Assembly: GCF_000374405.1 (NCBI RefSeq) | Contig: NZ_KB894262.1 | Span: 62,001-126,000, forward strand | Length of the DNA stretch: 64,000 nt | Origin: Riemerella columbina DSM 16469 | GTDB taxonomy: Bacteria; Bacteroidota; Bacteroidia; Flavobacteriales; Weeksellaceae | Reading direction: 5' to 3' | Shown here: in pieces, positions 1 through 64,000 of the stretch | Position numbering within the stretch: position 1 is the stretch's first letter | Layout of the letters: each line of letters opens with the position of its first letter | The notes under the pieces: generated by a model | The model's input: the letters and a program-made list of their open reading frames with translations, nothing else | Told to the model about the DNA's origin: nothing | The model's database searches: none | Program-made: the position numbers and the translations under genes

Positions 1-1029
1 AAGGTCTACAGAAAATAATTGCTTAGTACCTCTATGAGAAGCGGTAAAATATAGCCCTTTAGATTGTTGATTCCAGTCAAAATCGCCATCTACAGTATCA
101 TCCCAGTTTTTGGTAATATTAGTGGTGCGCTTTGTGTTCCAATCTAAAACTTTTAAATCGTTTTTGTCGGCTTCATAACCATCGGTTGCCATACTTTGCC
201 ATGCTAAATAGCGTCCGTCTGGACTGAATTTAGGATTTACATCGTAGCCTTTATTATCTTCTGTTAAGTTGGTGATTTTACCATCGTTAAAATGATACGC
301 AAAAATATCGGTGTTGGTAGAAATTGAGTAGTCTTTCCCACTTAGAGGCTTCATTACAAAAAGTAGGACAGAAGAATCTGGACTAAATGTAAAGTCCTCG
401 CCACCACCAAATGGACGCTGTGGGCTATCCCACGCTTTATCTTGTTGTAAATCTTTTGGCGCTGTATTTTGCTCTAAATCGACTACAAAAATATGATTGT
501 ATTTTCCTTCATTAAAATAATCCCAATGGCGGTGATTAAGGTCGGAATAGATATGGGCAGTCGTTTTCGGTAAATCGGGATATTGGTCTTTACCTAAAAC
601 TTTTTCTACTAAAACTTTTTTGCTGTACGCCAGTTTTTTAGCATCAGGGGAAATTTTAATATGGTCTACATGCTCAGGAAGTTTATAAAATTCTTCCCAA
701 TGTTTGCCTTCGTCTTTGGAACGGTAGATGGTTTGTTCTTCTACGGCGTAGATTCCATTGCTATCCCATTGGATGATGCTTTTTTTACCAAAATTTATGA
801 GTGAAGATTTTTGATGGTCTAATTTTAAAACAAAATTCTCACTATTGGTTTTTTCGGTTTTGATGTCGACTTGCCCCACTTTGTAGATTAATTGAGATTG
901 GTTGGGTGCTACGGCTTGAACGCTAAGTTTCTTAAGCGTCCAAAGTTTTTCTGGCGTCATCACTTCTTGTGCATTCATAAATAAAGAGGTACCTGCGAGT
1001 AGTGCAAGCAAAGTAGGTTTCAATTTCAT
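1..1029 (-). CDS. S9 family peptidase (prolyl oligopeptidase/DPP-type), 5' part only
   Basis: Reading inward from the ATG at 1029 gives a Sec signal peptide (MKLKPTLLALLAGTSLFMNA) and then about 320 residues with WD40-like propeller motifs such as FSPDS and FSPDGRYLAWQS. These are typical of the N-terminal beta-propeller of secreted S9 serine peptidases, which remove dipeptides or cleave after proline. The frame is open to the left edge, so the alpha/beta-hydrolase domain with the Ser-Asp-His triad lies outside the window. The product is probably periplasmic. Its substrate cannot be told from this half. The family call rests on propeller motifs and gene architecture. Confidence 0.8.
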   Translation of the reverse strand, partial: MKLKPTLLALLAGTSLFMNAQEVMTPEKLWTLKKLSVQAVAPNQSQLIYKVGQVDIKTEKTNSENFVLKLDHQKSSLINFGKKSIIQWDSNGIYAVEEQTIYRSKDEGKHWEEFYKLPEHVDHIKISPDAKKLAYSKKVLVEKVLGKDQYPDLPKTTAHIYSDLNHRHWDYFNEGKYNHIFVVDLEQNTAPKDLQQDKAWDSPQRPFGGGEDFTFSPDSSVLLFVMKPLSGKDYSISTNTDIFAYHFNDGKITNLTEDNKGYDVNPKFSPDGRYLAWQSMATDGYEADKNDLKVLDWNTKRTTNITKNWDDTVDGDFDWNQQSKGLYFTASHRGTKQLFSVDL

Positions 1030-1059
1030 AAGTTTTTTTGTTTGTCCAAATATAAAAAA

Positions 1060-1083
1060 AATCCGCTCACAATGGAGCGGATT
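1060..1083 (-). terminator. Intrinsic terminator of the COG1579 gene
   Basis: A perfect 9-bp stem (AATCCGCTC / GAGCGGATT) with a 6-nt loop is followed, in minus-strand reading, by a run of eight T. It lies 13 bases past the stop of the gene at 1097-1876 and just before the peptidase start, so it separates the two transcription units. Confidence 0.85.
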
Positions 1084-1096
1084 ATTCTATACATCT

Positions 1097-1876
1097 CTAG
1101 AATTTGATGATGTCTTTCATTTTTTCGTTTTCTTCGTTTACCAAATCGTCGTCCACCAAGATTTTTCCAGAGTGTTCGTCGATAATAATTTTTTTGCGTT
1201 GCGCAATTTCCACTTGGGTTTGTGGCGGAATGGTAAAGTAAGACCCTTTAGGCGCTCCTCTTTCAATCCCTACTACCGCAAGTCCATTAGAAGACCCATT
1301 ACGGATTCTATGGTAAGATTTTAATAATCTAGCATCTATTTTTTCTGCAAATTCTTTAGATTTTTCAGCCAAAAACTCTTCCTCTTTTTGCGTTTCTGCG
1401 ATAAGGTGGTCTAGCTCATTTTTCTTATGGTTTAAGTGGCTTTGAAGTTCGTCAATTTTACCATTCAGTTCATCAAGCGCTTCTTTTTTATGGTCTTTTC
1501 TAGCACCAAATTCTTTAATTTTTTTCTCTGCCAATTGAATTTCAAGTTCCTGATATTCAATTTCTTTAGATAAAGCTTCAAATTCTTTGTTGTTTCTTAC
1601 ATTATCTTGCTGTGCTTTATATTTTTCCATTAACTCCTGCGCATGGCTAATGAGTTCTTTTTTGCTTTTAATTTCTGCTTCTTGGTCTTTGATATCGTTA
1701 GCAAATTTCTCTGCTCTTTTATTTAATCCTTCGATTTCGATTTCTAAGTCCTCTACTTCTACAGGAAGTTCCCCACGTGTATTTCGGATTTCATCTAAGC
1801 GAGAATCAATGAATTGTAAATCGTATAATGCTCTCAATTTCTCTTCTACAGAAGTATCGTTTACTTTTTTAGCCAT
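1097..1876 (-). CDS. COG1579-type coiled-coil protein with a cysteine-free zinc-ribbon remnant
   Basis: 259 residues. Residues 15-185 are charged heptad-like coiled coil, and the C-terminal 70 residues match the zinc-ribbon end of COG1579 (zf-RING_7) proteins: RNGSSNGLAVVGIERGAPKG, then IPPQ, then KKIIIDEHSGKILVDD. In the usual family this part carries two CxxC-like pairs (CGGC and CEHCGR). Here all four cysteines are replaced (PKGS, DEHSGK), so zinc should not bind. The family's molecular role is poorly known; a nucleic-acid or protein scaffold function has been proposed. It follows the Nif3 gene by 3 bp in one operon, a pairing seen widely in bacteria. Confidence 0.8.
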   Translation of the reverse strand: MAKKVNDTSVEEKLRALYDLQFIDSRLDEIRNTRGELPVEVEDLEIEIEGLNKRAEKFANDIKDQEAEIKSKKELISHAQELMEKYKAQQDNVRNNKEFEALSKEIEYQELEIQLAEKKIKEFGARKDHKKEALDELNGKIDELQSHLNHKKNELDHLIAETQKEEEFLAEKSKEFAEKIDARLLKSYHRIRNGSSNGLAVVGIERGAPKGSYFTIPPQTQVEIAQRKKIIIDEHSGKILVDDDLVNEENEKMKDIIKF

Positions 1877-1879
1877 AGG

Positions 1880-2977
1880 TTATATAAAATAATTAACTGG
1901 GTTAGTATTTTGGGTCGTCTTTGAAATTGCAAATTTAGTAAAATTTTCTGATAAAATTTCAAATAATTGTTCTACAACAAATTGCTCGGATTCAAAATGC
2001 CCAATATCGCATAATAATATCTGATTTTCAGCTTGGTAGAAATCGTGGTATTTTAAATCCGAAGTGAGGTAAGCATCACATTGATGGGCAATTGCGGCTT
2101 TAATGCCATCAGCACCGCTACCTCCAAGCATGGCGACTCGTTTAATAGGTTTTCCTAAAGTTTTAGAATGGCGGATAACGCTAAGATTAAATTTCTGTTT
2201 GATGAATGCTAAAAATTCGGTTTCTTCTTTCGGGGTTTCCCATTCCCCAAATTGACCTAAGCCTAAATAAGCATTATCATTTTCTAAGGCATAAATTTGA
2301 TAAGCCACTTCTTCATAAGGATGAGCCTGCTTCATCGCTGAAATGATGCGTCCTTTTTTATAGCGTTCAAAAATGACCGATACTAAAGTTTCATTTACAA
2401 ACTCTCGATTATGATGCGTGCCCAATGTTGGGTTAGAGCCTTCTAAAGGTCGGAAACTGCCTTTGCCTTCTAGTTTAAAACTGCATTGGTCGTAGAAGCC
2501 TATTTGTCCAGCACCCGCATCAAAAAGTGCATGTTCTACTTCGTGAATATTTTGCGTTGGCACATAAACGGAAAGTTGGTATAAATCTTGGGATTTTGGC
2601 ATTAGCGTTTTTAGATTTTTCAACCCTAATTCTTTCCCAATTCTATGATTAACACCAAAATAATCATTATCTAACGCGGTATGGATGGCAATAATGGCAA
2701 TTTTATTTTCTAAAGCTTTCATTACGCTCCGTTCCACATAATTTCTACCCGTGATGGACTTTAACCCTGAAAAAATTATCGGGTGAAAGACCACTACTAC
2801 ATTGGCATTGTTTGCAATGGCTTCATCAATAATAAATTCTAAGGCATCGTGGGCGATAAGGACTCCCGCTATTTCTCGTTCGGGATTACCACAGAGTAAG
2901 CCTACATTATCAAAACCTTCCGCTTGGGCAAAGGGAATTAATTGATTGAGCTGGTTGAGGAAATTTTTGATAGTCAT
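1880..2977 (-). CDS. Nif3-like dinuclear metal centre protein (YbgI/YqfO type)
   Basis: 365 residues, the long Nif3 form in which a PII-like insert splits the core. Visible core motifs are EGFDNVGLLCG near residue 20, VVVVFHPIIFSGLK near 60, HTALDNDYFGVN near 100 and DIGHFESEQF near 325. The metal ligands Asp, His and Glu of the C-terminal half are present. The usual HHP motif reads FHP here, so one metal-binding His is changed. Proteins of this family form toroidal hexamers, and their physiological reaction is disputed (GTP cyclohydrolase-like or metal-chaperone roles have been suggested). It is the first gene of the two-gene operon with the COG1579 protein. Confidence 0.9.
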   Translation of the reverse strand: MTIKNFLNQLNQLIPFAQAEGFDNVGLLCGNPEREIAGVLIAHDALEFIIDEAIANNANVVVVFHPIIFSGLKSITGRNYVERSVMKALENKIAIIAIHTALDNDYFGVNHRIGKELGLKNLKTLMPKSQDLYQLSVYVPTQNIHEVEHALFDAGAGQIGFYDQCSFKLEGKGSFRPLEGSNPTLGTHHNREFVNETLVSVIFERYKKGRIISAMKQAHPYEEVAYQIYALENDNAYLGLGQFGEWETPKEETEFLAFIKQKFNLSVIRHSKTLGKPIKRVAMLGGSGADGIKAAIAHQCDAYLTSDLKYHDFYQAENQILLCDIGHFESEQFVVEQLFEILSENFTKFAISKTTQNTNPVNYFI

Positions 2978-3039
2978 GTTTAGAGTATAAAATTTCTACG
3001 AAAATAAACATTATTATTTAATTTCTTAATTTCGCAGTT

Positions 3040-3321
3040 ATGAATAAGAACATAGCCACTCATAAGAGGTATGGTTTTATCCCAGAAGATAAAGGCTGGA
3101 AGCGCCGATGGTTCATCATCATTTATGGAGAAATTCCTATCGATAGTATTGATGCTTGCGGGTATAGCATTATCGCGGTACTTACGGGGATTGTATCTGC
3201 GGAGTTGAAGTCTAGCCGATTAAGAGGCGTGACCTGCCAACGCTGTGGTAACGAAGAAAATGACGACGATGCTCGATACTGTAAGACTTGTGGCGAGAAA
3301 TTGGAACTTAAAAATAATTGA
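3040..3321 (+). CDS. Small protein with C-terminal zinc ribbon
   Basis: 93 residues. The last 25 form a clean double-CxxC zinc ribbon (CQRCGNEENDD, then YCKTCGEKL). The N-terminal half is basic, then hydrophobic (WFIIIYGEIPIDS, IIAVLTGIV), and I do not recognise it. A TAATTTCG box at 3026-3033, close to TAnnTTTG, precedes the ATG. It lies 21 bp upstream of radA and may be co-transcribed with it. Function unknown. An alternative is that the first half is read in a partly degenerate frame, since a short hydrophobic frame overlaps it. Confidence 0.55.
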   Translation: MNKNIATHKRYGFIPEDKGWKRRWFIIIYGEIPIDSIDACGYSIIAVLTGIVSAELKSSRLRGVTCQRCGNEENDDDARYCKTCGEKLELKNN

Positions 3322-3342
3322 ATTCAAATTAAATAACATATT

Positions 3343-4692
3343 GTGGCGAAACTAAAAACGGTATATTATTGTCAAAGTTGTGGTTCGCAACATGGCAAGT
3401 GGCATGGGCAGTGTCCCAGTTGTGGTGTGTGGAATACTTTGGTAGAAGAAGTGGCGGAAAAGTCTACTTCCAAAAACTATGCAGGCACTTATGGCAAGCA
3501 ACATTTGATTAATATTGTAGAAGTGGAAACTCAAGCGGAAGCACGAATAAAAACGCCAAGTGAGGAACTGAATAGAGTCTTGGGTGGTGGTATTGTACTG
3601 GGTTCTGTCACTTTAATTGGTGGGGAACCTGGTATTGGTAAATCTACGCTATTGCTACAGTTGGCACTTAAAATGAAGAAAAAAATCCTCTATGTTTCTG
3701 GCGAGGAAAGTGCATCACAGATTAAAATGAGAGCCAATCGTTTAACGGAACTTCAAAATCCGAATTGCTTCCTCTATACCGAAACTTCGGTAGATAAAAT
3801 CTTACATGAAGCCAAAAAACTGGCACCAAATTTTATGATTATCGACTCTATCCAAACACTGCATTCCCAAGCGATGGAAAGTTCACCAGGAACGGTATCG
3901 CAAATCAGAGAATGTTCTTCTGAAATCATTAAATTTGCTAAAGCGACTAATACACCTGTGTTTTTAGTGGGACATATTACCAAAGATGGACAGATTGCAG
4001 GTCCTAAAGTGTTGGAGCATATGGTGGATGTAGTTTTAAATTTTGATGGGGATAGAAACCATTTATTCCGATTGTTGAGAGCCAATAAAAACCGTTTTGG
4101 GTCTACCGCAGAAATAGGCATTTATGAAATGATTTCGGCAGGGCTAAAGGAAATAAAAAATCCATCGGAAGTATTGATTACTAAAAAGTTAGAGCCGTTT
4201 TCTGGTAATGCCGTTGCGGTCACTTTAGAAGGAAATCGTCCGATGTTATTAGAAATCCAAGCGTTGGTAAGCACAGCTGTTTATGGTACGCCTCAGCGTA
4301 GTTCTACAGGTTTTGATGCCAAGCGATTGAATATGCTGTTGGCGGTATTAGAAAAGCGTTCAGGATTCCAATTGGGTGCGAAAGATGTATTTTTAAATAT
4401 TACGGGGGGGATTAAAACCGATGACCCAGCTTTGGATTTGGCGGTAGTAGCAGCCATTTTATCGTCTAATGAGGATTTAGCTGTGCCAGAACGCTATTGT
4501 TTTGCGGGGGAAATAGGCTTGAGTGGGGAAATTCGTCCAGTGCCTCAAATCGAAAAACGCATTTCGGAAGCAGAGAAGTTAGGCTACGATAAAATCTTTG
4601 TTTCCACCCAAAATAAAATTCCTAAGAAGACCTTTAAAATTGATATTGTAGAGGTGTCTAAAATTGAAGATTTTCACGAAATATTGTTTTAG
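3343..4692 (+). CDS. radA: DNA repair protein RadA
   Basis: 449 residues from a GTG start. Order of domains: C4 zinc finger (Cys10, Cys13, Cys24, Cys27), RecA-like ATPase with Walker A GGEPGIGKST at about 93-102 and the RadA-specific KNRFG motif near 250, then a Lon-protease-like C-terminal domain (GGIKTDDPALDLAV). RadA is a DnaB-like helicase that promotes branch migration in homologous recombination and repair. Length and all key motifs are normal. A run of seven G at 4404-4410 encodes the conserved GG of the Lon-like domain and is intact. The GTG start is chosen because the zinc finger follows directly. Confidence 0.97.
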   Translation: MAKLKTVYYCQSCGSQHGKWHGQCPSCGVWNTLVEEVAEKSTSKNYAGTYGKQHLINIVEVETQAEARIKTPSEELNRVLGGGIVLGSVTLIGGEPGIGKSTLLLQLALKMKKKILYVSGEESASQIKMRANRLTELQNPNCFLYTETSVDKILHEAKKLAPNFMIIDSIQTLHSQAMESSPGTVSQIRECSSEIIKFAKATNTPVFLVGHITKDGQIAGPKVLEHMVDVVLNFDGDRNHLFRLLRANKNRFGSTAEIGIYEMISAGLKEIKNPSEVLITKKLEPFSGNAVAVTLEGNRPMLLEIQALVSTAVYGTPQRSSTGFDAKRLNMLLAVLEKRSGFQLGAKDVFLNITGGIKTDDPALDLAVVAAILSSNEDLAVPERYCFAGEIGLSGEIRPVPQIEKRISEAEKLGYDKIFVSTQNKIPKKTFKIDIVEVSKIEDFHEILF

Positions 4693-4707
4693 CGTTTGGG
4701 TGCTGGA

Positions 4708-4737
4708 TTGGCATATCATAGAAAAACCTTACCTTTG
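4708..4737 (+). promoter_or_regulatory. Bacteroidota-type promoter upstream of the PhnA-like gene
   Basis: TTG at 4708-4710, a 19-nt spacer, and TACCTTTG at 4730-4737 fit the Bacteroidota -33 TTG / -7 TAnnTTTG consensus. It lies in the 65-bp gap after radA and 20 bp before the next ATG. Inferred from sequence only. Confidence 0.6.
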
Positions 4738-4757
4738 TCAATAAATTAAAATTAATT

Positions 4758-5096
4758 ATGAGTGATACAGTTTTATGTCCTAAATGTAGTTCGGAATTTA
4801 CCTATCCACAAGATGATTTAATGGTATGTTCGCAATGTTTTTTCGAGTGGAATCCTAATGATTTCTCGGCTAGTGGCAAAGAGAAAATATTAGATTCTAA
4901 TGGTAATGAATTGGTAGACGGCGATAGTGTAGTGGTAATAAAAGATTTACCCGTAAAAGGTGCGCCAAAGCCTGTAAAAGCAGGAACTAAAGTGAAAAAT
5001 ATCCGTTTAAATTACGATAGCGACCACAACATCAGTTGTAAAATTGATGGTTTCGGTGCCATGGGCCTAAAATCCGAATTTGTGAAAAAGGCTTAG
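4758..5096 (+). CDS. PhnA/YjdM family zinc-ribbon protein
   Basis: 112 residues. The N-terminal ribbon has CPKCSSEFTYPQDDLMVCSQC, followed by the PhnA C-terminal domain with LDSNGNELVDGDSVVVIKDL and a KVKNIRL strand. The family was named after the alkylphosphonate locus of E. coli but is not a phosphonoacetate hydrolase, and its real role is uncertain. No phosphonate genes are nearby. The 3' end overlaps the converging ABC ATPase gene by 4 bp. Confidence 0.9.
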   Translation: MSDTVLCPKCSSEFTYPQDDLMVCSQCFFEWNPNDFSASGKEKILDSNGNELVDGDSVVVIKDLPVKGAPKPVKAGTKVKNIRLNYDSDHNISCKIDGFGAMGLKSEFVKKA

Positions 5097-6028
5097 CCTA
5101 TCGTTACATTTATACAACCTTCTAGATACCGCTCTGAATACATAATCAGAGTGGTATTTTTTATTTTTATTCTGTTCCAATAAAAGCCTCCTGAAAATAA
5201 ACTTTCTACAACTTCGGCTTCCAGACCATTTTTGGCAAGTTTTATTTGATTGGGATAATAAAACGCTCGGCTGAGGTTTAATTCCTGCTGAGAAGTGGTG
5301 TCTAAAACATTCACCTCGCCAAACAATCGGGCAACATATTCGTTTTTAGGTTGATGGTATATGCGTTCTGGGGTGTCGTATTGGACAATGCTTCCTTCTT
5401 TGAGGATTAAAATTTTATCCAGCCAAGGCATCACTTCGGGAAGATTATGAGTTGAGATGAGTAAGGTTAAGCCTTCTTTTTTGGCATAAGAAAACAGCCT
5501 TTCTCTTAGCCTCATGGTTCGTGAAACATCTAAATTACTGAACGGTTCGTCTAGAAGTAATAATTTTGGCGTTACGGATAAGGCTCTGGCAATGGCAACA
5601 CGCTGTTGTTGTCCGCCACTTAGGAATTTGGGTTGTGCCTTAGCAAAAGCTTCCATTCCTACAATTTCTAATAGTGATTGTACTTTTTCTTTTTTCTGCT
5701 GAAGGTTGATATTGGAAATAAATTGCCCTACATTATCATAAACTGTCCCATAAGACATTAAATCGAAGTGTTGAGCGACCAATTTCATGTCTTTTTCGCC
5801 AGGGACGATATTGGCTTTAGGTCCAAAAATCGGTTGGCCATCAAACCTAATGTTACCTTCTTGCCAATCCCAAAGTCCATAAATCAAACTTAATAAAGTG
5901 GATTTGCCGCAACCACTTTCCCCTGCAATGGCAATAATTTCGCCTTTTTCAAATTGCCAATTAAAACCTTGAAACAAAGGGCGTTCTGGCTCGTAAGAGA
6001 AAGATAGATTCTGGATTTGTAACAACAT
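5093..6028 (-). CDS. ABC transporter ATP-binding protein (solute-importer type), orphan
   Basis: 311 residues. Walker A GESGCGKSTLL near 38, signature LSGGQQQRVAIARAL near 140, Walker B LLLLDEPFSNLD near 160 and the switch His in STHNLPEVM. After about residue 235 (YHQPKNEYVARLFGEVNVLD) a short C-terminal domain resembles the regulatory part of spermidine/iron/sulfate importer ATPases (PotA/FbpC/CysA group). No permease or binding protein is adjacent, so the substrate cannot be stated. The start at 6028 gives the usual N-terminus just before the ABC domain. Overlaps the PhnA-like gene tail to tail. Confidence 0.9.
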   Translation of the reverse strand: MLLQIQNLSFSYEPERPLFQGFNWQFEKGEIIAIAGESGCGKSTLLSLIYGLWDWQEGNIRFDGQPIFGPKANIVPGEKDMKLVAQHFDLMSYGTVYDNVGQFISNINLQQKKEKVQSLLEIVGMEAFAKAQPKFLSGGQQQRVAIARALSVTPKLLLLDEPFSNLDVSRTMRLRERLFSYAKKEGLTLLISTHNLPEVMPWLDKILILKEGSIVQYDTPERIYHQPKNEYVARLFGEVNVLDTTSQQELNLSRAFYYPNQIKLAKNGLEAEVVESLFSGGFYWNRIKIKNTTLIMYSERYLEGCINVTIG

Positions 6029-6064
6029 GGTGCAAAGGTAGGGAATATTTTGGTAGAGGCGCTG

Positions 6065-6100
6065 TTGTATGAATGTATTAATGTACTAATGTACTAATTG
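6065..6100. repeat. Short degenerate tandem repeat (AATGTACTAATGTA type)
   Basis: The gap before the four-gene operon contains near-tandem copies of an 11-nt unit (aatgtattaat, gtactaatgtactaat). Related units in mixed or inverted orientation occur on the other side of the same operon at about 8364-8498. Confidence 0.5.
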
Positions 6101-6112
6101 AGGGTAAGAGTA

Positions 6113-6508
6113 TTATCTAAACGCTATCCAAAAGAATACGACGCTTAAATACAGCCAGAAGATAGAAAGGAAAACATGAATAGTGGTTTCCATTTTTTTC
6201 CCTTTCCATAATTGAGGAGAATAACCAAAGAATTGCACCATCAATCGTAAAAACCAGAACAACCCCAAACCAAAGGAAATCTTTTTACCAAAGTAGGTTT
6301 GCGTAAGTTCGTATGAAGAGGTTAAGCATAATAGCCCCATTAGTAAAACCATCAAAGCAATAAAAAGTGTATGAATCTTCATCATTTGCCGATTGATGAG
6401 TTGCATGGATTGGAGTTCTTCTTTCCATTTAAAATACTTCGGAAATAGACTATGAGCCAATGCTAAAACTACTAATAGAATACCGATGATTTTAGTTTGA
6501 AGAATCAT
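6113..6508 (-). CDS. Four-helix membrane protein, last gene of DoxX-DUF2071-methyltransferase operon
   Basis: 131 residues with four predicted membrane spans (about 5-23, 48-66, 76-95, 108-128). I do not recognise a named family. Its start lies inside the methyltransferase gene (17-bp overlap), which points to translational coupling in a four-gene operon. Its small integral-membrane form resembles the DoxX-like protein at the front of the operon. No catalytic motif is visible. Confidence 0.75.
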   Translation of the reverse strand: MILQTKIIGILLVVLALAHSLFPKYFKWKEELQSMQLINRQMMKIHTLFIALMVLLMGLLCLTSSYELTQTYFGKKISFGLGLFWFLRLMVQFFGYSPQLWKGKKMETTIHVFLSIFWLYLSVVFFWIAFR

Positions 6509-7271
6509 TTTTTATGAGTTGAAAGGTGGTTATAAAAGGTGTTTGATTAATTGTTCTATCAACTTTTAAGTTGGATTTCTTGAAAGTTACCATCCAATTT
6601 TGTTTAGAGTAAAAATGAAAGAAGCCCAAGTTATAAACAAGAAAATTCTTCCAATCTCTAAGATGTTCAGTTACATAAATGCTACCTTTCGGCTGTAAAA
6701 CACGGTACAATTCGCTAAAAAATTGTATGCGTTCCGCATGGTTTCGGATTTCGTGTGCTGCAAAAAATAAAACAATACAATCAAAACGATGATTTTCAAA
6801 GGGAAGGTAGGTAGTTTCAATTTTTAGCGTTTGTTGAGAGTTGTGGTACATCTTTCTCGCTCTTTTAATGGATATTTCAGTATGTTTCTCTTCATCATAA
6901 AAATCACAAATGGTGAGGTTTGAATTAGCAAACTTTTCTTGTAAAGTTGAAGATATTTCATCAAATCCTGCGTGTATATTCAAAATCGTTTTATTGGCTA
7001 CTACTGGTAACCAAGGCAATTCATATAAGTTGGTTCGATCATAAATATACCAAGAAACCATGAGAGAAATCAATAGGCTAAAAAGAATACCTATCGCAAC
7101 AAAATAAAAAAGGTAAGCATATGGAGAAGAAAAATAGGCTGATAAAAACAGTAAAAAAACAATGAATATAAGGGCAATAATATACATATGCCAATTGAAA
7201 CGAATGATATTACAAACCCCTTGATATTTCGTGCGGTTTAATACCATAATTCTATTATGCCTTTTTTCCAA
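6492..7271 (-). CDS. Membrane-anchored class I SAM-dependent methyltransferase
   Basis: 259 residues. Two membrane spans (about 31-47 and 50-73) precede a Rossmann-type domain. Motif I is degenerate (TILNIHAGFDEISSTL), post-I is NLTICDFYDEE, motif IV is FDCIVLFFAAHEI near 160, and motif V follows (YRVLQPKGSIYVTEHL). The His-Glu after motif IV is typical of UbiE-like methyltransferases. Substrate unknown; membrane attachment suggests a lipid or quinone-like acceptor, which is inference. The start overlaps the upstream gene by 34 bp, so translation is probably coupled. Confidence 0.8.
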   Translation of the reverse strand: MEKRHNRIMVLNRTKYQGVCNIIRFNWHMYIIALIFIVFLLFLSAYFSSPYAYLFYFVAIGILFSLLISLMVSWYIYDRTNLYELPWLPVVANKTILNIHAGFDEISSTLQEKFANSNLTICDFYDEEKHTEISIKRARKMYHNSQQTLKIETTYLPFENHRFDCIVLFFAAHEIRNHAERIQFFSELYRVLQPKGSIYVTEHLRDWKNFLVYNLGFFHFYSKQNWMVTFKKSNLKVDRTINQTPFITTFQLIKNDSSN

Positions 7272-7969
7272 AAATACGGAATATTTCTTATTTCAAATGC
7301 ACTTGCTAAGACAATTCCCTCTAATTGCAGTTTATTTATAAATTGAAAATGATGGTCTTCAATGACAATTGGTTTGGGTGTCCAGTTTTGCCGAATACCT
7401 TCAACAATCAATACTTCGTTGCTTTTTTCGTTGTAAGAAAAGGTGAAAGGTAGCGGACCAGCAAATCTGCGGGCTTCTTTCCAATCTTTAAATGGAGATT
7501 GCGGAGGAAGGTTTATAATAGTAGATGTTTTTGTATTGATTTTAAAGTTTCCTTTCTCCGATGTTATACTGGTTTTCCTTTGATTTTCTATCCATTCAAT
7601 ATCAATCCACTGATAATGATATTCTGTAAAAATAGAACCCAATAATGCCATCATTTTTTTGTTGGTTTCGGATTTTAAAATGTAAAGTCCTCTCAGCCTT
7701 TTTCCTTGATTATTTTTATATCGTACAAAAATACGATAGCCTGTTAAGATAAAGTCTTTGCCTAAAAATTTTGGGAAGCCTTTGGGGCAAATATTTTTGG
7801 TTTTCACCAGTGCAACAGCAATAAATCCCCATTGATTGTTATGGGTATCCAAAGACAAACATTTCGGTAAAAACTTTTCCAATTCCTCTTTTGGAACAGC
7901 AAAAGTAAGAACGATGGAATGTTCAAAAAAGGCTTCTACAGCAAATGGATGATTTTTTAATACACTCAT
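7238..7969 (-). CDS. DUF2071 (YqjF-like) family protein
   Basis: 243 residues. The N-terminal FAVPKEELEKFLPKCLSLDT and the later GFIAVALVKTKN, GYRIFVRYKNNQGKRLRGLY pattern fit the DUF2071/acetoacetate-decarboxylase-like fold, whose members bind small hydrophobic ligands. No function is established for the family. Soluble, no signal peptide. It overlaps the DoxX-like gene by 4 bp upstream and the methyltransferase by 34 bp downstream. Confidence 0.75.
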   Translation of the reverse strand: MSVLKNHPFAVEAFFEHSIVLTFAVPKEELEKFLPKCLSLDTHNNQWGFIAVALVKTKNICPKGFPKFLGKDFILTGYRIFVRYKNNQGKRLRGLYILKSETNKKMMALLGSIFTEYHYQWIDIEWIENQRKTSITSEKGNFKINTKTSTIINLPPQSPFKDWKEARRFAGPLPFTFSYNEKSNEVLIVEGIRQNWTPKPIVIEDHHFQFINKLQLEGIVLASAFEIRNIPYFWKKGIIELWY

Positions 7970-8358
7970 TCAGAATGTTTTGCTAGTTGCGTTTTTAATA
8001 CAAAAGTTTGATAATATATACATCCGACAAATAAAATTGCAAAGAAAAGATTGTATTTACCCCATAATAATAAGTTAGGTGCATTGTAAAACTCCAAAAG
8101 ATTCATAACAACCACTAAACTTATCTGGAAGATTGCATTTAATTTGGTAAATTTTTGTGATACAATCCAAAGTGCCATAAGAATTTCCAATACACCTATA
8201 AATCGTGTAATGACAAGGGAGTGGTCGGTATTCAAAACTTGCTCAACGATTTGCTGATGTCTTGGTACTAACCCCAAAACCTTACAAATCAATCCATTGA
8301 TAAACCAAACAAGGGCTATAAAAATAGTAAGGATTTGGTGTAGTTTTGAGTTAGTCAT
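7966..8358 (-). CDS. DoxX-like membrane protein
   Basis: 130 residues, four membrane helices (about 9-28, 50-68, 75-92, 98-120). The arrangement FINGLICKVLGLVPRHQQIV near the first helix and RFIGVLEILMALWI in the second matches the DoxX-like family of small membrane proteins. It is the promoter-proximal gene of the operon 8358-6113. The role is unknown; DoxX proteins are linked to redox-active membrane processes in some bacteria. Confidence 0.8.
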   Translation of the reverse strand: MTNSKLHQILTIFIALVWFINGLICKVLGLVPRHQQIVEQVLNTDHSLVITRFIGVLEILMALWIVSQKFTKLNAIFQISLVVVMNLLEFYNAPNLLLWGKYNLFFAILFVGCIYYQTFVLKTQLAKHSE

Positions 8359-8363
8359 ATTTT

Positions 8364-8498
8364 AATGTGCTGATTTACTAATATTTAAGTTTAATAAATT
8401 ATTGATAATTTGTGCAATACATTATTCAAAACACATCATTACAACACTACTTTTTACAATAGTACATTGTACAATAATACATTTTACATAAGTACAAA
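8364..8498. repeat. AT-rich intergenic repeat block upstream of the DoxX operon
   Basis: The 143-bp gap holds units such as taatgtgctgatttactaat near 8364 and a cluster of TACATT/AATGTA-like units at 8455-8495 (atagtacattgtacaataatac). They resemble the repeat at 6065-6100, partly in inverted orientation. No gene is visible. The DoxX operon promoter should lie at its left part and the alaS 3' end borders it on the right. Confidence 0.45.
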
Positions 8499-8501
8499 AC
8501 C

Positions 8502-11105
8502 TTACAACCCCTTTGCTTTTTCCTCTGCGTTTTTCAGTCCATCTATATTTTTGCCTCCAGCGGTGGCAAACCCTGAGTTACCGCCGCCGCCGCCTTGGAT
8601 TTCTTTAGCAAGATCTTTTACAATATTCCCAGCGTGGTATTGGCTTTCTAAATCTTCGGAAACGCCGACACTTATCATAGGCTTGTCATTGGCATTTGAT
8701 AAAATAACCGTAATGGATTTTGGGACTTCTCGCTTCAGTTGGAATACTATATCTTTAATAGACCCCGCATCCATAGAAGTCATTTTTACTAAAAGATGCT
8801 TGTCGCCTTTGTTGGTGTATTGGTTTTTCCAATCGGCAGTTTCGGCTTTTGCCATTACTTTTTTTAGCTGGTCTACTTCCGCTTTTAGCTTTTGATTTTC
8901 ATCTAAAAGTTTCTCTACCGACTTCTGAACATCTTTAGATTTTAATAACTGCCCCAATTGTTGGATTTGAGTTTCTAAGTCTTTAAAATAAGTAGTCGCT
9001 TGGTCGCCAGAAATTGCTTCTAATCTACGAATTCCTGCGGCTGTGGAACTTTCGGATTTTATTTTAAGCCACCCGATTTCGCCAGTCGATTGGGCATGTG
9101 TTCCACCACATAATTCCTTAGAGGTATCAAATTCTATCATCCGCACTTGGTCGCCATATTTTTCGCCAAACAATGCCATTGCACCTTTATCTAAAGCCTC
9201 TTGAATTGGGATACTGCGGTATTCTTTTAAGGCGATATTGGCTTTAATTTTATCATTAACTTTCTGCTCTACCAATGCAATTTCCTCATCGGTCATTTTA
9301 GAAAAATGAGAAAAGTCAAAACGAAGATAATCAGGTCCTACAAACGACCCTTTTTGTTCTACATGGGTGCCTAAAACCTCACGAAGTGCTTCATGAAGTA
9401 AGTGGGTGGCAGAGTGATTGGCTTGCGTATTTTTTCTAAGGCTAGCATCTACCACAGCGGTCAATTCTTTTTCAGGATGCGGTGGCAACGATTTTAACAT
9501 AGAAATGTTAAGGTTGTTTTCCTTTTTAGTATCTAAAACTTCAAACTCACCGTCTTCATTTTTAAGTAAACCTTTGTCGCCTACTTGTCCACCGCCCTCA
9601 GCATAGAAAGGTGTTTGGTTTAGTACGATTTGATAGAACTCACCGTCTTTATTTTCAATTTTTCTATAACGCGTAATATGCGTATTTTGTGTTAAAGTAT
9701 CATAGCCTACAAAAGTTTCGGGCTCTTCTTTTAGCACTACCCAATCGTGTACTTTTTGAGCGGATGATTGTTTAGAGCGTTGTTTTTGTTTTGCCATTTC
9801 CTCATCAAAGCCTTTCTCATCTACGGTAAGGTTTTTCTCTTCGGCAATAATTCTAGATAAATCGGCAGGGAAGCCGTAAGTATCATAAAGTTCAAAAACT
9901 TCTGCTCCAGGAAGTGTTTTTTCGTTTTTCTTTAAAGTATCTTGGATGATATGTTCTAAACGCACCAAGCCATGCTCAATCGTTTTAAGGAAAGAGATTT
10001 CCTCTTCTTTAATGACTTCTGTAACTAATTTTTCTTGCTTTACAATCTCTGGGAAGAAACTGCCCATTTGCTCTTTTAAGACTGTGACTAATTGATAAAG
10101 GAAAGGTTCTTTAATATCTAAAAAACGATACGCATAAGAAATGGCTCTTCTTAGAATGCGTCTAATCACATAGCCTGCGCCGTTGTTAGACGGTAATTGT
10201 CCATCGGCAATGGCAAAGGCTACCGCACGAATATGGTCTACCACCACGCGGATGGCAATATCTTGTTCCGAATCTAAAATGCCTTTATAAGTTTTACCAG
10301 AAATGGTTTCTACTTTTTTAATTAAAGGGGTGAAAACATCAGTATCGTAATTAGAAGTTTTGCCTTGTAACGCCATACATAGACGCTCAAAGCCCATACC
10401 AGTATCCACATGCTGAGAGGGTAGTTTTTCTAGACTGCCATCGGCTTTACGGTTGAATTCCATAAATACCAAATTCCACACTTCTACCACTTGAGGGTGG
10501 TCTTGATTGACTAAATCTTTACCAGAAATTTTAGCTTTTTCACTTTCGGGCCTTAAGTCCACATGGATTTCCGAACATGGTCCACACGGTCCACTTTCGC
10601 CCATTTCCCAAAAGTTATCTTTTTTATTTCCATTGATGATTCTATCTTCGCTGATATGGGTTTTCCAAAAGTTATAGGCATCTTCGTCTCTGGCTAAATC
10701 TTCGGACGCATCGCCTTCAAAAATAGTCACATAAAGATTGTCTTTGGGAATGTTATAAACTTCGGTTAAAAGCTCCCATGCGAAAGCAATAGCCTCTTTT
10801 TTGAAATAATCGCCAAACGACCAGTTGCCCAGCATCTCGAACATGGTATGGTGGTAAGTATCTCTACCTACATCATCTAAATCATTATGTTTTCCAGAAA
10901 CACGCAAACATTTTTGAGTATCGGCAATTCTCGGGGATTTGGGTTCTTTATAGCCTAAGAAATAGTCTTTGAACTGTGTCATCCCAGAATTGGAAAACAT
11001 CAGCGTAGGGTCGTCTTTTAAAACGATAGGTGCTGATGGTACAATGAGGTGATTTTTACTTTTAAAAAAATCTAAAAATGCTTGTCTTATTTCTTGTGAA
11101 GTCAT
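8502..11105 (-). CDS. alaS: Alanine--tRNA ligase
   Basis: 867 residues, full length for the family. Class II catalytic core at 1-240 (motif around GMTQFKDYFLG, then TYHHTMFEMLGNWSFGDYF), tRNA-recognition region, editing domain with the zinc-binding pairs NHSATHLLHEAL near 555-566 and ELCGGTH near 663-669, a coiled coil, and a C-Ala domain with a run of five glycines near 846-850. It charges tRNA-Ala and hydrolyses mischarged Ser/Gly. Single-gene unit; a TATTTTTG -7-like box lies at 11140-11133 on the minus strand. Confidence 0.98.
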   Translation of the reverse strand: MTSQEIRQAFLDFFKSKNHLIVPSAPIVLKDDPTLMFSNSGMTQFKDYFLGYKEPKSPRIADTQKCLRVSGKHNDLDDVGRDTYHHTMFEMLGNWSFGDYFKKEAIAFAWELLTEVYNIPKDNLYVTIFEGDASEDLARDEDAYNFWKTHISEDRIINGNKKDNFWEMGESGPCGPCSEIHVDLRPESEKAKISGKDLVNQDHPQVVEVWNLVFMEFNRKADGSLEKLPSQHVDTGMGFERLCMALQGKTSNYDTDVFTPLIKKVETISGKTYKGILDSEQDIAIRVVVDHIRAVAFAIADGQLPSNNGAGYVIRRILRRAISYAYRFLDIKEPFLYQLVTVLKEQMGSFFPEIVKQEKLVTEVIKEEEISFLKTIEHGLVRLEHIIQDTLKKNEKTLPGAEVFELYDTYGFPADLSRIIAEEKNLTVDEKGFDEEMAKQKQRSKQSSAQKVHDWVVLKEEPETFVGYDTLTQNTHITRYRKIENKDGEFYQIVLNQTPFYAEGGGQVGDKGLLKNEDGEFEVLDTKKENNLNISMLKSLPPHPEKELTAVVDASLRKNTQANHSATHLLHEALREVLGTHVEQKGSFVGPDYLRFDFSHFSKMTDEEIALVEQKVNDKIKANIALKEYRSIPIQEALDKGAMALFGEKYGDQVRMIEFDTSKELCGGTHAQSTGEIGWLKIKSESSTAAGIRRLEAISGDQATTYFKDLETQIQQLGQLLKSKDVQKSVEKLLDENQKLKAEVDQLKKVMAKAETADWKNQYTNKGDKHLLVKMTSMDAGSIKDIVFQLKREVPKSITVILSNANDKPMISVGVSEDLESQYHAGNIVKDLAKEIQGGGGGNSGFATAGGKNIDGLKNAEEKAKGL

Positions 11106-11132
11106 ACGATTAAAATGATGTTTTTACAATGG

Positions 11133-11140
11133 CAAAAATA
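11133..11140 (-). promoter_or_regulatory. Possible -7 box of alaS
   Basis: Minus-strand TATTTTTG matches TAnnTTTG and would give a leader of roughly 20-25 nt before the alaS ATG. No convincing -33 TTG at the right spacing is seen. Confidence 0.35.
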
Positions 11141-11303
11141 TTGAAAATATTTCTAAAATACAGAATTATGGTTACGATATATTATGGGACGCTAAAGGCT
11201 GAGTTTAGATTTGAAAATTATGGATAGTTTAAATTTTTTAGACCTAGAAAAATCATTAGGAAGTGGTAGGTATTTTCATTATATTTCGGCAAAATTTTTA
11301 ACA

Positions 11304-11828
11304 TTGGAAAAAACGATTGTACTGTTTGCACACCCTTTTTTGGAGCATTCCGTATTCAACACGCAAGTGATAGAATTATATAAAACCAACGCGCAAGTGA
11401 CATTTAGGGATTTGTATGAAGACTATCCCGATTTTCATATTGCGGCATTTCGAGAGCGTAAAAGAATTAAGGGATATTCTAAAATTATTTTTCACTTTCC
11501 TTTAATATGGCTGAATATTCCACCATTATTGAGTTTATGGATGAGCGAAGTACTAGATATGCGCTGGCTCAATCGTTTAAATGAAAGTCCTCTAAAGGAT
11601 AAAAGAGCCTTAATTGTTGTCAGTACGGGAGGCTCAGATATGGCATTTAGCCCGCAGGGAGTGTATGGAAGCTCGGTGGAAGATTTTTTAAAACCATTAA
11701 CTAAATCTTTGGAACTTACAGGCGTTTCCATAGAAGGAATAGTGACAACACATACTGCAAAACAACAAGGAAACGATGCTGTTAATCAAGTAAAAGCGGA
11801 AATTCAACAATTTTTAAATTCAAATTAA
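11304..11828 (+). CDS. NAD(P)H-dependent flavin oxidoreductase, KefF/MdaB-like
   Basis: The frame is open from 11211, but homology starts at LEKTIVLFAHPFLEHSVFN, so I place the start at the TTG at 11304 (174 residues). The alternatives are TTG 11211 or ATG 11220. Motifs are flavodoxin-like: AHP near the N-terminus, IIFHFPLIWLNIPPLLSLWM and the VVSTGGSDMAFS loop. KefF proteins reduce quinones and electrophiles and activate the KefC potassium channel at the membrane. The KefB/C-like antiporter begins 1 bp after its stop, supporting that role. Confidence 0.85.
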   Translation: MEKTIVLFAHPFLEHSVFNTQVIELYKTNAQVTFRDLYEDYPDFHIAAFRERKRIKGYSKIIFHFPLIWLNIPPLLSLWMSEVLDMRWLNRLNESPLKDKRALIVVSTGGSDMAFSPQGVYGSSVEDFLKPLTKSLELTGVSIEGIVTTHTAKQQGNDAVNQVKAEIQQFLNSN

Positions 11829-11829
11829 G

Positions 11830-13659
11830 ATGTCCGAAAGTTTTTTTACGATTACTTTAGTGTATTTAGGAGCGGCTATTATTTTAGTGCCTATTGTTAG
11901 GAAGCTGGGCTTTAGTTCTGTGATTGGTTATATACTGGGTGGTATCATTGTCGGTCCTTTTGTACTAAAATTGACGGGTAATGCCGAAGATGTAATGCAC
12001 AGCACCGAATTTGGGGTGGTGATGTTGCTTTTTATTATTGGATTAGAATTAGAGCCTAGAAAGTTTTGGGCAATGCGGAAAAGTATTTTAGGACTAGGGC
12101 TTTCTCAAATGGCGCTTACCTTTATCTTATCTTTTGTGATTTTACACTATTCAGGTTGGGACAGGGTGCCGAATATTGTAGCGTCTATTGCATTTGCCAT
12201 GTCTTCTACGGCGATTGTACTACAAACTTTAAAGGAAAAAAGTCTGTTTAACACCGTATCAGGAGAGGCTTCTTTTTCTACGCTATTGTTTCAGGATATT
12301 GCAGTCATTCCTATTTTAGCTTTATTACCTACCTTATCAGAAGTAGATAAAACTAATGATAAAGCAGTTTTAATTAGTTATTTACCCGAATGGTTACAAC
12401 CGTTTTCGGTATTGTTTGGAGTAGGAATTTTAATTCTTCTCGGGCGATATTTATTTGTACCTTTTTTAAGATATGTCTCGCGTTCAGGAATGAATGAGCT
12501 GCTTACAGCATCGTCATTATTTCTTATTGTTGCGGTATCGGAATTGATGATTTTAGCTGGACTTAGCCCCGCATTGGGAGCATTTTTGGCTGGGGTAATG
12601 TTGGCAAACAGCGAATTTAGACACGAGTTAGAAAGCCAGATTGACCCATTCAAGGGATTGCTACTGGCGGTATTTTTTGTAAGTGTGGGCTCTACAATCA
12701 ATTTTAAAATCATCCAACAAGACCCGATGTTTATTTTCTCTATGGTGGTGATGGTAACGGTGGTAAAATTTGTGGTATTATTTGGGATAGGAAAAATATT
12801 TAAAATGAGTAATGACCAAAATTTTCTTTATTCATTTGGAATGTCTCAAGTGGGAGAATTTGCGTTTGTAATCATTACTTTTGCAACGAAACTACATTTG
12901 CTAGACTTAGAAATAAGCTCGCAGATGATTTCAATAGTGGCTATTTCTATGATGGTAACACCATTTTTACTCTTGCTGAATGAACGCATCATTGCTCCTA
13001 ATTTTAATGTAAAACAGGAAGAAAAATCTACAGATGTTAGTCCCGATAGTATCAAACAAAAGAAAATCATCATTGTGGGATTTGGACATTTTGGAAGTAC
13101 TGTTGGACGTTTATTAAAGGTTAGTGGAGTTAAAGCTACCATTCTAGACCACGATTCTAATCGTGTGAATATTCTTAGACAAAGAGGATTCCAGGTGTTC
13201 TATGGCGATGCCAGAAGGCTAGAGTTATTAAGAGCGGCAGGAGCAGAGCAGGCACAGATTTTAGTTTTGTGTTTAGATGACCCAGAGAGTAATAAATTTC
13301 TGGTAGAATTAGCAAAACAACACTTTCCGCATCTTAAAATTTTTGTAAGAGCTAGAAATAGGCTAGATGCTTATGATTTTATTAATGATGGTGTAGAGCA
13401 TATTTACCGAGAAACCCTAGAAACAGCAGTCAATATGGGTGTGGATATTCTGAATACTGCGGGGCTAAGAAAGTATGCCGCTAGGCGATTGGCCAATCGT
13501 TTTATTACGATAGATAAAGATTCTACGATAAGATTAGCCAAACAAGATATTGATAGTGACACTACCTTTACAATAAAAGAGTCTCTAGAAAGAGAAGCCC
13601 GATTGTTAGCAGATGATAATATTTCCTTTGACGAAGACCATTGGCTAGATGAGGATTAG
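11830..13659 (+). CDS. Monovalent cation:proton antiporter-2 (KefB/KefC-like) with TrkA-N domain
   Basis: 609 residues. About 12 membrane helices cover residues 5-390 (typical ELEPRKFW, SSTAIVLQ and LFQDIAVIP motifs). A cytosolic Rossmann TrkA-N domain follows (IIIVGFGHFGSTVGRLL near 415, HDSNRVNILRQRGFQVFYGD near 440). CPA2 proteins of this type carry out K+ efflux coupled to H+ entry, gated by glutathione adducts and NADH in enterobacteria. Flavobacterial glutathione dependence is uncertain. Forms an operon with the KefF-like gene. Confidence 0.92.
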   Translation: MSESFFTITLVYLGAAIILVPIVRKLGFSSVIGYILGGIIVGPFVLKLTGNAEDVMHSTEFGVVMLLFIIGLELEPRKFWAMRKSILGLGLSQMALTFILSFVILHYSGWDRVPNIVASIAFAMSSTAIVLQTLKEKSLFNTVSGEASFSTLLFQDIAVIPILALLPTLSEVDKTNDKAVLISYLPEWLQPFSVLFGVGILILLGRYLFVPFLRYVSRSGMNELLTASSLFLIVAVSELMILAGLSPALGAFLAGVMLANSEFRHELESQIDPFKGLLLAVFFVSVGSTINFKIIQQDPMFIFSMVVMVTVVKFVVLFGIGKIFKMSNDQNFLYSFGMSQVGEFAFVIITFATKLHLLDLEISSQMISIVAISMMVTPFLLLLNERIIAPNFNVKQEEKSTDVSPDSIKQKKIIIVGFGHFGSTVGRLLKVSGVKATILDHDSNRVNILRQRGFQVFYGDARRLELLRAAGAEQAQILVLCLDDPESNKFLVELAKQHFPHLKIFVRARNRLDAYDFINDGVEHIYRETLETAVNMGVDILNTAGLRKYAARRLANRFITIDKDSTIRLAKQDIDSDTTFTIKESLEREARLLADDNISFDEDHWLDED

Positions 13660-13675
13660 ACCAATCTAATCTTTT
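13654..13675 (+). terminator. Weak hairpin spanning the stop codons of the antiporter and Rrf2 genes
   Basis: GATTAGA-ccaa-TCTAATC followed by TTTT. The stem contains the antiporter TAG and the converging Rrf2 stop, so 7 bp of coding ends are shared with the terminator. AT-rich and short, so modest support. Confidence 0.5.
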
Positions 13676-14106
13676 AATTTTAGCCAAGCTAATCCTTGCT
13701 CGGTCTTTAGTGCTAAATCGTGTAGGGTATAGTTTTGTGTCAGGTGTTTAAGGTTATTTTTTAAAGCAGAAAACTCTTGATGAACAGGGCAGGGGTTAGT
13801 AGAAGAGCAGGTTTTAAGCCCCAAACCACATTGGGTAAATAAAGTATCGCCATCTATGGCAATAATGATATGGTAAATGCTGATTTCCTTAAGTTGGTCT
13901 AGTGGAACAGCGTAACCTCCTTGTTGTCCACGCATAGAGTCTAGGATATTGGACTTACAAAGTTGTTGCATAATTTTAGCGGTAAATGCAATTGGGGCAT
14001 CCACAGATTCGGATACTTCTTTTACATTGACCCGCTGTCCGAAAAGGCTTTTCTGAGCGACATAGATACTCGCTCTTATGGCGTATTCACATGCTTTGGA
14101 AAACAT
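13666..14106 (-). CDS. Rrf2 family transcriptional regulator with Fe-S type cysteines
   Basis: 146 residues. Winged helix at 1-65 (SKACEYAIRASIYVA, then VSESVDAPIAFTAKIMQQLC, RGQQGGYAV) and three cysteines in CGLGLKTCSSTNPC (C-x6-C-x5-C) near 92-105. That spacing is close to NsrR/IscR-type [Fe-S] sensors of NO or iron-sulfur status. The target is unknown. A small membrane protein follows 7 bp upstream in the same direction, so the two are likely one operon. The N2O-reductase locus lies 30 kb away, so a nitrosative-stress role is only a suggestion. Confidence 0.88.
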   Translation of the reverse strand: MFSKACEYAIRASIYVAQKSLFGQRVNVKEVSESVDAPIAFTAKIMQQLCKSNILDSMRGQQGGYAVPLDQLKEISIYHIIIAIDGDTLFTQCGLGLKTCSSTNPCPVHQEFSALKNNLKHLTQNYTLHDLALKTEQGLAWLKLKD

Positions 14107-14113
14107 AGTTTGC

Positions 14114-14491
14114 TTATTGGAAGTATTGCCATTTTGGGATAATCATTACCAAACCTAATCCTACAAATAGAAATAAGTTGGTAACATCCGTATACAAAAA
14201 TGTAGAGAGATAATATTGGTGGAAAATAAAATGTAGCACGATAGCGAATGGAAATAAGTACACTCCTATTTTTCTAAACAGAACAATTAACAATAGACCT
14301 AATAACGCTAAGGCGTCTACCGCAAAGATTAAATAGAAATACCAAGTAGGAATTTGTATGCTTCCATGCTGGATAAATTCGTCTATATCTACGCCTAATC
14401 CCATAAGAGTGAATAATGCCAATACCGCCATGGCTACATAAAAGCTGGTTGTTTTCTTAGGTTCAGTACCGAAATAGTTTTTATTTTCCAT
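14114..14491 (-). CDS. Four-helix membrane protein
   Basis: 125 residues with four membrane spans (about 17-37, 48-68, 73-90, 97-118) and a soluble 16-residue head. No family recognised. It precedes the Rrf2 regulator by 7 bp in one unit, downstream of the Lrp terminator. Confidence 0.7.
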   Translation of the reverse strand: MENKNYFGTEPKKTTSFYVAMAVLALFTLMGLGVDIDEFIQHGSIQIPTWYFYLIFAVDALALLGLLLIVLFRKIGVYLFPFAIVLHFIFHQYYLSTFLYTDVTNLFLFVGLGLVMIIPKWQYFQ

Positions 14492-14505
14492 TGGATAAAA
14501 TTAAA

Positions 14506-14533
14506 AAAAGTCTTTGTGTATTCAAAGACTTTT
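14506..14533 (-). terminator. Intrinsic terminator of the Lrp-family gene
   Basis: Perfect 11-bp stem AAAAGTCTTTG / CAAAGACTTTT with a 6-nt loop, running into a T tract in minus-strand reading. It sits 20 bp past the Lrp stop. Confidence 0.85.
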
Positions 14534-14552
14534 GATAGGTTTCTATTAGATT

Positions 14553-15023
14553 CTAGATTTCTACTGCAGATATAAGGCGATTTCTATCACTCAAATATTC
14601 GTCCATAGCAATCATACTTTCTGTTCTCATCACAGAGTCTATATCATCTATTTTGTAGATTACATTTTTAGCATCTTCGGTATTTTTGGCTACCATTTTA
14701 CAAAAGATATTGTATTTACCAGATACCACGCTAGTTTCTACTACATTAGGTATTTTTTCTAATTCTTTTAGTACTTTTTGTGTGTTATTAGACTTAGTAA
14801 GCAAAATTCCAATAAATGCTGTAAAGTGATAATTTAATTTTTTGTAGTCGATATTTAGAGATGAGCCGAGGATAATCCCTGCATCTTCCATCTTTTTTAC
14901 TCTTACATGGATAGTACCAGCAGAAACATCTAAGTTCTTTGCTATTTCTGTAAAAGGCATTCTTGTATTTTTCACTAAATAATCAAGAATTTTTTTGTCT
15001 ATTTCATCTAAACGATAGTTCAT
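14553..15023 (-). CDS. Lrp/AsnC family transcriptional regulator
   Basis: 156 residues. N-terminal HTH (LDEIDKKILDYLVKNTRMPF, TEIAKNLDVSAGTIHVRVKKMEDAGII) and C-terminal RAM domain (FIGILLTKS, then VVSGKYNIFCKMV, SVMRTESMI). These regulators sense amino acids or related ligands and form octamers. Monocistronic, ended by the terminator at 14506-14533. A TAATTTTG box on the minus strand at 15079-15072 may be its -7 element. Confidence 0.92.
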   Translation of the reverse strand: MNYRLDEIDKKILDYLVKNTRMPFTEIAKNLDVSAGTIHVRVKKMEDAGIILGSSLNIDYKKLNYHFTAFIGILLTKSNNTQKVLKELEKIPNVVETSVVSGKYNIFCKMVAKNTEDAKNVIYKIDDIDSVMRTESMIAMDEYLSDRNRLISAVEI

Positions 15024-15071
15024 AATATGTTTTTTTATTTTATAATATTAAATAATAAGATTATTAGTTTG

Positions 15072-15079
15072 CAAAATTA
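15072..15079 (-). promoter_or_regulatory. Possible -7 box of the Lrp-family gene
   Basis: Minus-strand TAATTTTG matches TAnnTTTG, about 49 bp before the start codon, in the only intergenic DNA upstream. No -33 box is convincing. Confidence 0.35.
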
Positions 15080-15154
15080 CGAAAAAAGAATTGATATTTT
15101 TAAATTAAACTTTAATAATTTTTTTCTATGGTTTTGTTAGAACAAATTAATGGC

Positions 15155-18100
15155 CTACTTTACTTTTACGGTATCTTTTTTCTGTTTTGTAGTGTCAGTC
15201 TTTTTCTTTCCAAAGAAACGATTAAAACTCTTACTGTACACTACACCAGCACCCCAAGTTTGATTGGCACCTGCTTGTCCCGATACATTACTAATGTTGG
15301 ATGGTTTAGAATACACTCGTAGTAGGCGACTACCATTGTTTTTCTTAGACCAATCGTATTCCAAAATACCTTCACCTGATAGAAAATTGGCATCAGTATA
15401 TTGGGTTTTAGAAATCGGTACACCAAGCCCAGTTTTTATACTAATTCTTGGGGATAATGCAATACTCACACCAGCATTGGCACGGTCGCCCGTATTAGAT
15501 GCATTATCTCCTTTTATGTAGTTTAAGTCCACTTGAAACTGATTACTAATGGTGTTGAGCACAGAGCCTAATTGCTTGAATAAGATATTATACCCCTGCG
15601 AAGCCAACGACCCACCAATATCAAAATCTGTACCAGCAGAATTGGCTACATTGAAATTGTTTAATGCTAATATCGAACCAAACTGTAAAACCTTTTCATC
15701 AGGCTTACTCATTTTAAAGGCTAGAGCTTCTTTAATTTGTGTGGAAACCTCTGGTGCAGACACATCAAACTCAATATTAGGTTTTTGTAGTGTTTGAGTG
15801 ATTTCAGTGGTCAGCATAACATTAATTGGAGGTAGTTTTCCAATGTTCAGATATTCTCCTGCATTGGTCACCGTTCTAAAATAGTTGGCTTTAATATCTA
15901 AACTTGGGTTCATTACATTACCATCCCAAGAAATACTACTACCGTTAGCAATTTGGAAGGTTCTTTCTAGTATGGCTTTAGAGATAAAGGTCCCATTATC
16001 TACCATATAGGTTCCATTCATGCTCATTTGCCCACTGCGTCTTAGCTTAAATTTAAGATTATTTGCTAATCCTCTTACGCTAATGTCGCCCACATCATCC
16101 CCTACCAATACACTTACCGTAGAGCCTTTATCGATAGAAATATCAAAATTAATATCCATATTAGCCCCAGTCTTTTTCTTCTTGGTGGCTATAATTTGTC
16201 CTTCTTTATCACGCTCTACAAATCTTAGCATTTTATATTCATCTACCGAAGAAGTAGAGTTACTATTGAGAGTAAAGGTACTGTTGTCCAAAACTTTCAT
16301 CTTGGCATCTAAGTTTAATGCTGTTACAGGACCGTCTACAAAGATATCCCCACTACCATAGACACGCCCCCAAAAAGTGTCGAAATCTTTTTGCGTGGTG
16401 TTGAGTAATAATAAATTATCGGCACGCATAATGAGGTTGAGCCCCATAGAAGCGGCATCTGCAAACTGGATAGCTCCAGAGATACTTCCTTTAGAATTGT
16501 CTCGTCCATCTTTAATACCGATATTGTTTAATACTGCATAGCCTTTAGTTAAAGGAATTACGGTATCATCAAAGTTATAATCTACCCCCGAAAAATTCAG
16601 TTTTAAACCAAAATCTTTTAAGGCGATATTTCCTTGATAATCGATATCATTAACGGTACCTCCTATATTGAGCTGACCACTGGCTTTCCCCCTAAAGTTA
16701 CTGAATACCGATTTTACAAATTCTTGAGCGAACGATAAATCAAACTCGTTGAGCTCTGCAACTAAGTCTAATGATGGGGATTTTGTATTATTATTAATAG
16801 TTCCCGTCAGTTTAAGTTTATCCGCACCAAGTAATTCAGAAGACACTACCCGAGCATCTACCGAGAATATATTAGGTCGGTCAGTCTTATCCGCATTGAT
16901 GACTATATTTCCCATAGCATTGCCGTTCATTTTTAAGCTATCCATTTTCAAATCAACCAAAGGTTCTAAGCTATTTTGGTTCATTTTAATATTTGCAGTC
17001 CCATTAATGACACCAGAAATATTAATGTCAGATTCGCTCTTACTTAATGCCATTAATTTTGTAATATCTAGATTGGTAATTTCGGTATCAAAGTCGAAAT
17101 TTTTACCATTTTTAAAAATTCCATTCACTAAAATGGCACTTTCATCGGAATAGACTTTTAAGTTGTGTATATCAATAGCCCCCGTTCTCTTTTTGTAGGT
17201 AATGGAATGGTTAAGTTCTGGCGATGTATCTACACGCCATGCAACATGGTTGAGTTTTATTTCTGTCGGTTCAAATCTTATCACATAGTCGCCATTGGCA
17301 TCTGTAGTTTGGTTTAGATTTATGGCATATTCTTTTAAAGCGTTGTTATCCTCGTCATCTTTAGAGCCATGTTTAAAGGTAGTAGATAAATGAAGTACTT
17401 CACCATTTTCATTAGAGCCTTTAAAGTTTAAATCTTGAACAATATGGTTCCCATATACCACTTTATCTGCTGTGATAGACAATTGGTCGTTGACTTGTGC
17501 GGTATTAATCTTTAACGATAGATTATTCACCATCGCACTATCTTTAGCCTTTGCAGGGGGCTCAAACTGATAGTCGATATCGGACTTAGCCAAGGCTTCA
17601 TTAGCGGCTTCGGCATCTTTTTTTGTCATAATGTATTTCAGGTAAGACGCATCGGCATTCAATACCAAATCGTTGGTATTACCGTTGTAATTTCCAGAAA
17701 TATGCAGTTGGTCTTTAATCTTTAGGTTAGGCTGGAAAAAATTGATAAAACCTTGAGAAATATTAAAATCTAAATCGAAATACTGACCACGATAGTAGCG
17801 TTTAGATTTAGCCCCTGCGATGATGCGGTCAATACTATTTTGCACCATACCGCCAATATCTTCTAGATTGAATTTTCCAGAAATTTTCCCATCGATGGCA
17901 TTGGGTGCTTGTACCGAAACGATACGCTTGCCGTCATCAAAATAGGCTCTGATGTCCGCTTGAGGGATATTAAGGTTTTGCTGAAGTGTAGCGAGATGCA
18001 CTTGGCTGACTTTAGTATCCAAGCTCATATCGTTTAAGTCTTTCATGGCCAACTGTACATCAAAAATACCACTTACGGTTTGTTGTTCTTTTTTACCAGT

Positions 18101-19765
18101 AAAGTGGGCGACATTCAAATGTTCCACTTGGGCTAAAACATCGGCTTTTAATCTTGGCGAACTAAAATCCACAATTCCTTTTATATTGGCTTTGGCATTA
18201 GGGTCTTTTACATTAACGATACCATCAAATGTCTTTTGAACCATCGTTCCATCTACGATAAGATTTTGTATGGTTTTTCCCGTCAACTCAATGCTTGAAA
18301 TATTGGATTTGGTTTTTAGTCGCATACGATTGATATCGAAATTTTCCCCTTTTACATCAATGGTTCCCGTAACCAATCCCACTTGATTGTTTTTAGTAAT
18401 GGCAGCCACATTAAAGTTTTTAAGGTCTACTAAACCTTGAAACTTTTGGTTATTTGTACTATAATCTAATAGCGTTAAACGATGCACTTTGGCCTGCCCC
18501 ACGCCAGAAACAATTTGTCCTCTGGTAAAGATGGCTTTAGGGTTGGCTTTTAAAGCACCATTAAATTTTATTCTACCGAACGGGTCTACGGTATTCCCCA
18601 TTTTTTTAGAAATAAAACTTGGCAACAGTCCTTTCAGCCCTTCGTAAGTGAAATTGGTAGATAGACTATTGGTTTCGATATTAAAACTTTTATTAAGAAT
18701 ATCGGCAATTTTAATTTTTTGGGTGGCGAGTTGGGTGTTTTCTCGTCCGAATTTAAAATTTTCTAAGTAAAATTCATTCAATACACCATCCATTTTACCA
18801 GAAATATTGATGGGTTTATAATTGTCCCAGTCATTAACAAAATAACTTAAATCATAACCACTCAATTGGCTGCCATTGGCTAATATCATATCCCAAACGA
18901 CTTTGTTGCCAAAATCTTCGAATTTACCATTGTTAAGGTTGAGTTTAAGATGACCTTGGAGTAAACTATGGTCGGTATTGAATAATAGATTATCTAAAAA
19001 TAAATACTCTTTATTAAATGTAAAATGGGTAGAAAAATTATCCACGATATGTTTTTTGCCCCAGCGTTCTGTGATAAAACTGAACTGATTCACTTGGGCA
19101 GATACATCGGAACCTTTTACTTTGAGGTTGGGTATAAGGATATTAAGGTGAGTAGCATCTAGCCACTTTCCAGCATCGCCCTCAGAATTTTGATTGACGA
19201 TGGAAAGTTTAGAATTTTGAATACTAATTCTAGAATCCAATTGAAATTCTGGCTTGTTAGGGGCTTTCTTTTTACCATTATCAAATAGATTGATAAAGCG
19301 GTTGAAGTTGGCAACGCTATCCCCTTTATAGGTAATTACTTTCATATCCAAATCTTTAGCAGTTAAAGAATGGATATTAATATGATTGGTATTGGCAATA
19401 AGAGAAAACCAATCGGAATCGGCATAGACTTCCTTAGCCTTGATGAATTCAAGACCTTTGTAGTCTTCAATGGTTAAATCGTGGATGGAAATATTACCAA
19501 ACAAATTTACATCAATACTACTGAATTTGATTTGGGTTTTAAATTTTTCATTAAGGATATTTACCACTTTATGCGCTGTCCAATTTCGTGTAGAAGAGAG
19601 GCTTAGTACAATCGCTAAAACTACAAATAAACCTAAAAATGAAAGGATGGCGATTTTAAAAAACTTTAGCCATCTGTTTTTCTTTTTAGGTTGGGGAGGC
19701 GTATTGCCTTCCTTTATTTCGGGTTGCAATTTTTTATTATCGTTATTATTATCTAAATTTGCCAT
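15155..19765 (-). CDS. tamB: Translocation and assembly module protein TamB (DUF490)
   Basis: 1536 residues from the ATG at 19765 (MANLDNNNDN). An open frame extends 21 codons further upstream but would lie inside tsaD. A proline-rich cytosolic head (about 20-33) precedes one signal-anchor helix (about 36-58, FFKIAILSFLGLFVVLAIVL). Then comes a very long beta-strand-rich repeat region and a C-terminal DUF490 domain (about 1080-1500) with the pattern EISTQIKEALAFKMSKPDEK-like and DFDIGGSLASQGYNILFKQL. TamB bridges the inner and outer membrane and takes part in outer-membrane protein assembly and lipid transport. The start codon faces that of tsaD, only 4 bp away. Confidence 0.92.
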   Translation of the reverse strand: MANLDNNNDNKKLQPEIKEGNTPPQPKKKNRWLKFFKIAILSFLGLFVVLAIVLSLSSTRNWTAHKVVNILNEKFKTQIKFSSIDVNLFGNISIHDLTIEDYKGLEFIKAKEVYADSDWFSLIANTNHINIHSLTAKDLDMKVITYKGDSVANFNRFINLFDNGKKKAPNKPEFQLDSRISIQNSKLSIVNQNSEGDAGKWLDATHLNILIPNLKVKGSDVSAQVNQFSFITERWGKKHIVDNFSTHFTFNKEYLFLDNLLFNTDHSLLQGHLKLNLNNGKFEDFGNKVVWDMILANGSQLSGYDLSYFVNDWDNYKPINISGKMDGVLNEFYLENFKFGRENTQLATQKIKIADILNKSFNIETNSLSTNFTYEGLKGLLPSFISKKMGNTVDPFGRIKFNGALKANPKAIFTRGQIVSGVGQAKVHRLTLLDYSTNNQKFQGLVDLKNFNVAAITKNNQVGLVTGTIDVKGENFDINRMRLKTKSNISSIELTGKTIQNLIVDGTMVQKTFDGIVNVKDPNAKANIKGIVDFSSPRLKADVLAQVEHLNVAHFTGKKEQQTVSGIFDVQLAMKDLNDMSLDTKVSQVHLATLQQNLNIPQADIRAYFDDGKRIVSVQAPNAIDGKISGKFNLEDIGGMVQNSIDRIIAGAKSKRYYRGQYFDLDFNISQGFINFFQPNLKIKDQLHISGNYNGNTNDLVLNADASYLKYIMTKKDAEAANEALAKSDIDYQFEPPAKAKDSAMVNNLSLKINTAQVNDQLSITADKVVYGNHIVQDLNFKGSNENGEVLHLSTTFKHGSKDDEDNNALKEYAINLNQTTDANGDYVIRFEPTEIKLNHVAWRVDTSPELNHSITYKKRTGAIDIHNLKVYSDESAILVNGIFKNGKNFDFDTEITNLDITKLMALSKSESDINISGVINGTANIKMNQNSLEPLVDLKMDSLKMNGNAMGNIVINADKTDRPNIFSVDARVVSSELLGADKLKLTGTINNNTKSPSLDLVAELNEFDLSFAQEFVKSVFSNFRGKASGQLNIGGTVNDIDYQGNIALKDFGLKLNFSGVDYNFDDTVIPLTKGYAVLNNIGIKDGRDNSKGSISGAIQFADAASMGLNLIMRADNLLLLNTTQKDFDTFWGRVYGSGDIFVDGPVTALNLDAKMKVLDNSTFTLNSNSTSSVDEYKMLRFVERDKEGQIIATKKKKTGANMDINFDISIDKGSTVSVLVGDDVGDISVRGLANNLKFKLRRSGQMSMNGTYMVDNGTFISKAILERTFQIANGSSISWDGNVMNPSLDIKANYFRTVTNAGEYLNIGKLPPINVMLTTEITQTLQKPNIEFDVSAPEVSTQIKEALAFKMSKPDEKVLQFGSILALNNFNVANSAGTDFDIGGSLASQGYNILFKQLGSVLNTISNQFQVDLNYIKGDNASNTGDRANAGVSIALSPRISIKTGLGVPISKTQYTDANFLSGEGILEYDWSKKNNGSRLLRVYSKPSNISNVSGQAGANQTWGAGVVYSKSFNRFFGKKKTDTTKQKKDTVKVK

Positions 19766-19769
19766 AATT

Positions 19770-20810
19770 ATGAAACCACCTATTATTTTAGGCATTGAAT
19801 CCTCTTGCGATGATACTTCTGCTGCCATTATTCAGGGGCGAACAATACGCTCTAATATTGCTGCTACACAAGCCATACATAATGAATACGGCGGTGTAGT
19901 TCCTGAATTGGCATCGCGTGCACATCAGCAAAATATCATCCCTGTGGTAGAGCATTCAATCCGTACCGCAAATATACAACAAAAAGACATTAGCGCCATA
20001 GGTTTTACGCGTGGCCCTGGTCTTTTAGGTTCTTTATTGGTGGGGACTTCATTTGCTAAATCTCTAGCGATGAGTTTGGATGTGCCTTTAATTGAAGTCA
20101 ATCATCTGCAAGCGCATATTTTAGCCCATTTCATAGACGATGCAAACCCTGTGCCGCCAAAATTTCCGTTTTTGTGTTTAACGGTAAGTGGCGGACATAC
20201 GATGATTGTTTTGGTTCGTGACTACTTTGATATGGAAATAGCAGGCAAAAGTATAGATGATGCGGCTGGGGAAGCCTTTGATAAAATCGGGAAAATACTA
20301 GGCTTAGACTATCCCGCAGGTCCTATTATCGACCGATATGCTCAGCAAGGTAACCCCGATGCTTTTCAATTTAACAAACCGAAATTAGGCGATTATAATT
20401 ATTCGTTCAGTGGGATTAAAACTTCGGTACTTTACTTTATCCAGAAGGAAGTAAAGAAAAACCCAGAGTTTATCCCAACGCATTTGTACGACCTTTGTGC
20501 CTCGGTTCAGAAGCATATCATTGAAATTTTGATGACTAAGCTGGAAAAAGCGGCTCAAGATTTTAATATTAAAGAAGTGGCAATTGCAGGGGGCGTTTCG
20601 GCTAACTCTGCCTTAAGAAAGGCGATGGAACAGAATAAAGAACAATTAGGCTGGAAAGTCTATATCCCAAAATTTGAATATACCACAGATAATGCGGCGA
20701 TGATTGCTCTAGTAGCACAACTAAAATACGAACGAGGCGAATTTACCGATTTAAAAACTTCAGCCTTAGCACGCTATGAACTAGATGCCAAAGACCCTTT
20801 AAAATCTTAA
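19770..20810 (+). CDS. tsaD: tRNA N6-adenosine threonylcarbamoyltransferase TsaD
   Basis: 346 residues from ATG 19770. The open frame runs 100 codons further upstream antisense to tamB, but homology begins at MKPPIILGIESSCDDTSAA. Metal-binding His pair in NHLQAHILAH near 110, SGGHT near 138, DDAAGEAFDKIGKILGL near 160 and AIAGGVSANSALR near 270. TsaD, with TsaB/TsaE, transfers threonylcarbamoyl to A37 of ANN-decoding tRNAs. rsmE follows 4 bp later. A TAAATTTG box at 19754-19761 would start transcription almost at the ATG. Confidence 0.97.
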   Translation: MKPPIILGIESSCDDTSAAIIQGRTIRSNIAATQAIHNEYGGVVPELASRAHQQNIIPVVEHSIRTANIQQKDISAIGFTRGPGLLGSLLVGTSFAKSLAMSLDVPLIEVNHLQAHILAHFIDDANPVPPKFPFLCLTVSGGHTMIVLVRDYFDMEIAGKSIDDAAGEAFDKIGKILGLDYPAGPIIDRYAQQGNPDAFQFNKPKLGDYNYSFSGIKTSVLYFIQKEVKKNPEFIPTHLYDLCASVQKHIIEILMTKLEKAAQDFNIKEVAIAGGVSANSALRKAMEQNKEQLGWKVYIPKFEYTTDNAAMIALVAQLKYERGEFTDLKTSALARYELDAKDPLKS

Positions 20811-20814
20811 TCTT

Positions 20815-21507
20815 ATGAAATTATTTCACGGTCAAATCAATGGGAATCAAGCGGAGATTTTTGATGAAGAACAGCATCATATCTTAAAGGTACTAAGAAT
20901 GTCCGAAGGAGAAACGATTTTTGTAACCGATGGTGAAGGAACACGTGCTGAGGGACGATTGATTATTGAGGGTAAGAAAGTCCTTTTAGATGTGGTAGAT
21001 ATTCAGCAAAATTTACCAGCATTTAGTCCGAGATTGCATATTGCTATTGCCCCTACTAAAAATATAGACCGTACGGATTTTTTTGTGGAAAAAGCAACGG
21101 AAATGGGCATTTCAGAAATTACCTTTCTGCATACTGAAAAGTCAGAAAGAAAACATTTGAATATCGATAAAATCCGAAAGAAAGCCATTGCAGCCTCTAA
21201 GCAAAGTTTAAGGTGTCATTTCCCTATTATTAATGATATGGTCAAGTGGTCACAATTTTTACCTACGATTCATCCAGACCATACTTTTGTAGCCCATTGC
21301 GACCGAGCGTTTCAGCGTTGTGCGATTCAAGAACTACCATTGCAAGACCAATATACCTTTTTAATAGGTCCCGAAGGCGATTTTAGTCCAAAGGAAATAG
21401 AGGCTTTACTGGAGCAAAATATTCGATCGGTTCAACTAGGTAGTCAACGCTTAAGAACTGAAACCGCTGGGGTTTATATTGCGGCGTGGAATTATTTTAG
21501 GATGTGA
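20815..21507 (+). CDS. rsmE: 16S rRNA (uracil(1498)-N(3))-methyltransferase
   Basis: 230 residues. N-terminal PUA-like region (HHILKVLRMSEGETIFVTDG) and C-terminal SPOUT knot with FLIGPEGDFSPKEIEALLEQ and LGSQRLRTETAGVYIAAWN, the SAM-binding signature of RsmE. EKATEMGISEI is also typical. Methylates U1498 of 16S rRNA. In one operon with tsaD. The 90 bp after it are AT-rich with no clear terminator. Confidence 0.95.
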   Translation: MKLFHGQINGNQAEIFDEEQHHILKVLRMSEGETIFVTDGEGTRAEGRLIIEGKKVLLDVVDIQQNLPAFSPRLHIAIAPTKNIDRTDFFVEKATEMGISEITFLHTEKSERKHLNIDKIRKKAIAASKQSLRCHFPIINDMVKWSQFLPTIHPDHTFVAHCDRAFQRCAIQELPLQDQYTFLIGPEGDFSPKEIEALLEQNIRSVQLGSQRLRTETAGVYIAAWNYFRM

Positions 21508-21597
21508 TAATATTTTTTATTATAAAAGGATTAACTTTATATTTACTTAATTTAATAAGTTTATAGAGCTTTATAGAAATAATATAGAGAAGGTATT

Positions 21598-22272
21598 TTA
21601 ATCTAAATTTTCTCTCACAAATTTATCCAGAAGTTGGTGTCCACTTCTGGCAGAATTAGCAGCCCACCTTACTTTTAGTTGCCATTTTTTGAGTTCCGAA
21701 AGGTGGTGATCAATTTCTGAATGAATTAATTTTTGTTTAAGTTCGTATATGCAAATAGCCGCGGCTACGGAAACATTAAAACTATTGGTAAAACCATACA
21801 TCGGAATGGCTAAAGTTTCGTCCGCTATTTCTAAAAGTTGGTCGGATACGCCTTCCCATTCTGTACCAAAAACCAAAGCAATAGGCTCGGTAATTTGATA
21901 ATCGGGTAGGAGGGTAGCATTGTTTTCTGGCGATACTGCTACAATTTTATAACCTTGCTGTTTTATATCTTCTAATGTGGCTTGGGTTCTCGATTTTCGT
22001 TCTACTTCTACCCAAGTATCAGCCCCTTTAGTAACGCTGAGGTTGGGTTCGAAAATATTGTCCCGCTCCATAGCCACCACTTTATGAAAGCCACAGGCTT
22101 CTACGCTTCTAATAATAGCCGCCGCGTTTCTAAATTGATAGACATCTTCTAGCACAGGCAAAATAAAATCCGAACTTTCCTCAGCATAATGATTGATTTT
22201 TTGTAATCTTTCGGAGGTTAGATAATCGGAAAGAAAATCAAATGCTTGGGTTAAATCTTGTATCGTATTCAT
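21598..22272 (-). CDS. TrmH family tRNA/rRNA 2'-O-methyltransferase
   Basis: 224 residues from ATG 22272 (MNTIQDLTQAF). Thirteen upstream codons are open but belong to the gap and the preceding gene. SPOUT motifs: RNAAAIIRSVEACGF (motif 1, catalytic Arg), LVFGTEWEGVSDQLLE (motif 2) and IPMYGFTNSFNVSVAAAI (motif 3). This fits tRNA Gm18 methyltransferase TrmH more than 23S Gm2251 enzymes, because the C-terminal extension ends in WQLKVRWAANSARSG. Overlaps the operon of the aminotransferase-like gene (5-bp gap). Confidence 0.9.
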   Translation of the reverse strand: MNTIQDLTQAFDFLSDYLTSERLQKINHYAEESSDFILPVLEDVYQFRNAAAIIRSVEACGFHKVVAMERDNIFEPNLSVTKGADTWVEVERKSRTQATLEDIKQQGYKIVAVSPENNATLLPDYQITEPIALVFGTEWEGVSDQLLEIADETLAIPMYGFTNSFNVSVAAAICIYELKQKLIHSEIDHHLSELKKWQLKVRWAANSARSGHQLLDKFVRENLD

Positions 22273-22277
22273 AGGGT

Positions 22278-23108
22278 TTAGAAAGGTTGAGATAATAGGT
22301 GCTTGCCCCATTGGGCTACCATATCTTGGAAACGCTCATTTTTGAAAGTTTTATTTCTAATTTGTGAAACAGAAAATAGTCCTTTTTCATCGGAAATCAT
22401 TAAAATTTCTTCCGCTTTTTGGCTTTCAAAGGCAATCATTTCGGCTTGTTCTATATCGGCTAATCTGTTTTTATGGAGATAGGTAACAAAATTTTCCATC
22501 AGCGGGGATATAAATGCCCCTTCGCTTTGTTTGGGGATTTTTAAAGTTTTCCCTTCCAAAAATAAAAGATTTCCAAAAATAGTTCTGGCGATACGCTTGT
22601 TTGGGTTAAGTAAAATCACATCGTCCAAATCATTATCCTGAGCATAGATTTCTGCATAGGTATTTTCTGGAGCGTGGGTATAGATATTGCTTAGCAAATG
22701 CGTATTAACGGAAACTTCTTTAATGATATCCAAGTGAATATCGCGTTGGATAAGATACCAATGAAGGTCTTCCTCTAGTGTATAGGCGAAATGAACGGGG
22801 GTTTTAGAAGTGAATTGGATATCTTTTTTTCTAAATACGATTACGGAAATACGCCCCGTTTCTAGACCTCTTTCCTGAATGGCTTGGTTAAATTGTTCTA
22901 CAAAAAACTCTAGCGTAAAACTAAGGGGAATATTCATACGCATTTTTCTCATAGAAGACATTAGGTTAAAATAAATTTCCTCTGCCATTATGAGTTTTTT
23001 GTCCTTGAAGAAAAAATAAACGCGTACTGCATCGCCATATAAAAACGCTCTGTTAGCATAGTTTTTTGCTGTTTCCTCAGAGATTAATTTGCCATCTAAA
23101 TACATCAT
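22278..23108 (-). CDS. Class IV aminotransferase-fold protein lacking the PLP lysine
   Basis: 276 residues with the fold-type IV layout: N-terminal YLDGKLISEETAKNYANRAFLYGDAVRVYFFF, then DDVILLNPNKRIARTIFGNLLF. In BCAT/PabC enzymes the catalytic Lys sits in a segment like LSNIKxxN and a Glu precedes the Asn of the loop (VTExxxxN). Here these read LLSNIYTHAPEN and IARTIFGN, so Lys is Tyr and Glu is Arg. The protein is therefore probably not a working transaminase or lyase. It may be a binding or regulatory homologue. It is followed by trmH and preceded by the START-like gene. Confidence 0.8.
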   Translation of the reverse strand: MMYLDGKLISEETAKNYANRAFLYGDAVRVYFFFKDKKLIMAEEIYFNLMSSMRKMRMNIPLSFTLEFFVEQFNQAIQERGLETGRISVIVFRKKDIQFTSKTPVHFAYTLEEDLHWYLIQRDIHLDIIKEVSVNTHLLSNIYTHAPENTYAEIYAQDNDLDDVILLNPNKRIARTIFGNLLFLEGKTLKIPKQSEGAFISPLMENFVTYLHKNRLADIEQAEMIAFESQKAEEILMISDEKGLFSVSQIRNKTFKNERFQDMVAQWGKHLLSQPF

Positions 23109-23187
23109 GGGTTGTGTTTTTTAATAAGAAAAAATGAACGATACTACACCGCTCATCTTTATATTTTAGTCGTTTAAATAACTGCCA

Positions 23188-23574
23188 TTATGCAGCACCT
23201 AACTTAATTTGTAAATTTTCTATTAGATTTTCCCAATACAAGCGATTTTCTTCCTCGTCGCCATCTTCGCAAAAATCTGTAATATTAAGGGATAAATCTT
23301 CGGTGATTTCATCTATTACAATCGCCATTTCAAAATAGTTTTTGGTACCCTCGTCTTCTTCCCAACGGAAGCGCACAAAAGATTCTGGCTTATAGCGAAT
23401 CAGTGTTGCTTTTTCTGCGGGACTGCCCCCCCAGCTGAAATAAAAATCGTCGCCCTTTTCTTCTACATCGTCTGCAAACCACTCGCCCAAACCTTCTTCG
23501 GTAGCGAGGTATTCATACAAAATCTCTGATAAACAATGCATTGGGAACTCGTATGTCACTTTATGTTTTGCCAT
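23188..23574 (-). CDS. START-like domain protein (AHSA1/SRPBCC fold)
   Basis: 128 residues, acidic (runs such as EEDEG and CEDGDEEEN). FPMHCLSEILYEYLATEEGLGEWFADDV and FYFSWGGSPAEKATLIRYKPE are the pattern of the small flavobacterial START-like proteins, related to Aha1 C-terminal domains. Ligand unknown. It lies 79 bp upstream of the aminotransferase-like gene and may be in the same unit. Confidence 0.8.
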   Translation of the reverse strand: MAKHKVTYEFPMHCLSEILYEYLATEEGLGEWFADDVEEKGDDFYFSWGGSPAEKATLIRYKPESFVRFRWEEDEGTKNYFEMAIVIDEITEDLSLNITDFCEDGDEEENRLYWENLIENLQIKLGAA

Positions 23575-23667
23575 AATGATTTATTATTAATATAAGGGCT
23601 GCAATATAAAAATTATTTTTTTTCTAACAAGTTTTTTAAGGTTTTATTTTGAAAAATATGATTTTTG

Positions 23668-24531
23668 TTAGTCAATGAGCAATAGCTTAAAGTCGTCCTC
23701 GTCCCCATTAAACACATTGAGGTCTACTTTAGTGTTAATACCTTTAACGATGCCTTGTTCAGAAAACTGCCAAAATTGCCAATGATCATCAGGGCTTGGG
23801 CGCATCACGAAATTATAGTTGGCGAGCCAAAGGGGATAGTCGGCATCTAAATTATTTTTTAGATAATCTTTGTAAAAATGATAGTAAGTGTAGATAATGG
23901 GCTTTTTTCCGTAGGCTTTTTCCACAATATCTAGCCATACCTTTATGTCCTTTATATATTGTTGATGTGTTTTGCGTTTGGGGATTTTTTCTAAATCCAA
24001 AACAGGAATTAGGTCGTATTGCTCTAGTTTGGCTACCGATAGAAAATTATTGGCTTGCTGTATTGGATTCTCATCAGGTCTATAGAAATGATACGCCCCT
24101 CTTGTGTAATGATTTTGTTTTGCTTTAGTCCAAAAAGAAGAAAAATGCTTGTCTTGGGAAGCATTGCCCATGGTGGCCCTTAGCAATATAAAATGGATGG
24201 GCCTGTCGCCATTAACTATACTGAGGCTATCCCAAGAAATATCTTCTTTCCTCTGGTAATGGGAAATATCGATTCCAAATAATTTATTTTGATGCTCTGT
24301 AACAATACTATTAATACGCTTGGTTTCATATTCACTATTAACTAAGGTGCGGTGGGGTTTGCTAAATACTAGAGCGTAATAAAACGCTAGTTTTTGTTTT
24401 AAATACATACCCGTGCCTACTAATGCAATCATTAGGATAAAGAAGACAACCCACTTTCGATAATTATAGGCTTTAATGCGTTGCTGGTGTTGCTTTCGAT
24501 TATTTTTATTGAAATTCTTTCTCTTTGGCAT
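23668..24531 (-). CDS. GH25 family lysozyme (N,O-diacetylmuramidase)
   Basis: 287 residues from ATG 24531 (MPKRKNFN). A basic head and one signal-anchor helix (about 27-46, WVVFFILMIALVGTGMYL) precede the GH25 barrel. Catalytic acidic residues are in LFGIDISHYQ near 85, ILLRATMG near 115 and PVLDLEK near 185; YHFYRP is also typical. It cleaves the beta-1,4 link between MurNAc and GlcNAc in peptidoglycan. The membrane anchor suggests an endogenous cell-wall remodelling role. Divergent from the BON lipoprotein. Confidence 0.9.
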   Translation of the reverse strand: MPKRKNFNKNNRKQHQQRIKAYNYRKWVVFFILMIALVGTGMYLKQKLAFYYALVFSKPHRTLVNSEYETKRINSIVTEHQNKLFGIDISHYQRKEDISWDSLSIVNGDRPIHFILLRATMGNASQDKHFSSFWTKAKQNHYTRGAYHFYRPDENPIQQANNFLSVAKLEQYDLIPVLDLEKIPKRKTHQQYIKDIKVWLDIVEKAYGKKPIIYTYYHFYKDYLKNNLDADYPLWLANYNFVMRPSPDDHWQFWQFSEQGIVKGINTKVDLNVFNGDEDDFKLLLID

Positions 24532-24595
24532 AACAATTGCAAAAATAACCATGTTTTTAACATTAAAAAATTATTCTAATCAAAAAACAAATTTT

Positions 24596-25075
24596 ATGAA
24601 AAAAGTATTTCAAACAGCAGTTTTAGCACTTATGGTATCAGTAACAGCGGTTTCATGTAAGAAAAAGCCAAACGATGCAGAACTTAATACGCAAGCCACG
24701 GCTGTAGTACAATCTAATCCATCTGCTTCTGTGGATGTAAAAGATGGTCAAGCACACCTTTCAGGTACATTTGCAACACAAGAGGAAAAAGACCAAATGA
24801 TTGCTTCTCTAAAAGCAATTCCAGGTATTACAGAAGTTCATGATATGGCCACTGTAGAACCAGTAGTGGCAGTAAATGAAAATAAAACAGTAGATGCTGA
24901 GGTAATGCAAAAAGTACAAGACGCTACTAAAGATTTTCCTAATGTAAAAGTAGAAAATGTAAATGGAGAATTAACATTAACTGGACAAGTAACTGCGAAC
25001 CAAGCAAGAAAAATTAAAGAGTCTATGGACGCTTTAAATATTGGAACATATAACAATCAACTCGTTGTAAAATAA
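24596..25075 (+). CDS. BON-domain lipoprotein
   Basis: 159 residues from ATG 24596 (MKKVFQTAVLALMVSVTAVS, then Cys at the lipobox). The upstream open frame is antisense to the lysozyme gene. Two BON modules: about 30-90 (VDVKDGQAHLSGTFATQEEK, IPGITEVHDM) and about 105-159 (VKVENVNGELTLTGQVT). BON domains bind phospholipid or proteins at membranes and are found in OsmY/DolP-like periplasmic stress proteins. The next gene, 17 bp away, has related modules. Confidence 0.85.
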   Translation: MKKVFQTAVLALMVSVTAVSCKKKPNDAELNTQATAVVQSNPSASVDVKDGQAHLSGTFATQEEKDQMIASLKAIPGITEVHDMATVEPVVAVNENKTVDAEVMQKVQDATKDFPNVKVENVNGELTLTGQVTANQARKIKESMDALNIGTYNNQLVVK

Positions 25076-25091
25076 TTTAAAATAAAAAATA

Positions 25092-25511
25092 ATGTCAACA
25101 TTAACAGATAAATATGCTACCGTATTATCAGCGGTACAAAATGCCGATATTGATAATCTAAATGTAGAACAAAAAGATGGTGTACTTCACATTTCTGGAA
25201 CTACAAAATCTACTGAAGCAAAAGATTTAGTATGGAATGCTTTAGGTATAGTAGACCCATCATTTACTGCTACAGATATTAAAATAGATGTAAAAGTAAC
25301 TGGGATTCCTGCGGGAACTAATCTTACGGTAAATACAGAACATTCTAATCTTAACATTAGAAAAGAACCTTCTACAGAAAGTGAAATTGTAGGAAAAGCT
25401 GGAAAAGGCGAAATGGTAACTTTGGTAGATTCCGCCGATGGAGAATGGTGGAAAATTAGAACTAAAGATGGTGAAGAAGGCTATGCTTATTCAAGATATT
25501 TAAAAGTATAA
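25092..25511 (+). CDS. BON-like plus SH3b domain protein without signal peptide
   Basis: 139 residues. Residues 1-70 read like a BON module (VEQKDGVLHISGTTKSTEAK, VDPSFTATDIKID). Residues 78-139 form a bacterial SH3 (SH3_3) domain (VNTEHSNLNIRKEPSTESEI, WWKIRTKDGEEGYAYSRYLKV). It resembles proteins that carry LysM at the end instead. No secretion signal is seen, although SH3b domains normally bind cell wall. Co-transcribed with the lipoprotein and closed by a strong terminator. Confidence 0.82.
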   Translation: MSTLTDKYATVLSAVQNADIDNLNVEQKDGVLHISGTTKSTEAKDLVWNALGIVDPSFTATDIKIDVKVTGIPAGTNLTVNTEHSNLNIRKEPSTESEIVGKAGKGEMVTLVDSADGEWWKIRTKDGEEGYAYSRYLKV

Positions 25512-25537
25512 TTTTCAATTTATAGTTATTTAAAAAG

Positions 25538-25569
25538 CTCGTAACCTTAGGATAGGTTGCGGGTTTTTT
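25538..25569 (+). terminator. Intrinsic terminator after the BON/SH3 genes
   Basis: CTCGTAACCT / AGGTTGCGGG stem of 10 bp with G-T pairs, 6-nt loop, then six T. Confidence 0.85.
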
Positions 25570-25609
25570 GTATCATAAAGGTATGATTTTAATCGTTTTT
25601 TAGTTAATA

Positions 25610-25627
25610 TAAATTTGCCTAAATTTG
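25610..25627 (+). promoter_or_regulatory. Two tandem -7 boxes before the oxoamine synthase gene
   Basis: TAAATTTG at 25610-25617 and again at 25620-25627, both matching TAnnTTTG. Leader to the ATG would be about 25-40 nt. No well-spaced -33 TTG found. Confidence 0.4.
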
Positions 25628-25657
25628 TACCTTAAAATTTTAATCTAAAATAAATCA

Positions 25658-26929
25658 ATGGATATATTTGAAAGAATAAAACAAAATCCTGGTCCTCTAG
25701 GGCAGTTTGCAGATTATGGGGAAGGCTATTTTGTATTTCCAAAGTTAGAAGGCCCTATTGGTCCTAGAATGAAATTCCAAGGTAAGGAAGTAATTTACTG
25801 GAGTGCGAATGACTATTTAGGATTGTGTAACCATCCAGAAGTGAAAGAAACGGATGCTAAAGCCGCCGCGGAATATGGTATGTTTTATCCTATGGGAGCT
25901 AGAGCGATGTCTGGAGAAACGCCTTATCACAATCAATTAGAGCAAGAATTGGCAGACTTTGTAGGAAAAGAGTCGGCGTATCTACTGAACTTCGGATACC
26001 AAGGTATGCTTTCCATTATTGATGCTTTGGTGTCCAAAAATGATGTGATTGTCTACGATGTAGACTCTCATGCTTGTATTGTAGATGGTGTTCGCCTGCA
26101 TATGGGAAAACGATTTACCTATAAGCACAACGATTTAGAAAGTGTAGAGAAAAATTTACAACGCGCGACTAAAGTAGCGAATGAAACCGGTGGAGGTATT
26201 TTATTAATCACTGAAGGGGTGTTCGGAATGCGCGGTCAGCAAGGTAAATTAAAAGAAATTGCAGCGCTTAAAGAAAAATATAACTTCAGAATGTTGGTAG
26301 ATGATGCCCATGGTTTCGGTACTCTAGGAGCTACGGGGGCTGGTGCTGGTGAGGAGCAAGGTTGTCAAGATGAAATAGATGTTTACTTTTCTACTTTTGC
26401 TAAGTCTATGGCTGGGTTTGGAGCTTTTGTAGCAGGTAATAAAGACATTATCCGTTATCTAAAATACAATATGCGTTCTCAGATTTTTGCTAAATCACTT
26501 ACCATGCCTATGGTCATTGGCGGGCTAAAGCGTTTGGAATTGTTAAGAACTAGACCAGAGATTAAAGCCAAACTTTGGGAAAATGTAAATAAACTTCAAA
26601 ATGGACTGAGGGAAAAGGGCTTCAATTTAGGAGATACTAACACTTGTGTAACCCCAGTATTTATTGAAGGAACGCCTGTAGAAGCGACACTTCTAGTAAA
26701 AGATTTGAGAGAAAACTATGGTGTATTTACCTCAGTAGTGGTATACCCTGTGATTCCTAAAGGCACAATTTTATTAAGGTTGATTCCTACGGCATCGCAT
26801 ACCGATAGCGAAATTAATGAAACCATCGCTGCTTTTGAAGCCATACATGATAAATTGACTAAAGGCTATTATAAAGAGCAGGAGAAAAAATTATTAGAAG
26901 AGCAAGGTTTATCTTTTAAACCAATTTAA
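25658..26929 (+). CDS. Alpha-oxoamine synthase family enzyme (serine palmitoyltransferase-like)
   Basis: 423 residues, PLP fold type I. NDYLGLCNHPEV near 50, DVDSHACIVDGVRL near 130, LVDDAHGFGTLGATGAG near 215, and the PLP Lys249 in FSTFAKSMAGFGAFVAG. The protein decarboxylates an amino acid while adding an acyl thioester. In Bacteroidota this clade makes 3-ketosphinganine (Ser + acyl donor) or, in sulfonolipid producers, the cysteate product of capnine synthesis. Glycine C-acetyltransferase and BioF are less likely given the long C-terminus (KGYYKEQEKKLLEEQGL). Single gene between two terminators. Which substrate it uses is open. Confidence 0.85.
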   Translation: MDIFERIKQNPGPLGQFADYGEGYFVFPKLEGPIGPRMKFQGKEVIYWSANDYLGLCNHPEVKETDAKAAAEYGMFYPMGARAMSGETPYHNQLEQELADFVGKESAYLLNFGYQGMLSIIDALVSKNDVIVYDVDSHACIVDGVRLHMGKRFTYKHNDLESVEKNLQRATKVANETGGGILLITEGVFGMRGQQGKLKEIAALKEKYNFRMLVDDAHGFGTLGATGAGAGEEQGCQDEIDVYFSTFAKSMAGFGAFVAGNKDIIRYLKYNMRSQIFAKSLTMPMVIGGLKRLELLRTRPEIKAKLWENVNKLQNGLREKGFNLGDTNTCVTPVFIEGTPVEATLLVKDLRENYGVFTSVVVYPVIPKGTILLRLIPTASHTDSEINETIAAFEAIHDKLTKGYYKEQEKKLLEEQGLSFKPI

Positions 26930-26950
26930 TTGAACAGATAAATATTTAAG

Positions 26951-26982
26951 CGGAGCAGGCGTAAGCTGTGGCTCCGTTTTTT
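26951..26982 (+). terminator. Intrinsic terminator after the oxoamine synthase gene
   Basis: CGGAGC / GCTCCG stem at 26951-26956 and 26971-26976 with a 14-nt loop, then TTTTTT. Confidence 0.75.
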
Positions 26983-27010
26983 ATGACATGATTTTTCTAG
27001 ACTTATTTTT

Positions 27011-27400
27011 ATGCATCCGAACGCTCAACATTCTTATCTCATCCATTTATTAAAAATATTAGGAATCTATACCTTAGTGATAATCTTTGGAATGGTAATA
27101 CAAACACAATGGTTTCCTGAAATGGCTTTAAAGATTCATTTTTTAATTGCCTTTATCCATTTTTTAGGATTGGTAAGTATAGGGTTGGGTGGATTTTTCA
27201 AAAAGGATATTATAGGGTTTCTGTATTTGGCATTTATGATTGTAAAAATGGGGGCTTTTTTAGTGCTGTTTTATCAATTTCCAGAAATGAAAACCTATTT
27301 AATCGGGTCAATCCTACTTTATTTAGTTTATCTTTTTGTAGAAACGGCTTTGGTTATCAAGATGATACATTTTGTAAATAAAAGCCAACAAAAATCATAA
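27011..27400 (+). CDS. Four-helix membrane protein upstream of ATP synthase (AtpI-like position, DUF6168-like)
   Basis: 129 residues, four membrane helices (about 15-32, 42-61, 67-89, 95-115). Its place directly before atpB equals that of atpI-like genes in flavobacteria, and its size and topology fit. It could help c-ring assembly or Mg2+/Ca2+ supply as proposed for AtpI. It has its own unit: a clear promoter lies between it and atpB. Family assignment is from position and topology, not motif. Confidence 0.65.
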   Translation: MHPNAQHSYLIHLLKILGIYTLVIIFGMVIQTQWFPEMALKIHFLIAFIHFLGLVSIGLGGFFKKDIIGFLYLAFMIVKMGAFLVLFYQFPEMKTYLIGSILLYLVYLFVETALVIKMIHFVNKSQQKS

Positions 27401-27418
27401 AAAATTAATTTTTCTAAA

Positions 27419-27450
27419 TTTGAAAATATAAAATCTATTTCCTACTTTTG
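27419..27450 (+). promoter_or_regulatory. Promoter of the ATP synthase operon
   Basis: TTTG at 27419-27422, a 20-nt spacer and TACTTTTG at 27443-27450 match the Bacteroidota consensus at both boxes. It ends 13 bp before the atpB ATG, so the leader is very short. Confidence 0.65.
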
Positions 27451-27463
27451 CACAAACTATAAA

Positions 27464-28531
27464 ATGAAGAACATGCACTTCAGACGAATTATTTTATTTT
27501 TGACTATTTTTATCATGGGATGGGCGAATGCCTCCACAGAAGCTAAGCAACCAGGAGAAAAGTACAACCCTGTTCCAGATATTATGCACCACATTGCGGA
27601 CTCGCATAGTTGGCACCTTTGGGGTGAGGGAGAAAGACATATTGGATTTTCTCTACCAGTGATTTTATGGGATAATGGTTTAAAGGTGTTTTCTTCATCT
27701 CATTTTGGGCAAGAGGAAGAGCAAGTAGCTCATATTGATGGTAATCACTATAAGATTTTCCATAATAAAATTTATAAGACTGATGCAGAAGGGACTCTTC
27801 ATATGCATGATGGGCACCCAACTAATGATACGCCTCTAGATTTTTCGATTACAAAAATTGTAGCACAGATGTTTCTAGCAGCTATTATTTTGATTATTTT
27901 GGCTTTCTTAATGAAGTCTAGTTATACAGAAAATGGTGTACCAAAGGGTGTTGCTAAATTTTTAGAACCTTTGGTACTTTTTGTGAGAGATGATATTGCA
28001 TTAGAAAATATAGGAACTAAGCATTATTTAAAATATACACCTTATTTAATTACCCTATTCTTATTTATATGGTTGGTTAACCTTTTAGGTCTTATTCCAG
28101 GGTCTGCCAATGTATCGGGTAATATTGCTTTTACAATGGTATTAGCGGTGTTAACATTTATTATTGTAACTTTCAGCGGTAAAAAAACATATTGGTCACA
28201 TATATTTGACCCACTAGGCAATAATATGCCTTGGGCTGGTAAAGCATTAGTGTATGTGATTTTAGTACCCGTTGAAATTTTAGGAATGTTTACTAAGCCA
28301 TTCGCCTTGATGATTCGTCTTTTTGCAAACATGACGGCAGGGCATATCGTAATCTTAAGTTTGATTTCTCTTATCTTTATTATGGAAACTTATGCTATTG
28401 CACCAGTTTCTATATTATTAACCTTATTTATCAACACGCTAGAGTTATTGGTAGCAGCTTTACAGGCTTATATCTTTACACTTCTTACGGCATTGTTTAT
28501 AGGTATGGCAGTAGAGGAAGCACATCATTAA
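27464..28531 (+). CDS. atpB: F0F1 ATP synthase subunit a
   Basis: 355 residues. A signal-peptide-like N-terminus and a long extracytoplasmic stretch (about 25-125, His rich) precede the membrane domain, the usual shape in Bacteroidota. The proton-channel helix carries MIRLFANMTAGHIVI near 288 with the essential Arg. The C-terminal helix ETYAIAPVS, then ELLVAALQAYIFTLLTALFIGMA is also typical. Translocates protons against the c ring. First gene of the operon atpB-E-F-H-A-G. The start at 27464 (ATG) is chosen because the promoter lies just before it. Confidence 0.96.
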   Translation: MKNMHFRRIILFLTIFIMGWANASTEAKQPGEKYNPVPDIMHHIADSHSWHLWGEGERHIGFSLPVILWDNGLKVFSSSHFGQEEEQVAHIDGNHYKIFHNKIYKTDAEGTLHMHDGHPTNDTPLDFSITKIVAQMFLAAIILIILAFLMKSSYTENGVPKGVAKFLEPLVLFVRDDIALENIGTKHYLKYTPYLITLFLFIWLVNLLGLIPGSANVSGNIAFTMVLAVLTFIIVTFSGKKTYWSHIFDPLGNNMPWAGKALVYVILVPVEILGMFTKPFALMIRLFANMTAGHIVILSLISLIFIMETYAIAPVSILLTLFINTLELLVAALQAYIFTLLTALFIGMAVEEAHH

Positions 28532-28539
28532 AAAAATAA

Positions 28540-28779
<240 letters not shown>

Positions 28780-28791
28780 TCTAACAATTTT

Positions 28792-28825
28792 GAAAAGTGC
28801 GCAGACGGTTGGTCTGCCACTTTTC
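28792..28825 (+). terminator. Long hairpin between atpE and atpF (attenuator or mRNA-stability element)
   Basis: GAAAAGTG (28792-28799) pairs with CACTTTTC (28818-28825), and inside it GCAGAC pairs with GTCTGC around a GGTTG loop, with one bulged C. Total 14 bp. Downstream is TTAAAAGTTTTTAATTAA, only partly a T tract. The operon clearly continues, so it is at most a partial terminator. It sits exactly after the subunit needed in 8-15 copies. Confidence 0.7.
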
Positions 28826-28882
28826 TTAAAAGTTTTTAATTAATTTATATCAAATCAGTTTAACATATTTTAATATATAACA

Positions 28883-29377
28883 ATGGATTTATTAATTCCT
28901 TCAGAAGGTAACCTCGTTTGGTCACTAGTTGTGTTTTTAATTTTAGTAGGATTACTCTCTGTGTTCGCATGGAAACCTATCTTAAATACCGTAAATGATA
29001 GAGAAACTTCTATCGTAGATGCACTAAACCAAGCGAAACTAGCTAAAAAAGAAATGGAACAACTTAAAGCAGATAATGAAAGAATTATCCGCGAAGCTAA
29101 GGTGGAAAGAGATGCCATTCTAAAAGAAGCTAGAGAAATTAAAGACCGTATCGTAAACGAAGCCAAAGATGCCGCTAAGGTAGAAGGAGACAAGATGATT
29201 GCCGCTGCTAAAATATCGATAGAAGCAGAAAAATCTGCTGCTATGGCTGATATTAAACATCAAGTAGGTGCTTTATCGCTTAACATTGCGGAATCTATCC
29301 TTAAGCAAAAATTAGACAATAGCGATGCTCAAAATGCTTTGGTTGAAAATATGTTGAATCAATCTAATCTTAACTAA
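28883..29377 (+). CDS. atpF: F0F1 ATP synthase subunit b
   Basis: 164 residues: an N-terminal membrane helix (about 10-28) then a long alpha-helical, Lys/Glu/Ala-rich stalk (DRETSIVDALNQAKLAKKEM). It dimerises to link F0 to F1 through the delta subunit. A 103-bp gap with the hairpin separates it from atpE; atpH follows after 2 bp. Confidence 0.95.
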   Translation: MDLLIPSEGNLVWSLVVFLILVGLLSVFAWKPILNTVNDRETSIVDALNQAKLAKKEMEQLKADNERIIREAKVERDAILKEAREIKDRIVNEAKDAAKVEGDKMIAAAKISIEAEKSAAMADIKHQVGALSLNIAESILKQKLDNSDAQNALVENMLNQSNLN

Positions 29378-29379
29378 TA

Positions 29380-29919
29380 ATGCTGACATCAAAAGTAGCA
29401 AAACGATATGCCAAAGGTTTGTTGGAATTAACAGAAGAACGCCAACAAACTACGGAGGTATTATCCGATATGAAAGCACTGATTAAGATTCTAAACGAAA
29501 GCCAAGAACTTAATCGCTTTTTGCAGGCACCGTTTTTAGATCATAATAAAAAGATGCAAGTAGCGAAAGAGGTATTTAAATCTTTCTTACCAGTAGTCCA
29601 AAACTTGATTTTATTGGTGATCAAAAATGGAAGAGCTACCCATCTTAAAAATATAGCACAAGCTTATATCAATAAAGTAGAAGATTTACATGGCGTACAA
29701 AGGGTTACCTTAACCACTGCGGCACCGCTTTCTCAAGAGAATATTGATAAAATTATTCAATCTTCTAAAATGATTAACGCTGGTAGTAAGCCAGATTTAA
29801 AAGTCATCATAAAACCAGAATTATTAGGAGGCTATATCTTAAGAGTTGGCGACCAGCAATTAGACACTTCTGTAAGGTCTAAGTTGGCAAATATGAAAAA
29901 AGAATTTCAGTTAAACTAA
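29380..29919 (+). CDS. atpH: F0F1 ATP synthase subunit delta
   Basis: 179 residues. [16 protein letters not shown] at the N-terminus and the C-terminal pattern [21 protein letters not shown] are diagnostic of OSCP/delta. Connects the peripheral stalk to the alpha3beta3 head. Almost contiguous with atpF (2 bp) and 16 bp before atpA. Confidence 0.95.
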
Positions 29920-29935
29920 GAAAAATAACCATACA

Positions 29936-31513
29936 ATGGCAGAAATAAATCCAGCAGAAGTATCTGCAATTTTAAAACAGCAATTAGCAAATTTTGATAC
30001 CCAATCTAATGTTGAAGAAGTAGGAACAGTACTTCAAATCGGGGATGGTATCGCTCGTGTTTACGGTCTTGAAAATGTTCAATATGGTGAACTCGTAAAA
30101 TTTGAAGGTGGTATTGAAGGTATTGTACTTAACCTTGAAGAAGATAATGTAGGGGTAGCCCTTTTAGGAGAATCTAAAGAGGTAAAAGAAGGCGATACGG
30201 TAAGAAGAACTAACAGAATTTCTTCAATTAAAGTAGGAGAAGGGATGTTAGGTAGAGTAGTAGATACATTGGGTAACCCAATAGATGGTAAAGGTCCAAT
30301 TGGAGGTGAGTTATATGAAATGCCTTTGGAAAGAAAAGCACCAGGGGTTATCTTCAGACAGCCTGTAAACGAGCCACTTCAAACGGGTATCGTAGCGGTA
30401 GACTCTATGATTCCAATTGGTAGAGGACAGAGAGAGTTAATTATTGGTGACCGCCAAACAGGTAAAACCACTGTGGCGATTGATACTATCCTTAACCAAA
30501 AAGAATTCTATGACGCTGGAGAGCCAGTATTTTGTATCTATGTTGCAGTAGGACAGAAAGGTTCTACGGTAGCACAAATTGTAAAAACATTAGAAGATAA
30601 AGGTGCGATGGCGTATACCGTAGTGGTAGCGGCTAACGCTTCTGACCCTTCCCCAATGCAGGTATATGCGCCAATGGCAGGTGCTGCTATCGGTGAGTAT
30701 TTCCGTGATACAGGTCGTCCTGCATTAATCATTTATGATGATTTATCTAAACAAGCAGTAGCCTATCGTGAGTTGTCTCTATTATTAAGAAGACCACCAG
30801 GTCGTGAGGCTTATCCAGGGGATGTATTCTACCTTCACTCAAGATTATTAGAAAGAGCAGCAAAAGTGATTGCGGATGATAATATTGCGAGACAAATGAA
30901 CGACTTGCCAGAATCTCTTAAACCGATGGTAAAAGGTGGCGGTTCATTAACAGCACTTCCTATTATTGAAACTCAAGCAGGGGATGTATCTGCGTATATT
31001 CCTACCAATGTGATTTCCATTACCGATGGACAGATTTTCTTAGAGTCAGATTTATTCAACTCTGGAGTTCGTCCAGCGATTAATGTGGGGATCTCTGTAT
31101 CTAGGGTAGGAGGTAACGCTCAGATTAAATCTATGAAGAAGGTATCGGGTACGCTTAAATTAGACCAAGCACAATATAAAGAATTAGAAGCATTTGCTAA
31201 ATTCGGTTCTGACCTAGATGCCGCAACTTTAGCTGTAATCCATAAAGGGGAGAAGAATGTGGAAATTCTTAAACAACCTGTAAATTCACCATTACCAGTA
31301 GATAGCCAAGTGGCCATGATTTATGCTGGAACCGAAAATTTATTGAGAAATGTACCAGTAAATAAGGTGAAAGAATTTATGAAGGATTATGTTGGCTTCT
31401 TAAGAACGAAACACCCTGAAACTATGGCAGCAATTAAGTCTGGTAAAATCAATGACGATATTACTAGCGTACTGAAAAGTGCTGCACATGATTTAGCATC
31501 TAAATACAATTAA
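29936..31513 (+). CDS. atpA: F0F1 ATP synthase subunit alpha
   Basis: 525 residues. P-loop [13 protein letters not shown] near 170, [20 protein letters not shown] near 290, and [20 protein letters not shown] near 360 with the Arg finger. Normal length. The catalytic beta subunit gene (atpD) and atpC are not in this operon, as usual in Bacteroidota, where they form a separate pair. Confidence 0.98.
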
Positions 31514-31528
31514 AATTAAAAGTCGAGC

Positions 31529-31561
31529 TCTAAGGTTTAAAGTGCTTCTTTAAACCTTAGA
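31529..31561 (+). repeat. Perfect 14-bp inverted repeat between atpA and atpG
   Basis: TCTAAGGTTTAAAG and its exact complement around loop TGCTT. No T tract follows (CTTCAATTG), so it is more likely an RNA processing or stability hairpin than a terminator. Confidence 0.7.
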
Positions 31562-31581
31562 CTTCAATTGAACTCTACAAT

Positions 31582-32454
31582 ATGGCAAATTTAAAAGAAA
31601 TACGAGGACGAATTGCTTCCATCTCATCTACGATGCAGATTACCAGTGCTATGAAAATGGTTTCCGCAGCGAAACTGAAAAAAGCACAAGATGCCATCAC
31701 GATGTTGAGACCTTATTCTGAGAAGTTGCAAGAAATTATTGAAAATGTAAACGCTAGTTCTGAAGCCGATCAGGTATCTATTTATGCTAAAAAAAGAGAG
31801 GTGAAACGCGTGCTATATATTGCAATTACTTCCAATAGAGGTTTAGCAGGAGCGTTTAACTCTTCGGTTATTAAAGAGCTTAATCATCAAATTTCTGAAA
31901 ATAGAGACAAGCATATTGAAATAATTACTTTAGGTAAAAAGGTGTTTGATGCGGTTAAAAAAAGTCGTGTACCTTACAGCAATGTGAGCCATATTTTTGA
32001 TAATTTGAGTTTTGAAGCAGTAGCCAATCAGATTGTGTATGGCGTAATGAAAGATTTTCGAGAAGCTAAGTTTGATGAAGTCTATTTGATTTATAATCAA
32101 TTCATTAATGCAGCCACGCAAAAGGTTCAAACCGAACAATTATTGCCTATTTCAATTCATGAAAATGAAGGGATACCTGCAAATGTAGAAACAGACTATC
32201 TTTTTGAACCAAGTAGAAGCGAAATTTTAGATGTATTGATTCCAAAATCTATCAAAACACAAGTTTATAAAGCGGTATTGGATTCTGTAGCGGCAGAGCA
32301 TGGTGCGCGTATGACAGCCATGCATAAGGCAACAGATAATGCCCAAGCCCTTAAAAATGACTTGGTTATTTTCTATAACAAAGCTAGACAAGCAGCCATT
32401 ACAAATGAAATTTTAGAAATCGTTTCTGGAGCCGAAGCTCTTAAAAATAGTTAA
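31582..32454 (+). CDS. atpG: F0F1 ATP synthase subunit gamma
   Basis: 290 residues. N-terminal coiled-coil helix ISSTMQITSAMKMVSAAKLK and C-terminal EHGARMTAMHKATDNAQALK form the rotor shaft; ITSNRGLAGAFN is the conserved Rossmann strand. Last gene of the operon, closed by the terminator at 32480-32504. Confidence 0.97.
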   Translation: MANLKEIRGRIASISSTMQITSAMKMVSAAKLKKAQDAITMLRPYSEKLQEIIENVNASSEADQVSIYAKKREVKRVLYIAITSNRGLAGAFNSSVIKELNHQISENRDKHIEIITLGKKVFDAVKKSRVPYSNVSHIFDNLSFEAVANQIVYGVMKDFREAKFDEVYLIYNQFINAATQKVQTEQLLPISIHENEGIPANVETDYLFEPSRSEILDVLIPKSIKTQVYKAVLDSVAAEHGARMTAMHKATDNAQALKNDLVIFYNKARQAAITNEILEIVSGAEALKNS

Positions 32455-32479
32455 TCCAAGCGGTATCACAATACCAATT

Positions 32480-32504
32480 AAGCACCATTTATTGGTGCTT
32501 TTTT
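32480..32504 (+). terminator. Intrinsic terminator of the ATP synthase operon
   Basis: AAGCACCA / TGGTGCTT, 8-bp perfect stem, 5-nt loop TTTAT, then TTTT and more T. Confidence 0.9.
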
Positions 32505-32544
32505 ATTTTTTTGCTTATGAATATGGTGGTTATAAAAATTTAGT

Positions 32545-32552
32545 TATCTTTG
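32545..32552 (+). promoter_or_regulatory. -7 box upstream of the CNNM/CorC gene
   Basis: TATCTTTG matches TAnnTTTG, 27 bp before the ATG. A -33 TTG at the proper distance is not clear. Confidence 0.4.
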
Positions 32553-32579
32553 CATCAATCATAAATTTAATAAAATTAA

Positions 32580-33932
32580 ATGGACCCCGACAGTTTAGTC
32601 AAGATTCTTATCGCAATATTTTTAGTGTTTCTAAATGGCTTTTTCGTAGCCGCAGAATTTTCAATAGTTAAAGTTCGTTATTCTCAAATCCAAATTAAAG
32701 CCGCAGAAGGTAATGCTATGGCAAAACAAGCCGAGAGTATTATCAAAAACTTAGATGCTTATTTATCTGCCACCCAGCTTGGGATTACTTTAGCATCTCT
32801 AGCGTTAGGTTGGGTAGGGGAAAGTGCATTGCATCATATTATAGAAAGTGCGTTTCACTATTTTAATTTTGAGGTGGCTGCTGCTACTGTAACTACAATT
32901 TCTGTGGTCTTAAGTTTTCTAATTATTACCGTAATGCATATTGTCTTTGGTGAATTAGTACCTAAGTCCATAGCCATTCGTAAGTCAGAAGCCACCACTT
33001 TGTTTATTTCTGCACCGCTTAAATTATTTTATAATATTTTCCGACCATTTATTTGGTTGATGAATTCGATATCCAACTCATTCTTGAGATTGATTAAAAT
33101 TCATCCTGTTTCAGAGCACGAAATTCATTCTACGGAAGAATTACAATTATTGGTAAAGCAAAGTGCAGACAGTGGTGAAATAGAGGTAGAAAATTACGAA
33201 ATTATTAAAAATGCTTTTGATTTTACAGACCATTCTGCCAAGCAGATTATGGTACCTAGACAAAATATCCAAACCATAGATATTGATGATGAAGTAGGGG
33301 ATATTATAGAAACCATCATGGAAAGTGGATTTTCTAGAATCCCAGTATACGAAGGTACGGTAGATAATATTATTGGAATTTTCTATACTAAAGAAATCAT
33401 TAGAGCTTATATTAAATCCAAAGGTGATTTAACCCATGATGATTTAAGAAATTTCTTAAGAGAAGCCTATTTTGTAGTTGGTAGTAAAAAGATTTCTGAT
33501 TTATTAAAAAGTTTCCAGCTTAAAAAACAACATATCGCTATCGTTATTGATGAGTTTGGAGGTACCGAAGGTTTAATTACTCTAGAAGATATCCTAGAAG
33601 AATTGGTAGGAGAAATTCAAGATGAGGAAGACGAAGAGGAAAAATTAGTGGAAAAAGTAGGTGAAAACACCTATTGGGTAAAAGCCATACAGCCATTAGA
33701 AGAAATCAACGAGTTTTTACCTAACCCTATTCCAGAAGAAGGCGAGTTTAATACTTTGGCAGGATTCATTTTGCATCATTTAGAGGAAATACCAAATGAA
33801 AATCAAGAATTTAATTTTGAAAATTACCACTTTAAAATTCTAAAAATGAATAATAAAAGTGTAGAATTGGTAGAGTTGGTATATCATGAAAACGCTCCAG
33901 AAGAACCAGCCGATACAAATGAACCATCATAA
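32580..33932 (+). CDS. CNNM/HlyC-CorC family transporter (DUF21 + CBS pair + CorC_HlyC)
   Basis: 450 residues. DUF21 membrane domain with four helices (about 5-185, GFFVAAEFSIVKVRYSQI, LAEL-type GELVPKSIAI). CBS pair follows at about 205-340 (IMVPRQNIQTIDIDDEVGD, HIAIVIDEFGGTEGLITLED), and a CorC_HlyC domain at about 355-435. The family exports Mg2+ or other divalent cations in characterised members. The acidic run GEIQDEEDEEEK is typical. Begins a probable unit with clpS and the SRPBCC gene (gaps 11 and 19 bp). Confidence 0.92.
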   Translation: MDPDSLVKILIAIFLVFLNGFFVAAEFSIVKVRYSQIQIKAAEGNAMAKQAESIIKNLDAYLSATQLGITLASLALGWVGESALHHIIESAFHYFNFEVAAATVTTISVVLSFLIITVMHIVFGELVPKSIAIRKSEATTLFISAPLKLFYNIFRPFIWLMNSISNSFLRLIKIHPVSEHEIHSTEELQLLVKQSADSGEIEVENYEIIKNAFDFTDHSAKQIMVPRQNIQTIDIDDEVGDIIETIMESGFSRIPVYEGTVDNIIGIFYTKEIIRAYIKSKGDLTHDDLRNFLREAYFVVGSKKISDLLKSFQLKKQHIAIVIDEFGGTEGLITLEDILEELVGEIQDEEDEEEKLVEKVGENTYWVKAIQPLEEINEFLPNPIPEEGEFNTLAGFILHHLEEIPNENQEFNFENYHFKILKMNNKSVELVELVYHENAPEEPADTNEPS

Positions 33933-33943
33933 ATCATTAATCT

Positions 33944-34237
33944 ATGAAGGTGTATAGCCAAAATCAACCCCAGTGGGAAGAACAAGAATCTTCGGAAGTG
34001 CTAGAAGCGTTACAAGATAACCATAAATTAGTTCTTCACAACGATGATTTTAATACTTTTGATTTTGTAATCGACTGCCTAATAGAAATCTGTAAACACA
34101 CCTTGGAGCAAGCAGAACAATGCACCTATCTTATTCACTACAAAGGCAAATGTACTGTAAAAACGGGACAGCTGGAACTGATAGAGCCGATGCACAAAAA
34201 GTTGCTTTCTAGAGGCTTATCTAGCGAAATTGTATAA
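33944..34237 (+). CDS. clpS: ATP-dependent Clp protease adaptor ClpS
   Basis: 97 residues. VLHNDDFNTFDFVIDCLIEIC is the N-degron-binding core (Asn-Asp and hydrophobic pocket) and TVKTGQLELIEPMHKKLLSRGL the ClpA-facing side. Delivers N-end-rule substrates to ClpAP. It has an extended N-terminus of about 30 residues. Confidence 0.92.
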   Translation: MKVYSQNQPQWEEQESSEVLEALQDNHKLVLHNDDFNTFDFVIDCLIEICKHTLEQAEQCTYLIHYKGKCTVKTGQLELIEPMHKKLLSRGLSSEIV

Positions 34238-34256
34238 TTCATAAGCATTAATTATC

Positions 34257-35291
34257 ATGCGTTGGCTTAAAGTCACTCTTTTCATTGGTCTATTTATCGG
34301 GATTGCCTATGCGGTTTCTATGTTATTTGTGGATGAAAGTAAATCCTTTCGTATAGAGAGAACAATAGACTATCCGCTGGAAAAGGTCTATCCACAGTTC
34401 AGCAATTTTCAAAATATGACCCGTTGGAATACTTATTTTCTTAGGGATAAAAACTTAAAATTCGAGTATTTTATTCCCTATGAAGGACAGGGAAGTTCCA
34501 TGAACTTTATTGATAAAAAGGGCAGTGTTGGTATGGTATTTATTAGATATGAAAACCCTAAAAAAACACTGAAATACGAATTTTTTGATAATGATTCCAA
34601 TATTCCCCTCAAAATAGAAGTGCGTTTTGTTCCCGAAAGAGATAAGACTAAAATCGTTTGGTTGGTGACTACACCTAAGAAAACCTTGCTTAAGCGCTAT
34701 GTCAATCTATTCTCAGTAAATACTTTTGAAGAGTTTGTCAATCAAAGTATGACCAATTTAAAAAACCTACTAAGTAACAAAGTAGATAAAATAGAGTTGC
34801 TATCTCAAATCAAGTACGATACGATCATGGTGGAGCAACAAGAATCTGCAATATTGGTTGGGGTAAATGCGACCTCACAAAATAAGTCTAAAGTGCAGTT
34901 GTTTCAATCGATTTTAAAAAATCATAGTAAGGTGATTAATTTTGTAACGAATGATTTGGGTAAGCAAGAAGACGAATTTGGTGCACCGATATTAATTACA
35001 ACACCTAAAAGCTACGATAATAAAGAGGTAAGTTATTTCTATGGTATTCCTTTGTCTAAGAAAGTAGAATTGGAAGATAATAGCATAACTTATCGTAAGT
35101 TGGAACCATCCAAACTCTATGTGATGTACTACAAAGGGAATTATGATGGGCGTATCTCGGTGATTAATCAATTGCTGAAAAAAGCTAAAACGGATAGTCT
35201 TAGAACGGGAATGTTGCAAGAGGTGTTTATAGAAAATCCCGAAGAGCAAAAGCCTGTAATTCTCAAATTAGCACTTCCGGTAAGCCCTTGA
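34257..35291 (+). CDS. Membrane-anchored SRPBCC/START protein with GyrI-like C-terminal half
   Basis: 344 residues. A single N-terminal helix (about 4-23), then a polyketide-cyclase/START-like domain (about 30-180, FRIERTIDYPLEKVYPQFSN, NMTRWNTYF). The C-terminal half (about 190-344) has LEPSKLYVMYYKGNYDGRI like effector-binding GyrI/AraC-E domains. Such domain pairs bind small hydrophobic molecules, but no ligand is known. Follows clpS by 19 bp; the sucA promoter region comes next. Confidence 0.8.
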   Translation: MRWLKVTLFIGLFIGIAYAVSMLFVDESKSFRIERTIDYPLEKVYPQFSNFQNMTRWNTYFLRDKNLKFEYFIPYEGQGSSMNFIDKKGSVGMVFIRYENPKKTLKYEFFDNDSNIPLKIEVRFVPERDKTKIVWLVTTPKKTLLKRYVNLFSVNTFEEFVNQSMTNLKNLLSNKVDKIELLSQIKYDTIMVEQQESAILVGVNATSQNKSKVQLFQSILKNHSKVINFVTNDLGKQEDEFGAPILITTPKSYDNKEVSYFYGIPLSKKVELEDNSITYRKLEPSKLYVMYYKGNYDGRISVINQLLKKAKTDSLRTGMLQEVFIENPEEQKPVILKLALPVSP

Positions 35292-35356
35292 TTTTATCAA
35301 GATTTAAAAATCATAAATGTTGGCTATAAAGGTTTTATAGAATAAATTTTTTTTAA

Positions 35357-35364
35357 TACATTTG
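35357..35364 (+). promoter_or_regulatory. -7 box upstream of sucA
   Basis: TACATTTG matches TAnnTTTG, 45 bp before the sucA ATG. No -33 TTG at 19-21 nt. Confidence 0.4.
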
Positions 35365-35409
35365 TAGTCTTAGATATAAAAACAAATTTTAAACAGATAA
35401 TCTGTAATA

Positions 35410-38166
35410 ATGGATAAATTTTCATTTCTCAATGCTGCTCATACTCAATTAATTGATAGTATGTACCAGCAATATTTACAATACCCCGATAGTCTAGAGC
35501 CATCTTGGAAAGCATTTTTTCAAGGGTTCGATTTTGCTTTAGAAAACTTTGGTGAGGATGATTCCTTTGTGGAAGTCGTGAAAGCGAATGGTAACGCCCC
35601 TCAAGATATCCCTGAAGGGATTGACAAGGAATTTAAAGTAGTCAACCTGATTGAAGCTTATAGAATGCGTGGGCATTTGTTTACTAAAACCAATCCGGTA
35701 AGGGACAGAAGAACCTACACGCCAACTCTAGATATCGAAAACTTTGGGTTGTCCAAAGAAGATTTAAATAAAACATTTAATTCTGCGACCCAAACGGGGA
35801 TGACACAACCAGCCACTTTGGCTGAAATCATCAAGCATCTAGAAACGATTTACTGCGATTCTATTGGCGTGGAATATATGCACATCAGGAATATTGAAGA
35901 AAGAGATTTCATTCGCCAATGGCTTTCTCAGCACGAAAATCATCCAAAATTATCTGCGGACGAAAAGGTTGAAATTTTATCAAAACTAAACCAAGCCGTA
36001 GCATTTGAAAATTATCTACATACCAAATTTGTTGGACAGAAGCGTTTCTCGCTAGAAGGCGGGGAATCTTTAATCCCAGCTTTAGACCAATTGATCAGTA
36101 GAGCCTCTAAACATGGAGTAGACGAGGTGGTGCTAGGGATGGCACACCGGGGAAGGTTGAATGTATTGACCAATATTTTTGGGAAATCATATAAGCAAAT
36201 TTTTTCCGAATTTGAAGGGAAAGAATTTGAAGAAGATGTATTCTCTGGAGATGTTAAATACCATTTAGGATCTTCTAAAAAAATCAAAACCGCGTCTGGT
36301 GAAGAAGTGACCATTAACTTAACACCAAATCCATCGCACCTTGAAACGGTGGCATCTTTAGTTGAAGGGATTACCAGAGCTAAAGTAGACCATACTTACC
36401 AGCAAGATTTTGGTAAAGTATTACCGATAGTAATTCATGGAGATGCGGCCATTGCTGGTCAAGGTATTGTTTATGAAATTTCTCAAATGATGACGCTAGA
36501 CGGCTATAAAACTGGTGGAACCGTCCATATTGTGGTGAACAACCAAGTGGGCTTTACCACCAATTATTTAGATGCGCGTTCATCTACTTACTGTACCGAT
36601 ATTGCTAAGGTAACAGATTCCCCAGTGATGCATGTGAATGATGATGATGTAGAAGCGGTAGTGCATGCCATCCGTTTTGCAGCAGATTTCCGAGCGGCAT
36701 TTGGTAAAGATGTGTACATTGACCTTTTAGGTTATAGAAAATATGGGCATAACGAAGGGGATGAACCGCGTTTTACACAGCCTAAACTATACAGTGCTAT
36801 TGCCAAGCACCCTAATCCAAGAGAGATTTATAAGGATAAATTAATAAAAGAAGGCATTGTTTCCAATGATAAAATGAAAACCATGGAAGCAGAATTCAAA
36901 GCTTTATTAGATGAAAACTTTGATGCCTCTAAAGAAATAGAAAAAAACACACTAGATATCTTTATGAAAGAGGTTTGGACTAAATATATTAATCCAACCA
37001 ATAAAGATAAAGTGTTCGACAAAGTAGACACTCAATTTGATCTTAACCAACTTAAAGAATTAGCCGTTAAGATTTCTACATTGCCTGGTGATAAGTCTTT
37101 TATTAGAAAGATTGTAAGACTTTTTGAACAAAGGCTTAAATCCATAGAAGTAGATAAACTCGATTGGGCAATGGCAGAGTTATTGGCTTATGCCACACTT
37201 CTTTCGGAAGGTTATAATGTGCGTATTTCTGGGGAAGATGTGGAAAGAGGGACATTCTCTCATCGTCACGCCGTAGTGAAAACAGAAACAGCGGAAGAGG
37301 AGTATATCCCATTAAAACATGTGAATCCAGAGAGCCAATTTCATATTTATAATTCCCTGCTTTCAGAATATGCTGTATTAGGCTTTGATTATGGTTATGC
37401 TATGGCCTCCCCAGAGACTTTAACGATTTGGGAGGCACAATTTGGAGATTTTGCCAATGGAGCGCAAATTATCATCGACCAATATTTGGTAGCAGCAGAG
37501 GAAAAATGGAAAATCCAAAACGGATTGGTGATGTTATTACCACACGGTGCAGAAGGTCAGGGCGCTGAACACTCTTCTGCGAGACTAGAGCGTTTCTTAA
37601 CATTATGTGCTAATAACAATATTTTTGTAGCCAATTGTACGGAACCTGCTAACTATTTCCATTTGCTAAGAAGACAGATGAAATTGCCATTTAGAAAGCC
37701 ATTGATAGTGATGACGCCTAAGTCTTTATTAAGACATCCAAAAGTGATTTCTTCTATGGAAGAATTAGCGACGGGAACATTCCAACCTATCTTAGACGAT
37801 GCTACGGCAGATCCTAGCAAAGTAGAGCGATTGGTAATGTGTACGGGTAAAGTTTACTACGACTTATTGGCGAAGAAAGAAGAACTTAATGATGAAAAAG
37901 TCGCCTTAGTAAGATTGGAGCAAATCTATCCTTTAGACCAAGATAAAATTAATGAACTATTTGCGAAATATAGCAATAGAAAAGATTTTGTTTGGGTTCA
38001 GGAAGAGCCAGAAAATATGGGGGCTTGGAGTTATATTTTGAGAAACTTTAGAGATCAGAATGTTCAAGTGATTTCCCCAGTGGCCAGTGGTACACCTGCG
38101 CCAGGTAGTCATAAAAAATTCGAGATTGATCAAACAAAACTTGTTAACAAAACCTTTGAGATTTAA
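35410..38166 (+). CDS. sucA: 2-oxoglutarate dehydrogenase E1 component
   Basis: 918 residues. N-terminal E1o segment (SLEPSWKAFFQGFDFA), AYRMRGHLFTKTNPV, thiamine-diphosphate region LGMAHRGRLNVLTNIFGK and HGDAAIAGQGIVYEISQMM, then the transketolase-like Pyr domain (EEYIPLKHVNPESQFHIYNS, LLPHGAEGQGAEHSSARLER). It decarboxylates 2-oxoglutarate with TPP and transfers the succinyl group to E2. Operon with sucB. Its cofactor need matches the nearby TPP riboswitch only by coincidence of position. Confidence 0.97.
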   Translation: MDKFSFLNAAHTQLIDSMYQQYLQYPDSLEPSWKAFFQGFDFALENFGEDDSFVEVVKANGNAPQDIPEGIDKEFKVVNLIEAYRMRGHLFTKTNPVRDRRTYTPTLDIENFGLSKEDLNKTFNSATQTGMTQPATLAEIIKHLETIYCDSIGVEYMHIRNIEERDFIRQWLSQHENHPKLSADEKVEILSKLNQAVAFENYLHTKFVGQKRFSLEGGESLIPALDQLISRASKHGVDEVVLGMAHRGRLNVLTNIFGKSYKQIFSEFEGKEFEEDVFSGDVKYHLGSSKKIKTASGEEVTINLTPNPSHLETVASLVEGITRAKVDHTYQQDFGKVLPIVIHGDAAIAGQGIVYEISQMMTLDGYKTGGTVHIVVNNQVGFTTNYLDARSSTYCTDIAKVTDSPVMHVNDDDVEAVVHAIRFAADFRAAFGKDVYIDLLGYRKYGHNEGDEPRFTQPKLYSAIAKHPNPREIYKDKLIKEGIVSNDKMKTMEAEFKALLDENFDASKEIEKNTLDIFMKEVWTKYINPTNKDKVFDKVDTQFDLNQLKELAVKISTLPGDKSFIRKIVRLFEQRLKSIEVDKLDWAMAELLAYATLLSEGYNVRISGEDVERGTFSHRHAVVKTETAEEEYIPLKHVNPESQFHIYNSLLSEYAVLGFDYGYAMASPETLTIWEAQFGDFANGAQIIIDQYLVAAEEKWKIQNGLVMLLPHGAEGQGAEHSSARLERFLTLCANNNIFVANCTEPANYFHLLRRQMKLPFRKPLIVMTPKSLLRHPKVISSMEELATGTFQPILDDATADPSKVERLVMCTGKVYYDLLAKKEELNDEKVALVRLEQIYPLDQDKINELFAKYSNRKDFVWVQEEPENMGAWSYILRNFRDQNVQVISPVASGTPAPGSHKKFEIDQTKLVNKTFEI

Positions 38167-38219
38167 TCCTCAATTTAGGAAAGTATAAAATATAGTATTA
38201 AAATAAAAAACACCTCAAT

Positions 38220-39452
38220 ATGTCAATATTAGAAATGAAAGTTCCCTCACCGGGAGAATCCATCACAGAAGTAGAAATCGCAACTTGGCTAGTCCAAGAT
38301 GGAGATTATGTAGAAAAAGACCAACCTATTGCAGAAGTAGATTCTGATAAAGCCACTTTGGAATTGCCCGCAGAAGAAAGCGGTGTGATTACGCTAAAAG
38401 CCGAAGAAGGTGATGTAGTAGAAGTAGGGCAGGTGGTATGCCTTATTGATATGAGCGCTGCTAAACCAGAAGGTGGAAGTGCTAAAGAAGAGGCACCCAA
38501 GGAAGAACCGAAAAAAGATGAAGCCAAAGCAGAAGCACCTAAGGTGGAGCAACAGTCTGCTACATACGCTACGGGAACACCATCGCCAGCCGCTAAAAAG
38601 ATTTTAGATGAAAAAGGCGTTAGCCCTTCTCAAGTATCAGGTAGTGGTAGAGATGGTAGAATTACTAAAGAGGATGCCGAAAAGGCTTCTGTTCCTGCGA
38701 TGGGCTCCGTAGATGCCACGAGTGGTTCTAGATCTTCTCAATCTAAAAAACTATCTTCACTTAGAAGAAAAGTAGCACAAAGATTGGTGTCAGTTAAGAA
38801 CGAAACAGCGATGTTGACTACTTTTAATGAGGTAGACATGAGCGAGATTTTCAGAATCAGAAAACAATATAAAGAAGAATTTGCAGCTAAGCACGGGGTA
38901 GGTTTAGGATTTATGTCTTTCTTTACTAAAGCTGTGACTAGAGCATTACAAATGTATCCAGAAGTTAATTCTATGATTGACGGCAATCAAATGATATCTT
39001 ACGATTTCTGTGATATTTCTGTTGCGGTATCAGGACCTAAAGGTTTAATGGTACCTGTACTAAGAAATGCTGAAAATATGTCATTCAGAGGTGTTGAAGC
39101 GAGCATAAAAGCATTAGCTGAAAAAGCAAGAAATGGAAAAATTACAGTTGATGAAATGACGGGTGGTACATTTACCATTACGAATGGTGGAGTATTTGGT
39201 TCTATGCTGTCTACGCCAATTATCAACCCGCCACAATCTGCGATTTTAGGTATGCACAACATCATCCAAAGACCCGTAGCAGTAGATGGACAAGTGGTAA
39301 TTCGCCCGATGATGTATTTAGCACTATCTTACGACCATAGAATTATTGATGGTAAGGAATCAGTAGGATTCTTAGTGGCAGTAAAAGAAGCCATCGACAA
39401 TCCAGTAGAATTCTTATTAGGTGGCGACGAAAGAAGAGGATTAGATTTGTAA
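38220..39452 (+). CDS. sucB: Dihydrolipoyllysine-residue succinyltransferase (E2 of 2-oxoglutarate dehydrogenase)
   Basis: 410 residues. Lipoyl domain with Lys44 in DSDKATLEL, a Glu/Lys/Pro/Ala-rich linker, peripheral-subunit-binding domain ([20 protein letters not shown], then [10 protein letters not shown]) and catalytic domain with [14 protein letters not shown] (His, Asp) near 380. Forms the core of the complex. sucA lies 53 bp upstream. Terminated by a long palindrome. Confidence 0.97.
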
Positions 39453-39470
39453 AATCATCTAAAGATAATG

Positions 39471-39511
39471 AACAAGCCTTGCTTAAAATTTTAAGCAAGG
39501 CTTGTTGTTTT
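39471..39511 (+). terminator. Intrinsic terminator after sucB
   Basis: A perfect 36-nt palindrome, AACAAGCCTTGCTTAAAA and its complement (39471-39506), followed by GTTTTTATT. Ends 2 bp before the riboswitch promoter. Confidence 0.9.
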
Positions 39512-39513
39512 TA

Positions 39514-39544
39514 TTGTTCATATAACTTAAAAAAATTATATTTG
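39514..39544 (+). promoter_or_regulatory. Promoter of the TPP-riboswitch cassette
   Basis: TTG at 39514-39516, a 20-nt spacer and TATATTTG at 39537-39544: both Bacteroidota boxes at consensus distance. Transcription should start near 39549-39551, at the foot of the riboswitch. Confidence 0.65.
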
Positions 39545-39552
39545 TACCACAA

Positions 39553-39625
39553 ACATCGGGGTGCCAATTTATGGCTGAGAATATACCCGTTAACTTGAAC
39601 CGGATAATGCCGGCGTAAGGAATGT
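39553..39625 (+). promoter_or_regulatory. TPP riboswitch (THI element)
   Basis: All conserved blocks of the thi-box are present in order: CGGGGTGCC at 39557-39565, GGCTGAGA at 39573-39580, ATACCCG at 39583-39589, TTGAACCGGATAATGCCGGC at 39595-39614, and GTAAGGAA at 39615-39622. P1 closes with ACAT / ATGT (39553-39556, 39622-39625). The aptamer binds thiamine diphosphate and represses. No terminator hairpin with T tract lies between it and the ATG at 39681, so control is probably by alternative pairing or access to the start. A segment at 39653-39659 (CGGTTCA) is complementary to 39596-39602 in the aptamer. Confidence 0.93.
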
Positions 39626-39680
39626 AGTACTTTCTCTATCAAGGGACACTTTCGGTTCAGTTACTTAAAATTATAGCATT

Positions 39681-40406
39681 ATGAGTGATGAACTGATTAA
39701 AAAAGACTCCGAGTCCTTAGTACAAACAGAAGTCCGTTCGTGGCAGGGCAGAAAAGAATGGTTTTTCAACCGAAAATATACCGATACTTACGAAGACTAT
39801 TACGAAGGTCCGTACAAACGAGCTGAGCAAGAGCAGAAAAAGGTAATGAAAGATTTGATTACCAAAGATGTTCGCATTCAAGAAATATTAGAATACGGCT
39901 GTGGTACAACTCGCTTTACGCGTTGGTGGAAAGAAATTGGCATTGATGCTACGGGAACGGATATTTCTCCTTTTATGCTGTCACAAGCATTGTATTTGTT
40001 TGGTGGGAATTTGGCAATGGCGGATTCCCATTTTATGCCTTACAAAAATGATACTTTTGATGCCGTGGTATTTATGAATACTTTCGAGTATTATCAAAAT
40101 CCGAAGCAGGTATTGCAAGAAGCCGCTCGTGTAGCACGCCACGGAATAGCAATGGGAATGATGAATAAAATCACTCCTAAATTCATCCGAAGACGCGTTC
40201 AGCAGACTTTTGGAAGGAATGAGTTTTATCGTACCGCTACTTTCTATACGCCCAATTCCTTAAAAAAGTTGATAAAAGAAGCCTTGCCCGATAGGAAATA
40301 CAAAATATCGTGGAAGATGACAGGTTTGCCCTCTTGGTTTCCTGTAAAAGAATGGCAACAATCTTATGGTGATTTTTTCGGAATGTATATCCAATTTGAG
40401 GACTGA
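39681..40406 (+). CDS. SAM-dependent methyltransferase, first gene of TPP-riboswitch cassette
   Basis: 241 residues. Rossmann motifs: EILEYGCGTTRFTRWWKEIG (motif I) near 72, GTDISPFMLSQAL near 96, FDAVVFMNTFEYYQNPKQVL near 130, then VLQEAARVARHGIAMGMMNK. An N-terminal segment rich in Tyr, Trp and charged residues (NRKYTDTYEDYYEG) precedes it. UbiE/COQ5-like type. The stop codon overlaps the next ATG (TGATG). The small Trm112-like protein encoded three genes on could be its partner, as Trm112 is for other methyltransferases; that is inference. Substrate unknown; regulation by TPP suggests thiamine-related chemistry. Confidence 0.85.
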   Translation: MSDELIKKDSESLVQTEVRSWQGRKEWFFNRKYTDTYEDYYEGPYKRAEQEQKKVMKDLITKDVRIQEILEYGCGTTRFTRWWKEIGIDATGTDISPFMLSQALYLFGGNLAMADSHFMPYKNDTFDAVVFMNTFEYYQNPKQVLQEAARVARHGIAMGMMNKITPKFIRRRVQQTFGRNEFYRTATFYTPNSLKKLIKEALPDRKYKISWKMTGLPSWFPVKEWQQSYGDFFGMYIQFED

Positions 40407-41461
40407 TGAAAGACGGAAAGATAGGTGCCGAAGGCTTTAAGCGATTGTTTCAAGGTCGATTTGGTAGTGAATGCCCAGAGCAATTGGTTGCTCCAGGGTT
40501 TGGAAAAGATATCTCTTTGGTTGATTTGGGCAATTCGCAAGCCATGGCAATGGCGAGTGACCCTTTGTCATATATACCAAGTTTGGGAGCGAAAAAATCA
40601 GCAGAATTATCTGTTTATTTGGTGGCTAATGATATGGCTACTACGGGTGTGATGCCTCAATATTTTCAGATGGTGCTGAATCTCAATGAAGATTTTACAG
40701 AATCTCTTTTTGAAGAATATTGGAGCCATTTACATCAGATTTGTCAGCAACTCAATATCAGTATCACGGGTGGGCATACGGGTGTAATTCCGATGCAGAA
40801 TACTACCATAATGGGAGGAGGTACGATGATAGCTGTTGCTCCTACCGACCATTTCATCCGACCCGATGGCGTACAAGAAGGCGATGTCTTATTGATGTCT
40901 AAGAAAGCTGCCATATCTTCTACGGCTATTTTAGGGTTGCATTTTAAGGAAACCGCTCATAATTTGTTAGGTGATGAAAGCAGTTCTTACTTGGAAGAAT
41001 TATTTAACCAAATTTCTGTGATAAAAGAAGGTGAATTGGCAGGAAAATATCATCAGCAATCCTCAGAAAAACCCATCCACGCGATGCACGATGTTACCGA
41101 GGGAGGCATTCTGGGTGCCGTATACGAAATGGCTCAGGCAAACCAAAAGGGCGTTGTTGTACATACGGAAAAAATACCTTTGGATAGCAATCAACGATTG
41201 ATTTGTGACCAGTTTCAGCTGAACCCTTTGGGAATTATCGGAGCAGGAAGTATGCTAATAGCGGTTGACCCCAAGGCGGTAGAGGATTTGATTTCGTATT
41301 ATCAGTCTAACGGAATTGATTTGACAGAAATAGGAGTTTTTACCTCATCAAATATGGATTCTATTCTGAAGAATAGTAAGGGCGAACAAAAATTTACTCC
41401 CAAAGAAAAAGACCCTTATTGGGAAGCCTTTTTTACAGCATATCAAAACGGTTGGAAATGA
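40406..41461 (+). CDS. HypE/AIR-synthase/ThiL-superfamily ATP-dependent enzyme
   Basis: 351 residues with the PurM/HypE/ThiL two-domain fold. PGFGKDISLVDL near 29 and MASDPLSYIPSLGAKKSAEL near 49 form the N-domain, with ANDMATTGVMPQYF near 75. A GGHTGVIP loop follows near 120, then HDVTEGGILGAVYEMA near 225 and NPLGIIGAGSMLIAV near 272. ThiL phosphorylates thiamine phosphate to TPP; HypE and AIR synthase make other phosphoryl intermediates. It resembles HypE-like proteins of archaea more than canonical ThiL (no GDD repeat). With a ThiE-like gene next to it under a TPP riboswitch, a kinase role near thiamine phosphate is plausible but unproven. Confidence 0.8.
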   Translation: MKDGKIGAEGFKRLFQGRFGSECPEQLVAPGFGKDISLVDLGNSQAMAMASDPLSYIPSLGAKKSAELSVYLVANDMATTGVMPQYFQMVLNLNEDFTESLFEEYWSHLHQICQQLNISITGGHTGVIPMQNTTIMGGGTMIAVAPTDHFIRPDGVQEGDVLLMSKKAAISSTAILGLHFKETAHNLLGDESSSYLEELFNQISVIKEGELAGKYHQQSSEKPIHAMHDVTEGGILGAVYEMAQANQKGVVVHTEKIPLDSNQRLICDQFQLNPLGIIGAGSMLIAVDPKAVEDLISYYQSNGIDLTEIGVFTSSNMDSILKNSKGEQKFTPKEKDPYWEAFFTAYQNGWK

Positions 41462-42045
41462 TGAAGAAGCAAATTTATTTAATAATAGATGCTGAAATTC
41501 CTTTGGAAGAATTACAACAACAATTGAATTCGGTGTTGCCATTCATATCAAAAGTGCAATTGTATCATACAAAAAAAATCGATACAGACTCCTTGAAAAA
41601 TCTAATCTATTGGCTTACTTCAAACTGCAAATCTTGTTGGGTGTATGAAGACAAAGAGGCCTTGAAATGGCATCCACATTTGGGTATTCATTTGGATGAG
41701 GTGGAAGATATATCCGAGTTGGAAAAAACTTTGCAACGAGTTATTCCTAAGGGTGTTACTGTGGGAAATGATTTGGAAAAACTAAAAAAAGCTGAAGCAT
41801 TGGGCTATGATTATATTTCTTTTTGTTCGGTATTCCCAACTACTTCAGCAGCAGTTTGTGAGTTGGTCAATTTTGAAAAAATATCCCAAGCGAGGTCTTT
41901 GTTTTCAAGAGAAATCTTCTTGGCAGGAGGTATCAACGAATCGACTCAACCTCAATTGGAAGGTTTGGACTATGATGGTATCGCCGTGATTTCCGCTTTG
42001 ATGGATGCTAAAAATCCTTTAGAAACTTTACAAAAATTACAATAA
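41458..42045 (+). CDS. ThiE/TenI-like TIM-barrel protein with altered active-site residues
   Basis: 195 residues from the ATGA overlap at 41458. The ThiE/TenI outline is clear: KVQLYHTKKIDTDSLKN, LGIHLDEVEDISEL, ALGYDYISFCSVFPTTSAA, EIFLAGGINES, and DGIAVISALM. In thiamine phosphate synthase the corresponding segments read VQLREK, ND, DGVHLGQEDL and FPTxTK; here the Arg-Glu and the last Lys are missing. So the pyrophosphate site looks changed. It may catalyse a related aromatisation or coupling, or be a TenI-like tautomerase. Last base overlaps the next ATG (TAATG). Confidence 0.78.
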   Translation: MMKKQIYLIIDAEIPLEELQQQLNSVLPFISKVQLYHTKKIDTDSLKNLIYWLTSNCKSCWVYEDKEALKWHPHLGIHLDEVEDISELEKTLQRVIPKGVTVGNDLEKLKKAEALGYDYISFCSVFPTTSAAVCELVNFEKISQARSLFSREIFLAGGINESTQPQLEGLDYDGIAVISALMDAKNPLETLQKLQ

Positions 42046-42332
42046 TGGAAAAAAGAATTATCGACAAAATGTGTTGTCCGTTTGACAAAAACGATTTGCA
42101 TCTCACAATCTTTAGAGAAGAAAAAGATGTGGTGGTAGAAGGCATTATGCTGTGTACGAAATGTGCTCGCTATTATCCTATCATTTCGGGTATTCCTATT
42201 ATGTCCCCTGATGAGTTTCGAGAGTTGGGCTATGAGCGACCTTTTTTAGAAAAATGGCAAGACCATTTACCCAAACAATTATCACAAAATGAGGTATTTC
42301 GAATCGAAATGCGAAACACCTCTAAACATTGA
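42045..42332 (+). CDS. Trm112-like zinc-ribbon protein
   Basis: 95 residues. DKMCCPFDKNDLHL near 8 and MLCTKCARYYPIISGIPIMSPDE near 36 are the Trm112/UPF0434 pattern (CP.. then C.xC..YPI..GIP.M). Trm112 activates methyltransferases in eukaryotes and archaea by binding them. The cassette starts with a methyltransferase, so a heterodimer is a natural guess. Overlaps the ThiE-like stop by 1 bp. Converges with the aldo/keto reductase (3-bp gap). Confidence 0.85.
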   Translation: MEKRIIDKMCCPFDKNDLHLTIFREEKDVVVEGIMLCTKCARYYPIISGIPIMSPDEFRELGYERPFLEKWQDHLPKQLSQNEVFRIEMRNTSKH

Positions 42333-42335
42333 TTA

Positions 42336-43429
42336 TTAGATAGGTGCGTTCTGCTCAATAATCTGTTGTGATTTTAATTCATCCCAAAAAACATTAGAAA
42401 TTTTATGATTTTCACAAAGGGAAAGATAGTTGCCTTCTATCTGTTGAGCATTTCTGCATCCCGTCAACACAGCCTCTACAATAGGATGCGCCATTGAAAA
42501 CTGAAGGGTAGCCGTACGCATATCTACTTGATGTTTCTTGCAAATTTTTTGTAGGCGTGTTCTTTTCTGTTGCATTTCTTTTGGTGCTGGTTCGGGACTG
42601 TAATTCCAAGTTTCATTACCTGCCAGATAACCACAATTTATAGGCGAACCTACCACAACCTTTACCCCATGCTTTTCTAAAATTGGGAATGTATCGTTTA
42701 AGACTTCTTTATGGTCAAGTAGCGAGTATTGCGTAGCCATTAAGCAAATATCTGGCACCGCTACAGAAAGGCTGTCTAACACCGCTTCAGGGCTATTTAC
42801 ACCAAATCCCCAACCTTTGATGATGCCTTCTTCTTTCATTTTTACAAGCTCTGGAATAGCACCTTTTTGGGCTTGTTCTAAGTATTTAGCATAATCTTCT
42901 TTAAGATTACCTTTTGTCAAATCGTGGATATACACAAAATCCACTTGATGAACCCCTAATCGCAAAAGGCTATCTTCGATAGATTTTCTTGTACCCGAAG
43001 CAGAATAATCGTAATGAAATACGGCATTCATTTTATTTTTCCAAAGATGTTTGATTTGGTCTTCGGGTGGAATTCCAGGTTTTAGAATTCTTCCCACCTT
43101 TGTGGATAATAGATAAGAATCCGCAGATTTGCTATCCAAGAAAACACCCATTCTGCGTTCGCTAATACCATTCCCATAGCGTGGTGAGGTATCGTAATAG
43201 CGGATGCCCAATTCCCAAGTTTTTTCTAAAGTTGCCAAGGCATCATCCTCAGAAGTTTTTTTCCAGCAGCCTGCCAATGGCACACCGCCCAATCCTAAAG
43301 TTTTTGATTAGTATGATTTATTTCTTCTTTGTTTGTTATATGGGGTGTCTCTGCTTTCATCCAATTGCCCACGCCTGTTAAGGCTACAGAGCCGAGAGCT
43401 AGACTTTTAATAAAATCGCTTCTTTTCAT
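42336..43429 (-). pseudogene. Exported aldo/keto reductase interrupted by a frameshift
   Basis: The ATG at 43429 encodes a Tat-like leader (MKRSDFIKSLALGSVALTGV) and stops at a TAG at 43295-43297 after 44 codons. The body continues in the other frame from ACT at 43301 to the stop at 42336: LGLGGVPLAGCW, RYYDTSPRYGNGISERRMG, STKVGR, DFVYIHDL, and LTGCRNAQQIEGN. The AKR tetrad Asp/Tyr is in DTSPRYG. One extra A (T on plus) in the T5 run at 43301-43305 would restore a continuous frame. So it is a recent loss, a slippage site, or a base-call error. The leader has KR, not RR. Confidence 0.75.
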
Positions 43430-43542
43430 TTTTCTTCTTTTTATATTACTGATGAAAATTTTATACCAAGATAAAAAATATTTAAAGGATAAAAGGAATG
43501 ATTTTTGTTCTACTTAACCTATAAACCATTAAAAATTAAATT

Positions 43543-44226
43543 ATGACATTTGATATTCAAATACAAAACATAGATGTGGTTGACGAAATTAAAAACTATT
43601 GGACAAACGACGATTATAAACAACTTTTAGAGCGTTTTGATTTTCCTGATGCGCATACCATTAAACCTGAAAATTTAAAAGAAATGCTCTTTATGGCAAT
43701 TGGTGATTTTGAACCTAATGAAGCAGCTGAAGTGGTATTGACTTATAAATTGTCTGACCGACTGAACGAAGGGCAAATTGCTCAAATTTCTAACGATATG
43801 TTGATTGATAAAGTATGTGAAGAATATCCTGAAATCGATTTGCATTATCCACTTTATGCGATTAATCAATTGCTTTACAAAGCCTATAATGGAAAATTCC
43901 CTAGTGCTAAGGCTTTAGTTGTGGATTTCAGTATGATACCAAAAGACCAGTCAGAGCAAGAAGTGACCAAAGAAGTGGTCTTAAAAACATTTAATGATGG
44001 TTTAGCAGATAATAACTTGATTAAAAGATTATTTGAAGAACAGATGACCACGGATAAATCTTTTGAAAATGCAGAGTATATTCTTTGGGAACTCAACAAC
44101 CAAGGCGACCATAAATATCAATTAATTACTTCGGAATATTGGATTAATAAAGAAGATATTTTAAGACCAGAATTTGAAGGGACATGTAAAATTTCTGAAG
44201 ATAGAGACACTGAAGATGATGCTTAA
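43543..44226 (+). CDS. Conserved-looking protein of unknown function
   Basis: 227 residues, acidic, no signal peptide or membrane span. Not recognised. MTFDIQIQNIDVVDEIKNYW, then DRLNEGQIAQISNDMLIDKV and KYQLITSEYWINKEDILRPE show mixed alpha/beta composition and an acidic tail (EDRDTEDDA). Single gene, closed by the bidirectional terminator at 44253-44287. Codon use is like its neighbours. Confidence 0.7.
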   Translation: MTFDIQIQNIDVVDEIKNYWTNDDYKQLLERFDFPDAHTIKPENLKEMLFMAIGDFEPNEAAEVVLTYKLSDRLNEGQIAQISNDMLIDKVCEEYPEIDLHYPLYAINQLLYKAYNGKFPSAKALVVDFSMIPKDQSEQEVTKEVVLKTFNDGLADNNLIKRLFEEQMTTDKSFENAEYILWELNNQGDHKYQLITSEYWINKEDILRPEFEGTCKISEDRDTEDDA

Positions 44227-44252
44227 TTCATCTCATCGTTCAATATAATTTT

Positions 44253-44287
44253 AAAAAACCTTCGCTTATTTTTGGCGAAGGTTTTTT
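44253..44287. terminator. Bidirectional terminator shared with nosY
   Basis: AAAAAACCTTCGC and its exact complement, 13 bp (44253-44265 / 44275-44287), 9-nt loop. A tract on the left and T tract on the right serve the plus-strand gene and the minus-strand nos run alike. Confidence 0.9.
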
Positions 44288-44289
44288 GA

Positions 44290-45057
44290 TTATAAATCTT
44301 TTTTTCTAAACTTGATTAAACTAAGTAAAAATGGAATAGCAACCCAAATAATGAGGATAAAAACAGAGGCTAAAATACCATTACCCGTTCCAAAGATTTC
44401 TTTAAATATAGCGCCCGAATATCCTAGCATACTGGAAATATCAAGCTCTAGTTGAACAAAAATTCTGGTTAACCCAATAGGACTTAATGCCGATAAAACC
44501 ACCATTAATTTCTCAATAGGATAGTCCGAAAACTGGAACATCATCATTAATAAAATTCCATCGTAGATAATGTTGAAAAATATCCATATAAAAATGGCAA
44601 TGCCTATTCCTTTGGCTCTGTCTTTACTAGAAATGGCAGCTAACATTGCTAAGGCTACAAAATCTATGGTGAGGAGCGTACCTCCAATGAGTATGGATAA
44701 GCCATATTCTAAGGAAGAATAAATTAAAATCGGTAAACCGCAACCTACTAAGAATGCCAAAACTTGGGAACCGAAAAGTCCAATAAAAATTCCAGTCCAA
44801 ATGACATTTCTATGAATGGGCTGTGTAGATAATAATTCTATAAACTGGCTACTATTATAAATGTAAATTATTGAAAATAATAGACTTAATAACGGAACTA
44901 CAAATAGAATGATATTCAATAAATTCAAATTAGCTTTAGCTTGATTTGCCTCTAGTCCCAATACAGACCAAGAAATAATGAAAAGCAAAGCGGTGTATAC
45001 TAAAATAACTTTATTTTTGAGAATATCGGTAAAAATAAATTGAGCAATTTTAAGCAT
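44290..45057 (-). CDS. nosY: ABC transporter permease NosY
   Basis: 255 residues, six membrane helices (about 12-32, 45-66, 94-116, 130-145, 158-180, 225-245) with ABC-2 permease character (FIELLSTQPIHRNVIWTGIF). In N2O reductase clusters NosY forms the NosFY transporter that works with NosD in maturing the CuZ centre. Overlaps nosF by 8 bp. Last gene of the minus-strand nos run. Confidence 0.9.
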   Translation of the reverse strand: MLKIAQFIFTDILKNKVILVYTALLFIISWSVLGLEANQAKANLNLLNIILFVVPLLSLLFSIIYIYNSSQFIELLSTQPIHRNVIWTGIFIGLFGSQVLAFLVGCGLPILIYSSLEYGLSILIGGTLLTIDFVALAMLAAISSKDRAKGIGIAIFIWIFFNIIYDGILLMMMFQFSDYPIEKLMVVLSALSPIGLTRIFVQLELDISSMLGYSGAIFKEIFGTGNGILASVFILIIWVAIPFLLSLIKFRKKDL

Positions 45058-45763
45058 GTTGAAGTTGTTTTAAAATACTGGTAATGGCTTGAGAGATTTT
45101 TTCTTCTTGCGTTTGAGCTTTTAGGGCTTCTACATCTTGGTGGAACATCACTTTCCCGTCTGATAGAAACACTACCTCGTTGATGATATCGTCCAACTCA
45201 CTTAATAAATGAGAAGTAATGATGATGAGTTTTCCTTTTTTTCTTTCTTTTATGATTTTCTTTTTAAGAATTTCTGATGCCAACGGGTCTAGCCCTGCCG
45301 TAGGTTCATCTAGAATGATGATATTGGGATTAAACATAAAGGCAATCACGGCACTTACCTTTTGAATGGTTCCCCCAGAAAGGCTTCCCATTTTTTTCTG
45401 ATACAAATCTTGGATATGGTATTGCTCGAAAAGTTCCATATCCCGCTCGCCTTTATACGCTCGATTTTTTATAATCATATCCAGCGTTTCTTGTACCGTC
45501 ATATTTTCAGGATATTTTCCAAACTGAGGCATATAGCCAATATCTTCTCGGTAGAGGTAGTCTTCTGCCACATCTTTTTGGTTGACGAAAATATGCCCTG
45601 CATCGATGGTATTGAGTCCTAGAATACTTTTAATTAAAGTCGTTTTACCACAGCCATTCGGTCCGATAAAGGCAATGGATTTGCCTTGTTTGCATTCCAT
45701 ATTAATATCGTGCAATGCGGTAAACTTTCCAAATTTTTTTGTTAAGTGTTGTATAGCAATCAT
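45050..45763 (-). CDS. nosF: ABC transporter ATP-binding protein NosF
   Basis: 237 residues. Walker A GPNGCGKTTLIKSIL near 35, signature LSGGTIQKVSAVIAF near 128, Walker B IIILDEPTAGLDPLASE near 149, switch His in ITSHLLSEL. Partner of NosY and NosD. Start lies 12 bp after nosD. Confidence 0.92.
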   Translation of the reverse strand: MIAIQHLTKKFGKFTALHDINMECKQGKSIAFIGPNGCGKTTLIKSILGLNTIDAGHIFVNQKDVAEDYLYREDIGYMPQFGKYPENMTVQETLDMIIKNRAYKGERDMELFEQYHIQDLYQKKMGSLSGGTIQKVSAVIAFMFNPNIIILDEPTAGLDPLASEILKKKIIKERKKGKLIIITSHLLSELDDIINEVVFLSDGKVMFHQDVEALKAQTQEEKISQAITSILKQLQHA

Positions 45764-45775
45764 AAGTGTATCAAA

Positions 45776-47020
45776 TTAAATCCTATTGGGTTTCATGGCA
45801 GGTTGTTCATCCACAAAAGTGTCGGGAGTAAGGGTGGGCATCAGTTTTTCGGAACGGTTGATAAGTTCCACAAAGAATGTCCCAAACAGTATCATAATCA
45901 TTGGGGTTTGTTCGGCTAATACGGCATAGAGACTTAGCGGATAAAATGGAATATCGCCTATGCCATCTTTATTCAGGTCGTAGCCTTCGTATTTATCCCA
46001 ATAGTTGTGTTTAAAAGTGTTGAGAAATACCGTTCCGCTGGTGCTGACATCAAAGATATTATCTATAAAATTATTATTAATCATCTTGTTTTCAATGCAA
46101 TTGGCATTGATTTTAAAACCCCAACCATTATTTTTAAATTGATTATCATAGAAGTCTACTTTGGAAGAACCATCCATAAAAACTCCCGTAGAATTATTAC
46201 TAAAGTCATTATGGCTTACGGTACTAAAAGTTAAATCTTTCAATAACAAACCATAGATATTGTCGCCCCAGTTGTCTAAAAATCGGTTGTATTTCATCTG
46301 TACATTGCGGCTATACATTACGGCGACTCCCGCTTCATTATTTTTAAAGACATTTCCCGTATACACATTATTATGAGAAAACATAAAGTGAAGTCCGTAG
46401 CGTTTATTTTTCTGAGATTTATTTTTGTACACAAAAGTATTATTGGCTTTTTCTAGATAGATGCCGTCTTTATGCCCTTCTATAAAGTTGTTTTTAATCC
46501 AAATATCCGAGCTAGACCATACATGGATGCCATCGCCAATCAGTTCTTGGGAAGTTCCTCGATTGGTGGTAATGCGGTTGTTTTGGATTAAACATTGGTA
46601 ACCCCTCTGAATGGTAATTCCGAAATAATTATTATCAAAAATATTATTTTTAATCGTTGAAAAATGACTATCATAGAGGCGTACAGCACCGATATTCCTT
46701 ATTTCATCTTTACCAGAATTAATGATTTTAAAGCCTTCTAAAGTAATGTGATTTGCTCTGAGGGAAACAATTTCGTGTTTCATTTCGCCATCTAGAATGG
46801 GGCGGTCTATTCCTATCAAAGTAATAGGCTTGTCAAGGTTAATATTGCCTTCTTTGTAATGACCACCATAGACCAAAATGGTATCGCCACTCTGAGCTTT
46901 TTTCAGAGCAGCGTGAATGGTCTTAAATGTTTTATGATGTCCTACCGAATATGTTGTTGCTGGGATATTGAGCGCCATTAAAATTCCTATTCCGCATAAC
47001 CATTGTTTCAATCCAGTCAT
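45776..47020 (-). CDS. nosD: Periplasmic copper-binding/CuZ maturation protein NosD
   Basis: 414 residues. Signal peptide (MTGLKQWLCGIGILMALNIP), then a right-handed beta-helix of pectate-lyase type with repeated NN and ITLEGF, NNYFGI, GDGIHVWSS, FVYKNKSQKNKRYGLHFMFS patterns. A C-terminal helix (ILFGTFFVELINRSEK) follows. NosD delivers or assembles the sulfur/copper CuZ cluster with NosFY. Normal family length. Confidence 0.93.
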   Translation of the reverse strand: MTGLKQWLCGIGILMALNIPATTYSVGHHKTFKTIHAALKKAQSGDTILVYGGHYKEGNINLDKPITLIGIDRPILDGEMKHEIVSLRANHITLEGFKIINSGKDEIRNIGAVRLYDSHFSTIKNNIFDNNYFGITIQRGYQCLIQNNRITTNRGTSQELIGDGIHVWSSSDIWIKNNFIEGHKDGIYLEKANNTFVYKNKSQKNKRYGLHFMFSHNNVYTGNVFKNNEAGVAVMYSRNVQMKYNRFLDNWGDNIYGLLLKDLTFSTVSHNDFSNNSTGVFMDGSSKVDFYDNQFKNNGWGFKINANCIENKMINNNFIDNIFDVSTSGTVFLNTFKHNYWDKYEGYDLNKDGIGDIPFYPLSLYAVLAEQTPMIMILFGTFFVELINRSEKLMPTLTPDTFVDEQPAMKPNRI

Positions 47021-47064
47021 TTTTAGTTGAGTATTGTTTAAATTGATATTAAAATAGATTGGGA

Positions 47065-47481
47065 TTAATTGATAAGTTCAGCATTAAGTTTTTTAGCCTC
47101 GTTGATGGCTTCTTCTTTGTTTTTAAAAGTAGCGATATTCCCATTCATAGGGCTCTTTACTTCCCCGCCAGTTACTTTAGTAGCTTGTTCGATAGGAAAT
47201 AACTCGTGTGTCAAGAAATCAGGGACATAAAGCTGGGCTTGGTCTGCCTTGTCTTGATTTTCATCTACAAAAGATTCCATACAACTCAGGTCATCAAATT
47301 TATAGACTCTTCCTTTAGAGGTAAGGAGTTCGGTGCCATATTTAGGATTTTCAATCATCATTTTGCAATGTGAACATTGGTCTTTTCCAAAATTAATCGG
47401 CTCTACTTCTTTTTTGCCACAAGATACTAAGGCTAATGATAGGGCGCTAATGCCTAATACTTTAGAGATAAGATGTTTCAT
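47065..47481 (-). CDS. nosL: NosL copper chaperone lipoprotein
   Basis: 138 residues. Lipoprotein signal (ISALSLALVSCGKKE, Cys21). Metal site QCSHCKMMIENPKYGTELL near 36 with the C-x2-C-x-M pattern, then KFDDLSCMESF. NosL carries Cu(I) to NosZ. Located 44 bp before nosD. Confidence 0.9.
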   Translation of the reverse strand: MKHLISKVLGISALSLALVSCGKKEVEPINFGKDQCSHCKMMIENPKYGTELLTSKGRVYKFDDLSCMESFVDENQDKADQAQLYVPDFLTHELFPIEQATKVTGGEVKSPMNGNIATFKNKEEAINEAKKLNAELIN

Positions 47482-47485
47482 TGTT

Positions 47486-48058
47486 TTAATGTTTTTTAAA
47501 TTCGTAAATTGATGTTATAAATAATAAAATACCGACACCAAACATAATCCATCCACCAATGTCTGGATAAGAATAGGCTCCAAAATTAAGCAATTGTTTA
47601 AATCCAATAAGTGGGGGTTGGTAGGTCATTCCAGGGACAACTATCGCCGCATTGGGATCTAGGTTGTGTCCATAATCGTATTCCCATAAGTAGAAATCTA
47701 CCATAAATCCAATTCCAAATAATAAGAAAAGAATACAGAATACATAAATCCCTACTTTTTTTCTATACCACGCCACAAAAAAGGCAATGGCAGAAAACAG
47801 TCCAAGTACATAAGGCAATACTTTAAACTCCCAAAAGTCTTCTTGATGGATTTCTTTCATACCGATATAATGGTTTAGCCCATTAATAATTTTGTAATCT
47901 CCAGAAATTTTATTGGTATGAAGAAACATAGACAGCCCCTCTGGATATTGTGGTGCTTCTAAATAGATTGCCCATAAGGGTACAAAATGACACACTAATA
48001 ACCCTAAGCCACAAATGACTAGGATGATGATTGATGTTTTGGATAGTGTACGGTTCAT
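47486..48058 (-). CDS. nos-cluster membrane protein (NosB-like position)
   Basis: 190 residues. Four membrane helices (about 8-28, 82-100, 106-124, 165-184) and a first loop of about 50 residues with MFLHTNKISGDYKIINGLNH. I do not recognise a family from motifs. Its place between nosZ and nosL recalls the nosB slot of clade-II clusters such as that of Wolinella, but no homology is claimed. Start is 4 bp after the nosL ATG region; a strong hairpin separates it from nosZ. Its Trp, His and Tyr content in loops could serve heme or copper binding. Confidence 0.65.
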   Translation of the reverse strand: MNRTLSKTSIIILVICGLGLLVCHFVPLWAIYLEAPQYPEGLSMFLHTNKISGDYKIINGLNHYIGMKEIHQEDFWEFKVLPYVLGLFSAIAFFVAWYRKKVGIYVFCILFLLFGIGFMVDFYLWEYDYGHNLDPNAAIVVPGMTYQPPLIGFKQLLNFGAYSYPDIGGWIMFGVGILLFITSIYEFKKH

Positions 48059-48078
48059 AATATAAAGTGTGATAAAAA

Positions 48079-48122
48079 TATAACGATTCAGAATATTAAA
48101 TTAATATATCTGAATCGTTATA
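48079..48122 (-). terminator. Long hairpin between nosZ and the downstream nos genes
   Basis: ATAACGATTCAGA pairs with TCTGAATCGTTAT (13 bp, 48080-48092 / 48109-48121), with an inner ATATT / AATAT stem. On the minus strand TTTTTATC follows. It may stop most transcripts after nosZ and let a fraction continue, giving more NosZ than accessory proteins. Confidence 0.65.
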
Positions 48123-48131
48123 ACATAGTGA

Positions 48132-50138
48132 TTATTTAGATGTTCCTTGTTTTACAGGACTTTGAGCATTATCTGCTTTGTTGTTTAAGCTATATACCAA
48201 CGGTGTAGAGCTTCCCGCAGGTGATACTCTTACATAGCCTTGCATTTCTTGGTGTAGTGCAGAACAGAAGTCTGTACAATACATTGGCCACATTCCTGCT
48301 TTCTTAGGTACCCATTTGAAGGTGCAAGTTTCTCCAGGCATAATGAGTAATTCTGCATTTTCAGCCCCTTTAATAGCGAAGCCGTGCGGTACATCCCAGT
48401 CTTGCTCTAGGTTAGTAACATGGAAGTAAACTTCATCTCCAACTTTAATTCCTTCGATATTATCTGGAGCAAAGTGAGAGCGAATACAAGTCATATATAC
48501 ATGGACTTTATTACCTTCTCTTACCACTCTAGATTCAGATTCGCCTTTGGTAGCATAAGGGTGTTTATTTTTACTAATATCGTAAAACTTCACTTGTTTA
48601 CCCTCTATCATACTGGCAGGTAAGGCCTGTGCATAGTGTGGCTCTCCAAAGGTTGGGAAGTCTAATAACAACTTCATTTTATCGCCACTAATATCATATA
48701 ACTGTGCAGATTGCGTTAATTCTGGTCCAGTAGGTAAGAATCTATCTTTAGTGATTTTATTATAAGCTACTAGGTATTTACCAAAAGGTTTTTTAGAATC
48801 TCCCCCAGGAATCATAAGGTGTCCTACGGAATAATAAGTTGGTTGTCTATCTAAAACTTTTAGCGTTTTGATATCCCATTTTACCACTTCTGAAGACACA
48901 AAGAATGAAGTATAAGCGTGTCCTTGACCGTCAAATTCGGTGTGTAATGGACCTAAACCTGGTTTTTGAACTTCTCCGTGTAGAGTAGATTCATATTTTA
49001 AGATAGGAACGCCATCGTATTCCCCTGCAAAGTCTTTATTTTCTATTGCTTTTAGCATTTTAGTAAAACTATGCACTGGAACCAAAGCTGCTAATTTACC
49101 AGAACCTACAATATATTCTCCTGTTGGGTCTATATCACAGCCGTGTGGCGATTTTGGTGTCGGCATAAAGTAGCATAAGTCTTTTAGCTCTTTGGAAGAT
49201 AGTACCGTTACCTCTTGCTCCATTTTAGAAGACCCTGTATGGGTTTCTTCATTCCATTTATTGTGGGCATATTGGGTTTTTACTTTTCTACCTTTACCTG
49301 CTTTCACATATTCCTCTGCTTTTTTCCAGTTCAGAGCCATGATAAAGTCTTTATCGTTCTGAGAAGCATTTACCTCTAAAAGTGAGTTAGCTTGTTCAGA
49401 ATTATAGCAAGAAAAGAAGAACCAACCATGGGATTTACCTTTACCAGCGTGTGATAAGTCGAAATTCACCCCTGGTGCTTCTACTTGGAAGGCAAGATTC
49501 ATATCTCCAGTTTTAGGGTCTACTTTAACAAAAGATATCACCCCTTTGAAGTTTTCTTTAAAAGTATTAATAGGAACATCGCCGTTGGCATCATCAGTCG
49601 GTACAGAAAAACGCGTTCCTGCCACTACATATTCCGTATTCTCTGTGATGAATGGTGAAGAGTGGTTCCCTGCAGAGTTTGGTAATTCTAAAATTTCTAC
49701 TGTTTTGAAGGTATTTAAATCTACCCTTGCAATACGCGGGGTATTGTTGGCATTGGCAAAAATCCAGCGTCCATCTACCTCACCATTGGTTTGAGAAATT
49801 TCCAAGTGATGTTGGTCGTCCCAAGGAATAAAGCCATGGGAAGTTTCTAGCATCGGTTTAGTTTCTTCGCTATACCCATAGCCATTTTCTGGATTTACAG
49901 AGAAAATAGGCACTACTTTTAACAGTCTACCACTGGGTAAACCATAAACGCCCATTTGTCCGTTGAATCCACCACTTACAAAGTTGTAAAATTCATCATG
50001 TTTCCCTGGTGCTACATAAACTTTGTCGGCAGCATCTCCAGAGACCATGCTTTCTGCTCCTTTAGGCTTACAACTGTTTAAGGAATACAAACTCCCTAAT
50101 AGTAAGGCAACACTTCCTAATGTTTTTATTGTTTTCAT
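48132..50138 (-). CDS. nosZ: Nitrous-oxide reductase NosZ, Sec/lipoprotein (clade II) form
   Basis: 668 residues. Lipoprotein signal with Cys23 (LGSLYSLNSCKPKG) and no twin-arginine, as in clade-II enzymes. CuZ histidines: DDQHHLEIS near 109, SHGWFF, SPHGCDIDPTGEY near 331, GPLHTEFDGQGHAYTSFFV near 395, VGHLMIPGG, GEPHYAQ. CuA domain at the C-terminus, about 585-630: VPHGFAIKG and WPMYCTDFCSALHQEMQGY with Cys, Cys, His, Met and Trp all present. Reduces N2O to N2 in the periplasm. Co-directional with a cytochrome c 8 bp upstream. Confidence 0.97.
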   Translation of the reverse strand: MKTIKTLGSVALLLGSLYSLNSCKPKGAESMVSGDAADKVYVAPGKHDEFYNFVSGGFNGQMGVYGLPSGRLLKVVPIFSVNPENGYGYSEETKPMLETSHGFIPWDDQHHLEISQTNGEVDGRWIFANANNTPRIARVDLNTFKTVEILELPNSAGNHSSPFITENTEYVVAGTRFSVPTDDANGDVPINTFKENFKGVISFVKVDPKTGDMNLAFQVEAPGVNFDLSHAGKGKSHGWFFFSCYNSEQANSLLEVNASQNDKDFIMALNWKKAEEYVKAGKGRKVKTQYAHNKWNEETHTGSSKMEQEVTVLSSKELKDLCYFMPTPKSPHGCDIDPTGEYIVGSGKLAALVPVHSFTKMLKAIENKDFAGEYDGVPILKYESTLHGEVQKPGLGPLHTEFDGQGHAYTSFFVSSEVVKWDIKTLKVLDRQPTYYSVGHLMIPGGDSKKPFGKYLVAYNKITKDRFLPTGPELTQSAQLYDISGDKMKLLLDFPTFGEPHYAQALPASMIEGKQVKFYDISKNKHPYATKGESESRVVREGNKVHVYMTCIRSHFAPDNIEGIKVGDEVYFHVTNLEQDWDVPHGFAIKGAENAELLIMPGETCTFKWVPKKAGMWPMYCTDFCSALHQEMQGYVRVSPAGSSTPLVYSLNNKADNAQSPVKQGTSK

Positions 50139-50146
50139 CTTTTAAA

Positions 50147-50647
50147 TTATTTTGCTCCGTTAATTTGTCTCATGTATTCTAAAATGCTTCTCGCATCTTT
50201 ATCGTCAAGACCTTGATTAGGCATTCTTACCATACATACTTCTAGCTGTTTTTGAAGTTCAGGGTCTTTATCAATCATTGGATCTGGGTTAGTAATAAAG
50301 TTCATAATCCAATACGGTGTATGTCTATCTGTAATCCCTTTCCAACCTGGACCTACTAATTTTTCATCAGTCATTTTATGGCAAGAGGTACATTTTACTT
50401 CTGCAATTTTCTGTCCTTCTGCTGCCATACTTGCATCAAATGAACTTACATCAACATTAGATTCATCAAATTTTCCTAGTCCTTTGTTAGGATCGTAAGA
50501 ATCATCACTAGCAGTAGCTGTAGTTTCATTAGCCCCCGTTGAAGTTTCTGTTACCGTTACTTCATCATTACCTTGTTTTTGGTCACCACCACAAGATAAA
50601 GCAAATAAAGAAACTAAACTCACTAAAATAACTTTTAACTTTTTCAT
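50147..50647 (-). CDS. Cytochrome c lipoprotein, probable NosZ electron donor
   Basis: 166 residues. Lipobox FALSCGGDQ (Cys19), acidic/Thr-rich linker, one heme c motif CTSCHKM near 93 and a Met ligand in VRMPNQGLDD near 138. WKGITDRHTPYWIMNFI is typical of small class I cytochromes. It sits 8 bp before nosZ in the same operon, so it likely feeds electrons to NosZ. Start follows the shared operator region. Confidence 0.93.
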   Translation of the reverse strand: MKKLKVILVSLVSLFALSCGGDQKQGNDEVTVTETSTGANETTATASDDSYDPNKGLGKFDESNVDVSSFDASMAAEGQKIAEVKCTSCHKMTDEKLVGPGWKGITDRHTPYWIMNFITNPDPMIDKDPELQKQLEVCMVRMPNQGLDDKDARSILEYMRQINGAK

Positions 50648-50679
50648 TTTAATTTATTTTTAATTGTATTTTTCTGATA

Positions 50680-50687
50680 CAAAATTA
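50680..50687 (-). promoter_or_regulatory. -7 box of the cytochrome c-nosZ operon
   Basis: Minus-strand TAATTTTG matches TAnnTTTG; the expected start, about 5 nt on, is near 50675. The palindrome at 50710-50725 would then be centred at about -42. Confidence 0.45.
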
Positions 50688-50709
50688 GGCTATATACGTA
50701 GATAATATG

Positions 50710-50725
50710 TATGACTAGGGTCATA
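50710..50725. promoter_or_regulatory. Perfect TATGAC-N4-GTCATA palindrome, candidate CRP/FNR-family operator
   Basis: 16-nt perfect inverted repeat with a TAGG core gap between divergent cytochrome c genes. Crp/Fnr family half-sites contain TGA spaced by 4 nt between halves. The Crp/Fnr gene at 52796 has the recognition helix RIETVIRTIKK with the Glu and Arg that contact TGA. Centre near -42 relative to the leftward start (about 50675). For the rightward gene, GAATTTTG at 50747-50754 would start near 50759, again about -42. These positions fit class II activation in both directions. Confidence 0.65.
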
Positions 50726-50781
50726 ATAAACTTATTTTTATTTTGAGAATTTTGCATTAATAAAATGAAAAATTAAGTGTT

Positions 50782-51171
50782 ATGAAAAAACTAATCTTAT
50801 GTTGTTTAGTCGGAGCATCGTTACTATCGTGCTCTAAAAAAGAAGTAGTAGACCCTGAAAAAGAAAGTAATGTTATGCTAGAAGAACCAAAGGTTACTGA
50901 AGAAAGTGTAGGGGAGGAAAAACCAGAAGGTTTAGCCCTTATAGAAGGTGCTGATTGTTTAGGTTGTCATAAAATAGATTCTAAATTGGTAGGACCATCT
51001 TATCAAGAAATTGCGGATCGATATACGGAAGCCGACCTAGATCAGCTGGCTAAGAAAATTATAGCGGGAGGTAAAGGCTCTTGGGGCGAAGTTCCTATGA
51101 CGCCCCATTCTGGAATGAGTGAGGAAACGGCGCAAAAGATGGTAAAATATATTCTCAGTCTTAAACAATAA
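50782..51171 (+). CDS. Cytochrome c lipoprotein, divergent from nosZ operon
   Basis: 129 residues. Lipobox LVGASLLSCSKKE, Glu/Pro-rich linker, heme motif CLGCHKI near 60 and Met ligand in EVPMTPHSGM near 110. KLVGPSYQEIADRY is the family signature of small cytochrome c552/c551 types. Shares the control region with the nosZ operon and so probably works in the same respiratory chain. Confidence 0.93.
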   Translation: MKKLILCCLVGASLLSCSKKEVVDPEKESNVMLEEPKVTEESVGEEKPEGLALIEGADCLGCHKIDSKLVGPSYQEIADRYTEADLDQLAKKIIAGGKGSWGEVPMTPHSGMSEETAQKMVKYILSLKQ

Positions 51172-51181
51172 AAAAAGATTT

Positions 51182-51556
51182 ATGAAAAAAGTCATATGGG
51201 GCATCATAATTACTGCTGGGCTTACGTGCGTGGCTTGTAAAGAATCAAAAAGTGAAGTATCAGAAGGTAGCAGCCCTAGAGAAGCACAAGAAAGTCTCGT
51301 ACAGCCAGAACGGGTCTATACCAATAGTGAAGGTGCGACAATCCATATCGTATATTTTGCTAAAGGCGATGAGGTAGCCGTAAAACTCACCCAAGGTGGT
51401 AAGACTTACGAGCTGATTGCTAAAGGCACTAATGAAAAAGGAAACCCAACTTTTACCAACGAAAATTTAATTTGGGAAATGTTGGAAGATGGACAATCTG
51501 GAAAACTATCTCAGCCCAACCAAAAACCCATTATCTATAAAGAAGAGCGAAGATAA
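51182..51556 (+). CDS. Small lipoprotein, MliC-like
   Basis: 124 residues. Lipoprotein signal (GLTCVACKESK), then VYTNSEGATIHIVYF, VAVKLTQGGKTYELIAKGT, ENLIWEMLEDGQSGKL. This is the beta-barrel outline of MliC, the membrane-bound C-type lysozyme inhibitor. The cysteine pair of some MliC proteins is absent. Gap of 10 bp from the cytochrome gene suggests co-transcription. Its stop codon is inside the terminator hairpin. Confidence 0.55.
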   Translation: MKKVIWGIIITAGLTCVACKESKSEVSEGSSPREAQESLVQPERVYTNSEGATIHIVYFAKGDEVAVKLTQGGKTYELIAKGTNEKGNPTFTNENLIWEMLEDGQSGKLSQPNQKPIIYKEERR

Positions 51557-51569
51557 TTACTTCGCTCTT
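51543..51569. terminator. Terminator hairpin shared by two convergent coding ends
   Basis: AAGAGCGAAG / CTTCGCTCTT, 10-bp perfect stem, 7-nt loop, T tract to the right. The left arm and loop contain the last codons and stop of the plus-strand lipoprotein. The right arm contains the last codons (KRAK) of the minus-strand gene whose stop is at 51557. Confidence 0.85.
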
Positions 51570-52783
51570 TTTTCTGTTTTTAATCCATAGGCTAATGAGG
51601 CTATGGCTCCTGCCAATCCTACCGAAACCCACCAAAGTACTACTGGAGAAGCCCTCCAATAAATTCCAAATAATGATAATATCCCGATTTGTGCTAAAAC
51701 GGCTTCATTAATTAGGATTAAAATGAGATACAATATAACGCCTATTCTGAAACTTTTCCCTAGTTTGAACTGATCTAAAAGCAAAATGTTTAATATTAAA
51801 AAACTACTAACCCCTACCAATAATACAAGGTGCAAATAGGCAATCACAATGGCTCTAAAGCCAAATACCCAATGGCTAATTTGTGGAATGATAGACAGCT
51901 GCTGAAGTATTACTTTTAATGAAAATGCCAATACCGCGATTAGGAAAATACTTTTGGCAAGGGTATTCCAAGGTTTAGAATAGATTACCCAATGCTTTTT
52001 TGCGATTAGGATAAGCCCAATAACTCCTAATAGTTGCAATATATTACCAATGGCAGACAGTCCGATAATCCAGCCAGAAGTATCCATCCAAATTAGGGAT
52101 AAACCATAGCATAAAATCGTAGACGAAAAAATCAACCAAAACACATGTTTTGAAGTCGTATTGTTGATAGGGACATTGCATTGCTGGAGCCAATTAAAAA
52201 ATAAACCAATACAAGATAAGATAAAAAAGCCATTGTACTGGAAATGCAAATAGAAATAAGTGGATGCCAAATACCAGTTTTGGACGATTTGTCCCGTTAC
52301 TTTCATATAAACCAGCCCAAAAACACCCAATGCAGATAGTCCTGCAAAAGTAAGTCCTCCTAAAAACCACAATTTCGAGGGACTATTAATTTTAGTATAA
52401 TCTCTACAAAATAAAATCAGCATTGCAATTCCAGCCAACAAAGACACCGCAGAGCATATAATGGAACCCCAATAATACCCACCATATATAAAAGATGCTA
52501 ACATACCGTAAGCTCCTATCAGGTTAAGAAGGATTAAAGTATAATAGGGTTGGATTTGTTTCGGCGTTAAATCTTTTTTAATGATATGAACCATTAAAAC
52601 ATACAATGCCGTTGTCACCCAACCATAAAATGCAAAATGCGAATGGGCCTCTTGCAAATGCTTTTGATCTAAAAATGGCAGAGAGAAAATAATTTTATAC
52701 CGCATAATAGCACCAAGAATGGACACAATTAAAAAATTGAATACCGCTATTCTTAGCCCTTGTTTCAACGAAATTTTTATCAT
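51557..52783 (-). CDS. Heme-copper-oxidase subunit I-like membrane protein
   Basis: 408 residues, about 11-12 membrane helices. Conserved-looking His sites: EAHSHFAFYGWVTTALY near 45, FYLHFQYNGFF near 180, and HWVFGFRAIVIAYLHLVLLVG near 302. The arrangement recalls subunit I of cbb3/NorB-type oxidases, but a canonical HW-x-H-x-E or the three-His CuB site is not evident. So it may carry heme only, or be a sensor/assembly factor. It follows the Crp/Fnr gene by 12 bp, thus is its operon partner, and lies beside the nos genes. Confidence 0.7.
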   Translation of the reverse strand: MIKISLKQGLRIAVFNFLIVSILGAIMRYKIIFSLPFLDQKHLQEAHSHFAFYGWVTTALYVLMVHIIKKDLTPKQIQPYYTLILLNLIGAYGMLASFIYGGYYWGSIICSAVSLLAGIAMLILFCRDYTKINSPSKLWFLGGLTFAGLSALGVFGLVYMKVTGQIVQNWYLASTYFYLHFQYNGFFILSCIGLFFNWLQQCNVPINNTTSKHVFWLIFSSTILCYGLSLIWMDTSGWIIGLSAIGNILQLLGVIGLILIAKKHWVIYSKPWNTLAKSIFLIAVLAFSLKVILQQLSIIPQISHWVFGFRAIVIAYLHLVLLVGVSSFLILNILLLDQFKLGKSFRIGVILYLILILINEAVLAQIGILSLFGIYWRASPVVLWWVSVGLAGAIASLAYGLKTEKRAK

Positions 52784-52795
52784 AGTTCCTTAGTT

Positions 52796-53389
52796 TTAAT
52801 AAAACACTTTACCATTTTTAATTTTTAGCACACCTTTATGTTCCATTTTTTTTATGGTTCTGATGACGGTTTCTATTCTCAAGCCTAGCATCTGAGCCAT
52901 TTCATTTCGAGTAAGGTTAATTTTCATTTCTTTAGTCTTCCCTTTTTTATAATTTTCAAACAATCCTAGAATTCTATCTTCAGGATTTTGGAACATTACA
53001 TTTTTAAGTATATTACTTTTGATAATGGCTTTAGTGGCGATTCGTTTAGTAAATTCTATACACCGTTCGGGATGTTCCATTAGGAAATTGATAAAAGTAT
53101 TGCGTTCTATTTTTATAACACTAGCCTTGTGGGAAGTTACCTTTACACTACCAGGGAAAGGCTTTTCTAGCAATACGGCTGGTTCTCCAAATAGAGAGGC
53201 TTCATTGACTTTGTGTTGAAGAAATTCTTTGCCTTCGTCGGTAAAATTATAGACCGCTAACTCGCCATCTTTTAGATAAAAAAAATAGTTGGATATCACC
53301 CCTTCATTCACGATGATATCCCCCTTATCATATTCTTTAATTGTAGATTGGGTTTTTTCTAGGAAATAGTCATCTAGGGTAAAATCCAT
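52796..53389 (-). CDS. Crp/Fnr family transcriptional regulator
   Basis: 197 residues. Cyclic-nucleotide-binding-like domain (KGDIIVNEGVISNYFFYLKD, ASLFGEPAVLLEKPFPGSVK) and C-terminal HTH with LTRNEMAQMLGLRIETVIRTIKKMEHKGVLKI. One Cys only, so no FNR-type [4Fe-4S] cluster. Sensing NO, heme or another ligand is possible (DNR/HcpR group). Adjacent to the nos and cytochrome genes, whose shared control region has a suitable palindrome. Confidence 0.9.
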   Translation of the reverse strand: MDFTLDDYFLEKTQSTIKEYDKGDIIVNEGVISNYFFYLKDGELAVYNFTDEGKEFLQHKVNEASLFGEPAVLLEKPFPGSVKVTSHKASVIKIERNTFINFLMEHPERCIEFTKRIATKAIIKSNILKNVMFQNPEDRILGLFENYKKGKTKEMKINLTRNEMAQMLGLRIETVIRTIKKMEHKGVLKIKNGKVFY

Positions 53390-53724
53390 AGTCAGTTATT
53401 TTATATTTTTCTTGTGCGAAGATATAACAAGATTTTAATTAAGACAAATATACCTTAATTAAATTATTGAATATCCTTAATAGATGAATTGTAATATTTT
53501 AAAAATATAAACCTCTGTAGTTTAATATTTTGTGAATGTAAATAAACTTGAAAATGATTAGTTAAAATAATAAGATGGTAGATGTTTAATTTGTATTAGC
53601 TCTAAATAAATTCGATATATTTGTATGGAATTACAGTTTATAAATAAAAAAGTATTGTAGGGATAGCAATCGGATTCAAAACAATAAACTAAATCATGAT
53701 TTATTAAAATGTAAAGTTATTCAT
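53390..53724. promoter_or_regulatory. Intergenic region between the Crp/Fnr gene and a methyltransferase gene
   Basis: 335 bp with no gene or RNA that I can recognise, about 75 per cent AT. A minus-strand TATATTTG at 53452-53445 may start the Crp/Fnr transcript. A plus-strand TTTG (53590-53593), 22-nt spacer, TATATTTG (53616-53623) may start the methyltransferase transcript, which would then have a leader of about 95 nt. No copy of the TATGAC palindrome is seen here. Confidence 0.45.
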
Positions 53725-54381
53725 ATGAAACAACCATTATCAGAAGAAGAATTACGAGAAATCGAACGGCAATTGCGTTGTCCCGATGGTGATTTTGGCA
53801 TCAAAATCGCACAGGATATGAATGAATCCAACCATCAAATGACAATGGAATCGGTTCGATTTTTGGAGTTACAAGATGGTGATTCTGTTTTAGAACTTGG
53901 TCACGGTGCTTGTGGTCATTTGGAAGCCTTATTGAAAATGGCACAAAACATCGATTATCACGGGTTGGATATTTCAGAAACGATGCACAAAGAGGCGAAA
54001 GAAAGTCAGTGTCATTTACCTGCCACTTTCAAATTGTATGATGGAAAAAACATACCTTATGAGGAGGCTACTTTTGATAAGATTTTCACAGTAAACACTA
54101 TTTATTTTTGGGAAGAGCCTGAGAAACTTCTCAACGAATTGGCTCGGGTACTCAAGCCTAATGGGCATTTGGTAATCGCTTATGCTGAAAAATCTTTTAT
54201 GAAAACCCTCCCGTTTGTCGCTGATAAATTCCGACTTTACGATTTGGAAGACATCAAAAAATTAGCGCAAAAATCACCCTTAAAAATTAAAGATACTAAA
54301 ACCCAAACGGAACAAGTGATTAGTAAAGTGGGCGAGTTAGTAGAACGAACTTATACGATGATGAAGTTGAAAAAAGAATAA
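53725..54381 (+). CDS. Class I SAM-dependent methyltransferase
   Basis: 218 residues. Motif I SVLELGHGACGHLEALLKMA near 54, YHGLDISETMHKEAKE near 78, FDKIFTVNTIYFWEEPEKLL near 115 and LARVLKPNGHLVIAYAEKSF near 140. UbiE-like. Substrate unknown. It stands alone between the nos region and kdsA. It is unrelated in gene context to the riboswitch-cassette methyltransferase. Confidence 0.85.
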   Translation: MKQPLSEEELREIERQLRCPDGDFGIKIAQDMNESNHQMTMESVRFLELQDGDSVLELGHGACGHLEALLKMAQNIDYHGLDISETMHKEAKESQCHLPATFKLYDGKNIPYEEATFDKIFTVNTIYFWEEPEKLLNELARVLKPNGHLVIAYAEKSFMKTLPFVADKFRLYDLEDIKKLAQKSPLKIKDTKTQTEQVISKVGELVERTYTMMKLKKE

Positions 54382-54437
54382 CTTTGGTGGTGTCAAAAAA
54401 AACTTATAATTTTATCGTTTAAAATTTGTCACCCATT

Positions 54438-55247
54438 ATGATTCAGCATTTAGAACATATTAAACATAAAGATTCCCACCAATTTTTCCTCATTGCAGGG
54501 CCTTGCGCGATAGAAAGCGAGGATATGGCATTACAAATTGCCGAAACGATTGTGAAATTATCAGATAAATACCAGATTCCTTATATATTTAAAGGTAGTT
54601 TTAAAAAAGCCAACCGTTCTAGAATAGATTCCTTTACAGGGATTGGGGACGAAAAGGCACTCCATATTTTAAAAAAAGTAGGGGAAACATTTAATATCTC
54701 TACCACAACAGATATTCACGAAAATGCCCATGCGGAACTTGCCGCACCTTATGTAGATGTATTACAAATCCCCGCTTTTCTGGTTCGTCAGACGGATTTG
54801 TTGGTTGCTGCTGCTAAAACGGGGAAGTGTGTCAGTCTAAAAAAAGGACAATTTCTATCCCCAGAAGCTATGCAGTTTGCCGTTCAGAAAATTAAAGATA
54901 TGGATAACGATAAAGTTGCCATTATAGAACGAGGAAATTCTTTTGGATATACAGATTTAATCGTAGATTATAGAGGTATCCCAACCATGCAACAGTACGC
55001 TCCTGTGATTTTGGATGTCACCCATTCGCTTCAGCAGCCCAATCAAAGTTCGGGGGTAACTGGAGGAAAACCTCAACTGATTGAAACGATTGCCAAAGCG
55101 GGAATTGCCGTAGGTACAGATGGCTTATTTATAGAAACGCATCCTAACCCGTCTGTCGCAAAATCTGATGGGGCTAATATGCTACCTTTAGACCAATTGG
55201 ATAGATTATTAGAGAAATTAACCAGAATTCGCGAAGCTATATTATAA
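54438..55247 (+). CDS. kdsA: 3-deoxy-8-phosphooctulonate synthase
   Basis: 269 residues from ATG 54438; TTG 54426 would add four residues. FFLIAGPCAIESEDMALQIA, FKGSFKKANRSRIDSFTGIG, LKKGQFLSPEAM, ERGNSFGYTDLIVDYRGI and DVTHSLQQPNQSSG are the DAHP/KDO8P synthase motifs. Condenses PEP with arabinose 5-phosphate for the Kdo of lipopolysaccharide. Asn (KKAN) in the first motif suggests a metal-independent type. TonB receptor follows after 22 bp. Confidence 0.96.
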   Translation: MIQHLEHIKHKDSHQFFLIAGPCAIESEDMALQIAETIVKLSDKYQIPYIFKGSFKKANRSRIDSFTGIGDEKALHILKKVGETFNISTTTDIHENAHAELAAPYVDVLQIPAFLVRQTDLLVAAAKTGKCVSLKKGQFLSPEAMQFAVQKIKDMDNDKVAIIERGNSFGYTDLIVDYRGIPTMQQYAPVILDVTHSLQQPNQSSGVTGGKPQLIETIAKAGIAVGTDGLFIETHPNPSVAKSDGANMLPLDQLDRLLEKLTRIREAIL

Positions 55248-55269
55248 CACCAACCAAAACTTTACTACC

Positions 55270-57447
55270 TTGAAAAAAATTATACTTGCCCTCGCCCTTG
55301 TGCCTGCATTATTAACTGCACAGAAAACTAAAACCATTGAAGAAGTGGTGTTTCAAAAACGCACAAAAAAGAAATCTACAGGCCTTACAGAAATGCGTCT
55401 TTCGACTAAGGCAGCACAGCAGGTGGCGAGTCTTTCGGGAGGGATTGAAGGCATTATTAAAACCCTACCTTCAGTCAATTCCAATACCGAACTTTCGTCT
55501 CAATATATGGTAAGAGGGGGGAATTATGATGAAAATTTAATTTACCTTAATGATATTGAACTCTACCGCCCATTTATGGTGCGTAATGCTCAGCAGGAGG
55601 GGATGAGTGTTATTAATCCAGATATGGTGTCTACGATTAGCTTTTCACCTGGTGGTTTCGAGGCAAAGTATGGTGATAAAATGTCGTCGGCACTGAATGT
55701 GTATTACCGAGAACCCGAAAAGTTTGAATTATCAGGCGAAGCCAGTTTAATTGATGGAAGACTAACGGTTGGTGGAGCATCTAAAGATAAAAAATTAACA
55801 GCAATTGCCTCGGCGAGATATAGAAATACCAATCTAGTCCTTAATACCTTAAAGGAAGATACAGACTTCAATCCACAATATATGGATATGCAGACTTTTG
55901 TCAATTATCATATCAATCCTAAGTGGCATTTATCTTTCGTTGGGTTTTTCTCTAAAAATACCTACGAAATGATTCCTAAAGAACGCAAAGTAGAATTTGG
56001 GTCGCTACAAAACCCGATGACTCTTACGGTATTCTATGGAGGTAAAGAAAATGATGCCTATCGCAATATGATGGGGACAGCATCTATCCATTTTAAGCCT
56101 AATAAACAATGGCGTTTTTCACTCGATAATTTTGCCTATCAAAGTAGAGAAAAAGAATATTATACCATTTCTTCGGCGTATCAGTTGGAAGCCTTCGACC
56201 CTGATACGGGCGACCCTGTGACTTCCTATGATATTGCAGGGCAAATAGACCATGCGAGAAATGACTTACTCGTAAAAACTTATGGAACACAATTGAAGGC
56301 AAAATACTACCCGAATGTGAATACCGACTACGAAGTAGGTATAAAATACGAACAAGAATCGCTAAAAGACAATACCAACGAGTGGCAACTGGCTGAGGTT
56401 CTGGGGTATAGTGTGCCGCGGTTAGAGGTGGCTTTGGGGCAGTTAGACCCTTCAGATTTAAAATTAAGACATCATATTCAAGGGGGTAATGATATTTCAC
56501 CTTATCGTTTTTCTGCTTATGCTCAGATGTCTAAAAAGTTTTTCATTAATGACCATAAAGCCTTTTTAAATGCTGGGGTGCGCACTCAATATTGGAGTTT
56601 TAATAAAGAAACTTTGGTATCGCCGAGGATTCAGTTTGCTATAAAACCCAACTGGGATATGGATATGTTGTTTAAAATCTCTGGGGGAATATATTACCAA
56701 GCGCCGTTTTATAAAGAAATTAAAGATTTAACAGGACAATTCAATCCCAATATTAAAGCACAGAAATCCTTACAAGTGATTTTAGGAAATGATTATGAAT
56801 TTCAATGGTATGACCGTCCTTTTAAATTGACCACAGAGGCTTACTACAAAAAAATGAACCATTTAATCCCTTATTATGTGGATAATGTAAGGGTAAGATA
56901 CTCAGGTAAAAACAATTCTGAAGGCTATGCCTATGGAGTGGATGCCAGACTATTTGGCGAATTTGTACCTGGGGTAGATTCTTGGATTTCTGCCAGTTAT
57001 GCTAGAGTATTTGAAAATATTGATAACAAAGGCTATATTCCAAGACCTACGGACCAGCGTTTTAGGTTTTCAATGTTTTACCAAGATTATATGCCAAAAT
57101 TTCCAAGTATGCGGGTTAATCTTACTTTGGTGTATGCTAATGGTCTGCCTAATGGAGCGTCTTTATTTTCTGACCCATACCAGTACACCAAGAATCTACC
57201 ATCTTACAAACGCGTAGATATTGGTTTATCCAAAATATTCATCGACCAAAAAGATTATAAAGCCCATAGCAGTTTTTGGCGAAACTTTAAGGAACTGAGT
57301 TTAGGAGTTCAAGTCTTTAACGCTTTTAATATTAATAATACGATTGCCAACCAATGGATTAATGATGGGACTACGGGCTATGCCTATCCTGTTCCCGTAA
57401 GGCTTACAGGACGATTTTTTAATGTGAAATTAGAGTTTAAACTTTAA
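55270..57447 (+). CDS. TonB-dependent outer-membrane receptor
   Basis: 725 residues from TTG 55270 (MKKIILALALVPALLTAQK, signal peptide). TonB-box-like KTIEEVVFQKR near 20, plug domain (IEGIIKTLPSVNSNTELSSQ, YMVRGGNYDENLIYLNDIEL), then a beta barrel of about 550 residues ending ...RLTGRFFNVKLEFKL. It lacks the N-terminal carboxypeptidase-D-like module of SusC-type receptors. Substrate unknown; no SusD partner is near. Confidence 0.9.
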   Translation: MKKIILALALVPALLTAQKTKTIEEVVFQKRTKKKSTGLTEMRLSTKAAQQVASLSGGIEGIIKTLPSVNSNTELSSQYMVRGGNYDENLIYLNDIELYRPFMVRNAQQEGMSVINPDMVSTISFSPGGFEAKYGDKMSSALNVYYREPEKFELSGEASLIDGRLTVGGASKDKKLTAIASARYRNTNLVLNTLKEDTDFNPQYMDMQTFVNYHINPKWHLSFVGFFSKNTYEMIPKERKVEFGSLQNPMTLTVFYGGKENDAYRNMMGTASIHFKPNKQWRFSLDNFAYQSREKEYYTISSAYQLEAFDPDTGDPVTSYDIAGQIDHARNDLLVKTYGTQLKAKYYPNVNTDYEVGIKYEQESLKDNTNEWQLAEVLGYSVPRLEVALGQLDPSDLKLRHHIQGGNDISPYRFSAYAQMSKKFFINDHKAFLNAGVRTQYWSFNKETLVSPRIQFAIKPNWDMDMLFKISGGIYYQAPFYKEIKDLTGQFNPNIKAQKSLQVILGNDYEFQWYDRPFKLTTEAYYKKMNHLIPYYVDNVRVRYSGKNNSEGYAYGVDARLFGEFVPGVDSWISASYARVFENIDNKGYIPRPTDQRFRFSMFYQDYMPKFPSMRVNLTLVYANGLPNGASLFSDPYQYTKNLPSYKRVDIGLSKIFIDQKDYKAHSSFWRNFKELSLGVQVFNAFNINNTIANQWINDGTTGYAYPVPVRLTGRFFNVKLEFKL

Positions 57448-57481
57448 AGTTATACGGTAGAGGTGGAGGGATGAGGTTGTT

Positions 57482-57973
57482 TTAGGTAAAATAATTCCAT
57501 AGAACCACGATGAGCATAGCAATACCGATGCTGAGATTCAAAGCCGTACTATATAAAAATCCAATTAAGGCACCTTTGGCAGAGTTGAGTGCTTTGCGAT
57601 GGTTATTGCGGTCATGCAAAAGTTCAGCAACCCAAACTCCTAAAAACATTCCAATTAAAAACCCTAAAGGAATGGGAATAAAGAATAACCCTAAAATCGC
57701 GCCCATCACAGCCCCAATGCTTCCCCATTTTGTACCACCATATTTTCGGTTGAGTCGGGCAGGGACTATATAATCCAAAAGCATAGACAATACCGTTACG
57801 ATTCCAAAAATATAGAGGTATACCATGGGCAATGGTGCACCTGCTCCAAACTTATAGAGCGAAAGTCCTCCGAAACATAAAATCAGTCCAGGCAGTACAG
57901 GCAAGAATGTACCAAGGATTCCCACGAGGATTAGAATGATACTTGCACCTACTAAAATTGTTTGTGTATCCAT
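57482..57973 (-). CDS. DUF456 membrane protein
   Basis: 163 residues, about five helices. Glycine-zipper stretches such as GTFLPVLPGLILCFGGLSLY, GTKWGSIGAVMGAILGLFF and GFLIGMFLGVWVAELLHDRN are the hallmark of DUF456. Function unknown. Monocistronic, convergent with the TonB receptor. Confidence 0.88.
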   Translation of the reverse strand: MDTQTILVGASIILILVGILGTFLPVLPGLILCFGGLSLYKFGAGAPLPMVYLYIFGIVTVLSMLLDYIVPARLNRKYGGTKWGSIGAVMGAILGLFFIPIPLGFLIGMFLGVWVAELLHDRNNHRKALNSAKGALIGFLYSTALNLSIGIAMLIVVLWNYFT

Positions 57974-58031
57974 AAAACCTTAAAATTTGGTTAAATTTAC
58001 ATAATTATTTACTTCTTATAGCCTTATTTAT

Positions 58032-58039
58032 TACTTTTG
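58032..58039 (+). promoter_or_regulatory. -7 box at the mscS-like start
   Basis: TACTTTTG ends 5 nt before the ATG at 58045, so transcription would begin at or next to the start codon and the mRNA could be leaderless. No -33 box at the right distance. Confidence 0.35.
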
Positions 58040-58044
58040 TCGCT

Positions 58045-59295
58045 ATGAATGACGAACTAAAAGATACCAAAGATTTCTTACAGCAAATAAGCGACCAATT
58101 ACACTTTTGGGTCAGAAAACAGTTGCCAGACGATTGGATTTTATTAGGGCAGATTCTGATAAAAGCTTTGTTGTTGCTTTTAATTGTGCTTGCGATAGAT
58201 ATTATTTTTAAATATACATTTAAGTTTTTATTTTATTTGTTTAAAAAACACGATCAAAAACCAATCATCAAAGCATTATATAATAGTAAAATTGCCAATT
58301 CCATTGCCCATTTCTTTGCGATTGGTATTGCTCGGGAAATGATTTATTCTATTTTTTATAGACATCCCAAAAGTTATGGACTGCTAGAAACCTTGTTTGC
58401 TTTGGTATTTGTGGTGCTTTTAGCGGTATTGTATGTACGATTACTAAAAGCCTTAGAACGCTATTATATCTATAAAAAGGATTCTTACCGTATTACCACA
58501 ATTCGAGCGATTACCCAATCGCTGAAAATTATCGGTTATCTTATGTTTGGATTTATTGGGATTTCCATTATGTTTGATATCAATTCCAGCACCATTATCG
58601 GAAGTTTGGGGGCGATGACGGCTGTTATTATGCTCGTCTTTAGAGATACCATTTTAGGTTTCGTCACGGGAATCCATGTTTCTACTTCTAAAAATATGAA
58701 GGTAGGAGACTGGATTGGGATTCCTAAATATCAGATTGAAGGAACGATTGAGGATATTAATCTATTGACCACTAAGATTTTAAATTTCGATAAAACCATT
58801 TCTACCATTCCGACTTACGACTTGCTTTCTACCGAGATAAAAAATATGCAGGTAATGTCCGAAACCAATACCAGAAGGATTAAGCGTGTGATTTATTTTA
58901 ATATTAAGTCCTTCAAATTTTTGACTAAGGAAGAAATAGAGTTATTTTCGCAAGTAGATTTGCTTGAAACCTATATCAAAGAAAAAAAATTAGAAATTAA
59001 AGCATCTAATGATGAAAATAACCCGCTCAACCAGAAACAACTAACTAATATCGGGACTTTCAGAGTATATGCGTTCAATTATTTGTTGAATCATCCGAAA
59101 ATAGACCAAGAAAGCCATTTGATGGTAAGGCAGTTAGAAAGTTCACCTCAAGGGTTACCTTTAGAAATCTATTGTTTTACGAATGATTCCAAATGGGAGC
59201 ATTATGAGGGAATTCAAGCCGATATTTTTGACCATTTACTTGTAGCGGCACAAAAATTTGATTTAGAAGTGATGCAAGTAAGTTTTAAAGTTTAA
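58045..59295 (+). CDS. Mechanosensitive ion channel family protein (MscS/YbdG-like)
   Basis: 416 residues. Helices near 35-55, 85-110, 118-140 and 160-205, then the pore-lining Gly/Ala-rich helix (GSLGAMTAVIMLVFRDTILG) and MscS beta domain (HVSTSKNMKVGDWIGIPKYQ, IEGTIEDINLLTTKILNFDKTISTIP). The C-terminal domain is longer than MscS, as in YbdG/MscM types. Protects from osmotic downshift. pdxJ follows 31 bp later. Confidence 0.92.
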   Translation: MNDELKDTKDFLQQISDQLHFWVRKQLPDDWILLGQILIKALLLLLIVLAIDIIFKYTFKFLFYLFKKHDQKPIIKALYNSKIANSIAHFFAIGIAREMIYSIFYRHPKSYGLLETLFALVFVVLLAVLYVRLLKALERYYIYKKDSYRITTIRAITQSLKIIGYLMFGFIGISIMFDINSSTIIGSLGAMTAVIMLVFRDTILGFVTGIHVSTSKNMKVGDWIGIPKYQIEGTIEDINLLTTKILNFDKTISTIPTYDLLSTEIKNMQVMSETNTRRIKRVIYFNIKSFKFLTKEEIELFSQVDLLETYIKEKKLEIKASNDENNPLNQKQLTNIGTFRVYAFNYLLNHPKIDQESHLMVRQLESSPQGLPLEIYCFTNDSKWEHYEGIQADIFDHLLVAAQKFDLEVMQVSFKV

Positions 59296-59326
59296 TCTAA
59301 TTTTAATCACTATTTAATATAACACC

Positions 59327-60046
59327 ATGACGAAACTAAGCGTTAATATCAATAAAATTGCCACTCTAAGAAATGCCCGCGGTGGCGATGTTCCAAGTGT
59401 CACCCAAGTGGCGATAGATGCTCAAAAATTTGGAGCAGAAGGAATTACCATACATCCGCGTCCAGACGAAAGACATATCACCAGAAAGGATGTCTATGAT
59501 TTAAAACCTTTGGTAACAACGGAATTTAATATTGAAGGCAATCCTCATCGCCCATTTATCGATATGGTGCTAGAAGTAAAGCCAGAGCAAGTGACTTTGG
59601 TACCCGATGCCGATGATGCGATTACTTCTAATGCGGGCTGGAACTGTAAAACCCATTTGGAATTTTTAAAACCTATCATTGCCGAATTTAAATCGGCGGG
59701 GATTAGAACTTCTATATTTTTAGACCCTAACCCAGGAATGGTGGCTTATGCTGCTGAAACGGGAACCGACCGTATAGAACTCTATACCGAAGCCTACGCT
59801 AAAGGTTACGATACGAATAAAGAACAAGCCATAGAATCTTATATTAAAACCGCAGAAGAAGCTCTAAAACATGGTTTAGACATCAATGCAGGACATGATT
59901 TAAGTCTTGATAATTTAAAATATTTTGCCGAACAAATCCCAGGACTTTTAGAAGTATCTATCGGGCATGCTCTCATTTCGGAAGCACTTTACCTTGGTTT
60001 AGAAAATACAATACAAGCCTACCGCAAACGATTGGCACAATGGTAA
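59327..60046 (+). CDS. pdxJ: Pyridoxine 5'-phosphate synthase
   Basis: 239 residues. [51 protein letters not shown] and [11 protein letters not shown], then [16 protein letters not shown] are the PdxJ signatures (catalytic Glu, His). Condenses DXP with 3-amino-2-oxopropyl phosphate to make pyridoxine phosphate. Overlaps the hydrolase start by 7 bp. Confidence 0.97.
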
Positions 60047-60834
60047 ACACAATGACAATGGATACAATTTTACACTCAAAAATATATAACAAAGACTCTA
60101 AGGAAACACCACTACTTGTATTTCATGGTTTATTTGGAATGCTGGATAACTGGGGTAGTTTTGGTAGAGAATTTGGTGAATTAATGCCAATTCATTTGAT
60201 TGATTTAAGAAATCATGGGAAAAGTTTTCATAGCGATGCCATGTCGCACGACGATTTAGCCGATGATATCTTGCACTATATGCAACACTACAATCTTGAA
60301 AAAGTACATCTACTCGGGCATTCTTTGGGAGGTAAAGCAGTGATGCAGTGTGCCATAAAATATCCCGAATTGGTAGAGAAATTAATCGTTGTGGATATTT
60401 CGCCTAAATCTTATCCACCACATCATCAGGGAATTATCAAAGCCTTACAAAGTGTAGATTTTAGCCAAGTGACTTCTAGAGGCGAGGTAGAAACAATTTT
60501 GAGCAATTACATTCATGAAAAACCAGTTATCCAGTTTTTAATGAAAAATCTCTATTGGACAGAGGATAGAGCCCTCAATTGGCGATTTAATCTAAAGACA
60601 CTCGCTGAAAAATACGCTGAGTTTGTAAGCAATGCAATAAAATTTGGTACTTTTGAGGGGGAAACTTTATTTATTTCTGGCGAAAAATCTAATTATATTC
60701 TGCCTCAAGATGAGTTTCTTATCAAGCAACAATTTCCTCATTCTAAAATTGTTACCATATCGAAAGCTGGACATTGGGTACAAGCCGAAAATCCTAAAGA
60801 GTTTGCAGAAGTGGTTAAAACATTTCTACTATAA
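60040..60834 (+). CDS. Alpha/beta-fold hydrolase (YbfF-like esterase)
   Basis: 264 residues. [20 protein letters not shown] near 28, DLRNHGKS near 56, nucleophile Ser in [13 protein letters not shown] near 94, catalytic His in [13 protein letters not shown] near 248. Matches the YbfF/BioH-like esterases. Overlaps pdxJ by 7 bp (ATG at 60040; ATG 60052 or 60058 are alternatives). Substrate unknown. Confidence 0.9.
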
Positions 60835-60893
60835 TAACCATAAATGTGTTAGTTAGACGCTTATTATTAGTTTAAAATTATTATTTTTACTGG

Positions 60894-63035
60894 GTGCATA
60901 TTACAAAAGACAGTTTAGAAGAATTAGAATTTCCGCAGTTACTTTCGGAAATTTCGCCTTATGCGTATTCGGCAAAAATTTCGGAACGCCTATTATCATT
61001 AAAGCCTTTACCACATGACAAAGCCACAATAGCCCTCAAAAAAACATCGGAATATTTAACCAGCTTTGAGAGTGAAAATGCCATTCCTTTTAACGAGTAC
61101 GAGGATATAGATCTAGAACTAAAATTGCTGACCATTGAAAATTATCGACTGGATAATCATTCGTTTATAAAAATTAAGAAATTAACGGAACAGATTGGTC
61201 AACTTCAAAAGTTTTTCCCACAGCACGAAGAGATTTTTCCAGAGCTACTCAATACCATAAAAGACATCGACTTCCGTAAGGAAATTATTGACAAGATTGA
61301 CAAAGTCTTCAACCGATTTGCAGAAGTAAAATCCGATGCTTCACCTGTATTAAAGGAATTAAGAACCGAAATTCAACACGCTAGAAAAGCCATTGACGAA
61401 AATTTCAACAGAGCGTTATCGGCAAATGCGGATTTTTTAGAAGATATTCGGGAAACCATTATTGATGACCAAAGGGTACTCGCAGTGAAATCGGGGTTCA
61501 AAAAACGAGTGCAAGGACGGACTTTAGGCATTTCTAAAACGGGTTCTATTACTTATATTCAGCCAGAATCGGTGGTGAAACATTATTTTAAACTAAAAGA
61601 AAATACCGAACAAGAGAAAAAAGAAATTGATAAAATTTTACGCCAACTTACCGCAGAAATTGCGACTTTTAGAACAGAATTAAAGTCTTATCAATCTTGT
61701 ATTTTCGATTTTGATATCACCAGAGCCAAAGCGCTGTTTGCAGAAAAAATCAATGGGATTCTACCTAAAATTAATAATCATCCTACTTTAAGACTTCGCA
61801 AGGCTTACCATCCTTTGCTTTGGCTACGAAATAAAGCACAAGGTAAAGACATCCATCCGCAAACTTTAACCTTTACGGAACATAACCGCATCATTTGTAT
61901 TTCTGGTCCGAACGCAGGGGGGAAATCTATTACCCTTAAAACGGTAGGCTTACTTCAGTTGATGTTGCAGTCGGGAATTTTAGTCCCCGTACATCCAAAG
62001 TCCGAAATGTTTTTCTTTGAGCGTATTATGACGGATATTGGGGATAATCAATCCATTGAAAATCATCTGTCTACTTATTCATCAAGGCTAAAGAAAATGG
62101 CACACATCATCCGTAAAGCCAATCCACAAACCTTATTATTGATTGATGAGTTTGGGACGGGTTCAGACCCAGAATTGGGTGGGGCTTTGGCGGAAAGTTT
62201 CTTAGAATATTTCTACGACAAAAAATCCTTTGCCATTATCACTACGCATTATACCAACATTAAATTGGTAGTAGAGCAGTTGCCTAACGCTCAAAATGCA
62301 GCCATGCTTTTTGATGAGCATACTTTAGAACCTTTGTATAAGTTGGAAGTGGGCCAGGCGGGAAGTTCGTTTACTTTTGAAGTGGCTGAAAAAAATAAAA
62401 TTCCAGCGTTTATCATCCGTTCAGCAAAGAAAAAAGTAGAAAAAGATGTGGTGAATTTGGATAAGACGATTGTAAAACTTCAGCAGGAAAAATTTGAGGT
62501 TGAAAAACTAAAGTCTAACCTGAGCGAACAAAAGGAATCGGTAGAGGGCAAACGCGAGAACCTACAAAAGTTGAATGAACAATTAGAGCAAAAACTGTTT
62601 AACTTTCAAAAATTATACGAGGAAGAACACCGCAAACTACAATTTGGCAATAAAATTGAAAATTTTGTAAAGGCGTATGTTAATGGTAGAGCCAGAAAGG
62701 AATTGGTAAGAGATTTTGTGAAAATTCTAGAACAAGAAAAATACCGAAAACTAGAAACCAACAAAGACGAATCCAAACGCCTAAAAGTGATTAAAAGAAA
62801 GGTAGACCAGCAACTGAAACGCAAGGAAGTAAAAGAAAAAATTGCAGAAACCAACGAGAAACTAGAGGAAAAACGCCAAAAAGAACGCGCCGTATGGCTT
62901 AGAGAAGGTCAGCGTGTCCGCATCAAAGGCAGTACCAGTGTGGGAACCATTGAAAGCATTTCTAAAAATAAAGTGACGGTTAATTATGGTGTTTTTAAAA
63001 CTCAAATTAGTGCAGACGAACTGGAGCGAGTTTAG
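60894..63035 (+). CDS. mutS2: MutS2 family protein without Smr domain
   Basis: 713 residues from GTG 60894. MutS core: clamp/lever region (about 120-280, ILEDIRETIIDDQRVLAVKS), ATPase with Walker A SGPNAGGKSITLKTVGLLQL near 340, Walker B LLLIDEFGTGSDPELGGALA near 425 and ITTHYTN, then a long coiled coil (about 520-660) and a KOW-like tail (GQRVRIKGSTSVGTIESISK). The Smr endonuclease domain of classical MutS2 is missing, as the protein ends in ISADELERV. Antirecombination or ribosome-rescue roles are known for relatives. The last ten codons occur again at 63919-63948. Confidence 0.93.
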   Translation: MHITKDSLEELEFPQLLSEISPYAYSAKISERLLSLKPLPHDKATIALKKTSEYLTSFESENAIPFNEYEDIDLELKLLTIENYRLDNHSFIKIKKLTEQIGQLQKFFPQHEEIFPELLNTIKDIDFRKEIIDKIDKVFNRFAEVKSDASPVLKELRTEIQHARKAIDENFNRALSANADFLEDIRETIIDDQRVLAVKSGFKKRVQGRTLGISKTGSITYIQPESVVKHYFKLKENTEQEKKEIDKILRQLTAEIATFRTELKSYQSCIFDFDITRAKALFAEKINGILPKINNHPTLRLRKAYHPLLWLRNKAQGKDIHPQTLTFTEHNRIICISGPNAGGKSITLKTVGLLQLMLQSGILVPVHPKSEMFFFERIMTDIGDNQSIENHLSTYSSRLKKMAHIIRKANPQTLLLIDEFGTGSDPELGGALAESFLEYFYDKKSFAIITTHYTNIKLVVEQLPNAQNAAMLFDEHTLEPLYKLEVGQAGSSFTFEVAEKNKIPAFIIRSAKKKVEKDVVNLDKTIVKLQQEKFEVEKLKSNLSEQKESVEGKRENLQKLNEQLEQKLFNFQKLYEEEHRKLQFGNKIENFVKAYVNGRARKELVRDFVKILEQEKYRKLETNKDESKRLKVIKRKVDQQLKRKEVKEKIAETNEKLEEKRQKERAVWLREGQRVRIKGSTSVGTIESISKNKVTVNYGVFKTQISADELERV

Positions 63036-63050
63036 ATAAACAATATTTTA

Positions 63051-63899
63051 ATGAAAATAATGAAATCTCTAAATATCATTTTTGTATTATTCTTCGTTTA
63101 TGGAGGAGCACAAGATTATAATAACGATTCTTTGCGTGGCGATTTTACCTATTTATTAACTTCAAAGCCAAATAATCTATATCCAGAAAATATTTATCAA
63201 GAGTTATTTTCACTTCAAGTTAGTGATAAGCGTTCCTATTTTATTAGTGAAAATTTATTAAAATACGATTCTATTTTTTTTAAAGAAATCACCGCCGCTA
63301 TAAAAAGTGGCGCTAAATCTATTAACTTTAGTGGTAAAGCTTTTCCTAAAACAAATTCTAAATTTTTAATCGTACAAGAAAATGACTAAACCATTTTTTA
63401 TGGAAGTGTAGGCTCGTCTTTGCTATCTTATCATGATTCTAAAATCAATAATTGGAAATTAATTGACGAAACTAAAACGATAAATTCCTTTGTATGTAAT
63501 AAAGCAGAAGTTCATTTTAGAGGAAGAGATTGGGTAGCTTGGTATTCAACAGAAATACCCTTTCCTTATGGACCATATAAGTTTGGTGGTCTTCCTGGTT
63601 TGATTATTAAGATTACAGATACAAAAGGGGATTACGATTTTAAATTAGTAAAATCAGTAGCGAATAAAGATTTGAAAGGTAAAACGATTACCGTAGATCC
63701 AAAACGATATAAAAATTCTACGCTAGTTACACAACAAGAGTTACTGACTGCAAAAGATAATTTTAGAAAAAATCTATTAAATTCTATGCAGAAAGACGGG
63801 GTGATTCTATCACAAGAGCAGATGGATAATTTTAGAAAAAAACAAAAATTAAATGAACAAGAAAAAAAAGGTTATAATCCGATAGAATTAGAAGAGTAG
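63051..63899 (+). pseudogene. GLPGLI family protein interrupted by one in-frame stop
   Basis: The frame from ATG 63051 (signal peptide MKIMKSLNIIFVLFFVYGGA) reaches TAA at 63387-63389 and goes on in the same frame to the stop at 63899. Without the TAA it would be 282 codons. The downstream part has WKLIDETKTINSFVCNKAEV, FRGRDWVAWYSTEIPFPYGP and FGGLPGLIIKI, the hallmark of the GLPGLI family of Bacteroidota exported proteins. Ten codons after the stop (TIFYGSVGSS) still fit the family. So it is a nonsense mutation, not a boundary of two genes. Function of the family is unknown. Confidence 0.8.
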
Positions 63900-63918
63900 C
63901 AATATCATTTAATTTCTA

Positions 63919-63948
63919 ATCAGTGCCGATGAACTGGAGCGGGTGTAA
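63919..63948 (+). repeat. Diverged second copy of the mutS2 3' end
   Basis: Reads ISADELERV then stop, the same ten codons as 63006-63035. 24 of 30 bases match, and all six differences are in third positions (including TAA for TAG), so they are silent. The preceding codons (F, L) differ from mutS2 and an in-frame TAA stands at 63910. A remnant of a homologous mutS2 end, not an independent gene. Confidence 0.75.
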
Positions 63949-64000
63949 TTCCCTTATTTTGAATAGATAAAAATTTTGTTGAAAGTTAAATAAAAAATCA

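Follow-up and report, generated by a model that had tools for sequence, protein, structure and literature searches.

Among the described thiamine operons of Bacteroidetes are thiSEGCHF-tenI, OMthi and pnuT-tnr3, which are placed under TPP-riboswitch control in the available part of one survey (PMC5613172). We analysed a four-gene cassette of the same phylum that shares this type of control. Its gene set differs from those of the described operons and its hosts are mostly different. In addition, its methyltransferase, AIRS and Trm112 genes are not named in the available part of PMC5613172. No description of the cassette was found in the literature searched, and two Bacteroidetes and riboswitch surveys, in the parts available, make no mention of it. 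Overall, the data suggest that the cassette is probably an undescribed step in the making or salvage of vitamin B1.

Layout of the locus and its control elements

The window (the whole 64-kb stretch of DNA that was analysed) contains a single Rfam match, a TPP riboswitch aptamer (RF00059) located at positions 39547–39638 of the plus strand. The covariance model was matched over its complete length (model 1–105) with 70 bits as compared to a gathering score of 54.3 (E value 1e-11). This agrees with a previous sequence-only reading of this DNA, which had proposed a complete THI-box aptamer. On the same strand, four ORFs joined by 1–4 bp overlaps encode a class I SAM methyltransferase (39681–40406, 241 aa, Methyltransf_11), an AIR-synthase-superfamily enzyme (40406–41461, 351 aa, AIRS and AIRS_C), a ThiE/TenI-fold barrel (41461–42045, 194 aa, TMP-TENI) and a Trm112-like zinc-ribbon protein (42045–42332, 95 aa, Trm112p). 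The overlaps and the families named in that reading were both recovered from the ORFs and Pfam. An alternative ATG start of the barrel ORF is possible at position 41458. None of the four genes is thiC, thiG, thiE, thiD or thiH, so that the cassette is not a canonical thiamine operon.

Between sucB and the cassette lies the intrinsic terminator of the sucAB unit located upstream (39471–39506, plus strand), with a stem of 16 pairs and a T run after it. It marks off the cassette as a separate transcription unit. Pattern matching located a Bacteroidota-type promoter-like site, TTG-N20-TATATTTG, at positions 39514–39544 (plus strand). The consensus promoter that had been claimed here does fit the Bacteroidota consensus. 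However, the pattern occurs at 2 sites in the whole window as compared to 1.8 expected by chance, and we therefore consider the site only as a plausible promoter of the cassette. In the minimum-free-energy fold of positions 39546–39710, a hairpin predicted at 39652–39697 (plus strand) base-pairs the sequence surrounding the first start codon and is a possible expression platform of the riboswitch.

Conservation and spread of the cassette

The sequence-only reading had proposed to search for the same gene order behind THI boxes across Bacteroidota. This order is conserved: 77/77 named Bacteroidota loci with sufficient sequence have the same four genes, arranged identically, and their flanks are unrelated. 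Carriers include the culturable strains Pedobacter sp. Leaf176 and Chryseobacterium sp. Leaf394. The riboswitch was directly upstream in 43 of the 45 genomes checked and was not detected in two Lewinella-type genomes. A chance operon specific to this strain is ruled out by the conservation of the four genes in order. Purifying selection acts on each of the four genes. The methyltransferase, for which one scan returned 162 relatives, is the slowest-evolving member, with dN/dS values of 0.015–0.056 in close pairs and 61–86% identity to 36 relatives.

The cassette tree conflicts with taxonomy. The cassettes of three genomes of the window's own genus (G001, G003 and G004) cluster with Aquirufa with 0.995 support and not with that of the window's genome. 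This discordance suggests horizontal transfer of the cassette as a whole among many Bacteroidota. Among 72,556 plasmids, no homologue of the barrel was found and only distant methyltransferases were detected; the gene context of three of these distant ones shows no cassette.

Family and active-site residues of the barrel and of the AIRS-family enzyme

The barrel of the window belongs to the TMP-TENI superfamily (53.9 bits with Pfam) and PF02581 was found in 37/37 barrel members. Its structural model (pLDDT 94.9) gave TenI and ThiE as top Foldseek matches, the best fold match being TenI with carboxythiazole phosphate (3QH2, TMq 0.76–0.79). One may therefore ask whether the cassette simply contains an ordinary TMP synthase and an ordinary TMP kinase, the two remaining genes being unrelated and present by chance; this is the case that the sequence-only reading had named as its refutation. 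Indeed, all 37 barrel members are labelled TMP-TENI/thiE by Pfam and NCBIfam, and ThiL is a secondary match of the AIRS protein. However, the barrel scored 49 of the 145 bits of the curated thiE cut-off. Comparison across 36 relatives also confirmed the change of active-site residues noticed previously in this protein: the HMP-pyrophosphate residues are replaced (R to W, K to N/H) and the TK loop is lost. The first-loop Arg column is occupied by W, but by Y/F in three sequences, and the Lys column by N/H or other residues. The Lys of TK is lost in 26/26 cassette barrels compared whereas it is kept in most canonical ThiE. Two cysteines, C122 and C133, are invariant. Residue comparison and the curated cut-off both set the barrel apart from ordinary TMP synthases.

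The second enzyme scored 41.4 bits with AIRS and 69.6 bits with AIRS_C, both above the Pfam cut-offs, and belongs to the AIR synthase superfamily. Profile comparisons placed it nearest to HypE, then to ThiL and SelD. The curated cut-offs were reached neither for HypE (82.8 of 251.6 bits) nor for ThiL (58.9 of 184 bits), and a true ThiL is encoded elsewhere in the same genome (L040, 312 bits). Invariant motifs are FGxD, SDP, ND, GGHT, MHDxTEGG and a C-terminal DPYW. The C-terminus, DPYWxAF...GWK, contains no Cys and thus lacks the C-terminal cysteine of HypE. According to curated cut-offs and hallmark residues, the enzyme is neither ThiL nor HypE. Overall, the cut-offs, the residues and the retention of all four genes at every locus lead us to reject the ordinary ThiE/ThiL operon, which we regard as very improbable. 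The view that the cassette departs from textbook thiamine operons, with enzymes other than ordinary ThiE and ThiL, is thus supported.

B12 riboswitches control B12-independent isozymes. By analogy, the product of the cassette could be other than thiamine, and spare or replace a TPP-dependent function at low TPP. Riboswitch control would suit any function useful at low TPP, and the AIRS enzyme is nearer to HypE than to ThiL. However, every profile and fold test assigned the barrel to the ThiE/TenI family and no cassette protein resembles an isozyme of a TPP-dependent enzyme, which makes this explanation improbable.

The methyltransferase and the Trm112-like ribbon

The methyltransferase was recognized by Methyltransf_11 (59.9 bits, 3.9e-16). 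Its model matched the Trm112-partnered structure 6F5Z at ranks 5 and 7; because the quality of this model is moderate (pLDDT 71), fold matches are considered only as supportive. The ribbon scored 23.2 bits with Pfam Trm112p, just above the cut-off of 22, and 62 of the 77 bits of the NCBIfam Trm112_arch cut-off. It matched Trm112 chains of 6ZXW and 6F5Z. Cysteines C10, C11, C37 and C40 are invariant among 85 sequences, so that the protein displays both the Trm112p domain and the zinc-ribbon cysteines of a Trm112-like protein. Profile and fold similarity to 6F5Z makes it plausible that the methyltransferase and the ribbon form a heterodimer, as proposed in the sequence-only reading.

Thiamine genes in carrier genomes

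ThiL was found above cut-off in 45/45 carriers. It is also present in the cassette-less relatives G002 and G005; therefore, ThiL alone gives no tie of the cassette to TMP. According to profile searches, on which all gene absences rest, ThiC and ThiG are present in only 3/45 carriers, which have a full thi operon besides the cassette. In the window's own genome, the same searches showed no ThiC, ThiG or canonical ThiE and no ThiD-family match. In 39/45 carriers, no TMP-TENI protein besides the cassette barrel scored above cut-off. The other TPP riboswitches of carrier genomes precede TonB receptors, PnuT or a TPK-like gene, that is, uptake functions. Judged by gene content, the hosts would mostly be importers of thiamine-type compounds devoid of ThiC, ThiG and normal ThiE.

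AIRS-superfamily enzymes, such as PurM, carry out ATP-dependent ring closure. The cassette could accordingly be an alternative de novo route, or part of one, to one thiamine moiety or to TMP itself, replacing ThiC, ThiD, ThiG and ThiE; ring closure would fall to the AIRS enzyme, in the manner of PurM, and addition of a methyl group to the methyltransferase. The general lack of ThiC and ThiG in carriers is in line with such a route. In a phylum sample, ThiC was found in 0/13 carriers as compared to 138/383 other genomes, an exclusion that is weak at the genus level and that we do not use as proof. Indeed, most genera of the phylum are without ThiC anyway (it is present in 27/172), so that, with relatedness taken into account, the cassette is only weakly associated with the loss of ThiC. 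In Chryseobacterium (g20), one genome has the cassette while five have ThiC instead. However, a whole pathway would be expected to need more than four proteins, the barrel is devoid of the HMP-PP site, and carriers have kept riboswitch-controlled systems for thiamine-type uptake. Moreover, among 35 leaf isolates, all thiamine prototrophs had ThiC and ThiG and nearly all auxotrophs were without them, ThiC-less isolates being auxotrophs with hardly an exception (PMC9666465). This speaks against a full de novo pathway in strains devoid of ThiC. We consider a de novo route unlikely.

In seven carriers, the gene after a TPP-riboswitch-controlled PnuT is flavin-monooxygenase-like, which hints at chemistry on an analogue taken up by the cell. 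The cassette might then detoxify or repair analogues of thiamine, or thiamine that has been damaged (antivitamin, oxidised or methylated forms), while making no net thiamine precursor. A methyltransferase and an ATP-dependent enzyme acting on a thiamine-type ligand would suit repair and, according to the available part of one study, bacteria in nature release thiamine antivitamins (PMC12345177). However, a detoxification cassette does not need repression by TPP and the candidate analogue is still hypothetical. We find this explanation unlikely.

Proposed role

Four features of the cassette are directly observed, namely conservation of the operon, the riboswitch, the gene context and the missing HMP-PP site. 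Our preferred reading, to which we assign a probability of about 45%, is a TPP-repressed non-classical route that would most likely salvage or rebuild an imported thiamine-related compound, giving a thiamine-phosphate intermediate for ThiL. The reaction steps are a conjecture, and the suggestion of the sequence-only reading that the cassette may make, salvage or modify a compound resembling thiamine is likewise an inference. The methyltransferase/Trm112-like heterodimer would alkylate an imported or damaged thiamine-related heterocycle, which the AIRS-family enzyme would phosphorylate or activate using ATP. The barrel would keep its thiazole-phosphate pocket with the pyrophosphate site lost, and its two invariant cysteines may serve instead to make or swap the bond between pyrimidine and thiazole, or to remodel the phosphorylated compound in another way. 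Finally, ThiL would make TPP, which would shut the riboswitch. Weighing against this reading are the two Lewinella-type genomes in which no riboswitch was detected in front of the cassette and the three carriers with a complete thi operon of their own. A bolder version is a new route to thiamine phosphate, in which the methyltransferase-Trm112 heterodimer and the AIRS enzyme provide the substrates for a ThiE relative that depends on cysteines and not on pyrophosphate, and that would join the two rings of thiamine or exchange them. We consider this version doubtful.

By gene content, cassette-bearing Bacteroidota would mostly count as plain thiamine auxotrophs, despite a conserved, TPP-controlled enzyme set. 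Should the cassette serve to salvage or rebuild thiamine, the vitamin dependence predicted for soil, freshwater, marine and animal-associated communities would change. The biochemistry, if true, would also be new, with a TMP synthase relative that works through cysteines and a Trm112 partner that acts in metabolism and not in translation.

Comparison with known systems

The cassette barrel has in common with ThiE the fold, the Pfam family and control by a TPP riboswitch, and it retains the C-terminal phosphate-binding GGI and ISG motifs. In contrast, it has neither the R/K of the HMP-PP site nor the PTxTK loop, it has gained the two invariant cysteines and its score is under the curated thiE cut-off. 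On the tree, cassette barrels are a separate clade (branch 0.98, support only 0.57). TenI, the best structural match, needs no HMP-PP site. However, identity to TenI is 16–18%, CNNDL or a similar string stands in the histidine region where ThiE has AHT, and ThiG is absent in 42/45 carriers. In the alignment to ThiE, the His column is not kept.

As in HypE, ThiL, SelD and PurM, both AIRS domains are present in the second enzyme, and most acidic positions common with ThiL are kept. The enzyme differs by scores under every curated cut-off, by the lack of the C-terminal cysteine of HypE, and by the changes of GDDAA to FGxDxS and of GGDT to GGHT.

Finally, the other two proteins are closest to Trm112 and its methyltransferase partners, for example the H. 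volcanii Trm112-Hvo_0019 complex (6F5Z). The ribbon resembles Trm112 chains and the methyltransferase resembles Hvo_0019 by profile and fold, although methyltransferases with no known need for Trm112 score equally well or better against it. As compared to Trm112 systems, the cassette methyltransferase and ribbon are distinguished by being operon-linked and TPP-controlled.

Organization and control of the cassette

A complete TPP riboswitch (39547-39638), as announced by the sequence-only reading, precedes four tightly packed genes. These code, in this order, for a methyltransferase (39681-40406), an AIR-synthase-superfamily (AIRS) protein (40406-41461), a ThiE/TenI-like barrel (41461-42045) and a Trm112-like ribbon protein (42045-42332). 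A strong terminator (39471-39506) lies between sucAB and the cassette. The consensus promoter also claimed corresponds to a plausible promoter-like site 5′ of the cassette, which is however statistically not special. The RNA is predicted to fold such that a hairpin encloses the first start codon, an arrangement that would fit translational control. Elsewhere in the window, on the reverse strand (45050-48058), genes whose translations read as NosD-like, NosF-like ABC ATPase and NosL-like proteins resemble a nos (nitrous oxide reductase) accessory cluster.

Conservation as a unit and probable horizontal movement

A profile search of the named genome collection gave 162 methyltransferase relatives, of which the best 80 were kept, all with titles belonging to Bacteroidota. 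The four genes occur in the same order in 77 of the 77 loci from this set having room for the cassette, and adjoin one another at median distances of 0, -4 and -4 bases. The commonest flanking genes at these loci are confined to a single genus. Pairing riboswitch hits with cassette positions by eye placed a TPP riboswitch directly 5′ of the cassette in 42 of 44 further genomes (one below the gathering score), that is in 43 of 45 distinct carriers with the window's genome added. None was detected at this position in the other two, both Lewinella-type. The gene order behind THI boxes holds across Bacteroidota. In close pairs, all four genes are under purifying selection, strongest on the methyltransferase (dN/dS 0.015-0.056, as compared to 0.02-0.24 for the others). 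Overall, the cassette is a real, conserved unit.

In a tree built from the methyltransferase and AIRS proteins, the window's cassette clusters with those of G033 and Cruoricaptor (support 1.0). G001, G003 and G004, which belong to the same genus as the window's genome, cluster with Aquirufa (support 0.995), and further groupings span families and orders. Because these groupings cross taxonomy, they are best explained by horizontal transfer of the cassette as a unit.

Thiamine genes and uptake in carriers

Neither ThiC, nor a ThiD-family match, nor a real ThiG was found in the window's genome; a true ThiL is present and the cassette barrel is the sole TMP-TENI protein. Each of the 45 distinct carriers has a ThiL; ThiC and ThiG are confined to three of them, where they occur together (G033, G451, G470), and 39 carriers are without a second TMP-TENI protein above cut-off. 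Among 396 genomes sampled across the phylum, ThiC was present in 0 of 13 carriers as compared to 138 of 383 non-carriers (about p = 0.004 assuming independent genomes, which they are not). Since ThiC occurs in only 27 of the 172 genera sampled, the association of cassette carriage with ThiC absence is suggestive only. One genus (g20), identified as Chryseobacterium because G333 and C. defluvii have identical cassettes, comprises one carrier without ThiC and five other genomes with ThiC and without the cassette. Among 35 leaf isolates screened in a published study, ThiC and ThiG were both present in each of the 21 thiamine prototrophs, and ThiC in just 7% of the 14 auxotrophs (PMC9666465). This pattern, from a set that may or may not include carriers, speaks against frequent de novo thiamine synthesis in ThiC-less strains.

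The window's genome has a second, weaker TPP riboswitch (G000:C7:44810-44900, 34 bits; loci L002, L039, L238) preceding an isolated gene for an OMR1-type TonB-dependent receptor, next to ribosomal protein genes. Since the other TPP riboswitches of carriers control uptake (TonB receptors, PnuT and a TPK-like protein, so named from sequence reading and matched by no profile), carriers seem to import thiamine-type compounds. In all seven carriers with PnuT near a second TPP riboswitch, a flavin-monooxygenase-like protein resembling the HpaB/DszC/HsaA type is encoded directly 3′ of PnuT (loci L214, L217, L218, L221, L230, L231 and L235; genomes G471, G463, G453, G473, G455, G454 and G375). Such a riboswitch-controlled transporter-monooxygenase pair does not seem to have been described; its substrate may be an imported thiamine analogue.

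The most economical account is that the cassette is a TPP-repressed module converting an imported thiamine-related compound, by chemistry that would dispense with HMP pyrophosphate, into a thiamine-phosphate intermediate that ThiL would use. The reaction order and what the barrel's invariant cysteines do are conjectural. The cassette may otherwise make one moiety of thiamine de novo, repair or detoxify analogues, or have a TPP-sparing function. No earlier description of it was found in open-licence full texts, a scope outside which most subscription journals and preprints fall; its novelty is therefore provisional.

Comparison of the cassette proteins with known enzymes

The ribbon protein matches Trm112 of the solved complexes 6ZXW and 6F5Z. 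Profile and fold comparisons both match the methyltransferase to the Trm112-bound Hvo_0019 of 6F5Z, among other proteins, and it likely forms a heterodimer with the ribbon protein. A distant methyltransferase relative is encoded on the Peptoclostridium acidaminophilum plasmid NZ_CP007453.1 (L241, 338862-347260), where its gene overlaps one annotated as a YkoF-family thiamine/HMP-binding protein.

The barrel model (pLDDT 94.9) has TenI with carboxythiazole phosphate as best structural match, and the protein shares its fold and its C-terminal phosphate motifs with ThiE and TenI. In ThiE, an Arg and a Lys hold the HMP pyrophosphate, residue roles being known from the B. subtilis enzyme. We compared 26 cassette barrels with other ThiE proteins and with what we take to be the B. 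subtilis ThiE sequence, whose second half agrees with aligned PDB chains. As the sequence-only reading had proposed, active-site residues are changed: the Arg and Lys are replaced by an aromatic residue, Asn/His or others, and the PTxTK loop by CSxFPSxTxxSC, with C122 and C133 invariant. The cassette barrels cluster as a clade of their own, whose branch is long but whose support is only 0.57. A different TMP-TENI variant, likewise without the usual Lys, lies near a TonB receptor behind another riboswitch in Pedobacter and Mucilaginibacter carriers (L216, L217), with a TPK-like gene 3′ of it at the Pedobacter locus.

The AIRS protein stays below the curated cut-offs, with 59 of 184 bits for ThiL and 83 of 252 bits for HypE. 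The GDDAA and GGDT motifs of ThiL read FGxDxS and GGHT, and the C-terminal cysteine of HypE is missing, a conserved DPYW tail being found instead. Ordinary thi genes were rejected, in agreement with the view that none of the four is a textbook thi gene: its residues set the barrel apart from the normal TMP synthases, to which it does not belong, and, by its scores and motifs, the AIRS protein is an active-looking superfamily member that is neither ThiL nor HypE.
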